Below are positions 1 to 44,750 of a stretch of DNA of 44,750 nt, one piece after another; the stretch's first letter is position 1; every line of letters starts with the position of its first letter. This stretch comes from Candidatus Levyibacteriota bacterium (GTDB lineage: Bacteria > Patescibacteriota > Microgenomatia > Levybacterales > UBA12049). The translations under genes were made by a program, and so were the position numbers. Under the pieces are notes generated by a model. It worked only from the letters and a program-made list of their open reading frames with translations, searched no databases and was not told the DNA's origin. The DNA is taken from NCBI GenBank assembly GCA_016214555.1, contig JACROF010000017.1, forward strand, positions 1-44,750, given 5' to 3'.

Positions 1-1324
1 AAATATAACCCAAAATTACACAATATATCGTATCTTCCAGCTCTCCATTTGAATGGCGTTTTAGCTTAACCCAGTTAAAATTTCTCCCTCCTGCTTCATA
101 CAAAGACTCTGGTCTTTTTACAACAACACCTTCAAGCCCTTTTGATATCGCATCCTCAAGCATAATTTGAAGATCTTCAACCTTATAAAGCATCACTCCA
201 GGCGACGGGATCAATACCTCATCGTCTTTAATAATCTTTTGCATAATCTCCCGCCTTTCTGTAAGAGGCGTATCAATAAGAGATTTTCCGTCAACATATA
301 AAATGTCAAAAACAAAAGCTTTGAGCGGAAGTGTCTTTGCAACCTCTTGGATATTGTGCTTTCTGCGTCTTTTTGTCGTCTCCTGAAAAGGAAGAAATTC
401 TTCTGACTCCGGCTGATATGCTAAAGCCTCTGTGTCTAAAATCGCCGTCTTTGCCTGAATTTGTCTTTGAGCAGCCTCAATAAGCTCAGGAAACATGTGG
501 GTCATATTCTCTAAATTTCGAGAGAACATGGTTATGTCGTCGCCATTTTTATGAATTTGAACACGAAATCCATCGTACTTATAGGTCGCATGAATAACTT
601 CACCCAATTTTTCAAAGACCTTTACAGGGTTTGGTAAACGCTCGCATAACTCTGATCGAATTGGTCTTCCAACAGTAACGCCTAACTTCTTAACACCCTC
701 CAATCCATCACCAATAAGCGTTCTTCCAATAAGTCCAAGATCTGACGTTTCGCTATACGCTTTTTCTAAAAGTTTTCGTTGAGATTTATCACCTAGTATT
801 GCCGTTGCAAGGCCGTCAAGCACTGTTGGGTCACCAATCCCAAGACGAGCATTCCCCAACGCTATCCTGACAATATGCTTTACTGCTGTTGAATCAAATT
901 GCGAAAGGAGCTTTGACAAAAGTGAAACTTTTCTCTCAACCGATCCCTCTCCGCTAGTCTGAGCTACCTCAAGAAGACTTTCAAAAACATCGCTGACGGT
1001 TATATTCCTTGTAGAATTTTTCCCATCACTGACCAACTCTTGAGCGACCAAACCAAGGTCTCCTTTTTGTCCTGATTTTTTTAGAACCTCATCTTTGTCT
1101 ATGTCAAATGCTAAAGCGATCGCCGATGCTACCGTTTTTTCAGCCATTCCCATCTCAATGGGAGCAAAAAAAGGCGCAACTCTTCCCTGCATAAGATAAA
1201 TCACCTTATCAATTTCACTCTTATCAATTTTTTTAAACAACTCCCCAAGAATATCAATTAATGCCAGGCGTGATGACGTCTCTTCAAGTAAAGTAAGATA
1301 ATGTGCAAATTCAGAAAACTTCAT
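1..1324 (-). CDS. lig: ATP-dependent DNA ligase, archaeal/LigB type (3' end cut by window edge)
   Basis: This enzyme seals nicks in DNA through a lysine-AMP intermediate. About 441 residues are visible and the frame stays open to base 1, so the C-terminal OB-fold part lies outside the window; archaeal-type ligases are usually 550-600 residues. Residues 1-230 resemble the helical DNA-binding domain. The adenylation motif KYDGFR puts the catalytic lysine at about residue 249, FSRNLE at 267-272 is motif III, EGVVVKRP is motif IV and NWVKLKR is motif V. The start ATG sits one base after the stop of the Fic gene, so the two genes are probably co-transcribed. Bacteria normally use an NAD-dependent LigA; this type is common in archaea and occurs in CPR bacteria. 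The family call is firm. Confidence 0.93.
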   Translation of the reverse strand, partial: MKFSEFAHYLTLLEETSSRLALIDILGELFKKIDKSEIDKVIYLMQGRVAPFFAPIEMGMAEKTVASAIALAFDIDKDEVLKKSGQKGDLGLVAQELVSDGKNSTRNITVSDVFESLLEVAQTSGEGSVERKVSLLSKLLSQFDSTAVKHIVRIALGNARLGIGDPTVLDGLATAILGDKSQRKLLEKAYSETSDLGLIGRTLIGDGLEGVKKLGVTVGRPIRSELCERLPNPVKVFEKLGEVIHATYKYDGFRVQIHKNGDDITMFSRNLENMTHMFPELIEAAQRQIQAKTAILDTEALAYQPESEEFLPFQETTKRRRKHNIQEVAKTLPLKAFVFDILYVDGKSLIDTPLTERREIMQKIIKDDEVLIPSPGVMLYKVEDLQIMLEDAISKGLEGVVVKRPESLYEAGGRNFNWVKLKRHSNGELEDTIYCVILGYI

Positions 1325-1325
1325 A

Positions 1326-2378
1326 TTACATCATGATATATTTTGCCGCCTTGGTTTTTCCCACCTTCTTAACAATACCTGAGTCTATCAAACTTTTTAA
1401 CTCATTTAAAACAGTGTCCTCAGATACAAAAGGGAAAAGCTGTTTAAAAGCATTATTTTGTAAATAGCCAGTTGCTTGAATATATTCAATAATCTTTAAC
1501 TGCCTCTCGCTTAATAAAAGAGGAGAACCTCCCAATTTTTGCTTTAATTTACCATCAACAGAAATTCTTTCTACCTTTTCTTTAATCTTTTGTAGCTCAA
1601 CAGCCAACGCCTCAAGAAAAAAAAGGAGCCACTCTGTAAGATCCCCATCATTTTTGGCAACGCTCTGAAGTGAAGCGTAGTACTCTGAAGCATGTTTATC
1701 AAAATATTCTTCAAGTGAAAAAAACTGTCTAATATCATATTCTTCCTGATAAAGAATAAGCGTTGATAGACACCTCCCAACTCGTCCATTACCATCAACA
1801 AAAGGATGAATTCTGACAAATTCATAGTGAACGACTCCTGCCTTTAGCAATGGATGAATAGATTGATCTGTAGATTCATTAATAAATGATATAAGCTCTT
1901 CAATCTGCGCTGGCACATCTTTTGCTTCAGGAGGCCGAAATGATACCTCTCCAGTAAAGCTATTCCTAATAACTACTTGGGTGCCTCTTAGTACGCCAGC
2001 CTTTGACTCATCAAGCGTTTTCTCAACTGTCATTTTATGGAGTGTACATATGAGATTGACATCCACCCTCTCTCTTTCTGTTCCTTTATGAAAACTTGTA
2101 ATATACTCCATCACCTTTCGATAGTTGATAACCTCCTGCACATCTCTTTGACGAGCTGTAACGCTCTCTCCTTGTAAAACCTTTTCTGCCTGCAGGAGAT
2201 TAAGTTCATTTCCTTCGATATGAGTTCCATAATGAGCAGCTCTTACCATTGCGTCATCACGAAATTTCTTCTCGTAATAAGGCAAGAGAGGAGCGTGATC
2301 AATAAACTGCTTTGCTGCTTCAATTCGTCCGATGAGGGTTATCATGGGTGTGGTAATCGTATACTTTGGAGAGTACAT
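1326..2378 (-). CDS. Fic family protein (AMP/NMP-transferase fold) with C-terminal winged helix
   Basis: Fic enzymes transfer AMP or a related group onto protein side chains. The catalytic motif HPFVDGNGRVGR is intact. An N-terminal THIEGN motif corresponds to the inhibitory helix (S/T)xxxE(G/N) of class II Fic proteins, but the Ser/Thr position is glycine while the inhibitory glutamate is kept. The last ~65 residues look like a winged helix (ERQLKIIEYIQATG...). I chose the ATG giving MYSPKYTITTPM because family members begin this way; an in-frame ATG at 2438 would add 20 residues. A possible promoter is TTGGTA, 18 bases, TATGCA just upstream. It precedes the ligase by one base. The target is unknown; an antitoxin-like or regulatory role is possible. 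Confidence 0.88.
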   Translation of the reverse strand: MYSPKYTITTPMITLIGRIEAAKQFIDHAPLLPYYEKKFRDDAMVRAAHYGTHIEGNELNLLQAEKVLQGESVTARQRDVQEVINYRKVMEYITSFHKGTERERVDVNLICTLHKMTVEKTLDESKAGVLRGTQVVIRNSFTGEVSFRPPEAKDVPAQIEELISFINESTDQSIHPLLKAGVVHYEFVRIHPFVDGNGRVGRCLSTLILYQEEYDIRQFFSLEEYFDKHASEYYASLQSVAKNDGDLTEWLLFFLEALAVELQKIKEKVERISVDGKLKQKLGGSPLLLSERQLKIIEYIQATGYLQNNAFKQLFPFVSEDTVLNELKSLIDSGIVKKVGKTKAAKYIMM

Positions 2379-2439
2379 AATCAAAGATTCTTGCATAATT
2401 CCCGAATGGTTGCAATACCAAAAATGCTGTAATCCCATA

Positions 2440-2468
2440 TTGCTTAATAAGATGGTCTTTCCTATAAT
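2440..2468 (+). promoter_or_regulatory. sigma70-type promoter of microprotein 2475, leaderless
   Basis: TTGCTT (2440-2445), a 17-base spacer and TATAAT (2463-2468) are followed after six bases by the GTG at 2475. The predicted transcript therefore starts at or next to the start codon. Confidence 0.7.
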
Positions 2469-2474
2469 TGGCTC

Positions 2475-2627
2475 GTGAGATACCCTTGGGTTTGTTTATC
2501 AATTTGTGGCGTATGGATCGCAACGCTTGCAGTTCTTCTCTTCAATATCGTCGATCCGACGATTATTTATATCTATGCATCTGTAACTGTGCTTATTTTA
2601 TTTTTCTTAGGGTTTGCCCGCAATTAG
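2475..2627 (+). CDS. two-helix membrane microprotein, paralogue of 4229
   Basis: A 50-residue protein starting at GTG six bases after a good -10 box. It opens with RYPWV and has two hydrophobic segments (about residues 10-24 and 28-46) with WIAT and IYIYASVTVLILFF. The microprotein at 4229-4414 has the same layout: YPWV, then W(A/I)AT, then a second helix ending in FGF versus LGF. The shared pattern on both sides of the UbiB-like kinase suggests a small paralogous family. It ends 33 bases before the kinase, so they are likely co-transcribed. I do not recognise a named family, and the function is unknown; a membrane partner of the kinase is a guess. Confidence 0.62.
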   Translation: MRYPWVCLSICGVWIATLAVLLFNIVDPTIIYIYASVTVLILFFLGFARN

Positions 2628-2660
2628 CTTTCACTGCACAAACTGTCGATTGATTGAACG

Positions 2661-4148
2661 ATGCTACGCTTTTTATACATAGGTAGTTTACTCCTTAAAT
2701 ATGGGTTTTTGTATCTCCTCAAAAGAATGCATCTCTACCGCTTCCCTCCTGATAAAACGATAAAAGGATTTTTTGAGGAAGCGGGAGGATCATTTATCAA
2801 ATTTGGCCAACTTCTCGCTCTTCGCGTAGATGTGCTCCCCAGAGAATACTCATTTGAAATGTTTGATCTTTTAGATAATGTTAAGCCTTTTTCCTATGCT
2901 GATGTGAAAGAAATTTTTCTTGAGGATCTCGGTGCTGCTCCTGAAAAGATTTTCAAAGATTTTCAAAAAGAACCATTTGCTTCAGGATCTTTTGGGCAGG
3001 TTCATGCTGCAAAGCTAGATGATGATACCATTGTAGCCGTCAAAATTATGCGGCCTGGCATTGATGAGACTGTGCAGGCAGATTTTATTGTCGTAGACTT
3101 TGTCGTATTTCTTGCAGATATGTTTTTTAAAATTTCAGGGCTTAACTGGAAGGACTTCGCGGAAGAATTTAAAAGATGGACACTTCAGGAGCTTGACTAC
3201 CAAACTGAGGCTGAAAACGCAGAGAAGCTGCGCTCCACCCTGGCCCCTAACAGCCTTATCGTCATACCTAAAATGTATCCACGCATCTCGACAAAACGAA
3301 TACTAGTACAGGAATATATAGATGGCTACCCATTAACAAGAGTATTACGCGGGATGAAGGAGGGCAAGATAGATCATGAAGGACTAACTAAGCTTGGTAT
3401 TAACCTTAAGAAAGTCCCCCACACTCTTACTTATGAGCTACTTCATCAATATTTCTTTAGTGGATTTTTCCATGCAGATCTCCATCCTGGCAATATTATT
3501 TTATTGCAGAATGACAAAGTAGGTCTTATCGATTTTGGCATCATGGGGTCAACTTTACCTGTAAATCAACTCTCATTTATAAGATTTCTAGAGGCGATTG
3601 GTGACTTTAACTTTAAAGAATCTACTTTCTATTTTGCCGATGTAGTATCTGATGATCTAAAGCAAATGATCCAAAGTGCCTTCCCTGCCAGCATTGATCA
3701 AAAACAGGTTGATGAATTTATAAGAATACTAAGTGATCATCTAGCCCAGACCGTTGAAACAACTGTTCGCAATTCTTTGAAAGATCTTAAGGAAATGAAA
3801 ACTGACTATACTGTAGTATTTATGCGCATCATGGGTATCGCTGAGAGCTATAAAATCAAATTGCCCAAGGAAATGGCTATCTTTATTAAGGCCCTTAGCA
3901 CTTTGGGACTTGTCTCCAAGGAGATGGACTATGACTTCCATCTACAAAAAGACTTCAAGCTTTTCTTTGAGATTCACCCTGAAGAGACAATTCCTGACAG
4001 TCTAACAGTTAGAAATTTAAAAAGGATTAGTCGAGACCGTGCCCTTGAGAGACTAAACAACTGGCTTTCTTATCTCATGGAGACACGACCTGATATTTAC
4101 AAACTTGTGAACTCGTATGTTAGTCAGTATAATCGGGTAGATCAATAA
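2661..4148 (+). CDS. ABC1/UbiB/ADCK-family atypical kinase
   Basis: 495 residues of the UbiB/ABC1 protein-kinase-like family, linked in other organisms to quinone and isoprenoid lipid homeostasis. The family KxGQ motif is at residues 47-50 (IKFGQ), followed by the loop ASGSFGQVH, the lysine of VAVKIMRP, the catalytic-loop HADLHPGN and the metal-binding LIDFG. These match an intact ATP site. The C-terminus ends without the paired transmembrane helices that many bacterial UbiB proteins carry. No ubiquinone genes are nearby, so the substrate is unknown. It lies downstream of microprotein 2475 and upstream of its paralogue at 4229. Confidence 0.92.
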   Translation: MLRFLYIGSLLLKYGFLYLLKRMHLYRFPPDKTIKGFFEEAGGSFIKFGQLLALRVDVLPREYSFEMFDLLDNVKPFSYADVKEIFLEDLGAAPEKIFKDFQKEPFASGSFGQVHAAKLDDDTIVAVKIMRPGIDETVQADFIVVDFVVFLADMFFKISGLNWKDFAEEFKRWTLQELDYQTEAENAEKLRSTLAPNSLIVIPKMYPRISTKRILVQEYIDGYPLTRVLRGMKEGKIDHEGLTKLGINLKKVPHTLTYELLHQYFFSGFFHADLHPGNIILLQNDKVGLIDFGIMGSTLPVNQLSFIRFLEAIGDFNFKESTFYFADVVSDDLKQMIQSAFPASIDQKQVDEFIRILSDHLAQTVETTVRNSLKDLKEMKTDYTVVFMRIMGIAESYKIKLPKEMAIFIKALSTLGLVSKEMDYDFHLQKDFKLFFEIHPEETIPDSLTVRNLKRISRDRALERLNNWLSYLMETRPDIYKLVNSYVSQYNRVDQ

Positions 4149-4220
4149 AAATTTAAAACGTAAATATCAAATTTAAAAATATATGGTACTTTGTTTTGAG
4201 TTTTTAGTTTTACATTTTTA
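4146..4220. repeat. inverted pair of degenerate 7-bp tandem arrays
   Basis: The plus strand from 4146 reads as five heptamers (TAAAAAT, TTAAAAC, GTAAATA, TCAAATT, TAAAAAT). The minus strand from 4220 reads as four (TAAAAAT, GTAAAAC, TAAAAAC, TCAAAAC). The arms (about 4146-4171 and 4194-4220) pair over roughly 20 of 27 positions with a ~22-base loop. The left arm starts in the kinase stop codon. It may act as a weak terminator or be a small repeat element. Confidence 0.6.
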
Positions 4221-4228
4221 GTTGTATT

Positions 4229-4414
4229 ATGGATAAATTTCTTAATTTCTATAGTAAATACCCCTGGGTAGCCCTCGTTCTCATCATGCAGTGGGCTGCA
4301 ACAGCCTTCACCGTCATCTACGCAGACAACGTGAACGTTACTAATATTATGGGAATAGCTTTTTTTACCACTATTATTTTTGCGTATTTTGGCTTTAAAG
4401 TTCCAAAAGGTTAG
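4229..4414 (+). CDS. two-helix membrane microprotein, paralogue of 2475
   Basis: 61 residues (MDKFLNFYSKYPWVALVL...), with helices at about residues 13-31 and 38-55 and a short lysine/proline tail. It shares YPWV, a following W-x-A-T and the overall layout with the product of 2475. Its stop overlaps the 3' end of convergent recF by four bases. There is no recognisable named domain. The consistent start, hydrophobic periodicity and paralogy support a real gene. Confidence 0.68.
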   Translation: MDKFLNFYSKYPWVALVLIMQWAATAFTVIYADNVNVTNIMGIAFFTTIIFAYFGFKVPKG

Positions 4415-5472
4415 ATCTTGCCAAGATTAATTACATCCGCCTTTATTTTCTTGTCAAAAAATTCTTCATGTGTTGTCGTAAGAATCGTTTGCTGTTTTGT
4501 AATCAGATCCAAAACATCCTTAATATGCTTTTCATCAAGCTCTGAGAAAATATCATCAAGTAATAGTAGTGGCCGCTCACCTGTTATTTTTTCAATATAG
4601 GAAAGCTGAAGAAGCTTTAGTTGCAAAACAACAAGACGTTGTTGTCCACGTGAGCCAAAAAACTTTACATTCTTATCCTCTCCATCCTCCTCTTTTATAC
4701 AAACAGTAAAATCATCTCTGTGTGGTCCAACAAGCGTTACTCCTGCTCCAATTTCAGGCCCTCTATACTGATCCAGCCTTTCTCTAGAAATAGCACTCTC
4801 TTCATAGCTCACAGAACAGAAAAGAATTGGTTTATCTCCCTGATTAAAGTACTCAATAAGCTCACGACGTTTTTTTGAAATATACGATCCGTGCTCTATT
4901 AAAAGATTGTCCCAATAGGCAAATTGTTCATCATTCCTGATACCAGTTTCCTGAGCGACCCCTAAGAGTGCATTTCGTTGCCGCAATGCCTTTTCATAAG
5001 AGAGCATCGCAATTCGGTACTGTCTGTCAGTTAATTCCAAAACCGTATTAAGAAACTCTCTTCTTTGGGATGGAGAACTCACGATAACATCAAGATCTGA
5101 TGGGACAAAAAGAAGAGCAGGTAATTTTCCAACAAAATCTACTCTGCGTCTAGCAACACCATTATGAAGAAATTTCTTTGAGTAGGAACGAGTGGAATTT
5201 TCCTCTTGAGAGACAATAACCTCAAGAGTTTCTTTGGCATCCTTTTCCTCAATAAGACATTTCACGCGGGCAAAATTTTTTCCAAAGGAAATCATCTGTG
5301 TATCTTTCTCTGCCTTAAAGCTTTTTCCTGTAGAAATCAAAAAGATCGCTTCGATCAAATTACTTTTACCTATCGCATTGGGGCCAAGGATGATTGTTGT
5401 TTTGGGTGAAAAAGAAAAAACCTGATGGGAATAGCTTCGAAAATCAGAAAATGCGATGGAGCGAAGAATCAT
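4411..5472 (-). CDS. recF: DNA replication and repair protein RecF
   Basis: An SMC-like ATPase that helps load RecA at gaps. 353 residues is normal for RecF. Walker A is GPNAIGKSN near residue 32, the ABC-type signature region is GSRGQQRLVVLQL near 287, and Walker B is RPLLLLDDIFSELD. The N-terminus MILRSIAFSDFRSYS is typical. It overlaps the UMP kinase by four bases (ATGA type), indicating coupled translation. Here recF is about 36 kb away from dnaN, not in the classical dnaA-dnaN-recF order. Confidence 0.95.
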   Translation of the reverse strand: MILRSIAFSDFRSYSHQVFSFSPKTTIILGPNAIGKSNLIEAIFLISTGKSFKAEKDTQMISFGKNFARVKCLIEEKDAKETLEVIVSQEENSTRSYSKKFLHNGVARRRVDFVGKLPALLFVPSDLDVIVSSPSQRREFLNTVLELTDRQYRIAMLSYEKALRQRNALLGVAQETGIRNDEQFAYWDNLLIEHGSYISKKRRELIEYFNQGDKPILFCSVSYEESAISRERLDQYRGPEIGAGVTLVGPHRDDFTVCIKEEDGEDKNVKFFGSRGQQRLVVLQLKLLQLSYIEKITGERPLLLLDDIFSELDEKHIKDVLDLITKQQTILTTTHEEFFDKKIKADVINLGKI

Positions 5473-6176
5473 TCAATGACTGTACCAACAAACTTGTCTC
5501 CCGTAAAGTACTTTTCAAGATTATCTATATCCTCACCATTAAGTACCACTACTTTTGCGCCCAACTCCTGAGCTTTTTTGGCAGCAATTGGGTCAAAAGG
5601 AGCATTAAGTCCAGGTGTCCAGTCATCGCCAACAATTTTTCGAAACTCCACCCAGTTGATCTTCTCAATGGGGTTAGCATCGGGAAACTTCTTAGGGTCT
5701 TTATCAAAAACCTGCTTAATATTACTCAAATTAATCACAGTATTGACGTCATAATCCTCACAAACTAAAAGAGCACAGTAGTCAGTTGACCATCCTGGCT
5801 TCCAGCCAGCAGCAATAACAACTGGCTCTGCGACTTTTCTGATAATTTCATAGTGTTTGAGGATGTAAGGGTGGGCAATGTCTCGAAAAATAGTTCTAAT
5901 AAGGTGTGCATTAAGCTTAGTTGCATGAATTCCTAGGTAGTCCAGGTCATCACGAGTCAACTCATGACCAAGCACTTCTCTACCCGCATCGCGATAATGT
6001 CTCGCAACTGCTCCCCCTCCCGAAACCAAAAAAAATTGCCGATGTGGATGTTCGGCAATCTGTTTTCGTATAAAGCTGTTAAGCTTCCCAAGGAATTCGG
6101 TATTAATTCCCTTATCGGTAACAATGAGGGAACCTCCTACTGAAATTACGATTTTTTCGCGGTAATTACTCGTCAT
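5469..6176 (-). CDS. pyrH: UMP kinase-like amino acid kinase family protein
   Basis: About 235 residues of the amino-acid-kinase fold. KIVISVGGSLI is the N-terminal phosphate-binding strand, FLVSGGGAVARHY the second glycine loop, and NIKQVFDKDPKKFPDA closely matches the nucleotide-binding segment of archaeal-type UMP kinases. AGWKPGWSTDYCALL corresponds to the segment that contacts the nucleotide. The role would be UMP to UDP phosphorylation. The ATG at 6176 is preferred; a TTG at 6251 would add 25 residues unlike the family. A TTGCCT-17-TAGGAT promoter lies between these two starts. Archaeal-type rather than classical bacterial PyrH is an inference from motif spacing. Confidence 0.85.
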   Translation of the reverse strand: MTSNYREKIVISVGGSLIVTDKGINTEFLGKLNSFIRKQIAEHPHRQFFLVSGGGAVARHYRDAGREVLGHELTRDDLDYLGIHATKLNAHLIRTIFRDIAHPYILKHYEIIRKVAEPVVIAAGWKPGWSTDYCALLVCEDYDVNTVINLSNIKQVFDKDPKKFPDANPIEKINWVEFRKIVGDDWTPGLNAPFDPIAAKKAQELGAKVVVLNGEDIDNLEKYFTGDKFVGTVIE

Positions 6177-6302
6177 AGCGGAAAAAAAAGCACTCCCCAA
6201 AAATAGATTCGTGCTTCTTCGTATCCTAACACAAAGGATTCTGTCAGGCAATAGTCTGTTTGTCTATTATTAACTAACATTTATAATGAGTCGTTAGAGA
6301 AC

Positions 6303-7163
6303 CTAGACTGCGGCATTTTTTGGAGCAAAATCAACAATGCGAAGACGATCCTCTGAAAGCGGTTGGCCAGAATTGTGTGTCCAATAATCCCACATTACCT
6401 GCGCACTTGCACCATTTCTCCTTGTATCATCAACAAAAACAAACTCCTCAGGTCTTTCAAAATTTTTAGGAAGCTCTGAGACCCTCTCCCCCGTCGGCGC
6501 ATCAAAATCAATTGCATAGCCAGCATTTGAAGATTCTAAACTCTTAACCCAATCAGGGATAAGAAACATCATGTCTCTTCCTGTTTTAGAAAACTCCTCT
6601 ATTGCTTGTCTTAGACCTAGTGCACCGGCATATCCAATATATACTGGCACCACCCCTTGGGGCATCTGGTTAATTCTCTGAGCCAACTCAGTAAATTTCC
6701 CATCCCACAACGAAATGCCTTGTCTAATAATTTGGGCCGCCTTTGCTCCTTTTATCTCTGGTAACACTGCTGTTGCAGGAGAATCTAAAATATCCTCATG
6801 GAGAGCATGGATACGATCCCTCGCATGCGTTGGATCATCGACAACACTATCCACTATCCCTTCCATAAGAGCCTGCTGCTGATCAGGAATCCCATTGAGA
6901 GATTTTAACAATGAATAAGTTGTGAGGTCGAGGAAACCGTTCCTCGAAAGAGATACTATTTCCTTTCTACCAAAGTTTGCTCCCTTATACTCAAGAGCAT
7001 ACCGAATAGCCTCCGGAGCAACAGGGTCAGTCGTATATGAACTAGCTGACGCGTGCTGCTCACTACCACCCCGGGAAAATGCTGCCCTTAAACGAGCAAA
7101 AGGATTTGGCTTGCTATCACCATGAGACAAATGAAGGGCTTCTTGCATATCCTGTACGGGCAT
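6303..7163 (-). CDS. phosphoribosyltransferase-like protein, function unknown
   Basis: About 286 residues from the ATG giving MPVQDMQEALHLS. The C-terminal segment EEFVFVDDTRRNGASAQVM resembles the PRPP-binding loop of type I phosphoribosyltransferases (hydrophobics, DD, then a T/N-G-x-(T/S) loop). VPVYIGYAGALGLRQAIEEF could be an earlier strand-loop of the same fold. The N-terminal ~60 residues are low-complexity and probably disordered. No hood domain or purine/pyrimidine-specific motif identifies a substrate. A 26-bp near-perfect palindrome overlaps its promoter, so regulated expression is likely. It lies upstream of the UMP kinase, consistent with nucleotide metabolism but not proof of it. 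Confidence 0.6.
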   Translation of the reverse strand: MPVQDMQEALHLSHGDSKPNPFARLRAAFSRGGSEQHASASSYTTDPVAPEAIRYALEYKGANFGRKEIVSLSRNGFLDLTTYSLLKSLNGIPDQQQALMEGIVDSVVDDPTHARDRIHALHEDILDSPATAVLPEIKGAKAAQIIRQGISLWDGKFTELAQRINQMPQGVVPVYIGYAGALGLRQAIEEFSKTGRDMMFLIPDWVKSLESSNAGYAIDFDAPTGERVSELPKNFERPEEFVFVDDTRRNGASAQVMWDYWTHNSGQPLSEDRLRIVDFAPKNAAV

Positions 7164-7167
7164 AAAT

Positions 7168-7193
7168 GTATAGATAATTATAATTATCCATAC
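7168..7193. promoter_or_regulatory. palindromic operator candidate over the promoter of the PRTase-like gene
   Basis: The core GATAATTATAATTATC (7173-7188) is a perfect 16-bp palindrome, and the flanks extend it to 26 bp with one mismatched pair. It contains TATAAT as a -10 box; on the minus strand TTGCGT lies 18 bases upstream as a -35. A repressor dimer bound here would block transcription. Confidence 0.55.
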
Positions 7194-7225
7194 ATGACTA
7201 ACGCAAGTAAACAACTTAACGATTT

Positions 7226-8332
7226 TTATTTAGCAACGATAGCTTTGATTTTTTTGAGAAATAATGCCTTGTCAAATTCTTTTGCTCTTTTTTGACACCC
7301 TTTTTCATCAATTTTTATCCTTTGCAGACGATTAATCGCTTTCTTAAGCGACTCAACGTTTAACTCATCAAAGAAAAGTCCTGTTTTACCATCTACCACT
7401 GTCTCTTTTACCCCGCCTGAGTTATAAGCAATAACAGGAGCCCCCTGTCCCATTGCCTCAACAGGTGTTATGCCAAAATCCTCATCTTCTGAGGCGAATA
7501 AAAATGCTTTTGCACCGCTCATAAGAGACAACTTCTCCTCATCAGTTACCTCTCCTACAAATTCTATCCTCTCCTGTCCTTTTGCTATTTCTTGTAATTC
7601 CTCTCCATATCCTGCGAATGCTTTCCCAAACACTTTAAGAGGGAGTTTTAGTTCTTTACATGCCTTAACAATAAGATCAATGTGTTTTGCCCTTGCCAGC
7701 CTTCCCCCCGTTAAGAAAAATGCTCGTTTTTCCCCATGTGCCATTTGCGATTTACGATTTGCGATTTGTACGGGTGGATAGATAACAACAGCCTCTTTTC
7801 GATAAAACTTTTGTATTCTTCCTTTTACTTCTTCAGAATTTGCTATATATACATCAACGTTTTTTGAAGCATTAAAGTCAACAATGCGAAGAATATGATT
7901 GGCAAATTCACCAAGAATTTTTAAAAAGCTATTTTTCTTCCATTCCCGAGCAGTCGCATATCCATAAAGATATCGAGGAGGCGTATGGCAATAGCAAAAA
8001 AGCTTTGCTTTGCCTTTTTTAAGCGTATTGGGAAAGTATGCACCTGTTGCTGAGGTAATGATGACATCGTAGGAGGAAAAATCAAATGAAGAAAAGACAA
8101 TAGGAGACAAAAGACGAAATGGACTGATCAATTTTGCTTTGAAAGGAATATATTGTAAAAAAGATGTTTTGATGTTCCAAGAAGCAAACCGCTCTCTATG
8201 AGGACCAAGATAGGATGGTAAATAAACAGACGTGTAGACATCTGCCTTTGGGAATGCATCGTGGAGCGCCTCAAGCACTCTCTCTGCTCCACCGTATTCC
8301 TTAATATAATCGTGAACAAGTGCTATTTTCAT
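7226..8332 (-). CDS. GT4-family glycosyltransferase (GT-B fold)
   Basis: 368 residues. The N-terminal Rossmann domain has MKIALVHDYIKEYGGAERVL, and the donor domain has the EDEDFGITPVEAMGQGAPV signature (E-x7-E type) around residues 285-303. It likely transfers a hexose, such as mannose, in cell-surface polysaccharide synthesis. The start ATG abuts the stop of the upstream exonuclease gene, so the genes are co-transcribed. The inter-domain linker, at QIANRKSQMA, is encoded by four tandem 7-bp repeats (7741-7768), an in-frame expansion. Confidence 0.9.
   Translation of the reverse strand: MKIALVHDYIKEYGGAERVLEALHDAFPKADVYTSVYLPSYLGPHRERFASWNIKTSFLQYIPFKAKLISPFRLLSPIVFSSFDFSSYDVIITSATGAYFPNTLKKGKAKLFCYCHTPPRYLYGYATAREWKKNSFLKILGEFANHILRIVDFNASKNVDVYIANSEEVKGRIQKFYRKEAVVIYPPVQIANRKSQMAHGEKRAFFLTGGRLARAKHIDLIVKACKELKLPLKVFGKAFAGYGEELQEIAKGQERIEFVGEVTDEEKLSLMSGAKAFLFASEDEDFGITPVEAMGQGAPVIAYNSGGVKETVVDGKTGLFFDELNVESLKKAINRLQRIKIDEKGCQKRAKEFDKALFLKKIKAIVAK
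7741..7768 (-). repeat. in-frame 7-bp tandem repeat inside the glycosyltransferase gene
   Basis: Read on the minus strand: CAAATCG, CAAATCG, TAAATCG, CAAATGG. These 28 bases encode the linker QIANRKSQMA between the two Rossmann domains, a place where extra residues are tolerated. Confidence 0.75.
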
Positions 8333-9262
8333 CTAGAGTAAATCAAGTTGATCCTGAGAGACTGACTTTTTTGACGCTTCTTTTATTTTCAATGGAATTT
8401 TTGCGTCTAATCTTGCAAGTAGACTTTTAAAGCTATGCCTCTCAAAACCCTTTCTGAGATTCTGGAAGTCAAGCTGTGAGACTGAAGCGGCAGCTAGGTC
8501 AAGATGAATAGGAGCATCAACCATAATAGTTGCCAATTTTTTAGCAAGAGCACCTTGCTCTGCATCAGTTGCCAATTTGAGTCCGACTTTCTCTGGAACT
8601 TCGTTTATCCTCTTATAGAGAGACTCAAACGTACCAAACTTTTGGAGAAGATTTGATGCGGTCTTAGGTCCAATACCAGAAATACCTGGATAACCATCTG
8701 ATGGATCGCCTATGAGCGCTTTATAATCAACGAATTGTGAAGGCCTTACACCATATTTTTCCTCAACCATACCCTTATCAAAAAGAGCGGTTTTAGTCAT
8801 ACCTGTTATTGTCATTAACACTTTTGTTCTGTCATCAACCAACTGGAGCATGTCTCGATCTCCCGTAACAATAACGACTTCAATGGTAGGATCTTCCTCT
8901 TTAGCCTCACGAGCAAATGTTCCTATGACATCATCACCTTCATACCCTTCTAAATGAGCAACGAACACATTAAGGTCCTCAAGTAGTTCATCAATAAGAA
9001 TCACTTGATCTGAAAGGTCGCTTGCCATAGGAGGCCTATGCTGGTGGTATCCTGCAAACATACTCTGTCTGATGGTTGGCTTGGATTTGTCAAAACAGAC
9101 GACAATATAGTCTGGGTTTTGCTCCTGGAGTACGCCTAAAAACATAGAGAAGAATCCGTAGACTGCATTAACCACCTGACCGTGACTGTTTGTTAATCCA
9201 GGCATCGCATGATAGGCCCTGTGGAGTAAAGCGCTACCATCTATAAGTACTAACTTTCTCAT
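8333..9262 (-). CDS. stand-alone 5'-3' exonuclease (PolA N-terminal domain type)
   Basis: 309 residues covering only the FEN/5'-nuclease part of DNA polymerase I. The N-terminus VLIDGSALLHRAYHA carries the first metal-binding Asp; YEGDDVIGTFA and VTGDRDMLQLV add the acidic cluster; DYKALIGDPSDGYPGI and SGIGPKTASNLL form the helix-hairpin-helix DNA clamp. No polymerase domain follows. The role would be removing RNA primers and flaps. The start is unusual: a leaderless upstream ATG at 9327 encodes a near-copy of the first eight residues, a palindromic element follows, and this ATG overlaps the stop of that short frame (ATGA). Confidence 0.92.
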   Translation of the reverse strand: MRKLVLIDGSALLHRAYHAMPGLTNSHGQVVNAVYGFFSMFLGVLQEQNPDYIVVCFDKSKPTIRQSMFAGYHQHRPPMASDLSDQVILIDELLEDLNVFVAHLEGYEGDDVIGTFAREAKEEDPTIEVVIVTGDRDMLQLVDDRTKVLMTITGMTKTALFDKGMVEEKYGVRPSQFVDYKALIGDPSDGYPGISGIGPKTASNLLQKFGTFESLYKRINEVPEKVGLKLATDAEQGALAKKLATIMVDAPIHLDLAAASVSQLDFQNLRKGFERHSFKSLLARLDAKIPLKIKEASKKSVSQDQLDLL

Positions 9263-9327
9263 ATAAGCAAACCACTTGCCCCTCGAAGCCTTAGCGAAGT
9301 GGGGTCAATCAAAACGAGCTTACTCAT
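9259..9327 (-). CDS. leader ORF: recoded copy of the exonuclease N-terminus running into a palindromic element
   Basis: A 22-residue frame starting seven bases after a TACAAT box. It begins MSKLVLID, matching MRKLVLID of the exonuclease, but five of the six KLVLID codons differ and all five differences are synonymous. It then reads through the palindromic element (PTSLRLRGASG) and stops at a TGA overlapping the exonuclease ATG. I read it as the ancestral gene start, now a leader peptide, possibly needed for coupled translation of the exonuclease. Confidence 0.6.
   Translation of the reverse strand: MSKLVLIDPTSLRLRGASGLLI
9275..9305 (-). repeat. palindromic element, copy 1
   Basis: On the minus strand it starts ACCCCACTTCGC, continues TAAGGCTTCG and ends AGGGGCAAG. 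CCCC pairs with GGGG around a structured core. It aligns with copy 2 (13113-13144) along its full length with four substitutions and one gap, including a C-G to T-A compensatory pair in the stem. It sits right after codon 8 of the truncated upstream copy of the exonuclease start. Confidence 0.75.
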
Positions 9328-9334
9328 CTTTCCA

Positions 9335-9340
9335 ATTGTA
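9335..9340 (-). promoter_or_regulatory. -10 box, leaderless, exonuclease leader
   Basis: TACAAT, seven bases before the ATG at 9327. The spacing matches the other leaderless promoters in this window and marks 9327 as the original start. Confidence 0.6.
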
Positions 9341-9367
9341 GCATAGGAGGCAAAAAAGAGAACAAAG

Positions 9368-11230
9368 TTATTTTTTCTTAGAAATAACTTTAGGGCCAAC
9401 AAGCTTACTAAAATCTTCTGCGTCCAATGTTTCTTTCTTTAATAGCTCTTCAGCAATGACATCAAGCTTCTCTCTTTTTTGCGTAAGGACACGAACAGCT
9501 TTTTTATAACACGAGTCAACAATCTTTGAAACTTCTTGATCTATTTTCGCTGCCATTTCGTCTGAGATATCAGACTGTTCATATGGAACCCTCTGCTCGC
9601 TATCAAATGTGAGAGGACCTATCTCACTCATACCAAATTTTGTGACCATTGCCCGTGCTACTTGGGTTGCTTTTTCAATATCATTTGATGCACCGGTTGT
9701 AATCTCTCCAAAAATAAGCTCTTCTGCTGCCCTTCCACCCATCATGACGCAGATTTGCTCCAAAAGTCTTGTTTTTGTCTCATGGACTCGATCGATATTT
9801 TCCATCATGGTATGTCCAAGGCTCATACCTCGTGAGACAATCGATATACGATGAACAGGATCCATTTGTGGCATTTCCCATGATACAAGAGCGTGACCTG
9901 CCTCATGATAAGCAGTCATCTTGCGATCCGCGTCTGATTGAAGTCGCTTTTTCTCAGGCCCTAATTTTACTTTTGTTGCTGCTTCTTCAAGATCGCTCAT
10001 ATCAATTGCTTTTTTGCCAAGACGGGCTGCAAGGATTGCTGCCTCATTAAGCATGTTTTCAAGATCTGCTCCTGAGAATCCAACGGTTCTTTTAGCCACT
10101 CTTCCCCAATCAACTTCCTTAGTAAATGGTTTTCCTTTTGCATGAATCGCTAAAATCTCTTTACGACCTTCAACATCTGGCAACTCAAGGCTAACTCTTC
10201 GATCAAACCTTCCAGGCCGAACTAAAGCTGGATCCAACACGTCTGGCCTGTTGGTTGCCGCCATAACAATAATCTGCTCATTTGGGGTAAACCCATCCAT
10301 CTCAACAAGAATCTGATTGAGAGTCTGTTCACGCTCATCATGACCCCCCATAAAACCGTTTCCTCTTTGCCTTCCGATTGCATCAATTTCATCAATAAAA
10401 ATAATCGCAGGCTGCTGCTTTTTAGCAGTATTAAACAAATCTCTTACGCGTGATGCACCAACGCCAACAAGCATCTCCATAAATTCAGACCCTGCCATAC
10501 TGAAAAATGCCACATGTGCCTCACCAGCTGTTGCGCGCGCAAGAAGCGTCTTCCCTGTCCCGGCAGGCCCGATCATCAAAACCCCCTTTGGAGTTCGTGC
10601 ACCCATTGCTTTATATTTTTGAGGATTACGAAGAAAATCGACAATTTCTGAAAGCTCTTGCTTTGCCTCATCGACCCCTGCCACGTCATGAAATGTTACC
10701 TTAGGCGTATCTTTACTATAAAGCTTAGCTCGTGATTGCCCAAAAGAAAAAATACTCTCCTGGGTCCCACGGGCCTGCCTAAAAATAAAATAGAAAAATC
10801 CAACCATTAATAATACTGGCAAAACAGCACCTATAAGACTGACCCACCCTGACATGCCACTCGTATCTTTAATAACAACATTCACATTCTTATCTTTTAA
10901 AGAAACACCGGCATTGTTAAAAAGAGAATAAACATCAGCAGATGGCTCTTTAAAAGCACTTTTCTTTTCTCCGTTTTTTCCTGTAACGATAAGCTTATTA
11001 TCAAGAACAACAATCTCACGTACATTCCCTTTCTTCACATCTTGAATAACCTGAGATACAGAGATGGTTTTTGCATCATCGTATGGGGTTGCGCTAAATG
11101 CACCAAAAAGAAGGATTGAAAAGAAAATTAAAAAACCATAAATAACCAAATTCTTCCAGGAAGTTTTCATCCTAAACTTGCCTATATTTTTTTTCCCATT
11201 TCCAGAAGTCTTTCTGCCTGTTGAAGCCAT
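9368..11230 (-). CDS. ftsH: ATP-dependent zinc metalloprotease FtsH
   Basis: A membrane-bound AAA+ protease that degrades membrane and regulatory proteins as a hexamer. From the ATG at 11230 it is 620 residues; an in-frame TTG at 11251 would add seven. Two transmembrane helices ([17 protein letters not shown] and [18 protein letters not shown]) flank a short extracytoplasmic domain. The AAA module has [23 protein letters not shown] and the second region of homology [18 protein letters not shown]. The protease has HEAGH with a downstream Asp in NDIEKA. A TATACT box 11 bases before the ATG suggests its own promoter in the gap after mutY. Confidence 0.96.
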
Positions 11231-11259
11231 AGAATCATCCGAGTATAGCAAAATATCAC

Positions 11260-12078
11260 CTATGATGCTAGTGCTACAAGCGTAAACTTTCCCTCACTCG
11301 CATGTATTAAGCTTTCTTTTTTCATTTTCTTAATAATAGCCTCAAGGCGAGCCGGGTTAATTGGGTTTTGTTCTGAAAAATAATCGATGAATCCACTCAT
11401 ACTCATAGGTGTCCTCAGAAGAATTTTAATGATTTGACCTCTGTAATATCGATCAGAGGTTAAAAAATGAGACTGCTTGGGAACAGGGATCTTTTTATGT
11501 CTTAACGCACCTGCGCTATAGTCCATTAATGCCTGATTCCATACGTAGGCTTTCTTGGAAGGAAGAATTTTTAAGGCTATTTTTTCAATCTCGTGATCTG
11601 TTGGAAGCTTTCCCCCACAGAGCTCATGAGCAATTACCTTTCTAACATTGGTATCAACGACAGGAATTTGAGCATCAAAAGCAAAACATGCTAAAGCTGA
11701 GGCAGTATATTTCCCCACTCCTGGAAGCTTTAGCAAGTCATCAACCTCACGCGGGAATACACCGCGATACTCTTCAAGGACAACTTGCACTGCTTTTTGG
11801 AGCCTTATCGCACGACTGTTATACCCAAGACCAGACCATAGGCCAAGAACCTCTGCTTGAGATGCCCTAGCAAGCTTGTCAATCGTTGGAAAATAGTTCA
11901 TCCATGCTTCAAATTTTGGAATCACCCGCGAAAGTTGCGTCTGTTGGGACATTATTTCCGAAACTAAAATATGGTATGGCTCTCTAGTTTTTCTCCAAGG
12001 TAAATCGCGTTTGTTATTTTTATACCAAAGCAAAATTTTATCTTGAAACAACTTGATGTTTCTTTGAGTTAGCTCCAT
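11260..12078 (-). CDS. mutY: MutY/Nth-superfamily DNA glycosylase without Fe-S cluster
   Basis: 272 residues. It has the EIMSQQTQ motif (E41), helix-hairpin-helix LPGVGKYTASAL, and catalytic Asp142 in VVDTNVRK. The residue that is the catalytic Lys in endonuclease III is Tyr124 here, so it should be a monofunctional glycosylase of the MutY or mismatch-TDG type. After ALMDYSAGALRHKK the four cluster cysteines (C-x6-C-x2-C-x5-C) are absent. The C-terminal Nudix-like 8-oxoG recognition domain of MutY is also missing; the last ~65 residues look like a small winged helix. It follows trpS by 23 bases and precedes ftsH. The A:oxoG substrate is not certain. Confidence 0.83.
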   Translation of the reverse strand: MELTQRNIKLFQDKILLWYKNNKRDLPWRKTREPYHILVSEIMSQQTQLSRVIPKFEAWMNYFPTIDKLARASQAEVLGLWSGLGYNSRAIRLQKAVQVVLEEYRGVFPREVDDLLKLPGVGKYTASALACFAFDAQIPVVDTNVRKVIAHELCGGKLPTDHEIEKIALKILPSKKAYVWNQALMDYSAGALRHKKIPVPKQSHFLTSDRYYRGQIIKILLRTPMSMSGFIDYFSEQNPINPARLEAIIKKMKKESLIHASEGKFTLVALAS

Positions 12079-12084
12079 GAGGAA

Positions 12085-12119
12085 TTTTACATTCTTAACT
12101 CTTAATTGTTAATTACTAA
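12085..12119 (-). repeat. degenerate 7-bp tandem array at the trpS stop / mutY 5' region
   Basis: On the minus strand: TTAGTAA, TTAACAA, TTAAGAG, TTAAGAA, TGTAAAA. The first two units encode the last codons and stop of trpS; the last ends six bases before the mutY ATG. Confidence 0.6.
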
Positions 12120-13097
12120 GAAGCCCATTTTTTCTCTTACTTCTTTAATGGTCTGCCTTGCAATTTCTTGGCATTTATTTGCGTGCTCTCTCAGGATGTT
12201 ATCAACAACGTGAGGATTCTCTTCATAGTACTTTCTTTTTTCCTGGAGTGGTCTTAACTCTTGATAAATAACATCGGAAAGCTCTTTCTTCATATCCGCA
12301 TATCTGATTTTTTTGTCTTTATAATCGAGAACATATTTATGGTGCAATTCTTTACCTCCAAGCAGATACATCAAGCTAAATAAAGTTGCAACTCCTCCCT
12401 CTTGTGGAATCTGTCCACCTAGTTGCCCGCTGTCTGTTGGGACTTTTGCAAGCTTTTGCTGTATTGTCTCTAAATCATCAGTTACGTTAATAAAACTACC
12501 CTCAACTGACTTACTCATCTTGCCCTCACCCGTTAATGATGGGATATATTCTCCCTCTGTTGCAAAACGCTTAGGTTCTGGAAAAGTCTCTCCAAACATG
12601 CTATTAAACTTACGAGCAATTTCTCTTGCAACTTCCAAATGAGGCTCCTGATCTATACCAACAGGTACTCGCTCTCCTTTATAAAGAAGGATGTCAGCGG
12701 CCATAAGAACTGGATAATATAAAAGTCCCATATTTACATATTTTGGATGCTGAGCCTTTTTATCTTTATAGGTAGGCAAATCTTCAAGGCGAGAGACAGG
12801 ATAAATTGTACTTAGATAATATGATAATTCTATATGCTCAGGAACAAAAGATTGTACTTCAATCAGACATTTTTCCGGATCAAGTCCTGCTCCAAGATAA
12901 TCAAGAATCACTGTCCTTGTCGCATCTGCAAGCGACGTACTCTCATAGGGGGTCGTGACCGCATGTAAGTCCACGACAGAAAAGACACAGTCATACTCGT
13001 CTTGAAGCTGCAACATGCCCTTGACCGCACCTAGATAATTGCCAAGATGCAATCTCCCAGTAGCACGTATGCCTGAGTAAACTCGTTTTTTATGCAT
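12102..13097 (-). CDS. trpS: tryptophan-tRNA ligase
   Basis: 331 residues, the normal length for bacterial TrpRS, a class I synthetase charging tRNA-Trp. The N-terminus is MHKKRVYSGIRATGRLHLGNYLGA, containing the HIGH-type HLGN; GKMSKS is the second class signature. An AGGAAGG Shine-Dalgarno-like sequence five to six bases before this ATG, inside or next to the palindromic element, supports this start. A second, leaderless ATG at 13176 encodes a near-copy of the first 12 residues, so the gene start appears to have been displaced by the element. Confidence 0.95.
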   Translation of the reverse strand: MHKKRVYSGIRATGRLHLGNYLGAVKGMLQLQDEYDCVFSVVDLHAVTTPYESTSLADATRTVILDYLGAGLDPEKCLIEVQSFVPEHIELSYYLSTIYPVSRLEDLPTYKDKKAQHPKYVNMGLLYYPVLMAADILLYKGERVPVGIDQEPHLEVAREIARKFNSMFGETFPEPKRFATEGEYIPSLTGEGKMSKSVEGSFINVTDDLETIQQKLAKVPTDSGQLGGQIPQEGGVATLFSLMYLLGGKELHHKYVLDYKDKKIRYADMKKELSDVIYQELRPLQEKRKYYEENPHVVDNILREHANKCQEIARQTIKEVREKMGFLVINN

Positions 13098-13176
13098 AGA
13101 TATCCTTCCTGCTTGCCCTTCCGAAGCCTTGGCGAAGGAGGGTAGCTCTAATACCTGAATAAACCTTCTTTTTCAT
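13090..13176 (-). CDS. leader ORF: recoded copy of the TrpS N-terminus running into a palindromic element
   Basis: A 28-residue frame that starts six bases after TACAAT. It begins MKKKVYSGIRAT, matching MHKKRVYSGIRAT of TrpS. Of the eight VYSGIRAT codons five differ, all synonymously. It then reads through the palindromic element (LLRQGFGRASR) and ends at a TAA just inside the trpS coding region. I read it as the ancestral trpS start converted to a leader peptide. Whether it is translated is an inference from the promoter spacing. Confidence 0.62.
   Translation of the reverse strand: MKKKVYSGIRATLLRQGFGRASRKDIYA
13113..13144 (-). repeat. palindromic element, copy 2
   Basis: On the minus strand it starts ACCCTCCTTCGC, continues CAAGGCTTCG and ends GAAGGGCAAG. 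CCCT pairs with AGGG where copy 1 has CCCC with GGGG. The shared core is CTTCGC(T/C)AAGGCTTCG. It separates the truncated upstream copy of the trpS start from the intact gene. Confidence 0.75.
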
Positions 13177-13182
13177 AGCTGT

Positions 13183-13188
13183 ATTGTA
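13183..13188 (-). promoter_or_regulatory. -10 box, leaderless, trpS leader
   Basis: TACAAT, six bases before the ATG at 13176, the same spacing as other leaderless starts here. Confidence 0.6.
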
Positions 13189-13199
13189 CACCAGAAAAA

Positions 13200-14474
<1,275 letters not shown>

Positions 14475-14478
14475 TTAC

Positions 14479-14507
14479 TTGACACAACTATTGGCCGCTA
14501 CTAGAAT
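14479..14507 (+). promoter_or_regulatory. sigma70-type promoter of small gene 14515
   Basis: TTGACA (14479-14484), 17 bases, TAGAAT (14502-14507), then seven bases to the ATG at 14515. A near-consensus promoter, divergent from that of tgt. Confidence 0.75.
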
Positions 14508-14514
14508 ACAGCTC

Positions 14515-14712
14515 ATGAGAACAGTTGAATTACGAGGTGGCGGGACCTATCCTGCTCTTACTCCTGTTAGTAATCACGAGCATCGCCTCATCACGCAGGC
14601 AAACGAAGAAAGACGCGCGAGAATTGAGAGCATGCAAACACAAACATCTGGAGCGCAAACAGAAGAATATCCAAGAATCGCTCCATTAGCACCTGTTGCA
14701 GAAAGACCTTAA
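14515..14712 (+). CDS. small hypothetical protein, 65 residues
   Basis: From the ATG at 14515 the product (MRTVELRGGGTYPALTPVSN...) is hydrophilic, has no membrane segment, and ends in a proline/alanine-rich tail. The near-consensus promoter placed exactly seven bases before the ATG argues that it is expressed. It lies between divergent tgt and convergent murD, ending four bases before the murD stop. I recognise no family. It is probably partly disordered. Confidence 0.55.
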   Translation: MRTVELRGGGTYPALTPVSNHEHRLITQANEERRARIESMQTQTSGAQTEEYPRIAPLAPVAERP

Positions 14713-14716
14713 GAGG

Positions 14717-16126
14717 CTAAAGTGCTTGTACTTCTTTTTTGAACTGATTTCCGCGATCTTTATAATTCCTAAATATACCAAAACTTGCGCATGCTGGAGA
14801 AAGCAAAACAACATCACCCTCAACCGCCACCTTTGATACTGCCTGTACAATTGTTCTCATGTCTTTTGCCCCTTCAAGGTAGATTGCTTTTTTCTTACTT
14901 TCATTATCCTTACTGACTGCATTATCAATTGCCTCTTTAATCGTTGGCCATTCATCCCCAATGCCAATAATGGTGGTTATATATTCGGATGAGGCAATTA
15001 CCTTTCCTAACTCGGTAAAATCGCTATGCTTACTCGAACCGCCTAAGATTAAGACCATTGGCTTCTTAAATGATTCGATTGCAGCTATTGCTGTTTCAGG
15101 AGTCGTTGAGAAAGAGTCATCATAATACTTCACTCCGTTAACTTCGCGAACAAATTCCAAGCGATGTGGTAATCCAGTAAAACTACTTAACACATCAACA
15201 ATATCAGACTTTGCTGCCCCAGCTAACATTGCTGCAACTGAAGCAGCAGAAGCGTTTTCAAGGTTATGTCTGCCCAATAATGCAATCTTGTCTCCATCGA
15301 TAATCTTCCACTCGCTTCCTCTCATTCGCATCCACAGCGCATTATCTCTCACAAAGCATCCTTGCTCAGTTGTCGTCCTCTCCCTACTTACCCAAAAAAC
15401 CTGAGCGTCCGTATAAAGATCTGATTCATTACTTGCTAGATAATCGCGATTAATAATGACAAAATCATCTTTTGACTGAAAACGAAGAATGTTTCGCTTT
15501 GCATCAATATACTCTGCAACATCTTTATGGTAATCTAAGTGCTCGGGAACGACCATGAGCATTACAGCAATATGAGGACTTTTTTCAAGATCTTGTAGCT
15601 GAAAAGATGATAGCTCTAAAACAACAATCGATTGCTCATCGAGCTCGTGTAAAAAATCCAAAGGAGGAGTACCAATATTTCCTCCAAGAAAAGTCTTTCT
15701 TCCTGATTTCTTAAGAATCTCATAAATAAGCGTTGATGTTGTTCCCTTACCTTTTGTACCTGTCACACCTATAATAACGCTTGGGCAAAGATCAAAAAAT
15801 AACTTTGTCTGTGAAGTTATTCTTGCGCCTTTTTCTTTCGCATGTATTAAGGATTCTTCGTCCATTTTTACCCCTGGACTTCGAAAAATAAAATCAAAAC
15901 CTGAAAAATCGGTAAAAGAATCTTTGCCCAAAATCACTTTCCCAGTCTCTTCAGCTTCTAAAAGAGTATTACCATCAAGATCGCTTCGTTCTTTTTGATC
16001 AAAAAAGGTTATTTTGGAAGTAAACTGCTTAAGAAATTTGGCGCTGGAAAGCCCCTCTACCCCAATACCAAGTACTGCAATATTCTTGTCAACAAAAACT
16101 TCTCTCTGATTATCTGAGTATTTCAC
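14717..16126 (-). CDS. murD: UDP-N-acetylmuramoyl-alanine--D-glutamate ligase
   Basis: 469 residues. It adds D-glutamate to UDP-MurNAc-L-Ala in the cytoplasm during peptidoglycan synthesis. KNIAVLGIGVEGLSSAKFL is the N-terminal nucleotide-sugar Rossmann strand, GVTGTKGKGTTSTL the Mur-ligase P-loop, LELSSFQL and the PEHLDYH segment are Mur motifs, and YYDDSFSTTPETAIAAI lies in the C-terminal domain. The start is a GTG six bases after TACAAT, consistent with leaderless initiation. No other mur gene is nearby. The GTG faces the divergent comM promoter. Confidence 0.95.
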   Translation of the reverse strand: MKYSDNQREVFVDKNIAVLGIGVEGLSSAKFLKQFTSKITFFDQKERSDLDGNTLLEAEETGKVILGKDSFTDFSGFDFIFRSPGVKMDEESLIHAKEKGARITSQTKLFFDLCPSVIIGVTGTKGKGTTSTLIYEILKKSGRKTFLGGNIGTPPLDFLHELDEQSIVVLELSSFQLQDLEKSPHIAVMLMVVPEHLDYHKDVAEYIDAKRNILRFQSKDDFVIINRDYLASNESDLYTDAQVFWVSRERTTTEQGCFVRDNALWMRMRGSEWKIIDGDKIALLGRHNLENASAASVAAMLAGAAKSDIVDVLSSFTGLPHRLEFVREVNGVKYYDDSFSTTPETAIAAIESFKKPMVLILGGSSKHSDFTELGKVIASSEYITTIIGIGDEWPTIKEAIDNAVSKDNESKKKAIYLEGAKDMRTIVQAVSKVAVEGDVVLLSPACASFGIFRNYKDRGNQFKKEVQAL

Positions 16127-16132
16127 ACACGT

Positions 16133-16138
16133 ATTGTA
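16133..16138 (-). promoter_or_regulatory. -10 box, leaderless, murD
   Basis: TACAAT on the minus strand, six bases before the GTG at 16126. Confidence 0.6.
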
Positions 16139-16159
16139 GCAAAAGATTCATGAGATATC

Positions 16160-16189
16160 TTGCAATTCACAAAAACTCATCTATATGAT
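16160..16189 (+). promoter_or_regulatory. sigma70-type promoter of comM, leaderless
   Basis: TTGCAA (16160-16165), 18 bases, TATGAT (16184-16189), then six bases to the GTG at 16196. An apparent TTG start at 16160 is really this -35 box. Confidence 0.65.
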
Positions 16190-16195
16190 AAGGGT

Positions 16196-16747
16196 GTGCT
16201 TGCCAAAGTTTACTCATCTGCAGTTGTGGGACTTGATGCCGTATCAATCGAGGTAGAAGTCGATATCGCCTCACAAGGACTTCCTAATTTTACTATTGTA
16301 GGGTTACCAGACAAATCGGTCGAGGAAGCAAAAGAGCGAGTTCGATCAGCAATTCGAAATAGCGGAGCTGATTTTCCTGCAAGAAGGATCACAGTAAATC
16401 TAGCACCAGGCGACCTTCCTAAAGAAGGGCCTTCATATGATCTCCCAATTGCCGTTGGTATCCTACTTGCTTCTGGACAGCTTACAACTGACCTTACCGA
16501 CACGATGATCACTGGCGAATTATCTTTGGATGGAAAAGTGAGAGGAGTTGCTGGAATTCTCCCTCAGGCATTATTAGCACTTAATAATCACTGTAGTTCT
16601 TTTTTTGTCCCTGATGATAACAAATATGAAGCAGCGGTCATTGAAAACTTAACCGTTTATCCCGTGTCATCACTCACGCAACTTTTCAACACTTTACCAA
16701 ACAACAAGAGATCACGCCTGCAGAATACAGTCAAAATGAAGAAATAG
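16196..16747 (+). pseudogene. comM: YifB/ComM-like Mg-chelatase-family ATPase, N-terminal part (frameshifted)
   Basis: The N-terminal ChlI-like domain of the ComM/YifB helicase family, which promotes branch migration of incoming DNA in transformation. GTG at 16196 gives the canonical start LAKVYSSAVVGLDA; NFTIVGLPDKSVEEAKERVRSAI and NLAPGDLPKEGPSYDLPIA are diagnostic. The frame shifts near 16688-16691 and ends out of frame at 16747. Restoring one base (AACCAC instead of AACAC) would give LFNHFTKQQEITP and continue into the second part. See 16768-17721. It may be a true lesion or a sequence error. Confidence 0.82.
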
Positions 16748-16767
16748 ATGAGACATTTAAGTTTGAT

Positions 16768-17721
16768 ATGAAAGATATCAAAGGTCAGCACCAGGCAAAA
16801 AGAGCTCTAGAAATTGCAGCTGCAGGTGGGCACAATATCCTCATGAAAGGACCCCCAGGCGCTGGGAAAACACTGCTAGCAAGAACCCTTCCATCAATTC
16901 TTCCTTCACTAACTTTCAATGAAGCAATTGAGGTCACAAAAATTTATAGCATTGCTGGCAATCTCGAGAAAAAAGGACTTGTTAAAAAACGCCCCTTTCG
17001 ATCTCCTCACCATACTACCTCTCTTGTGGGACTCATAGGGGGAAGCAGCAATCCTCGTCCTGGAGAAATAACTCTTGCGCATAGAGGAGTACTCTTTCTT
17101 GATGAATTTCCAGAATTTCCTCGACATGTCCTTGAAACATTAAGACAACCTATTGAAGATGGTATTGTTCACATTGCAAGAGCGTCAAGTAAAGTAAGCT
17201 TTCCAGCAAAATGCATGCTTGTTGCTGCCCAAAACCCCTGTCCGTGTGGATATTTTGGAGACCCTCAAAAGCACTGCTCATGTAATCCATCTCACATCAG
17301 TAGATATCAGAAAAAAATCTCAGGGCCTCTCCTTGACAGAATTGATATTCACCTAGACGTTCCTGCTATCAAGGTAGAAAAGCTTACTCAACAAGCTGAT
17401 GAAAATGCTGAGTCTTCATCGGTAGTGCAAAAAAGAGTACAAGCAGCACGTGATCGCCAGATCAATCGGTACAAAAAAACCTCCATCGCCTGCAACGCAG
17501 ATCTTACATCAAAAAGTATCAAGGACTTTTGCGAACTTTCTGATGAATCCCTCTCACTTCTCAGGTCTGCAGTCTCATCGCTTAATCTCTCAGGAAGAGG
17601 CTATCATCGAACAATCAAAGTTGCACGAACAATTGCAGATCTTGAAAATAGCGAGACTATTGAGCCTGCTCATGTGGCAGAAGCCCTTGCCTATCGACCG
17701 CAAAATGCTGATAAGCAATAA
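16768..17721 (+). pseudogene. comM: YifB/ComM-like ATPase, C-terminal AAA+ part (frameshifted)
   Basis: Continuation of the gene starting at 16196, one frame over. Coding can be followed back from 16768 to about 16690 with the family-typical acidic linker. Walker A is KGPPGAGKTLLARTLPS, Walker B is VLFLDEFPEF, the zinc-type cluster PCPCGYFGDPQKHCSC is present, and the C-terminus has GRGYHRTIKVARTIADL. The two halves sum to about 507 codons, the normal family length, so only one base separates this from an intact gene. An ATG at 16768 lies just before the ATPase domain, but independent translation is unlikely. Confidence 0.82.
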
Positions 17722-17730
17722 GCTTTTGGT

Positions 17731-17736
17731 TATACT
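17731..17736 (+). promoter_or_regulatory. -10 box, leaderless, membrane protein 17743
   Basis: TATACT, six bases before the ATG at 17743. No convincing -35 is seen. Confidence 0.5.
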
Positions 17737-17742
17737 TGAGTA

Positions 17743-19464
17743 ATGGAAAGACTCATAAAAATGTTGTCTGTCAGCGCTCCGCTTCTTATTCTATTTCTTG
17801 GGTTCTTCCACCCTACGCAAGCACTTAATCAAGACTTAGGAAGACATATTCTCACAGGCAATATTATTCTTTCTTTGTTTTCTGTTCCACCAATCAATCT
17901 CTATTCCTATACCTATCCTCTCTTTCCTTTTATTAATCACCATTGGCTTCCAGAAGTCATCTTTGCGATGCTTTTTTCTCTAGGAGGAGTTAAAGCAATC
18001 TACATTATATGTATAGGAATTATTATTAGTGCGTCTTGTATTATTTTTCTTACAGCTAAAAAAGCCTCTTCATGGATTGTTCTATCGTTATCCTCACTTC
18101 TTTACCTTGGGATTCTGTTTGAGCGAACTGATCTTCGCCCAGAGCTTTTTAGCTTTCTTTTTCTGTCACTTTTTGTTTATATTCTCTACCAATATCGAGA
18201 AAACTATACACGACTTATTTTCTTGCTTATTCCACTTGAAATTTTATGGGTAAACAGCCACATATATTTCCCCCTTGGTGTTCTTGTAACAACGCTTTTT
18301 TTTCTTGATATTTGCTTTACAGAAAGAAAGAACCTAAAACAAAAAAAGGTTGTCATGCTCTTTTCTGCAGTTTTTCTTGTATTGCTTGCCACTCTTTGTA
18401 ATCCCCAGGGATTAACAGGGGCGTTATATCCTTTTCATGTATTCCAAAATTACGGATATACTATTGAAGAAAATCAAAACCCATTTTTTCTTCAATCGCT
18501 TGGCTTTTCAAAAGCTTCTCTTCCATTTCTTGAAGCCTCAGTAATTATCCTCTTTCTCTCTCTTCTACTAACTTTTAAAAAAAGCAGACTTATCGACTGG
18601 CTTTTAGCAGGTACCTTTACAGTAATAGCCTTTCTAGCGGTTCGAAATTTTCCTCTTTTTGTTTTCGCAACTCTCCCTGGATTCACCCGCTCTCTCACTA
18701 TTCTCTCTGCAGTATTGATAAAAACACTCAGTGAGAAACAAAAGCGAATAGGAAAATATATCATATTTTCTCTTATAGCAATCGCGTCAATAAGTATGCT
18801 CACTAGTCTTTCTCAAAGAGCACCTTTTACCTATGGGGTCAAAGAAGATGGGAAGAATGCAGTCGCCTATTTTCAAAAAAATAATTTACCTGGGAAAATT
18901 TTTAACAACTTTGATATTGGAAGCTATCTAGCATTCAAGCTTTATCCAGAAACAAAAGTCTTTATCGATGGTAGGCCTGAGGCATATCCTGCTTCGTTTA
19001 TTAAAGACACCTACATTCCCATGCAAGAAAATCCTGAGCTATTTACAAAGGAAGCAAAAAAATATCGTTTTCAAACCATTATCTTTTCCCACACCGACCA
19101 AACGCCTTGGGCAGAAAAATTTGTATGGTTAATTACTCGTGACCCTGCATGGACAATGGTATTTCTTGATGCAAAAATGATGATTCTAGTAAAAAATGAG
19201 GAAAAAAATATCCCTTTGCTTGAAAAATTAAAACCTTTCGATCTTATTAACCCAATAAACGTTAGTAATGAATCAGATCTTAGCTCGCTTGGTCATTTTT
19301 ACAGCATCACCCAAGACAAAGAAAACCTCCTCCTCGTCTTACAAAAGCTCCTTCTTATAAAGCCTTATCATTGCGCCTATCTGAGGGCAATACTAAGCAT
19401 TACCGACCAAAATACTCCTATCCAATCTCTATACCTTAAAAGATTTCAAGGTTCATGCAATTAA
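17743..19464 (+). CDS. polytopic membrane protein, GT-C-type glycosyltransferase-like
   Basis: 573 residues with about ten hydrophobic segments in the first ~365 residues, then a soluble C-terminal domain. The early acidic motif QDLGRHILTGNI, the loop with NHHWLPEV, and RTDLRPELFSFLFLSL after the third or fourth helix match the general layout of GT-C (PMT-like) lipid-linked-sugar transferases. The C-terminal part includes NNFDIGSYLAFKLYPETKVFIDGRPEAY, common in this group of uncharacterised proteins. It probably modifies surface glycans or proteins using a polyprenyl-linked sugar. It starts 21 bases after comM and ends 19 bases before the P-ATPase, each with its own -10 box. Confidence 0.65.
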   Translation: MERLIKMLSVSAPLLILFLGFFHPTQALNQDLGRHILTGNIILSLFSVPPINLYSYTYPLFPFINHHWLPEVIFAMLFSLGGVKAIYIICIGIIISASCIIFLTAKKASSWIVLSLSSLLYLGILFERTDLRPELFSFLFLSLFVYILYQYRENYTRLIFLLIPLEILWVNSHIYFPLGVLVTTLFFLDICFTERKNLKQKKVVMLFSAVFLVLLATLCNPQGLTGALYPFHVFQNYGYTIEENQNPFFLQSLGFSKASLPFLEASVIILFLSLLLTFKKSRLIDWLLAGTFTVIAFLAVRNFPLFVFATLPGFTRSLTILSAVLIKTLSEKQKRIGKYIIFSLIAIASISMLTSLSQRAPFTYGVKEDGKNAVAYFQKNNLPGKIFNNFDIGSYLAFKLYPETKVFIDGRPEAYPASFIKDTYIPMQENPELFTKEAKKYRFQTIIFSHTDQTPWAEKFVWLITRDPAWTMVFLDAKMMILVKNEEKNIPLLEKLKPFDLINPINVSNESDLSSLGHFYSITQDKENLLLVLQKLLLIKPYHCAYLRAILSITDQNTPIQSLYLKRFQGSCN

Positions 19465-19471
19465 TTTTTGC

Positions 19472-19477
19472 TACAAT
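19472..19477 (+). promoter_or_regulatory. -10 box, leaderless, P-type ATPase
   Basis: TACAAT, six bases before the ATG at 19484, overlapping the end region of the preceding gene. Confidence 0.5.
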
Positions 19478-19483
19478 TACTAC

Positions 19484-21847
19484 ATGCTCCCACATGGTCT
19501 CTCCTCAGCTGAGGCTCAAAAAAGATTAGAGGAATATGGGCTAAACCGCCTCCCTATCCAAAAAAAACGTTCGACAATACATGTTTTTCTTGCGCAATTC
19601 ATATCATTTATCAATGGGCTTCTTTGTCTTGCCGCATTATTTTCCTTTGTATTTTCTGATCTCATTGATGGTTTTTTCATTCTTGCTACAATTTTCCTAA
19701 ATGGAGTCTTTAGTTTTATTCAAGAATTTAAGGCTGAAAAAACACTAGAAAAATTACTTGACGTTTCCCCACAACAGGTAAGAGTATTGCGAGATGAAAA
19801 AGAAAGTATCATTCCAGCGCCCGAGCTAGTACCAGGAGATATTGTCATCCTTCTTGAAGGAGACAAAATCCCAGCCGATGGAGTTTGCATCCAGACCACC
19901 AATCTTGAGCTCAATGAATCAACATTCACTGGAGAATCCTTACCTGTTGAAAAATCAAACAAAGATCAATGCTTTATGGGAACACTCGTTACGAAAGGAA
20001 AAGGACTTTTGCTTATTCAAAAAACAGGAGGACAAACTCGCTTTGGACAATTAGCTACGACTCTTTCAACGCTCAGCTCTGAAAAAACACCCCTAGCAAA
20101 ACAACTCTCATCGTTGGGAAAAGTGTTAACGCTTCTTGCTATTGGAGTAGGAATTATTGTAACTCTGGAAGGACTTTTCTACCGACAACCATTGACCTCT
20201 GTTGTACTTAGTGGGGTTAGCATTGCTGTCGCAGCAGTTCCTGAAGGTCTCCCTCTGGTTCTTACTGTTGCTCTTGCTCTTGGAACAAGCAGGCTCGCAA
20301 AAAAAGGAGCTCTTATTCGAAAAATGGACGCTGTCGAAACACTTGGAGCCATTCAGGTGCTTCTTGTTGATAAAACAGGAACGCTCACGCAAAACACCAT
20401 GCGCGTAAAAAAAATATGGTCAAAAAACAATGAAGACCTCCAACAAATACATCTTGCAGCAAGACTTAGCAATACAGCATCTCTGATTGAAAAAAGGGGA
20501 GGATCGTATGAAATCGTTGGCGACAAAACTGATGGAGCGCTTCTTGAATGGAGTAAGCAACAAAACTCTCACGTTGATACTTTATTAAAAAGTGGTGTCG
20601 TCCTTGACGAATTTGTTTTTGATACAAAAACAAAAACTGTCACAACAGTATGGTCCCAAAAAAATAACGTTCATGTCTTTGTTCGAGGAGCACCTGAGGA
20701 AGTACTTACGCTATGTAAGACTGATTCCAAAACGCTTCAGAGTCTTGAAACCGAATTCCAATCATTTGCTAAAGATGGTCTTCGCGTAATTGCCTTTGCA
20801 CATAAAACAACAAATAGTATCAAGAAAACCACGAGAAAAGATCATGAGTCAAATCTTACATTTCTAGGCTTTGTTGGAATTTATGATCCTCCCCGAAAAG
20901 AAGTAAAAGAGGTATTGTTAAAAGCTAAACATGCAGGAATACGAACGATTATGGTCACAGGAGACAATGAATTAACAGCAAGGCATATTGCAGATGAAGT
21001 TGGTCTTTTAGAAAATGACGCAACAATTATGACCGGCGAGGCATTTTTTGCACTTTCTCAAGAAGAAGCAAGAAAAAGAATTAAAACGATTCAAGTAATT
21101 GCTAGAGCACAACCTGAACATAAATTGAAACTAGCTGAGATGTTTCAAAAAGATGGCTTTATTGTTGGAGTAACAGGAGATGGCGTCAATGATTCACTGG
21201 TTCTTAAAAAGGCTCACGTTGGTATAGCTATGGGTGAAAGCGGAACAGATGTTGCTAAAGAAGCAAGCGATATTATTATAACTGACGATAATTTCTCAAC
21301 TATTATACGAGCAATAGAGGAAGGCAGAGCAATCTACCACAATATCCTCAAGGCAATTCTCTATCTACTTACAAGTAATATCTCAGAATTAACTCTTGTG
21401 GTAGTAGCGGCAATGCTCAATCTCCCCGCCGTGCTACTTCCCACTCAAATACTATGGATTAACCTTGTAACAGACGGACTTCCTGCGCTTGCCCTTGCAA
21501 CTGACTCAACGTCTCACGAAATTCTCAAGGATCCCCCACGAGATACGTCAACCCCACTTATCACCAGAAAGCGCTTGGCTTTTATCCTTACGGGAGGAAT
21601 AGGACTTGGGATACTTCTTCTTTTGTTATATAAAATACAGCTTGCTTCACTAAACCCAACTGTTGCAAGAACAATTATTTTTAATCTATTGATCTTCTCT
21701 CATCTGATCATGATGTTTGTAATCAGAGGAAGACGATCACATATACCCCCTCGCATGTTTATTGTTACCACTCTCATAACAATTGCTTTACAAGGAGTAA
21801 TTACCTTTACTCCATTTTTCCAAAACATATTTCATATTGGAATATAG
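19484..21847 (+). CDS. P-type (P2, Ca2+-type) cation-transporting ATPase, apparently lacking M10
   Basis: 787 residues. The N-terminus GLSSAEAQKRLEEYGLNRL is typical. TGES (149-152) is the actuator loop, AAVPEGLP (251-257) the M4 site, DKTGTLTQN holds phosphorylated Asp296, and TGDNELTA and TGDGVND form the hinge. NLVTDGLPALALATD in M6 and NISELT in M5 resemble Ca2+-binding helices of SERCA-like pumps. Three hydrophobic segments follow M6 (M7, M8, M9), and the protein stops at QNIFHIGI where M10 usually begins. The stop is one base from convergent ruvB. The ion is an inference. Confidence 0.88.
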   Translation: MLPHGLSSAEAQKRLEEYGLNRLPIQKKRSTIHVFLAQFISFINGLLCLAALFSFVFSDLIDGFFILATIFLNGVFSFIQEFKAEKTLEKLLDVSPQQVRVLRDEKESIIPAPELVPGDIVILLEGDKIPADGVCIQTTNLELNESTFTGESLPVEKSNKDQCFMGTLVTKGKGLLLIQKTGGQTRFGQLATTLSTLSSEKTPLAKQLSSLGKVLTLLAIGVGIIVTLEGLFYRQPLTSVVLSGVSIAVAAVPEGLPLVLTVALALGTSRLAKKGALIRKMDAVETLGAIQVLLVDKTGTLTQNTMRVKKIWSKNNEDLQQIHLAARLSNTASLIEKRGGSYEIVGDKTDGALLEWSKQQNSHVDTLLKSGVVLDEFVFDTKTKTVTTVWSQKNNVHVFVRGAPEEVLTLCKTDSKTLQSLETEFQSFAKDGLRVIAFAHKTTNSIKKTTRKDHESNLTFLGFVGIYDPPRKEVKEVLLKAKHAGIRTIMVTGDNELTARHIADEVGLLENDATIMTGEAFFALSQEEARKRIKTIQVIARAQPEHKLKLAEMFQKDGFIVGVTGDGVNDSLVLKKAHVGIAMGESGTDVAKEASDIIITDDNFSTIIRAIEEGRAIYHNILKAILYLLTSNISELTLVVVAAMLNLPAVLLPTQILWINLVTDGLPALALATDSTSHEILKDPPRDTSTPLITRKRLAFILTGGIGLGILLLLLYKIQLASLNPTVARTIIFNLLIFSHLIMMFVIRGRRSHIPPRMFIVTTLITIALQGVITFTPFFQNIFHIGI

Positions 21848-21848
21848 C

Positions 21849-22763
21849 CTAAAGTAGCGTTTGTTGATCGGAGGACGCATGAGGTAAATTAAGATGTTGA
21901 TATGCTGCTTTGGTAATGATTCTTCCTCTGGGAGATCTTTTCAAAAATCCTATCTGCATAAGATATGGCTCGACCATGTCCTCAAGGGTTCCTATGTCCT
22001 CAGAGAGTGTTGATGCGATCGTTTCAATTCCCACAGGACCACCAGAATGTTTTTCAACAACTGCTTTAATATATTTCACATCAAGTGGATCAAGGCCTAG
22101 TATGTCGATCTCCAAAAGCCCCAATGCCTTTGCAGTAATAGCAGAGATAATTTCCCCTTCTCCGTGAACCTGAGCGTTGATTACCTCCAGATCGTCTGAT
22201 GTGTAAAAATTAAGTCTATGCACAACGCCAAACCTATCCCTCAAAGGCGCTGAGAGAAGCCCAACTCTCGTTGTTGCACCAACAATAGTAAACTGAGGAA
22301 GATCAAGTCTCAACGTTCTTGCAGAAGGTCCCTTTCCTAAAATAATGTCGAGGGCATAATCCTCCATAGCAGGATAAAGCGTCTCTTCAACGACCTTATT
22401 TAGTCTATGAATCTCATCGATAAAGAGAATGTCGCCTTTCTCCAAATTCGTAAGAATAGATGCTAAATCACCAGCTCTTTCGATTGCCGGGCCTGAGGTA
22501 ACGCGGATAGTACTTCCCATTTCATGGGCAATAATATGAGAAAGCGTTGTTTTCCCAAGCCCTGGAGGTCCATACAAAAGAACATGCTCTAAAGCCTCCT
22601 CTCTTTTTTTCGCAGCTTGAATAGCTATCTTTAATGATTGTTTTATACTCTCCTGTCCTGTAAATTCCTTCCAATCGCCCGCGCGAAGAGAGGTAAGCAC
22701 TACCTCCTCTTCTGGACTCTGCTCTTCTAATCTATTACTTGATAAATCGTTGTTATTCTTCAT
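21849..22763 (-). CDS. ruvB: Holliday junction branch-migration helicase RuvB
   Basis: AAA+ motor of the RuvAB complex. From the ATG at 22763 it is 304 residues; an upstream in-frame start at 22790 would overlap ruvA by 26 bases. [30 protein letters not shown] (Walker A), FIDEIHRLN (Walker B), [17 protein letters not shown] (sensor/arginine finger) and the C-terminal [13 protein letters not shown] winged helix are all present. The ATG begins one base after the ruvA stop, so translation is coupled. Confidence 0.96.
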
Positions 22764-22764
22764 A

Positions 22765-23340
22765 TCATTTCCCAAGCTGTTTAAGAGCAATTCTAACTAT
22801 CTCTTCTGTAGTCTTCCCCTCATGTTTTATTTTTCCCACCACATATTCAGCTTCTTGTCTCGTAAATCCAAACGCTTGGAGTGCTGCAATCGCCTCAAGC
22901 TGCTCACTACTTTCTGCCTGAGAAAGATCAAGGTCTTCAACGCTCCCTAATTTACTTTTAAGTTCGATAATAATTTTTTGTCCATTTTTCTTACCAAGAC
23001 GTGGGACAGCTGTAAAAAAATTGACGTCTCCACTAACTATTGCATTGACAATTTCGCTTCTTGAACCAACTGAAAAAACCCCAAGAGCAGACTTGCAACC
23101 CACCCCTGAAACGCTAATAAGCATTTCAAACAATCGCAAATCCTCAGCGCTCAAAAAACCATACAACTCCAAAACATCCTCTCGTACATGCGTGTAGATA
23201 AATAACGTTGTCTCAGCACCCAATCCAAGAGTTGAGAAAAGGTGGTGAGATACGAGAACTTTGTATCCTACACCACGGACATCAATAATTACTGCTGGGG
23301 TGTTTTTTAGTGCAATAGCACCATGAAGCATACCTATCAT
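22765..23340 (-). CDS. ruvA: Holliday junction branch-migration subunit RuvA
   Basis: 191 residues, normal for Ruv[29 protein letters not shown] is the OB-fold domain. [16 protein letters not shown] and [19 protein letters not shown] are the two helix-hairpin-helix motifs that bind the junction. The C-terminal domain (residues ~143-190) contacts RuvB. It lies between ruvC and ruvB in a ruvCAB operon. Confidence 0.95.
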
Positions 23341-23374
23341 AGAGGAAAGTACAGCAATTATAACACAGGAAAAA

Positions 23375-23869
23375 TTACACTCTAGCCTGCTTTTTCATTT
23401 TTTGAGAGAAAGCATGAGTAAGTGCTATTGCTAACGCATCTGTGGTGTCATCATGCTTTGGAAGCTTTGGGAGCTTGAGAATAATTTTTACCATTTGTGC
23501 AATCTGCTTCTTATCTGCTTTACCATAGCCAGTCACTGCCACTTTTACCTCATTTGGGTTATATGAAATTACAGGAATATTATTTTGAGCAGCAATCAGA
23601 AGTACTACCCCTCGTGCCTGACCAACCATAAAAGCTGTAGTAACATTTCTGCTAAAAAATAGCTCTTCAATAGCAAGAACCTCAGGATTATTTTCTTCAA
23701 AAATTGTGGTTAATTCATTATAGACCTGCTTAATTCTCTGCTCTTCAGAAAATGTAGAGGAAGTTTCAATACACCCATAATTCCAAGCAGTATGCTTGTT
23801 CCCATCAACATCTATAACTCCCCAGCCTAATCTTCCAAGGCCAGGATCGACTCCTATGATACGCATCAT
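23375..23869 (-). CDS. ruvC: crossover junction endodeoxyribonuclease RuvC
   Basis: 164 residues. It cuts Holliday junctions symmetrically. RIIGVDPGLGRLGWGVID holds the first catalytic Asp, AIEELFFSRNVTTAF the Glu, and KHDDTTDALAIALTHAF the two C-terminal Asp residues. Two adjacent ATGs (23869 and 23866) are possible starts. It is the first gene of ruvCAB; the 103-base gap upstream is shared with divergent rplY. Confidence 0.95.
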   Translation of the reverse strand: MMRIIGVDPGLGRLGWGVIDVDGNKHTAWNYGCIETSSTFSEEQRIKQVYNELTTIFEENNPEVLAIEELFFSRNVTTAFMVGQARGVVLLIAAQNNIPVISYNPNEVKVAVTGYGKADKKQIAQMVKIILKLPKLPKHDDTTDALAIALTHAFSQKMKKQARV

Positions 23870-23901
23870 ACTATAGTAGCATATCTATCTTGACCTATAG
23901 T

Positions 23902-23930
23902 TTGACAGCGTTTGCTTTTTTTGCTATACT
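23902..23930 (+). promoter_or_regulatory. consensus sigma70-type promoter of rplY
   Basis: TTGACA (23902-23907), a 17-base spacer and TATACT (23925-23930): the best promoter in the window, as expected for a ribosomal protein gene. Transcription should begin near 23937, leaving a ~36-base leader. Confidence 0.85.
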
Positions 23931-23935
23931 TTCGT

Positions 23936-23992
23936 ATGATGTGTGATAGAAACACATTTGCTCTCATAGTATATGAAACATCCTATTCTTAA
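23936..23992 (+). CDS. possible 18-codon leader ORF overlapping the rplY start
   Basis: ATG at 23936 (and 23939) lies at the predicted transcript start, and the frame (MMCDRNTFALIVYETSYS) ends inside rplY. A 6-bp stem, ATGTGT with ACACAT (23939-23944 / 23952-23957), sits at the 5' end. It could couple or regulate rplY translation, or be chance. Confidence 0.35.
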   Translation: MMCDRNTFALIVYETSYS

Positions 23993-24665
23993 TGCATCCA
24001 AAAGAACAGTTCTTGGAAAAAAAGTTAAAAAACTTCGAAAGGAAGGTCTTTTGCCTGCAAACGTATACGGGAAAAGCCTACCATCCATTTCTCTTCAGCT
24101 GGCAATGAAAGACTTTGTGGAAGTTTTTAAGGACGTGGGAGAAACTGGACTCATTGATCTTATGGTCGATGGTCAAAAACACCCTGTTCTTATCAAGAAT
24201 GTACAGTTTGAATTCCGTAACCACATTCCTCTCCATGCTGATTTTTACGAGGTAAACCTTAAAGAAAAAGTTAAAACCATGGTTCCTCTTGAGCTCACAG
24301 GTGAAGCATTAGCTGTTAAAGAAAACATTGGAACCCTCATTCAGCCTGCATCTGAAGTTGAGGTTGAAGCTCTTCCTGAAGCATTGCCAGAAAAAATTGA
24401 AGTTAATATTGAAAGCCTAGCAGCAATTGATGATCAGATCACCGTTGCAGACCTCTCAGTTCCCGAAGGCGTTACTATTCTTACTGAAGAAGGACAAGTT
24501 GTTGCAAAAATTGCTGAAATTGTTATTGAAGAAGAGCCTGAGCCAGTTGCTGAAGAAGGCGCTGAGGGGGAAGCTTCAGAAGCAACCGATGGCGAAGAAG
24601 GATCAGAAGAAAAACCTGCTGAGACATCCGAAGAATCATCTGAAGAAAAGTCAGAGCAAAACTAA
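23973..24665 (+). CDS. rplY: 50S ribosomal protein L25/TL5 (CTC family)
   Basis: 230 residues. Residues 1-~95 form the 5S-rRNA-binding L25 domain (KRTVLGKKVKKLRKEGLLPANVYGK), followed by the TL5 C-terminal beta domain (PLELTGEALAVKENIGTL...; VPEGVTILTEEGQVV). The last ~40 residues are a strongly acidic Glu/Ser/Ala tail, common in CTC-type proteins. The ATG is 42 bases after the -10 box. Its stop overlaps the end of the convergent TPR gene by four bases. Confidence 0.94.
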   Translation: MKHPILNASKRTVLGKKVKKLRKEGLLPANVYGKSLPSISLQLAMKDFVEVFKDVGETGLIDLMVDGQKHPVLIKNVQFEFRNHIPLHADFYEVNLKEKVKTMVPLELTGEALAVKENIGTLIQPASEVEVEALPEALPEKIEVNIESLAAIDDQITVADLSVPEGVTILTEEGQVVAKIAEIVIEEEPEPVAEEGAEGEASEATDGEEGSEEKPAETSEESSEEKSEQN

Positions 24666-25039
24666 AAACCTACTTTTTTTACAAAATTCCAACCCTCTTC
24701 AAATTCAGGATCAATTTCAAGCGCCTTATAGATATACTTACTCGCGCGATCTTTCTCCCCAAGCTGATAAGACAACACTCCTGCTTTAAAATATGCATCA
24801 CGATAACCAGCATGCCTCTTTAAAACATCATCCCAATACCTTCTTTCAAGAGCTACTACCTCTCTTTGACGAGAAATAGCGGTAAGAATCTGAAGTGATG
24901 AAAAAAGCTGGTAGCTTTCAACAAAAAGCACCACAATTAACACTACACAGCTAAGCACAGAAAGGGATAATTTTATTTTTTGTGAGGCTGAAGAATTACG
25001 ATATTCGGTAATAAATCGGGAAATACTCGGTAATTTCAT
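24662..25039 (-). CDS. membrane-anchored TPR protein
   Basis: 125 residues from the ATG at 25039, which lies two bases after the valS stop. One transmembrane helix (LSLSVLSCVVLIVVLFVESY, residues ~25-44) is followed by a TPR-like helical repeat (YRDAYFKAGVLSYQLGEKDRASKYIYKALEIDPEFEEGW). It is probably a small scaffold at the membrane. Its first codons (LPSISRFITEYR) are made of three phased 11-bp repeats (25003-25035), also found upstream of valS. Confidence 0.72.
   Translation of the reverse strand: MKLPSISRFITEYRNSSASQKIKLSLSVLSCVVLIVVLFVESYQLFSSLQILTAISRQREVVALERRYWDDVLKRHAGYRDAYFKAGVLSYQLGEKDRASKYIYKALEIDPEFEEGWNFVKKVGF
25003..25035. repeat. three phased 11-bp direct repeats, downstream of valS
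   Basis: Plus-strand units: ATTCGGTAATA, AATCGGGAAAT, ACTCGGTAATT, with TCGG recurring every 11 bases. They lie in the coding start of the TPR gene. The set at 27183-27215 has the same consensus and phase. Confidence 0.7.
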
Positions 25040-25041
25040 AC

Positions 25042-27144
25042 TCAAATACTTGGCCACTTTTCAATCATAATCGATTCCCCATGTCCTGACATCTTCTGAT
25101 ATATCTCCTCTGTCACAAAAGGCATGAAGGGATGAAGAAGCTTGAGAAGAATTACATATATTGATTTTAAAACAACCCATGATTCATTCTCAGTAGATCT
25201 CTTAATGTCTTCAATATAAATATCTGCGAACTCATGCCAAGAAAACTCATAAAGCCGTTCAGCTGCAAGATTAAACTGATAACTATCTATATATTTGGTA
25301 ACTTCATCTATCAAGTTCTGAGCTTTTTCAATCCACTCATAATTTTCCTTTAGTTTTGTGCCTTCTTTCAAATCACGTAAAGAATTATTAACCCCAAACT
25401 CCTGATTGGCATCTTTTTCAGCCATCTCAATAAATCTCGCCATATTCCATAGCTTGTTGGTAAATTTACGAGCAGCATCTAGCTTGGGATAGGATAGGCT
25501 TTGATCATTACCCGTCGCATTTCCATAAACAAGTGCAAACCGAACAGCATCAGCTCCATACTGCTCAATTAACTCAAGAGGATTTACCACATTCCCCTTG
25601 CTTTTGCTCATCTTTTTTCCGTAAGGATCATTTACAATTCCATGGAATAAGACATTTCTAAATGGCACCTCTCCAGTCACGTAAGTTCCAAGCATTACCA
25701 TTCGAGAGACCCAAGCACGAAGAATATCATAGGCTGTCTCCAAAACAGCTGTCGGGTAAAACTTCTCAAAGTCTCCATCCTTTGACGTTTTAAGAGTCAC
25801 AAAAGGCCATTGCCCACTTGAAAACCATGTGTCAAAGGTGTCTGTATCCTGCTCCCACTCCATCCCCTCAGGAGAATCTCCTTCAGTAACCATCCATTCA
25901 CCCGTAGCTTTGTTTTTCCATGCTGGAATTCTCATACCCCAAACAATTTGACGTGAAATATTCCAGTCTCTTAAATTCTCAAGCCATTGCAAACAATGTG
26001 TTTCAAAAACTTGAGGGTGGATTTTTACTTTTTTTTCCTTTATTACACGAATTGCTTCATTTCTGAGTGAGTCAACTTTTACAAACCACTGCTCAAGAGG
26101 TAACGGCTCAAGGATTGTCTTACATTTATAACAAAGGCCAACCCTATTCATATATCCCTCATCAACTTTTTCTATGAGGTTTTTTTCCTTCATCTCTTCA
26201 ACTATTGCCGCTCTTGCTTGCTTCACATATAAACCTTCAAATCTTCCTGCGTGATCATTCATTTTTCCGTCATATCCAATAACCTGCTTAAGTGGCAAAT
26301 CATGCCTCTTTCCTATTTCAAAATCAGTAAAATCATGAGCAGGGGTTACTTTAACAACACCTGTTCCAAATTCTGGATCCACAGCTTCATCTCCAACAAC
26401 TTTCATGCTCGCCTTTCCCAACACCGTTTCAATCTCAATTTCCTTACCGATATACTGTTTGTATCTCTCATCATTGGGGTTAACAGCAACTCCCGTATCT
26501 CCAAATTTTGTCTCAGGACGAGTGGTTGCAAGAACAAGCGGGCCATATCTTATATAGTAAAGAGGGCTATTTCTCTCCTCGTGGATAACCTCCAAGTCTG
26601 AAAAGGAAGTGCCATCCCGGGTACAGTAATTAACTAACTTGTGCGCTCTATATATCAACCCATCCTCATACATTTTCTTAAAGGTTTTGTAAACTAATTT
26701 TTGAATTTCTGGGTCAAGGGTAAATTTCTCTCGTGACCAATCAAGAGAATAGCCAAGCTTTTTAAGCTGGTTCTGAATTTTTCCATGAGATTGTTTAACG
26801 AAATCCCAAATCATTTGATAAAGCTCCTCTTGCGAATAATCAAATCGAGATTGTCCTTCAGATTGCAATTTTTTCTCAAAAACAAACTGTGTTTCAATCC
26901 CTGCATGATCTGTCCCTGGCAGCCACAATGCAGCATCCCCTTTCATTCTGTGATAACGAATAAGGATATCCTCAACAGTAAACATGGCATGACCAAAGTG
27001 AAGATCTCCGTTCGCATTTGGAGGGGGCAAAATTATGCAATACGGCTTACCATCGGGGTTGATCTCTGGCTTAAAATATCCTTTTTCTTCCCAGGTTTTG
27101 TAGTGTTTGTCTTCTGCTTCTTTGTGATTGTAGACTTTATCCAT
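25042..27144 (-). CDS. valS: valine-tRNA ligase (short form)
   Basis: 700 residues against ~880-950 for most bacterial ValRS. HIGH is in NANGDLHFGHAM, KMSKS in GKKMSKSKGNV, and the editing-domain core (ATTRPETKFGDTGVAV...VTPAHDFTDFEIG) is intact. The helical anticodon-binding domain ends at HPFMPFVTEEIYQKM and the C-terminal coiled-coil arm is absent, which explains the length. A TACAAT box lies 18 bases before the ATG. Three 11-bp direct repeats stand just upstream of that promoter. Confidence 0.96.
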   Translation of the reverse strand: MDKVYNHKEAEDKHYKTWEEKGYFKPEINPDGKPYCIILPPPNANGDLHFGHAMFTVEDILIRYHRMKGDAALWLPGTDHAGIETQFVFEKKLQSEGQSRFDYSQEELYQMIWDFVKQSHGKIQNQLKKLGYSLDWSREKFTLDPEIQKLVYKTFKKMYEDGLIYRAHKLVNYCTRDGTSFSDLEVIHEERNSPLYYIRYGPLVLATTRPETKFGDTGVAVNPNDERYKQYIGKEIEIETVLGKASMKVVGDEAVDPEFGTGVVKVTPAHDFTDFEIGKRHDLPLKQVIGYDGKMNDHAGRFEGLYVKQARAAIVEEMKEKNLIEKVDEGYMNRVGLCYKCKTILEPLPLEQWFVKVDSLRNEAIRVIKEKKVKIHPQVFETHCLQWLENLRDWNISRQIVWGMRIPAWKNKATGEWMVTEGDSPEGMEWEQDTDTFDTWFSSGQWPFVTLKTSKDGDFEKFYPTAVLETAYDILRAWVSRMVMLGTYVTGEVPFRNVLFHGIVNDPYGKKMSKSKGNVVNPLELIEQYGADAVRFALVYGNATGNDQSLSYPKLDAARKFTNKLWNMARFIEMAEKDANQEFGVNNSLRDLKEGTKLKENYEWIEKAQNLIDEVTKYIDSYQFNLAAERLYEFSWHEFADIYIEDIKRSTENESWVVLKSIYVILLKLLHPFMPFVTEEIYQKMSGHGESIMIEKWPSI

Positions 27145-27182
27145 TTTACGTACCTGAGGCTAATTGTAGCAGATGATAACTA

Positions 27183-27215
27183 GTTCGGGAATAGATCGGG
27201 AGATGTTCGGGAAAT
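27183..27215. promoter_or_regulatory. three phased 11-bp direct repeats upstream of valS (candidate operator)
   Basis: Plus-strand units: GTTCGGGAATA, GATCGGGAGAT, GTTCGGGAAAT. TCGG recurs every 11 bases, about one helical turn, the layout of OmpR/PhoB-family binding sites. They begin at the stop codon of a gene for a PhoB-type DNA-binding protein and lie just upstream of the valS promoter. Confidence 0.6.
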
Positions 27216-28525
27216 CAAACGCGTTCGGTAAGCATGTAGCCACGCGTTCTGATAGTACGAATTTCAAAAGGGCTTGTCTGTTTTTTTAGTTTACTTCTCA
27301 CCCTTGCCATCAAGCGATCAATTGACCAATCAGAAACCCCAAATTCCTGATTTTCTGGCCAGACAGCTTCAATAATCTCATCTCGCTCACAGATTTGACC
27401 CACTTTTCTCTCAAGTAATGTATAAAGGAGGTGCTCTTTTTTACTAAATACCAACTCTGGTTCACGCTGTTGTTTTTTTACAGCGAGGGTCCGAATATAC
27501 TGTTCAAATAGAGGACTGAATAACTTCTCTCTATTTTTTTCTCCAATAATAAAACCAGTCTCAAAAATGTATTGGCCTGCTCTTCTCTCTTCGTCTCCAA
27601 TCTTATTTCCACCAACGATCGCTAGTATCAAATCTTTTTCTTTTGGAAGAAGACTTTCCCAAAGTTCTTCTGAAAAAAGATTTGTCCTTTCATCTTGCTG
27701 AAAAATATCTTGCATTGATGCCATGTTCTTTGAGTCACTTTTCCCCTGCTCATTCAAAATAACGAGCCCAAGCTGTAAATATTGAACATTTCCTCCTACG
27801 AGAGTGAAAAGATCTTTTGCTTGTGATGAAGAAAAATCGAGATGGTATCTTTGATTGTATTGCTCAAAAATTATTTTCATATCTGATACAGTAGCAGGTT
27901 TGATAGATAAGGTATAACAAAACGTTGAGAGATGTGACCTGTCAATTGCTTGAGGAGAAAGATCCCCAAGGTTTCGAAAACTTGTAAATACATACGCAAG
28001 CTTTCCATGGGTAGAATCACGAAGACCCTCAAGGTTGTCAAAAAAAGCAGGTGTGACAACATCTTTAATTCGATCAAATCGAAGCAGAAATAGTGTTGGC
28101 AAAATATCTTCGCTCACAAGCCTGATAAGACTCTGTCTAATTCCATCGATAAGGAGAAACAGATCTTTTGTCTGAATTGAATAAAGAAAAAGATCTCCTA
28201 TCTTTTGCTTTGTATGCTCTGAAGCATTTGAACGCACTGTTTCATCAAGAAGTCTTTTAAAAGTTAATGCCCAAAATGCATATAGCTCTCGTTCTACCAA
28301 ATCATTAAGATCTATTGAAACAAAAAGGTGCTTCTCTGTCTTACTAACGAAGGACTCTTTCGCTCTTTCGTTGTAAAGAAAAAAGCGCAAAAAATTACTT
28401 ATTCCTACCCTCTTCATTCCAGTAAGATCAATAGAATGTCTATGTCTGAGGTGTTCTCCTAATAATTCTGCGTCTTTTTTTCGGAAAGTAAGTGGGTATT
28501 TCGCCTCTACACAAAAAAAATCCAT
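27215..28525 (-). CDS. regulator: degenerate ATPase-like domain plus PhoB/OmpR-type winged helix
   Basis: 436 residues. The N-terminal ~300 residues look like an AAA/STAND-type module, but the P-loop reads GMKRVGIS (residues 36-43): the Walker A lysine is isoleucine, so ATP use is doubtful. The last ~80 residues (KKEHLLYTLLERKVGQICERDEIIEAVW ... SIDRLMARVRSKLKK ... IRTIRTRGYMLTE) are a clear Trans_reg_C winged helix. There is no receiver domain. A near-perfect promoter (TTGCTA-17-TAGAAT) places transcription at the ATG. It is divergent from the aldolase-pgk operon and upstream of valS, either of which could be its target. Confidence 0.8.
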   Translation of the reverse strand: MDFFCVEAKYPLTFRKKDAELLGEHLRHRHSIDLTGMKRVGISNFLRFFLYNERAKESFVSKTEKHLFVSIDLNDLVERELYAFWALTFKRLLDETVRSNASEHTKQKIGDLFLYSIQTKDLFLLIDGIRQSLIRLVSEDILPTLFLLRFDRIKDVVTPAFFDNLEGLRDSTHGKLAYVFTSFRNLGDLSPQAIDRSHLSTFCYTLSIKPATVSDMKIIFEQYNQRYHLDFSSSQAKDLFTLVGGNVQYLQLGLVILNEQGKSDSKNMASMQDIFQQDERTNLFSEELWESLLPKEKDLILAIVGGNKIGDEERRAGQYIFETGFIIGEKNREKLFSPLFEQYIRTLAVKKQQREPELVFSKKEHLLYTLLERKVGQICERDEIIEAVWPENQEFGVSDWSIDRLMARVRSKLKKQTSPFEIRTIRTRGYMLTERV

Positions 28526-28531
28526 GACGCA

Positions 28532-28560
28532 ATTCTAGATAGTTTTCTCTTTTTTAGCAA
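28532..28560 (-). promoter_or_regulatory. sigma70-type promoter of the PhoB-like regulator, leaderless
   Basis: On the minus strand TTGCTA (28560-28555), 17 bases, TAGAAT (28537-28532), then six bases to the ATG at 28525. Confidence 0.75.
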
Positions 28561-28585
28561 CTGACTCCACCCATCATTCACAAAA

Positions 28586-28594
28586 TGATATACT
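28586..28594 (+). promoter_or_regulatory. extended -10 promoter of the aldolase-pgk operon
   Basis: TGATATACT: an extended -10 (TGn then TATACT, 28589-28594), nine bases before the ATG at 28604, so the leader is at most a few bases. No clear -35. Confidence 0.6.
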
Positions 28595-28603
28595 CAAAGA
28601 ACC

Positions 28604-29938
28604 ATGCCCGATGTATTTGCTTCCATAGTAAGTCTCAATCAAAAAATATCAGCTGTAGTAAATAACCCTCAATCCCCAACCACTGTTGATGTAGATAAAA
28701 CAAAAAGTGAGCTACTTGATGAACTCATTGAAATAGCACTTTTCTCGGTTGACCAACAACTTCGTGATCTTGCTTCAAACACTATTTATCTTTTTGCTGA
28801 AATGTCAGGAGTATATCCTTCCTCAATTCATCCTCTCTATCAAGATTTTGCTAAACAAAAGGCTAAAGGTTTTACTGTTCCAGCAATAAATATTAGGATG
28901 CTTACCTTCGACATTGCAAGGCACATTTTTAAGCTTATCAAGAAGCATCATATCGGAGCTGTTGTGTTTGAAATATCACGCTCAGAAATGGAGTATACGA
29001 AACAAAGTCCAAAAGAGTATGCGGTATCTGTGTTGGCAGCAGCGATGAAAGAGGAATACCAAGGCCCTGTCTTTCTTCAGGGAGATCATTTTCAGATCAA
29101 TCCTCTTGCTTTTACCTCTGATCCAGACAAAGAACTCGAAGCAATTAAAAGCCTTATACTATCCTCATTTGAAGCAAAATTCTATAACATTGATATTGAT
29201 GCATCAACGTTGGTAAATCTTAAAGCAGAATCGCTTATTAACCAACAAATTTTGAATAGTTACACCACAAACGAACTGGCAAAGTTTATCAGATCCCACT
29301 CCCCCATAGAAACACCTATTTCCATTGGAGGAGAAATTGGACATATCGGTGACCGAAATAGCAAGGCTGAGGATTTTCATGCCTTTATGGCTCTCTTTGA
29401 AAAAAATGCAGTTACCCCTGGGCTCTCAAAGATTAGTATTCAGACAGGAACCACACACGGAGGTATTCCACGCGAGGATGGAAGCCTTAAGCAACCTAAT
29501 ATTGACTTTTCTCTCCTGAGAGAAATTAGCCATATTGCACAAACACAGTATCACATGGGTGGAGCTGTTCAACATGGAGCATCCACTCTTCCTGTGTCGC
29601 TATTTGACAAATTTGTTGAGAATCAAACACTTGAGATTCATCTTTCCACAGGGATTCAAAATATTGTATTTGCAACAATGCCAAAAGAGTTAAAAAGCGA
29701 GATGTACCAATGGATCGATAACAACCTTTCTCACCAAAGACAACAAGGACAATCAGACGAACAATTTTATTACAAAACAAGGAAAATCTCTTTGGGGCAT
29801 TTCAAAAAAGAGCTTTGGGACCTATCTCATGAAGAAAAAGAGCACATTACCTCAGCGGTAGCAAACCACCTGGAAGAAATTTTTCTTAAACTCAACTTAG
29901 CTAACTCTCGAGATATCGTCGAGCAATCAATTCCTTAA
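28604..29938 (+). CDS. class II fructose-bisphosphate aldolase-like protein with N-terminal extension
   Basis: 444 residues. From residue ~88 it follows the class II aldolase barrel: GFTVPAINIR; FLQGDHFQ with Asp161 and metal-ligand His162; GGEIGHIG with Glu244; TGTTHGG with His285; AVQHGAST with His324. The catalytic Asp and zinc-type histidines are thus in place. The first ~85 residues are an added helical domain. The motifs are more divergent than in Fba, so tagatose-bisphosphate or other sugar-phosphate substrates are possible. Its stop is two bases before pgk, which supports a glycolytic role. Confidence 0.8.
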   Translation: MPDVFASIVSLNQKISAVVNNPQSPTTVDVDKTKSELLDELIEIALFSVDQQLRDLASNTIYLFAEMSGVYPSSIHPLYQDFAKQKAKGFTVPAINIRMLTFDIARHIFKLIKKHHIGAVVFEISRSEMEYTKQSPKEYAVSVLAAAMKEEYQGPVFLQGDHFQINPLAFTSDPDKELEAIKSLILSSFEAKFYNIDIDASTLVNLKAESLINQQILNSYTTNELAKFIRSHSPIETPISIGGEIGHIGDRNSKAEDFHAFMALFEKNAVTPGLSKISIQTGTTHGGIPREDGSLKQPNIDFSLLREISHIAQTQYHMGGAVQHGASTLPVSLFDKFVENQTLEIHLSTGIQNIVFATMPKELKSEMYQWIDNNLSHQRQQGQSDEQFYYKTRKISLGHFKKELWDLSHEEKEHITSAVANHLEEIFLKLNLANSRDIVEQSIP

Positions 29939-29940
29939 AT

Positions 29941-31116
29941 ATGAAGTATATTGACCAGGTCACCATCTCTCACAAGCGAGTTCTTGTACGCGTTGACTAC
30001 AATGTCTCTTTTACCCCATCCCACCAGATTGCAAATGACATACGAATCACTAGCACCCTTCCAACAATCAAACATTTACTTCAGAGAGATAACCAGGTTA
30101 TTTTGATGACTCACCTTGGTAGACCACATCCAAAAGATCGAACTCCGTCTCTACTCCCATTAGTAGACGCGCTTAAGCATTATTTACCCCAAATACCAAT
30201 AACTTTTATTCCTGATTTCACCTCACTACTAAGAGAAAATATACGAATCCCGCAAGGCAATGACGTTATCCTGCTTGAAAACATTCGTTTTCTTGAAGGA
30301 GAGGAAAACAACTCAAAAGTCTTTAGTAAAGAACTTGCCTCCCTTGGAGATGTCTACGTTAATGAGGCATTCAGCGTTTCCCACCGTAAGGCAGCATCAG
30401 TTGTAGGAATTACAGATTTTCTCCCTTCTTATGGCGGATTGCAATTTAAGAAAGAAGTGGAGGCTATTTCTCACATAATTAAAACCCCAGAAAAACCATT
30501 CGTATGTGTATTGGGGGGATCAAAGATTTCTACAAAAATCCACCTGCTTGAAAAATTAATTACGCTTTCAGACATCATTCTTGTAGGAGGCGCACTAGCC
30601 AATACATTTCTAGCAGCTCTTGGAGAAAAGGTTGGAAAAAGTCTTATTGAAAAAGACAAGCTTAATCAGGCAAAAGCACTGCTTGGTTTTGCTGAAAAAA
30701 GACAAACAAGTATTATTCTCCCTATAGATGCCCTCATCGGCAGTAAGGATGGCAAACATGTTGTAACAAAATTGATTTCTGAAATATCTTCCTCCGATAC
30801 CATATATGATATCGGACCACAATCAACTGCAATTTTCCAACAGGCACTTGTTCGTGCAAAAACAGTTTTATGGAACGGTCCTGTCGGACTCTTTGAAGTT
30901 AATGCATATAAAAAAGGGACGGACAGCATTTATGAAGCGATAACCACAACTCCTCATGTGAAATCCATTGTTGGTGGAGGTGATACGCTGGCGGCCCTTA
31001 CCCACAAAAGACATCTAGATCATATTTCACACATCTCAACTGGCGGAGGAGCACTCCTTGAATTTATCGAAAAAGGAACACTTCCTGGAATTGTCGCCCT
31101 TGAAAAAAGTTTGTAA
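29941..31116 (+). CDS. pgk: phosphoglycerate kinase
   Basis: 391 residues, normal length. It transfers phosphate between 1,3-bisphosphoglycerate and ADP. RVLVRVDYNVSF is the N-terminal substrate motif, MTHLGRPHP, ENIRFLEGEENN and FVCVLGGSKISTKI follow in order, and VGGGDTLAAL near the C-terminus is the nucleotide-binding loop. It is co-transcribed with the aldolase-like gene (two-base gap). The 3' end is followed by a 7-bp hairpin. Confidence 0.96.
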   Translation: MKYIDQVTISHKRVLVRVDYNVSFTPSHQIANDIRITSTLPTIKHLLQRDNQVILMTHLGRPHPKDRTPSLLPLVDALKHYLPQIPITFIPDFTSLLRENIRIPQGNDVILLENIRFLEGEENNSKVFSKELASLGDVYVNEAFSVSHRKAASVVGITDFLPSYGGLQFKKEVEAISHIIKTPEKPFVCVLGGSKISTKIHLLEKLITLSDIILVGGALANTFLAALGEKVGKSLIEKDKLNQAKALLGFAEKRQTSIILPIDALIGSKDGKHVVTKLISEISSSDTIYDIGPQSTAIFQQALVRAKTVLWNGPVGLFEVNAYKKGTDSIYEAITTTPHVKSIVGGGDTLAALTHKRHLDHISHISTGGGALLEFIEKGTLPGIVALEKSL

Positions 31117-31148
31117 TTTATCAGTTTTATGTTTGTAAAACGTACTCA

Positions 31149-31169
31149 AGAAGTCATGAAAAGACTTCT
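31149..31169 (+). terminator. hairpin downstream of pgk
   Basis: AGAAGTC (31149-31155) pairs perfectly with GACTTCT (31163-31169) around the loop ATGAAAA. No T-run follows, so termination would be weak. It also covers the -35 position of the next gene. Confidence 0.4.
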
Positions 31170-31178
31170 ACTCTCGTG

Positions 31179-31184
31179 TAGACT
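31179..31184 (+). promoter_or_regulatory. -10 box, leaderless, small gene 31191
   Basis: TAGACT, six bases before the ATG at 31191. Confidence 0.5.
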
Positions 31185-31190
31185 AACCAC

Positions 31191-31430
31191 ATGTCATACC
31201 TTGAAGGAGGGATAACGCATTTTCAAAAAAGACCAGACCAGAGACTGCTTCCCCTTTATCAAAAAGGATCTCCCTATCAACACTTTGAGATCCCAGGATA
31301 TGGCTATCCACTTCCAATTGAGCCAGAATTTGAAGATGAACATGTCTCGTTTGCAAGTCCAGAAGGAGAATTTTCAAATAACATGAACATGCCTCCTCAA
31401 ACCCCACCTATTGCAGAACTCTATAAATAA
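31191..31430 (+). CDS. small hypothetical protein, 79 residues
   Basis: A hydrophilic, proline-, glutamate- and tyrosine-rich product (MSYLEGGITHFQKRPDQRL...) with no membrane segment, ending PPQTPPIAELYK. It is probably largely disordered. The leaderless-type -10 box six bases before the ATG and its fit between pgk and the DedA gene support expression. No family is recognised. The proline-rich composition recalls, without shared sequence, the small protein at 14515. Confidence 0.5.
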   Translation: MSYLEGGITHFQKRPDQRLLPLYQKGSPYQHFEIPGYGYPLPIEPEFEDEHVSFASPEGEFSNNMNMPPQTPPIAELYK

Positions 31431-31461
31431 AACTCTCCTAGATTTTCTTGCATGTTTTCCA

Positions 31462-31467
31462 TATAAT
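31462..31467 (+). promoter_or_regulatory. -10 box, leaderless, dedA-like gene
   Basis: Perfect TATAAT, seven bases before the ATG at 31475. Confidence 0.6.
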
Positions 31468-31474
31468 TATCTTT

Positions 31475-32128
31475 ATGCCTGATTTCCTAAACATTGAACA
31501 TTTTGTTCAATCTTCTGGCCAATTTATTGCATTTATTGTACTTTTTTGCATTATCTTTGCTGAAACAGGTTTATTTATTGGGTTTCTTCTTCCTGGTGAC
31601 AGCCTCTTATTTACCACAGGAATCCTTGCTTCTCAGGGGTATCTAAACATATACATACTAGTCCCGGTTCTTTTTGTCGCGGCTATTGCTGGTGATAGCG
31701 TTGGGTATGCATTTGGACACAGAGTCGGCAGACGCCTTTTTCAAAGAAAAGATTCCTTTCTTTTTAGAAAGGATCACCTCCTAAAAGCTGAGGCTTTTTA
31801 TGAGAAGCATGGTGGAAAAACAATTATTCTTGCACGCTTTATGCCTGTCATTCGAACATTTGCACCAATTGTCGCTGGAATTAGCAAGATGGAATATCGA
31901 GCATTTCTTACCTACAACATCGTTGGGGCGTTTATCTGGGCGGTTGGACTACCAACGCTTGGCTACTTTCTTGGAAAAGTAATCCCAGACATAGATAAGT
32001 ATCTCCTACCTATTATTGGATTTATTGTACTTGTCTCAGTTGCTCCTCCATTTATTGAAATTCTTAAAACAAAAGAGCAACGCAAAAAAATTATTGCCTC
32101 TATTAAATCTTTTCTCCAAAGGAATTAG
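31475..32128 (+). CDS. DedA/VTT-domain membrane protein
   Basis: 217 residues from the ATG at 31475 (MPDFLNIEHFVQ). An in-frame ATG nine codons upstream is excluded because the -10 box would lie inside it. ETGLFIGFLLPGDSLLFTTGILASQG is the DedA re-entrant-loop signature, and GRRLFQRKDSFLFRKDHLLKAEAFYEKHGGKTIILARFMPVIRTFAPIVAGI holds the conserved F-x-R-x-x-P-x-x-R. DedA proteins are proposed polyprenyl-phosphate or phospholipid flippases. It is convergent with the DUF475 gene. Confidence 0.93.
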   Translation: MPDFLNIEHFVQSSGQFIAFIVLFCIIFAETGLFIGFLLPGDSLLFTTGILASQGYLNIYILVPVLFVAAIAGDSVGYAFGHRVGRRLFQRKDSFLFRKDHLLKAEAFYEKHGGKTIILARFMPVIRTFAPIVAGISKMEYRAFLTYNIVGAFIWAVGLPTLGYFLGKVIPDIDKYLLPIIGFIVLVSVAPPFIEILKTKEQRKKIIASIKSFLQRN

Positions 32129-32149
32129 CGGGTAATGTCTAAGAAGGAG

Positions 32150-33100
32150 TTATTTTGTTAATGAGTCTGATGGCTGAAGAGTAACCTCGATTGTTTTAAG
32201 GCTAATTCTTGATTTATAGAAAAAGTAACCTACCACTCCAAATGTTGCCACGGGCGAAAGCCAGTGAGGAATATGAAAACCAAAACTATCAAGTACCATA
32301 ACTACACCAAGAATTAAAATTGAATACATTGCGCCATTTTTAAGATAACGATACTGCTTAATACGCTCAATATTACTCACTGTCAACTTACGAAGAATCA
32401 ACGCACCGATACCGTTTCCAATAAGAATTAGAGGTACTGAAAAAGTAAAAGCGAATGCTCCAACAACTCCATCAATAGAGAATGTTGAATCAAGAACTTC
32501 AAGATAAGCTATTTTGCTAAAATCAGACATATTCCCCCCAATAAGCTTTTTCTCCTGTTGCTCAGCAAACTGTCGAAATCCATGAATGATAAAAAAAGCC
32601 GTTGAGCCAAGAACAGCAGAAAAGGCTAACATAGGATTTATTTGCAGTGAAAACCAAACGATTGATGCCAAGAGTAATGAGGCAATTGCAAAAAACCAAG
32701 CACCCTGTTGTTGAAAAAACTTTTCCCCACGTAATCCAAAATTTTTTGGCTCTAAAAACAACCAATTAAAAAATAAGAGCACCAGGAACACTCCCCCACC
32801 CAAAAGAAGAAGCGGGGAAGATGACTCAATTGCTTCAGCAACTTTTGGGTCTCCACTAAATGCCGCTGTTAATACACCCAAGGCGCCTACGCCAGGGTTT
32901 GCTAACCACACAATAAGAAATGGCAAAACACCTCGAACAACAAAGACTGCAAAAAGAAAACCCCAAAGCAAAAACCATCTTCGTGCTTTCTTACTCATCC
33001 CAGACAAAACTTCAGCATTGATAATTGCATTATCAATACTTGTAATGACCTCAAAAAGAGTAAGACCACCAATGATCATTCCAAGAGCTAGAAATTCCAT
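32150..33100 (-). CDS. DUF475/TerC-like integral membrane protein
   Basis: 316 residues with about eight hydrophobic segments. FEVITSIDNAIINAEVL near the N-terminus and EVLDSTFSIDGVVGAFAF in the second half are the paired acidic membrane motifs of the TerC/DUF475 superfamily, linked to metal-ion (Mn, tellurite) handling. The ATG lies six bases after an extended -10 (TGATATAAT), so the transcript is leaderless. It is monocistronic, between dedA and the DUF4012 gene. The substrate is unknown. Confidence 0.88.
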   Translation of the reverse strand: MEFLALGMIIGGLTLFEVITSIDNAIINAEVLSGMSKKARRWFLLWGFLFAVFVVRGVLPFLIVWLANPGVGALGVLTAAFSGDPKVAEAIESSSPLLLLGGGVFLVLLFFNWLFLEPKNFGLRGEKFFQQQGAWFFAIASLLLASIVWFSLQINPMLAFSAVLGSTAFFIIHGFRQFAEQQEKKLIGGNMSDFSKIAYLEVLDSTFSIDGVVGAFAFTFSVPLILIGNGIGALILRKLTVSNIERIKQYRYLKNGAMYSILILGVVMVLDSFGFHIPHWLSPVATFGVVGYFFYKSRISLKTIEVTLQPSDSLTK

Positions 33101-33106
33101 ATAACA

Positions 33107-33112
33107 ATTATA
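33107..33112 (-). promoter_or_regulatory. extended -10, leaderless, DUF475 gene
   Basis: TATAAT preceded by TGA (extended -10) on the minus strand, six bases before the ATG at 33100. Confidence 0.65.
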
Positions 33113-33139
33113 TCACGAGGAAGCCATGTTGCTGCATTC

Positions 33140-35812
33140 TTATTTTTGTACAAAAGTGAAAAGAAAATGCTGATCTTGTAAAAGTGGTTTTTCAGCGACT
33201 AATTTTCCTCCCAGGTCTACAACCTCGCTAGGCAAAGAATGAGGCTTGTCATCAACAGGATAACGCAACGTAAGTGAATACGAATCAGCGACAGTACCAG
33301 GTTGCTTAATAATCTGGAGACCATACCTCCACTCCTGCTGAGAAATTGGAGCTTTTTTATCCAGCTCGTATCTTATTACAACTTTTTTTGTTGTCTCTTT
33401 TGGAACAACGAGATACATACCAGCTGTTTTTAGATAATCATTTATAGCATCCTCCTCTATCTCTATGCCCTTCCTCTCTTTAAAAGATGCTGCGCTGTAC
33501 ACCGATCTGTTGGTAATTGCAGGGATTATTTCCTGCGCTTGACCATCAATATCGACTCCAACAATTTTAGCTGTACTAGGCATAACAAAACGAAGGTAGG
33601 CTTTATAATCTCCTCCAAATTCAGACCTATCAGTGCTCATATTCTGATACTTTACTCCCAGGATGTGTGAGATGACACCCTCACCATCTATCGATACATC
33701 ATCAGAAATACTTCTATGCAAATAATAATTTACTTTGTTCTGCCCGATATTTGCCTCGTTTATCCCAACAACATCATCAATAACATTGCCTCTTTTACCA
33801 ACATAAGTGTCATCGAGTGAGGATGAGAGATGATTTACAGAAAAAACGCTCTGAACTTGATTGTTCGAGAACGCAAAAAGAATATGCTTTTCAAGAGCAG
33901 ACTCAATAAGTACAGAAAATAGCTGCTGGTATGAATAACCTCCTTCTGCCATTTTTTCAAAAAGTGAGGACTCAAACGCCCGCAAGAAATCTTTCTTTTG
34001 CGTTGATCCTGGAAAAAAATTGTTTTCTACACGTCTTTGAGTTAAAAGATAAAAATTATCTTTATTCACTGTTTCGTTGTAGTCTCTCACATGAATAGGA
34101 CCGACAACGCCCAATATAGCAGCCATGAATGAAACATCTACGGCAATTACACCATCAACCGACTCCCCTGTTTCTAGCTTTAGAAACGATACGGCTTGGT
34201 TCGCGCTTATTGGAAAATCAATTGAAAAATTACTGTCTCTTAAAAACCAATGAGATGCGCCCATGTATCTCTCAAGCACAAAAGGTGGATCAATTTCAGC
34301 AGTTAGTTTGCCATCGGCATCATATACGTCTTTAATTGAAAATGACTCTATTTTTCCATTGTCTATGACAAGAATTCCATATGACCCTATAAAGCCTCCT
34401 GATGGCCTTAGTTCAAAATTATTTTGGAAAAGAATGAGGTATTGTTTCTTTCCGTCATATCCAAGAATTTGCGGACTTACTTCAAGAACGTTTATTAACT
34501 GCCCCAATGGTTTTTCAAACTTTTTTATTTTCTCAACATAGACTTGAGGAAGATCGTCCTCAGCCTGTAACACCTGAAGCGTCAAGAAAGATTCTTTCAA
34601 AGCATTAATTGACTCAATATACTTTTCCCTCGGAATTCCTTTTGCATCTCCAATCCCATTTTGGAAAATGACCCCCACAGACAAAAGCTGTCTGACTGCC
34701 GAAGAAATCTCTTTCCCAGCGCGAACAAAACGCCTCATGCCATCCACTTCAGAGGCAAGCCCTATTTTTGATGCGCCATTTCTAAGAGTAGAACTCGCCT
34801 CATCTGCTACTAAAAAAAATGTTTGAGCCTGCTTACTTGATGCATATGCCTCAGACAACTCGCCCCTACTAAGATGAGACTCAACTTGCTGAAGAGAAAA
34901 CCCTCCCATTAACGAAAAAAGGGCTGTGAGAACAAGAGGAAGCGAAAGAAGAAAGAAAAAAACAGACATGGCAAGAAACACAATACGCTTCCTCCCTCTT
35001 TTTTTAAGAGATATCTTTTTCTTACTCTTTTTGACAGCTGGTGAAGACAAAGTCTTAGAAAATGAAAGCTGGAGCTTTTTTATTCTATGCTCAAGCGGAT
35101 AAGGAGTATCAACATAAGGAATAGCTGATGTAGGAAGAAGGTAGCGTAAGGAATTGGAAGGTTTTTGCTCATAGTCAACTGTTATGTGTTCATGGCTTTT
35201 TTGAAGAAGTCTAACAAACGATAATTGTGTAATAGGATGCGGAGGGAACATAGCGTAAGTCTCTCCCACTTCTCCAACTGTGGGAAGAGACATCAATCTA
35301 TCAACAACATCATCTATAAATACAGGATATAAAAGATCAAGTCCGTCATTTGTTAATAACACTCTTCCCTTCTCTGCCTGTACTAGTAAACTATTTACCG
35401 GAGTTTGACTAGGATATGTGCGATGCGAAAATATATCGCCGACAACCACTATCTCTACATCTTCATAAAGAGATCTCAATGCTTTTACGATTTCAGTCCT
35501 GTAAGAAAAAATTGAGAAAATGCAGACAAGAGGGATTGATGATTCCTTCGCTTTTTGGACAAACCCTGGAAGAAAATCAATAAACTCTTTTTCTCCTGAA
35601 CAACAAACATACATTCTAGAAAAAAGATTGTTTGGAATAGAAGGTATTCTCCCTTGTAGAGGAACAGGAATAACATTTTCTTTTTTAGAAACTTCTTTTT
35701 TAGTTACAAACAAAACTAGATCATTTTGGGAAAAAGCTTCTGCCAACTTTTCACCCAACATGCCCTCACTATCAAAAATAAGAATAGGTCGACTATTACT
35801 TGAGGTAGCCAT
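33140..35812 (-). CDS. SDR-like domain fused to membrane-anchored DUF4012 protein
   Basis: 890 residues from the ATG at 35812. Residues 1-~260 resemble an extended short-chain dehydrogenase/sugar epimerase. The dinucleotide loop reads FDSEGMLG where GxxGxxG is expected, so the first glycine is lost, and no clear YxxxK is seen; it may no longer bind NAD. A Lys/Arg-rich stretch precedes one transmembrane helix (IVFLAMSVFFFLLSLPLVLTAL). The large outer part has the DUF4012 hallmark NNFELRPSGGFIGSYGIL. It is likely a surface protein involved in polysaccharide or wall processing, consistent with the glycosylation genes nearby. Confidence 0.82.
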   Translation of the reverse strand: MATSSNSRPILIFDSEGMLGEKLAEAFSQNDLVLFVTKKEVSKKENVIPVPLQGRIPSIPNNLFSRMYVCCSGEKEFIDFLPGFVQKAKESSIPLVCIFSIFSYRTEIVKALRSLYEDVEIVVVGDIFSHRTYPSQTPVNSLLVQAEKGRVLLTNDGLDLLYPVFIDDVVDRLMSLPTVGEVGETYAMFPPHPITQLSFVRLLQKSHEHITVDYEQKPSNSLRYLLPTSAIPYVDTPYPLEHRIKKLQLSFSKTLSSPAVKKSKKKISLKKRGRKRIVFLAMSVFFFLLSLPLVLTALFSLMGGFSLQQVESHLSRGELSEAYASSKQAQTFFLVADEASSTLRNGASKIGLASEVDGMRRFVRAGKEISSAVRQLLSVGVIFQNGIGDAKGIPREKYIESINALKESFLTLQVLQAEDDLPQVYVEKIKKFEKPLGQLINVLEVSPQILGYDGKKQYLILFQNNFELRPSGGFIGSYGILVIDNGKIESFSIKDVYDADGKLTAEIDPPFVLERYMGASHWFLRDSNFSIDFPISANQAVSFLKLETGESVDGVIAVDVSFMAAILGVVGPIHVRDYNETVNKDNFYLLTQRRVENNFFPGSTQKKDFLRAFESSLFEKMAEGGYSYQQLFSVLIESALEKHILFAFSNNQVQSVFSVNHLSSSLDDTYVGKRGNVIDDVVGINEANIGQNKVNYYLHRSISDDVSIDGEGVISHILGVKYQNMSTDRSEFGGDYKAYLRFVMPSTAKIVGVDIDGQAQEIIPAITNRSVYSAASFKERKGIEIEEDAINDYLKTAGMYLVVPKETTKKVVIRYELDKKAPISQQEWRYGLQIIKQPGTVADSYSLTLRYPVDDKPHSLPSEVVDLGGKLVAEKPLLQDQHFLFTFVQK

Positions 35813-35967
35813 AGACAGCATCCTTATTGTACACCAAATCAACCCTTCACCAAACGATATGCCTTATGTTCGATCTGGCGTTCGTAAAATTTTTCAAAGG
35901 AGACGAAATAAATAAAAAATGAATATTCCGTTTTCAAAAAATTTTCGCAGTTAGTCAACCCAAACTA

Positions 35968-37275
35968 TTACATCAATAGAACAGCAAAAAGAAATGCTCC
36001 CAAAAACTGCCCCTGGTGGAGTGTATAAAAATAATGGTCGATTATACCTAGTGCTATAAAAATCACAAGCAAAAGAATCTTCCCAGCTTTATCCTCAGCT
36101 CTTGATTTTTGTATTTTCATGATGGTAACAGCAACCATAACTATAAAAATGCCGGCACCAACAAACCCAGTTTCGGCTAGTATCATAAGAAACATTGAAT
36201 GAACTGGTTGAAAATAGGCAATTGGAGACGAGTCAGGCAAGTAGTGGGTGAGTGTTGGCAAAAAATTTTGAACACCTACTCCAAAAATAGGGTTGTCTCT
36301 TATCATAATACTCGTCTCTTTTATCAATTCTCTTCTCACTAGCACTGATTGCTCCTGAATGGAGAAGGACAGTAAGCGCTGCCAAACTATCGTATAAGAC
36401 AAAACAACAAGTGCTATGACACCCATTACTAATGTTAACACTTGCTTTTTTCTTGTTACCATATAAGTTAAGCACCACACTACACCTATCAACCCAAGCA
36501 ACATAAGACTACTCCTACTCATGCTAAGTATAATCGCTAAGATACCTGCGATAACCCCAGCTTTTTCAAAAAGTATTACCCTAGGGTTGGTACCGGCATG
36601 TTTAAAAAACAATAGAAAAACAACCATAACCAAGCTATATCCACCAAGCACATTTGGGTGAGCAAAGGTCGCATACGATCGAAGAATAAGAGTTCCATCG
36701 ACTGAGAAAGCTGCAATCCCAGGAGTCGTAAGGTCAAATGTTCTTTCACCCAACCAATACCAAACACCACCTGCTGATTGCTGAAGAATAAACTGAATAA
36801 TTGCAAGAATGCCAGTATAAAGTAAAGAAAAAGAAACACCCGATCGAATAATTGCATAAGAGGACTTTCTACGAAGGAAATACGTGCATGTGAGAGCAAA
36901 AATTATTGTCTCTAGTATCCGAAGACTGCCTAAGAGACTACTCTGGGAGAGATATCCAAAGGAGTAAGCCAGAACCATCATGCTTACTAGAATGCAAAAA
37001 AATATCACCTGTTTTTTATATTGCTTAAGGAGAAGTGGAAAAAGCTCAACAATTAAAACAGCTAAAAGAATATCGGTCATATATAGAGTAGGGGAGAGAT
37101 AGTCTATTCGGAGTCCTTCGACAAATGAGAAAGGGGGCCAAAAATGCTTGCCGAGTTGAGAAGGCAAAAAAAGAATGAGGATAAAAAGCAGAAGATCTGC
37201 CGGGTTATTCGCGAGGCTTGACCACCAAGACGCGGTCTTTACCCTCGCCCATTGACTCTGAGGTAACTTCTTCAT
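35968..37275 (-). CDS. O-antigen ligase/polymerase-like (Wzy_C) membrane protein
   Basis: About 435 residues with ten or more transmembrane helices. The large loop with FGVGVQNFLPTL and YFQPVHSMFLMILAETGFVGAGIF is the Wzy/WaaL signature, and TFAHPNVLGGYSLVMVV and ILSMSRSSLMLL are typical too. It would join surface glycan chains on the outer side of the membrane. The frame is open back to 37452, but that part lies within jag; the ATG at 37275 (MKKLPQSQW) still overlaps jag by 71 bases, and no later ATG, GTG or TTG precedes the first helix. Confidence 0.78.
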   Translation of the reverse strand: MKKLPQSQWARVKTASWWSSLANNPADLLLFILILFLPSQLGKHFWPPFSFVEGLRIDYLSPTLYMTDILLAVLIVELFPLLLKQYKKQVIFFCILVSMMVLAYSFGYLSQSSLLGSLRILETIIFALTCTYFLRRKSSYAIIRSGVSFSLLYTGILAIIQFILQQSAGGVWYWLGERTFDLTTPGIAAFSVDGTLILRSYATFAHPNVLGGYSLVMVVFLLFFKHAGTNPRVILFEKAGVIAGILAIILSMSRSSLMLLGLIGVVWCLTYMVTRKKQVLTLVMGVIALVVLSYTIVWQRLLSFSIQEQSVLVRRELIKETSIMIRDNPIFGVGVQNFLPTLTHYLPDSSPIAYFQPVHSMFLMILAETGFVGAGIFIVMVAVTIMKIQKSRAEDKAGKILLLVIFIALGIIDHYFYTLHQGQFLGAFLFAVLLM

Positions 37276-37669
37276 CGTCTTGCAATACCAAGTGAACGAT
37301 TCGTCTCTCCCATGATTTAAGCGATGAGAGCGTATGCGCTCTGTCATCTTGGAGAACCCTATCTTTTGTCTGTTGCGCCAGTCGCTCCAAATATTCAGTT
37401 CTATTTTTTTTATAATCCCCAACCTCAAGTGAAGCTCTAATAAAACGTCCAATTTTCTTAGATGCCATAAGAGAAATTAACAGCTGTAATGCTTCCAATA
37501 CTTCACCATGATAACCAATGATAAGACCGCTCTCCTCTGTCTGAAGAAGAATATCTGCCATATCTTCATGCACTGTCACTTCTACGGTACCTGAAACCTC
37601 AAGCTTTGCTAAAAGCTCTTGAGTAATATCTTGAAATACTTGTTGTTCACTATCTACTTTTTTTACCAT
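37205..37669 (-). CDS. jag: KH-R3H RNA-binding protein Jag/KhpB
   Basis: 154 residues. The KH domain contains the GxxG loop in LIIGYHGEVLEALQLL, followed by an R3H domain with ERLAQQTKDRVLQDDRAHTLSSLKSWERRIVH. The N-terminal Jag-N domain seen in longer homologues is absent. It binds RNA and in other bacteria affects cell-wall and division control. It overlaps yidC by 20 bases, in the standard yidC-jag order next to the origin. Confidence 0.93.
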   Translation of the reverse strand: MVKKVDSEQQVFQDITQELLAKLEVSGTVEVTVHEDMADILLQTEESGLIIGYHGEVLEALQLLISLMASKKIGRFIRASLEVGDYKKNRTEYLERLAQQTKDRVLQDDRAHTLSSLKSWERRIVHLVLQDDEEVTSESMGEGKDRVLVVKPRE

Positions 37670-38501
37670 AATGTTGCCTTTTCTTTTTTGGTGTTTTTAC
37701 AATTTTAGCATCGATAATAGCTGGCGAAGACACGCTAGACTGTTCTTTCTGCATCAAATATTGCTGTATGATACCAAAAACCGTAAAAGTTATCCAGTAG
37801 AGAGATAGCCCTGCTGGGAACTGGTAGGAGAAAAACGCAATCATAAGTGGAAACACATAAAGAGATTGGGTCTGAAATGCAGAGGCAAAATCACTACCTG
37901 ATGGCTTACTTTTTTGTGTTGGATCTTTCTTAGGTATCATCATCTTCGACTGCACAAACTGAGAAGCTCCAGTAAGAATAGGCAGCAGCAAGATGCCAGG
38001 GCCAATTGTGGCAAGAAGCTGAGAAGGGTTTTGACCAAGTGGCATTCCAAAAAAATGAGTGTCCCAAAGCTTTGCTAATTTAAGAGAATCAACATAGATA
38101 AGCTTATTAATCTCATGCAACGATGTCTGAGAGACTGCATGCTGAAGCACAGAGTATAACCCCCATATTACTGGAAGCTGAACAAGCACAGGAAGACACC
38201 CGGCTGCTGGATTAATTCCATGCTTTTTGTAAAGAAGCATCGTCTCTGCCTGAATTCTCTGAGAGTCACCTTTATGCTTGTCTTTTATCGCACTCAAGTG
38301 AGGAGTCATGTCCTGCATCTTCTTTGCTGAGCGAAGCTGTGCTCCCATGAGAGGAAAAAGCGCAAAACGAATAACAATCGTTAAGAGAATAACTGAAAAA
38401 CCAAGAGGGTAGGGGATATGTAAAAAAATTAATAACTGATAAATACCAACGAGTAAATTGGTAATAGGTTGAATAAATAATATTGTAAAAATATTTCCCA
38501 T
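37650..38501 (-). CDS. yidC: membrane protein insertase YidC/Oxa1
   Basis: 283 residues, the short type without the large periplasmic domain. The conserved hydrophilic-groove Arg is in TIVIRFALFPL. The cytoplasmic hairpin (SAKKMQDMTPHLSAIKDKH) is followed by helices including PAAGCLPVLVQLPVIWGLYSVL and FSYQFPAGLSLYWITF. The C-terminus is basic (KTPKKKRQHYGKKSR), as in ribosome-binding YidC tails. It inserts proteins into the inner membrane. It lies between yidD and jag. Confidence 0.95.
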   Translation of the reverse strand: MGNIFTILFIQPITNLLVGIYQLLIFLHIPYPLGFSVILLTIVIRFALFPLMGAQLRSAKKMQDMTPHLSAIKDKHKGDSQRIQAETMLLYKKHGINPAAGCLPVLVQLPVIWGLYSVLQHAVSQTSLHEINKLIYVDSLKLAKLWDTHFFGMPLGQNPSQLLATIGPGILLLPILTGASQFVQSKMMIPKKDPTQKSKPSGSDFASAFQTQSLYVFPLMIAFFSYQFPAGLSLYWITFTVFGIIQQYLMQKEQSSVSSPAIIDAKIVKTPKKKRQHYGKKSR

Positions 38502-38504
38502 GAT

Positions 38505-38711
38505 TTATTTATAAAACGGTTGGCAAGAGAGAAATCTAACAATTGCCCGACGCGATCCGTATAGTATACCATAGGTAAGTATCATTCTTCGAGCATAAGT
38601 TGAGCAAGACTCCTCAAAACGACACACAGTCGAAGACCCAATTACCGCATGAATAAGAGGAGAAAAAAATATTTTATAAATAAAAAAGAGGATGTTTACT
38701 ATTATCTTCAT
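38505..38711 (-). CDS. yidD: membrane protein insertion efficiency factor YidD
   Basis: 68 residues. CRFEESCSTYARRMI and FLSCQPFYK match the CRFxPSCSxYA and RC(H)PF motifs; the Pro of PSCS is Glu here. An N-terminal amphipathic or hydrophobic helix (IIVNILFFIYKIFFSPLI) attaches it to the membrane. It overlaps rnpA by four bases and precedes yidC by three. Confidence 0.93.
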   Translation of the reverse strand: MKIIVNILFFIYKIFFSPLIHAVIGSSTVCRFEESCSTYARRMILTYGILYGSRRAIVRFLSCQPFYK

Positions 38712-39025
38712 GCTATTCCCTTAAGCACTAAAAGCACATTGTTTTCTTGATCTTTTTCCAATTGAGAGTAAGGATGTTTTGGAACACAAACAATATCGTA
38801 TCCGAAAGGAATATTTGTCAAATTCTCCCTCAAAAACGTATAGAATATTCTTCTCATGTGATTTCTATCAACCGCCTTCTTTGAAAGCTTCTTGCTAATA
38901 ATCATCCGAAATCGAGAGATGGACAGGTCATTTTTACTATAAAAAAAAATGAAGTCATTACTGGTAACTCTATGAGGGCTCTTTAAGCGGATTGCCCGAG
39001 GAAGTCTAGACGTTCTTGGGAGCAT
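38708..39025 (-). CDS. rnpA: ribonuclease P protein component
   Basis: 105 residues. The RNR-type motif is KAVDRNHMRRIFYTFLRE, where the middle basic residue is His. MIISKKLSKK precedes it as in other RnpA proteins. It binds RNase P RNA to mature tRNA 5' ends; the RNA gene is not in this window. The ATG is two bases after the rpmH stop. Confidence 0.92.
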   Translation of the reverse strand: MLPRTSRLPRAIRLKSPHRVTSNDFIFFYSKNDLSISRFRMIISKKLSKKAVDRNHMRRIFYTFLRENLTNIPFGYDIVCVPKHPYSQLEKDQENNVLLVLKGIA

Positions 39026-39027
39026 GA

Positions 39028-39164
39028 TTAAATCGTTAATCGCTTTCGGCCTTTTGCTCGCCTTTTTGCGATAACAGCCCTGCCACCATGTGATGCCATC
39101 TTTGTCAGAAAGCCATGCTTTCTTTGTCTTTTTACTTTTTTAAGAGTAACAAATTTTTCCATGA
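39028..39164 (-). pseudogene. rpmH: 50S ribosomal protein L34, reading frame broken in an A-run
   Basis: ATG at 39164 lies six bases after an extended -10 (TGCTATACT) and encodes [14 protein letters not shown]. The remaining L34 sequence, [29 protein letters not shown], is in a different frame and ends at 39028. The break is in a run of five A on the minus strand (GAAAAAGC). Two fewer A would give exactly 15 residues before HGF, as in E. coli L34; one more A would give 16. Since L34 is a core ribosomal protein, a sequencing or assembly error is the simplest reading; real frameshifting is the alternative. Confidence 0.85.
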
Positions 39165-39170
39165 GCGTAG

Positions 39171-39176
39171 TATAGC
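39171..39176 (-). promoter_or_regulatory. extended -10, leaderless, rpmH operon
   Basis: TGC then TATACT on the minus strand, six bases before the rpmH ATG at 39164. It should drive rpmH-rnpA-yidD-yidC-jag. Confidence 0.65.
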
Positions 39177-39218
39177 AGATTTCATTTTTTCTGAAAAGAC
39201 AAAGTGTTAAAATTGGTA

Positions 39219-39247
39219 TTGACAGGAGTTATCCACATGAGTAGACT
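39219..39247 (+). promoter_or_regulatory. dnaA promoter containing a consensus DnaA box
   Basis: TTGACA (39219-39224), 17 bases, TAGACT (39242-39247). A perfect DnaA box, TTATCCACA (39229-39237), fills the spacer, so DnaA should repress its own gene. Confidence 0.78.
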
Positions 39248-39288
39248 GACTCCTACACCCCTTGCCCCAGAACTCTGTTCTGCAGACT

Positions 39289-40674
39289 ATGACAAAAAGT
39301 ACAAGCCTATCATCTGAACAGCTATGGATTGAGGTACTTGCTGAAATAAAAAAGCAGGTTTCGACTGCAAACTTTCTTACGCTTTTTAAGCACACGATGC
39401 TGCTTTCGTGCGAAGACAATATCGCGACAATAACAACACCCTCAACCATGATCTCAGACCTCCTAAAAAAAAGGTTTGGCAAAGAAATCAAAACCCTCAT
39501 CGACGCTAAGACATCAGGAGATGTTGAGCTTCTTTTTATTACAAAGCCTCTTGATAGACAAGCGTTGTCTGAGGAGAAATCTGGCCCTCTTTTTGAGACA
39601 GAATCCTCAGGGGATAAAACCAACAAGCTTAAATCTCAGCCTCTGGCTGTTGGACATCTCCCCAGAGTTCGCCCTGAATATACGTTTTCAACATTTGCGG
39701 TATCAGGAAGTAATCAGCTCGCCTTTACCGCCGCCTCTACAGTTTCAAAACATATGGGTACGTATTATAACCCTCTCTTTATATACGGCCCTGTAGGGGT
39801 AGGGAAGACCCACTTAATGCATGCTGTTGCCAATGAAGTTTATCAAAAGTCTCCAGATCAAAAAATTATTTATATCACCAGCGAGGAATTTACCAATGAG
39901 GTTGTCGATGCAATTCGGACCAATTCAACGGCAAACATGAAAAGAAGATTTCGTTCTGCATCTCTTTTGCTCATCGACGACATCCAATTTATAGAAGGAA
40001 AGGAAAAAGTCCAAGAAGAGCTTTTTCATACTTTTAATATTCTTATTGATAACCACGCCCAAATATGTCTCTCATCTGATAGGCCACCCCATGAAATAAA
40101 AAAGCTTGAAAAAAGACTCTCATCTCGATTTGCTGGAGGACTTACCGTTGATATTGAAGCGCCAGATGTTGAGTTAAAAACAGCGATTCTTCAGATGAAG
40201 GCAGAAAAATTTGGCCATAATCTACCAACTGAGGTTGCCACCATGCTCGCTGAGAGAGTAGAGGACACAAGAAGTCTTGAAGGGCTCCTCCTAAGAGTTA
40301 TCACTCAGGCTTCAACTACGGGATCTCAAATCACAACCGAGTTAGCACAAAAAGCACTTGGCATCATGAAGGAGGAAAGGTCCTCTCACATCCACGCTGA
40401 AGATGTTATTAGAACAGTATGCGATTACTTTGGAGTTAAAACAACGCAGATAAAGGGACCTAAAAGAGATGCTTCTCTTGTAAAAGCTCGACAGGTCGCC
40501 ATGTATCTCCTCAAGGAACAGCTTGGCCTCACTTTTGTTGAGATAGGAAATCTCTTGGGAGGGCGTGATCATACAACCATAATGTATGGCGTGGAAAAAA
40601 TGGAGTCTCTTGTGGAAAACAAGGCTAAAATCACTCAGGATATCATGGGGATAACCAAGTCGCTCCGCGGGTAA
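39289..40674 (+). CDS. dnaA: chromosomal replication initiator DnaA
   Basis: 461 residues from the ATG at 39289; an in-frame TTG at 39262 would add nine. Domain I is SEQLWIEVLAEIKKQVSTANF. The AAA+ core has YTFSTFAVSGSNQLA, Walker A GPVGVGKTH and Walker B SLLLIDDIQFIEG. The C-terminal HTH contains GRDHTTIMYGVEKM, the DnaA-box-reading signature. It opens oriC. Its predicted promoter overlaps a DnaA box, and it is divergent from rpmH and followed by dnaN. Confidence 0.97.
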   Translation: MTKSTSLSSEQLWIEVLAEIKKQVSTANFLTLFKHTMLLSCEDNIATITTPSTMISDLLKKRFGKEIKTLIDAKTSGDVELLFITKPLDRQALSEEKSGPLFETESSGDKTNKLKSQPLAVGHLPRVRPEYTFSTFAVSGSNQLAFTAASTVSKHMGTYYNPLFIYGPVGVGKTHLMHAVANEVYQKSPDQKIIYITSEEFTNEVVDAIRTNSTANMKRRFRSASLLLIDDIQFIEGKEKVQEELFHTFNILIDNHAQICLSSDRPPHEIKKLEKRLSSRFAGGLTVDIEAPDVELKTAILQMKAEKFGHNLPTEVATMLAERVEDTRSLEGLLLRVITQASTTGSQITTELAQKALGIMKEERSSHIHAEDVIRTVCDYFGVKTTQIKGPKRDASLVKARQVAMYLLKEQLGLTFVEIGNLLGGRDHTTIMYGVEKMESLVENKAKITQDIMGITKSLRG

Positions 40675-40926
40675 AACTATCGTATATCTCAAACATCAAG
40701 AGTTATGCCAACATCCTCCCCATATTCTCCTCATCTTCTCCACAATGAAATTGAGCGTATATTACTGAAAATATATGAACATTATAGAACTCTTTACAAA
40801 TCCTACTGATGATAAATGGATTGAAAGAGTGATCTTTTTATACTTAAACCTCGTTATTATGGGGCGTATTGTTGTTGATTTTTTCCACTTTTCCATATAC
40901 ACTACTACGACTACAAATATAAATAT
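40589..40926. other. candidate origin of replication (dnaA 3' end and dnaA-dnaN gap)
   Basis: DnaA-box-like 9-mers: TTTTCCACA on the minus strand at 40611-40619 (inside dnaA), TTCTCCACA at 40736-40744 and TTTTCCACT at 40881-40889 on the plus strand, with a weaker one near 40590. An AT-rich stretch lies between about 40755 and 40800. Together with the consensus box in the dnaA promoter this fits an origin. The box number is low and no skew was computed. Confidence 0.45.
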
Positions 40927-40930
40927 ATGA
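40775..40930 (+). CDS. possible 51-residue ORF coupled to dnaN
   Basis: ATG at 40775 (MNIIELFTNPTDDKWIERV...) with one hydrophobic stretch (VIFLYLNLVIMGRIVVDFF). Its TGA overlaps the dnaN ATG (ATGA). It fills the dnaA-dnaN gap. TATATT lies 11 bases before it. It may be a real coupled microprotein or a chance frame inside oriC. Confidence 0.33.
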   Translation: MNIIELFTNPTDDKWIERVIFLYLNLVIMGRIVVDFFHFSIYTTTTTNINI

Positions 40931-42039
40931 AGATAACATTGTTAGCGGAAAGTCTTCAAAAAAAGTTAAGTTATCTTAATCATGCAATATCTACAAGAAC
41001 AGATCTTCCAATACTGCTAAATATATTAATTGAAACAGAAGCCTCGGGCATCAAGCTAAGTGCTACCGATCTTGAAATTGGAATAGAAATAACAGTACCA
41101 GCCGAGGTGGTGGAAGAGGGGAGTATTAGCGTTCCTGCAAGGTCATTTATTGAACTCGTTAACTCGCTTCCAAATGAAAAGCTAACGCTTTTTCTCGACA
41201 AGAATATGCTCATCGTTGAGAGTAAGAAGACGAAGAGTTCATTTCAGACAACTCCAGCATCTGATTTCCCCAAACTTTATGAAGATAAAGGAGCGATGAT
41301 TGCATCTGTGTCTTTTGTTGGTCTTAAGAAGGACGCATCTATTGTCGTTTTGTCTTCAAGTACGGACACGGGAAGACCAGCTCTTTCTGGAGTGTTATTC
41401 AAAAAGGAAGATGAAGGATTTTTGCTTGTTGGAACGGATGGATACAGACTTTCTCTTAAGCATCATACGGTAACAGGAGAGGGGAGTGGTGCTAAGGAGG
41501 AGATGTCGATTATTGTTCCTGCAAAAGTGGTAAGGGAGGTTTTATCTATGAAGGATGAGAATCAGATTGCCATCTATCTCTCAAGAAGTAGTAATCAGAT
41601 TATTTTTGAACAAAAGGACGTATTGCTTGTTGGAAGACTTATTGAGGCAGAGTTTCCTAATTATGAAAGAATTATTCCCTCCGATCATAACTCAAAAGCA
41701 TCGTTTGACAGAGAAGCTCTTCTAAAAGCGGTAAAGATATGCTCAATTTTTGCCCGCGAAGCTGCAAATATTATTACGCTCTCTTTAAAAAAAGATATGA
41801 TTCTTGTTTCTTCGCAAACCCCTTCTCTTGGAGAGAACACTGTTGAAGTTGAGGCTCAGCTTGTCGGAGAGGAAAATGAAATTGCTTTTAACGCAAGGTA
41901 TCTTCTCGAGATTCTCTCAGGGCTTACACAAAATGAAATAACTCTTGAGATGACAGGGCCTCTCAACCCTGGGGTTTTTAAGATCAAAGACGATGCTTCA
42001 TTCCTCCATCTTATTATGCCTATTCGCGTCCAGCAGTGA
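40927..42039 (+). CDS. dnaN: DNA polymerase III beta sliding clamp
   Basis: 370 residues, a normal length. The three repeats of the clamp fold can be followed: LSYLNHAISTRTDLPILLNILIE (domain 1), FVGLKKDASIVVLSSSTDTGRPALSGVLF (domain 2), and FDREALLKAVKICSIFAREAANIITLSL (domain 3). The C-terminus FLHLIMPIRVQQ matches the conserved MPxR end. It tethers the replicative polymerase. Its stop is one base from the convergent gene at 42041. Confidence 0.96.
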   Translation: MKITLLAESLQKKLSYLNHAISTRTDLPILLNILIETEASGIKLSATDLEIGIEITVPAEVVEEGSISVPARSFIELVNSLPNEKLTLFLDKNMLIVESKKTKSSFQTTPASDFPKLYEDKGAMIASVSFVGLKKDASIVVLSSSTDTGRPALSGVLFKKEDEGFLLVGTDGYRLSLKHHTVTGEGSGAKEEMSIIVPAKVVREVLSMKDENQIAIYLSRSSNQIIFEQKDVLLVGRLIEAEFPNYERIIPSDHNSKASFDREALLKAVKICSIFAREAANIITLSLKKDMILVSSQTPSLGENTVEVEAQLVGEENEIAFNARYLLEILSGLTQNEITLEMTGPLNPGVFKIKDDASFLHLIMPIRVQQ

Positions 42040-42040
42040 T

Positions 42041-42490
42041 TTATAAAGCGGGGTAATTTTCTGTCTCGTACTTAATTGTTAAGTTTTCAAGTTGCGCACC
42101 GTTTTGTGTAAGCCATGTAGTTGCCTCTTTTTGGAATGGAGAAGTAAGACTTGCATCGTTTGTAAAAATCGTTACGAGAATATAGTCTTTGCTATCTTTG
42201 TATTCAATCTTAAAGTGTTTGTTTGGAGACCAATATGGGAGGAGGTTCCAAAATTTTTGTTCATTAATTTTTTTGATGTATGAGGGATTTTGCGTTGGGG
42301 CAAGGTCTTCATCAATGTCTTTTTGATCAATCGGTAGGGGTGGGGTTGTTGGTGTTGCTGTTGGGATTGGAGTGTTTTTGTTAGACTCAGGCTTTTCAGA
42401 GATAAATGCGAGAACTGCAACAAGAATTACCCCAAGAGTAAGAAGGACTGCAAGTACCAGAATAATTTTTGTAGAGAGTGTTACTTTCAT
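42041..42490 (-). CDS. single-pass membrane protein with Pro/Thr-rich linker, unknown function
   Basis: 149 residues. One N-terminal transmembrane helix (IILVLAVLLTLGVILVAVLAFI) is followed by a Pro/Thr-rich spacer (TPIPTATPTTPPLPI) and a ~75-residue C-terminal alpha/beta domain (FKIEYKDSKDYILVTIFTND...). This looks like an envelope-anchored domain exposed outside. The ATG is three bases after the stop of the metalloprotease gene, so it is the last gene of the surface cassette. No family is recognised. Confidence 0.75.
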   Translation of the reverse strand: MKVTLSTKIILVLAVLLTLGVILVAVLAFISEKPESNKNTPIPTATPTTPPLPIDQKDIDEDLAPTQNPSYIKKINEQKFWNLLPYWSPNKHFKIEYKDSKDYILVTIFTNDASLTSPFQKEATTWLTQNGAQLENLTIKYETENYPAL

Positions 42491-42493
42491 TTG

Positions 42494-43357
42494 TTAATAT
42501 TCGATCCCATTAAAGTAATGTTGCTTTGCCATATTGTAGACGCATGTATAGTCTTGGGCAAGGTTTTTGTTTGCTCCAAGATATCCGCCTATTGCCTCTT
42601 CTCCTGCTGTCATATAGAACGCAAGAATTTCTGAGTTGTTTTCATTCCAGTTTGTATAACCATAATTACTCACAATGCTACCGCAGGACTGCACGTTTTT
42701 ATATGCGCTATTCTCTCCTAAGCTACCCGCAAGGCTTCCGTCTGGTAATCCTCCTGAGGCGGAGTGTCCTATCTCATGGGCAAAAAGCCATTCCATAACA
42801 AGTTGTGACTGCGCAAGGTTGATGTTGTCTGTGATAACAATGAGTCTTGCGCCACTGATCTTTCCCCATCCAGGATACACTTGTCCAGCATAGTATCCCC
42901 ACGTGTTGTCACATCCTCCCGGGTAGCATCGGGCTCGTGTAAGCTCAAGTTGATAATTGCCTATCGCAAGCGTTTTGTAGGTTGGGGACATATAGATTTT
43001 TTGTACTAGGTTCCACAAGGCTGTAAGTTGGGCTAGTGTCCAGGCCCCATTGGGGGGTTGGAGTGGGCTTTCTGTTGGGCAAACTTTGTATTGAGTGCAG
43101 AGCTCCTCTTTAATCTGCGTGGTGTCGTTTGAAGGTAGTGGTTGCCCAGGTTGCCCCGTTCCAGGTTGTATGGTGCCATCAGAGCAGTCTTTTGGAAGAG
43201 AGGGGGCGTCATTCTGGGGTGAACCAACTTTTGTTACAGCACAGCCCACTGAGGACATTTGGGCATATACGAGAGGAGATGTTGATAACACATATGACGC
43301 GAATAGGCATATGAGCGTTAGAGAGGTCAGTAGTGAGCGATGTTTTTTTATAAGCAT
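42494..43357 (-). CDS. secreted zinc metalloprotease-like protein (HEIGH)
   Basis: 287 residues. A signal peptide (LLTSLTLICLFASYVLS...VYA) is followed by a Gly/Pro/Gln-rich, low-complexity segment (residues ~50-80) and a catalytic domain with HEIGH at 194-198. Glu243 in NNSEILAFY, about 45 residues later, is a plausible third zinc ligand, giving a gluzincin. Cysteines at 87, 93, 144, 149 and 225 could form disulphides. It is probably exported and acts outside the cell. It is co-transcribed with the glucosaminidase-like gene upstream (six-base gap). The substrate is unknown. Confidence 0.78.
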   Translation of the reverse strand: MLIKKHRSLLTSLTLICLFASYVLSTSPLVYAQMSSVGCAVTKVGSPQNDAPSLPKDCSDGTIQPGTGQPGQPLPSNDTTQIKEELCTQYKVCPTESPLQPPNGAWTLAQLTALWNLVQKIYMSPTYKTLAIGNYQLELTRARCYPGGCDNTWGYYAGQVYPGWGKISGARLIVITDNINLAQSQLVMEWLFAHEIGHSASGGLPDGSLAGSLGENSAYKNVQSCGSIVSNYGYTNWNENNSEILAFYMTAGEEAIGGYLGANKNLAQDYTCVYNMAKQHYFNGIEY

Positions 43358-43363
43358 AAATTA

Positions 43364-44230
43364 TTATTGCGATGCACTAGTGCTTGCTGTATCTTTTGGG
43401 TCAGCTGTGTCAAAAGCGACAATCTCAGCGACTGCCTTGTTGATGACATAGGAATCATTTTCTAAGGGTTTTAACACAAGCTTGAGCGTTACAGACCCTT
43501 TTGGGACAGGAGTGGTGCCTCCGTCGCTTGCATCTCCAACATTTTCTTTCAGAGTTTCATACATCTTTGCAATTGCCTCAGCTCCACAGTCCTGGCCAGT
43601 GTTGCCGGGGTCATCGCAGGGATTGTAGGTATTGTAGAAATTTTCAAGAGTAGCATTTGGGTAGCGTTTGGAGATGTAATCAAAGTAAAGTCCAACTCCA
43701 TCCATGATGGTAGGAACAAAAGCAAAGGTATGCCCGAGCGCTTGAGGCCCGGCGGTTGCATGCCATCTGGTTACGTTTGCTACTTGTGCTGCTTCCCAGG
43801 TAATGCCTCCGCAGTTGTAGTTGTCTGGATCAGAGCCTCCTGGTGAGACAACGCCGTTATCAGAACAGAACTGACTTTCGTTTTGAAAGATAAATATCAT
43901 AAGAGGGTCTACTCCAAACTCGCTTGCGAGCTTAACAACCTCATCTCCATGGCCAATAATAGGGCTACGTGAAGCGAGCTTTTTTACATAATTTTCGATT
44001 CTTGTTCCGTCCGATGTTCCTAGGCCAAGGTTGTTGATCGTTGCAGTTTTTGTATCCTCTGCAGCAAACACTTTTTGAGTAAAAAGACGATTTGCCTTAA
44101 AGTTCTGAGGATTGGAGTGTGAAAAGCCTGAGGTAAGGGTGAAGATACCAAAACCTGAAAGGACAATTGCGCTTAATGCGAGCAGCAAGACGCCTTTTGA
44201 TGTCAGTAAAAAGTAGCACAGTCTTACCAT
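43364..44230 (-). CDS. exported glucosaminidase/lysozyme-like peptidoglycan hydrolase
   Basis: 288 residues. An N-terminal transmembrane segment (GVLLLALSAIVLSGFGIFTL) is followed by a domain resembling the glucosaminidase/transglycosylase fold: SPIIGHGDEVVKLASEFGVDPLMIFIFQNESQF, with candidate catalytic Glu118, then NCGGITW. The C-terminal part is a short beta-rich segment with a Ser/Thr/Asp tail. It likely cuts peptidoglycan glycan strands. Its start is one base from the stop of the Ig-like gene. In CPR epibionts such enzymes could act on own or host wall; that is conjecture. Confidence 0.72.
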   Translation of the reverse strand: MVRLCYFLLTSKGVLLLALSAIVLSGFGIFTLTSGFSHSNPQNFKANRLFTQKVFAAEDTKTATINNLGLGTSDGTRIENYVKKLASRSPIIGHGDEVVKLASEFGVDPLMIFIFQNESQFCSDNGVVSPGGSDPDNYNCGGITWEAAQVANVTRWHATAGPQALGHTFAFVPTIMDGVGLYFDYISKRYPNATLENFYNTYNPCDDPGNTGQDCGAEAIAKMYETLKENVGDASDGGTTPVPKGSVTLKLVLKPLENDSYVINKAVAEIVAFDTADPKDTASTSASQ

Positions 44231-44231
44231 A

Positions 44232-44750
44232 TTATCGAATGACCTCCCAGACTATGGTATATGTATTTAGATCAACGCCTAGCCCTTTTAGCTTGTCGGA
44301 AATTACTTGTTCAAGAACAGGGACCTCAACCTCTCTATATACAAAAAGCTTAGCAACAAAAACTTTCTTTTTAAGATCAAAATTAACCTGATATTTTCCG
44401 CTTAGCAATGGGAGGCTGTTAAACCATGGGTATTGTCTTGTTACATCGCTTCTTTCTAGACCAGCTTGCGTAATGTTGTTTGTGATCGATCCAGCTTTCG
44501 ATGTTGTTGTGAAGGAAACGCTTGTTGTTGTTTGTCCAAACGTGATGACAACGGTGTATTGTTGATTTTCCGCAAGGGCGCTTTCGGGTGTAAGCATGAG
44601 GGTTTTTTCATCTTTCTGCCATTGCCTGATAAAAACAACGCGTGGAGTCGTGCGAATAGATAGCCCACTTTGCTCTGGGGGGGTCATTTTTCGCGAAAAC
44701 TGAACTGTTATGGGTGAAAAAATTGTTACATTTTCTTTGTTGTCCTGTGG
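44232..44750 (-). CDS. surface protein with SbsA-type Ig-like domain (5' end cut by window edge)
   Basis: At least 172 residues; the frame is open to base 44750, so the N-terminus lies outside. VTIFSPITVQFSRKMTPPEQ ... TLMLTPESALAENQQYTVVI is the Big_5/SbsA Ig-like fold seen in S-layer and adhesin-like proteins. The C-terminal ~90 residues (YPWFNSLPLLSGKYQVNFDLKKK...) form another alpha/beta domain. An internal ATG at 44687 is inside the Ig-like domain and is not the start. It is the upstream gene of the envelope cassette. Confidence 0.72.
   Translation of the reverse strand, partial: PQDNKENVTIFSPITVQFSRKMTPPEQSGLSIRTTPRVVFIRQWQKDEKTLMLTPESALAENQQYTVVITFGQTTTSVSFTTTSKAGSITNNITQAGLERSDVTRQYPWFNSLPLLSGKYQVNFDLKKKVFVAKLFVYREVEVPVLEQVISDKLKGLGVDLNTYTIVWEVIR

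Follow-up and report, generated by a model that had tools for sequence, protein, structure and literature searches.

Why should a gene carry the beginning of its coding sequence twice, spelled with different codons and accompanied by a palindrome? This question is raised by a 5'-3' exonuclease gene (exo; PF02739, PF01367; positions 8333..9262, minus strand) in the window, by which we mean the whole stretch of 44,750 nt that was analysed. Its complete start copy is preceded by a short upstream frame, MSKLVLIDPTSLRLRGASGLLI and a stop (9259..9327, minus strand), which opens with an ATG at 9327-9325 and closes with a TGA at 9261-9259; this TGA overlaps the exo ATG at 9262-9260, forming ATGA on the minus strand. 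A -10-like box, TACAAT (9335..9340, minus strand), lies 7 bases ahead of the upstream ATG, which suggests a leaderless start, and in the only congener (G001) a TACAAT likewise stands just before the exo start. The upstream frame begins with an outer remnant of the exo start, codons 1-8, MSKLVLID (9304..9327, minus strand), runs through an imperfect palindromic repeat, CCCACTTCGCTAAGGCTTCGAGGGGCAAG (9275..9303, minus strand), whose fold on its own is weak (z -0.1), and ends with an inner flank reading SGLL where the gene has SALL (9263..9274, minus strand). KLVLID is encoded in both copies, with 5/6 codons and 7/18 bases different, all silently. The first-pass annotation had described this layout of TACAAT, recoded start, palindrome and ATGA overlap, and our reading of the minus strand confirmed it. 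Elsewhere in the window, positions 1326-2438 (minus strand) encode a Fic/DOC family protein (PF02661).

The same layout had been noticed at a second, unrelated gene, and it is evident there too. This is the gene for tryptophanyl-tRNA synthetase, trpS (12102..13097, minus strand), named by its N-terminal motif and its orthologues, whose complete start copy is MHKKRVYSGIRATG and which is 74% identical to trpS of G001. A TACAAT (13183..13188, minus strand) stands ahead of a short upstream frame, MKKKVYSGIRATLLRQGFGRASRKDIYA and a stop (13090..13176, minus strand), which ends 8 bases into the trpS start. The order on the minus strand is MKKKVYSGIRAT, the repeat and MHKKRVYSGIRAT; MKKKVYSGIRAT is the outer remnant of the trpS start (13141..13176, minus strand), the palindromic repeat is CCCTCCTTCGCCAAGGCTTCGGAAGGGCAAG (13112..13142, minus strand), and an inner flank, CAGGAAGGATATCT, with an SD-like AGGAAGG (13098..13111, minus strand), precedes the complete start. 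The exo and trpS arrangements were each absent from about 30 relatives and are therefore regarded as recent.

Chance had been judged an unlikely origin of this layout, and our scans agree with that judgement. When 445 kb (42%) of the genome to which the window belongs was scanned at 560 ORF starts and 569 ORF ends, only exo, trpS and rplA carried a terminal duplication, all at copies of the repeat and with scores of at least 26; the next highest scores were 22 among starts and 23 among ends. At other loci, 1.1 Mb in all, a C-terminal copy scoring at least 25 was found for 4/93 ORFs with a repeat near the stop, against 1/2427 of the other ORFs. Of the few matches away from the repeat that the scan of starts and a later separate sample gave, two were real cases with other palindromes. 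A crude measure of six-frame similarity near repeats gave no separation from random places; such a separation was obtained once the comparison was anchored at start and stop codons.

A scan for more examples, which the first-pass annotation had proposed, proved productive. Repeat-centred scans and scans anchored at gene ends yielded 15 divergent duplications of gene ends at palindromes in several Patescibacteria genomes from separate assemblies. Those at 5' ends concern exo, trpS, uvrB, mutM twice, a glycosyltransferase gene and leuS (fused in frame), the glycosyltransferase gene and the second mutM coming from the later separate sample; those at 3' ends concern rplA, tsaD twice, ychF, a sortase gene, a topA-like gene, rplL and the locus L161. 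In rplA of the window's own genome the arrangement is a mirror image at the stop codon, with AIRLDIASL and AIHLDLASL each closed by a stop. The cases at gene ends, which besides rplA include tsaD, ychF, sortase, topA-like and rplL in other genomes, contradict the initial idea of a device specific to starts. The recoded copy also does not behave as part of one element, as had been supposed, since what is duplicated is in every case the end of that particular gene, and the palindrome is a different one in four cases (mutM L223, tsaD L284, topA-like L422 and rplL L400), where the intervals fold at z -3.0 to -4.5. Both tsaD and mutM were struck in two genomes, by different palindromes. The candidates L432, L165, L169, L217 and L247 were dropped by eye as low-complexity, tandem-repeat or element-coded matches.

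The divergence between the two copies bears on their origin. The 15 pairs cover 147 codons, with 126 identical amino acids, 77 silent codon differences and 21 replacements; about 61-82% of the bases agree and no pair is near-identical. The cases were picked by protein similarity, which biases them toward silent differences, and near-identical duplicates would equally have been caught. Insertion of the repeat or slippage could have duplicated the gene end in tandem, as a long target-site duplication, with the spare copy then drifting, and short, nearly identical direct repeats do lie beside some in-gene insertions, e.g. at L071 and L093. However, a simulation with one functional and one drifting copy for the first 11 cases gave a mean of at most about 17 silent differences and always more replacements than silent differences, against 55 silent and 17 replacement differences observed in the same cases. 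Together with the ratio of 77 silent to 21 replacement differences, this led us to reject target-site duplication followed by drift, and a beginning with identical copies is not supported; there is also no near-identical gene-end duplicate among the 15, so that we regard this origin as highly improbable. The pattern fits copies that each belonged to a functioning gene, in a different lineage, while they diverged, namely orthologues. Codons for identical amino acids are spelled alike between the copies in 49/126 cases (39%), close to the 42-51% that exo and rplA show gene-wide when compared with the only congener, and the recoding, which had appeared special, is therefore attributed to ordinary divergence of species.

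Which copy is native was judged from the codons shared with the congener. At exo, the outer remnant has 4/5 comparable codons in common with G001 and the complete copy 0/5. Over four comparisons the remnant shares 18/37 codons and the complete copy 7/37 (p 0.013). In ychF the relation is reversed, its complete copy and not its remnant resembling the relative, and the pooled counts are then 20/46 and 12/46 (p 0.12). Inside the complete copy of exo, a patch of differing codons covers about the first 15: up to codon 15, 0/13 amino-acid-identical codons match G001, and the next five in a row are identical. Similarly, ten codons of the sortase gene match the congener right before a patch and 2/14 match inside it. 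This suggests a short acquired patch within a native gene at exo and sortase. The opposite assignment, in which the complete copy is native and the outer fragment, bringing promoter, start and repeat, was acquired and set against the native start or stop, would accommodate the complete copies that begin or end nearly exactly at the ORF boundary, as well as the complete ychF copy that is nearer to the relative. It is hard to reconcile with the trpS remnant and promoter, which match the congener at 40/48 bases, with the four congener comparisons, which favour a native remnant, and with the bounded odd patch in the complete copies of exo and sortase; we consider it unlikely.

The repeat had been described as lying between two complete starts, and our first model likewise treated it as a divider between two copies. 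This model was replaced after inspection of L401 and L390 by one in which the repeat lies inside the outer copy and a few gene codons continue after it. At L401, the bases after the repeat, GGTGCAGAACG, carry on the native gene (GAER) ahead of the ATG of the complete copy. In a test of ten cases, the peptide of the inner flank (after the repeat at 5' ends, before it at 3' ends) resembled the adjoining residues of the gene: random sets were as good in 2/20000 trials for the 5' cases (six cases tested jointly, including exo) and in 155/20000 for the 3' cases, with choices in the test made after seeing the data. Among the ten, such homology was not found at trpS, where the inner flank scores -1 against its own gene, or at sortase. 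The complete copy starts at its own start codon in the 5' cases and finishes at its own stop in the 3' cases. From the inner-flank homology, the outer copy would be a gene end into which the repeat is set in frame, and SGLL at exo is probably the native gene resuming after the repeat. Judged by sequence comparison, the outer copy looks native, with the repeat carried in frame.

The leader frames of the 5' cases remain open through the repeat and stop inside the true start, at 4 bases in exo, 8 in trpS, 20 in uvrB and 17 in mutM of L223, and those of the glycosyltransferase gene (+4) and the second mutM (+8) end there likewise. Thus, in 6/6 separate leader frames at 5' ends the stop falls between 4 and 20 bases into the true start, compared with 93/533 (17%) of control upstream ATGs. 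SD-like sequences are found ahead of trpS and both mutM starts. Translational coupling likely follows from where the leader frames end. The stop-start overlap in all six leader frames and the SD-like sequences could also mean that the recoded start copy serves as an upstream frame that regulates translation of the gene. Against such a functional leader, as many cases lie at 3' ends, behind stop codons, relatives do not share the arrangement at exo or trpS, and the genes are unrelated; it seems to us hardly probable at all. The closure of the leader frames on the true start is moreover not expected of an artefact of assembly. Chimeras of related strains or species joined at a repeat come to mind, because every case with a named record is from a metagenome-assembled genome and palindromes are hard to sequence. 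On the other hand, the joints lack a long common word usable by an assembler, and the 15 cases are spread over several separate assemblies, with three of them in one 17-contig genome, so that chimeric assembly is a very unlikely source.

We propose, with about an even chance of being right, that the sites are scars of out-of-register recombination between divergent orthologous alleles at in-gene palindromes of the RPE- or REP-like kind. The outer copy consists of 6-17 gene codons and the repeat (with the native promoter as well at trpS), followed in most cases by a few gene codons on the inner side. The starting state would be a native gene end bearing a small in-frame palindrome. A hairpin-forming repeat near the gene end may then cause a break or stalled copying, and the gene would be restored from a divergent homologous molecule of another lineage, with one joint made by pairing inside the gene and the other made illegitimately, a few codons to the inner side of the repeat. 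Survivors would be those that keep the whole reading frame. At 5' ends, ribosomes that enter at the old start would translate through the repeat as far as a stop on the new start, where they could reinitiate, and the element-bearing end would be left as a leader or trailer. The hairpin is put forward as the cause of the break because a palindrome is present at every site, which is partly a product of how the sites were found. The bounded patch at exo and sortase and the native remnant in the four congener tests may reflect one homologous and one illegitimate joint, but no donor or intermediate genome for the duplications was found. The window's own genome (96% complete) has no match to ComEC (PF03772) or Ku (PF02735), and DNA uptake and end joining are therefore unsupported. 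The weakest point of the recombination model is the position of the joints, which nearly coincide with start and stop codons; recombination by itself would not predict this. A bolder version, which we hold to be doubtful, is that the palindromes actively provoke the capture of a divergent 'rescue' gene end, the hairpin breaking or stalling the DNA and repair from foreign homologues leaving the element behind. If this is true, small palindromes would persist at gene ends and travel with them without transposition, which would amount to a recombination-based life cycle for RPE-like repeats.

The repeat core, CTTCGCYAARGCTTCG, occurs in 7 copies (at most 2 mismatches) in the 1.05 Mb genome of the window and in 57/82 genomes of the order, across which the number of copies ranges from 0 to 49, and the reversed pattern gave almost no matches. 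The pattern is also present in many other Patescibacteria and in some other phyla, including Geomonas, Chryseolinea, Acidobacteria and Rhizobiales (L169, L192, L194, L197, L213 and others). About half of roughly 107 repeat sites fall in frame within long open frames or genes; the repeat itself is thus RPE-like, being widespread and frequently in frame inside genes. With regard to a transposase, the number of repeat copies correlates with the presence of Y1/RAYT genes (rho 0.52, p 7e-7 over 82 genomes), such a gene is present in 22/22 genomes with at least 5 repeat copies, and the window's own genome has two PF01797 (Y1/RAYT) matches. Nevertheless, none of the transposase genes in 20 regions searched (18 flanks shown) was flanked by this repeat; they are bordered by different palindromes, and the link between the repeat and RAYT is therefore indirect.

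RPEs are short palindromic repeats of 105-146 bp (PMC2229807) that occur in many copies, frequently fused in frame within conserved genes, and also in tmRNA genes (PMC2229807; PMC10969869). Our repeat is likewise short, palindromic and dispersed, in frame in unrelated protein genes and near tmRNA, but it has about 30 bases and another sequence, and it fits no described RPE family size. The earlier remark that a recoded start copy is foreign to RPEs holds as far as we searched, as divergent gene-end duplicates were not found in the RPE descriptions; the repeat on its own is nevertheless of that kind. REPs and REPINs are similar in size and palindromy, and a Y1 transposase is found in all 22 genomes with at least five copies of our repeat, which differs in lying mostly inside genes, in few copies, without flanking the sampled transposase genes, and in having no visible GTAG/CGTC end tag of the form given in PMC3733652. 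Homology-facilitated illegitimate recombination, homologous on one side and illegitimate on the other (PMC3240628), is known from competent laboratory bacteria with long DNA, whereas here the patches are short, every site has a palindrome, and ComEC was not found in the window's genome. Fungal mitochondrial atp6 and cob can be followed by an intervening sequence and a second copy of their own C-terminal part (PMC6279837), but these duplications adjoin homing endonuclease ORFs and ours only a palindrome of about 30 bases. The literature on palindromic elements in Patescibacteria gave no match to the pattern of gene-end duplication. Thus, RPEs, REPs and illegitimate recombination are already known, and divergent gene-end duplicates at such repeats seem to be undescribed in the literature searched.

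These loci bear on the persistence and movement of small palindromes inside genes, RPEs among them; a 2007 review stated that movement of RPEs by a transposase was hypothesised without experimental support (PMC2229807). Because the end with the element and an intact, divergent end are both preserved in them, their sequences allow origin, age and direction to be read. They would mark small-scale interspecies exchange in Patescibacteria and a way in which a gene may survive an insertion at its start via translational coupling. Duplicated starts can also give misleading gene starts in annotation.

Several further observations concern insertions and the repeat. Six relatives (G016, G018, G019, G027, G034, G046) carry extra stretches of about 75-180 bases at one place in exo, around residues 121-127, which is perhaps a hot spot for in-frame insertions. 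A dihydrofolate-reductase-like gene has an in-frame repeat at seemingly the same place in two families (L008 1500-1516 on contig 9 of the window's genome, and L074 in G041), followed in both by EIFI(F/I)GG. On contig 13 of the window's genome, the 5' end of tmRNA (RF00023) is preceded, at a distance of about 10 bases, by a variant of the repeat (L010 1490-1516). Finally, unrelated genes at L129 3008 (G004) and L078 1508 (G038) share a nearly identical extended repeat, GGAGTCCATCC..GGGCGAG..GGCCACC, and at L129 outer arms lengthen the palindrome.
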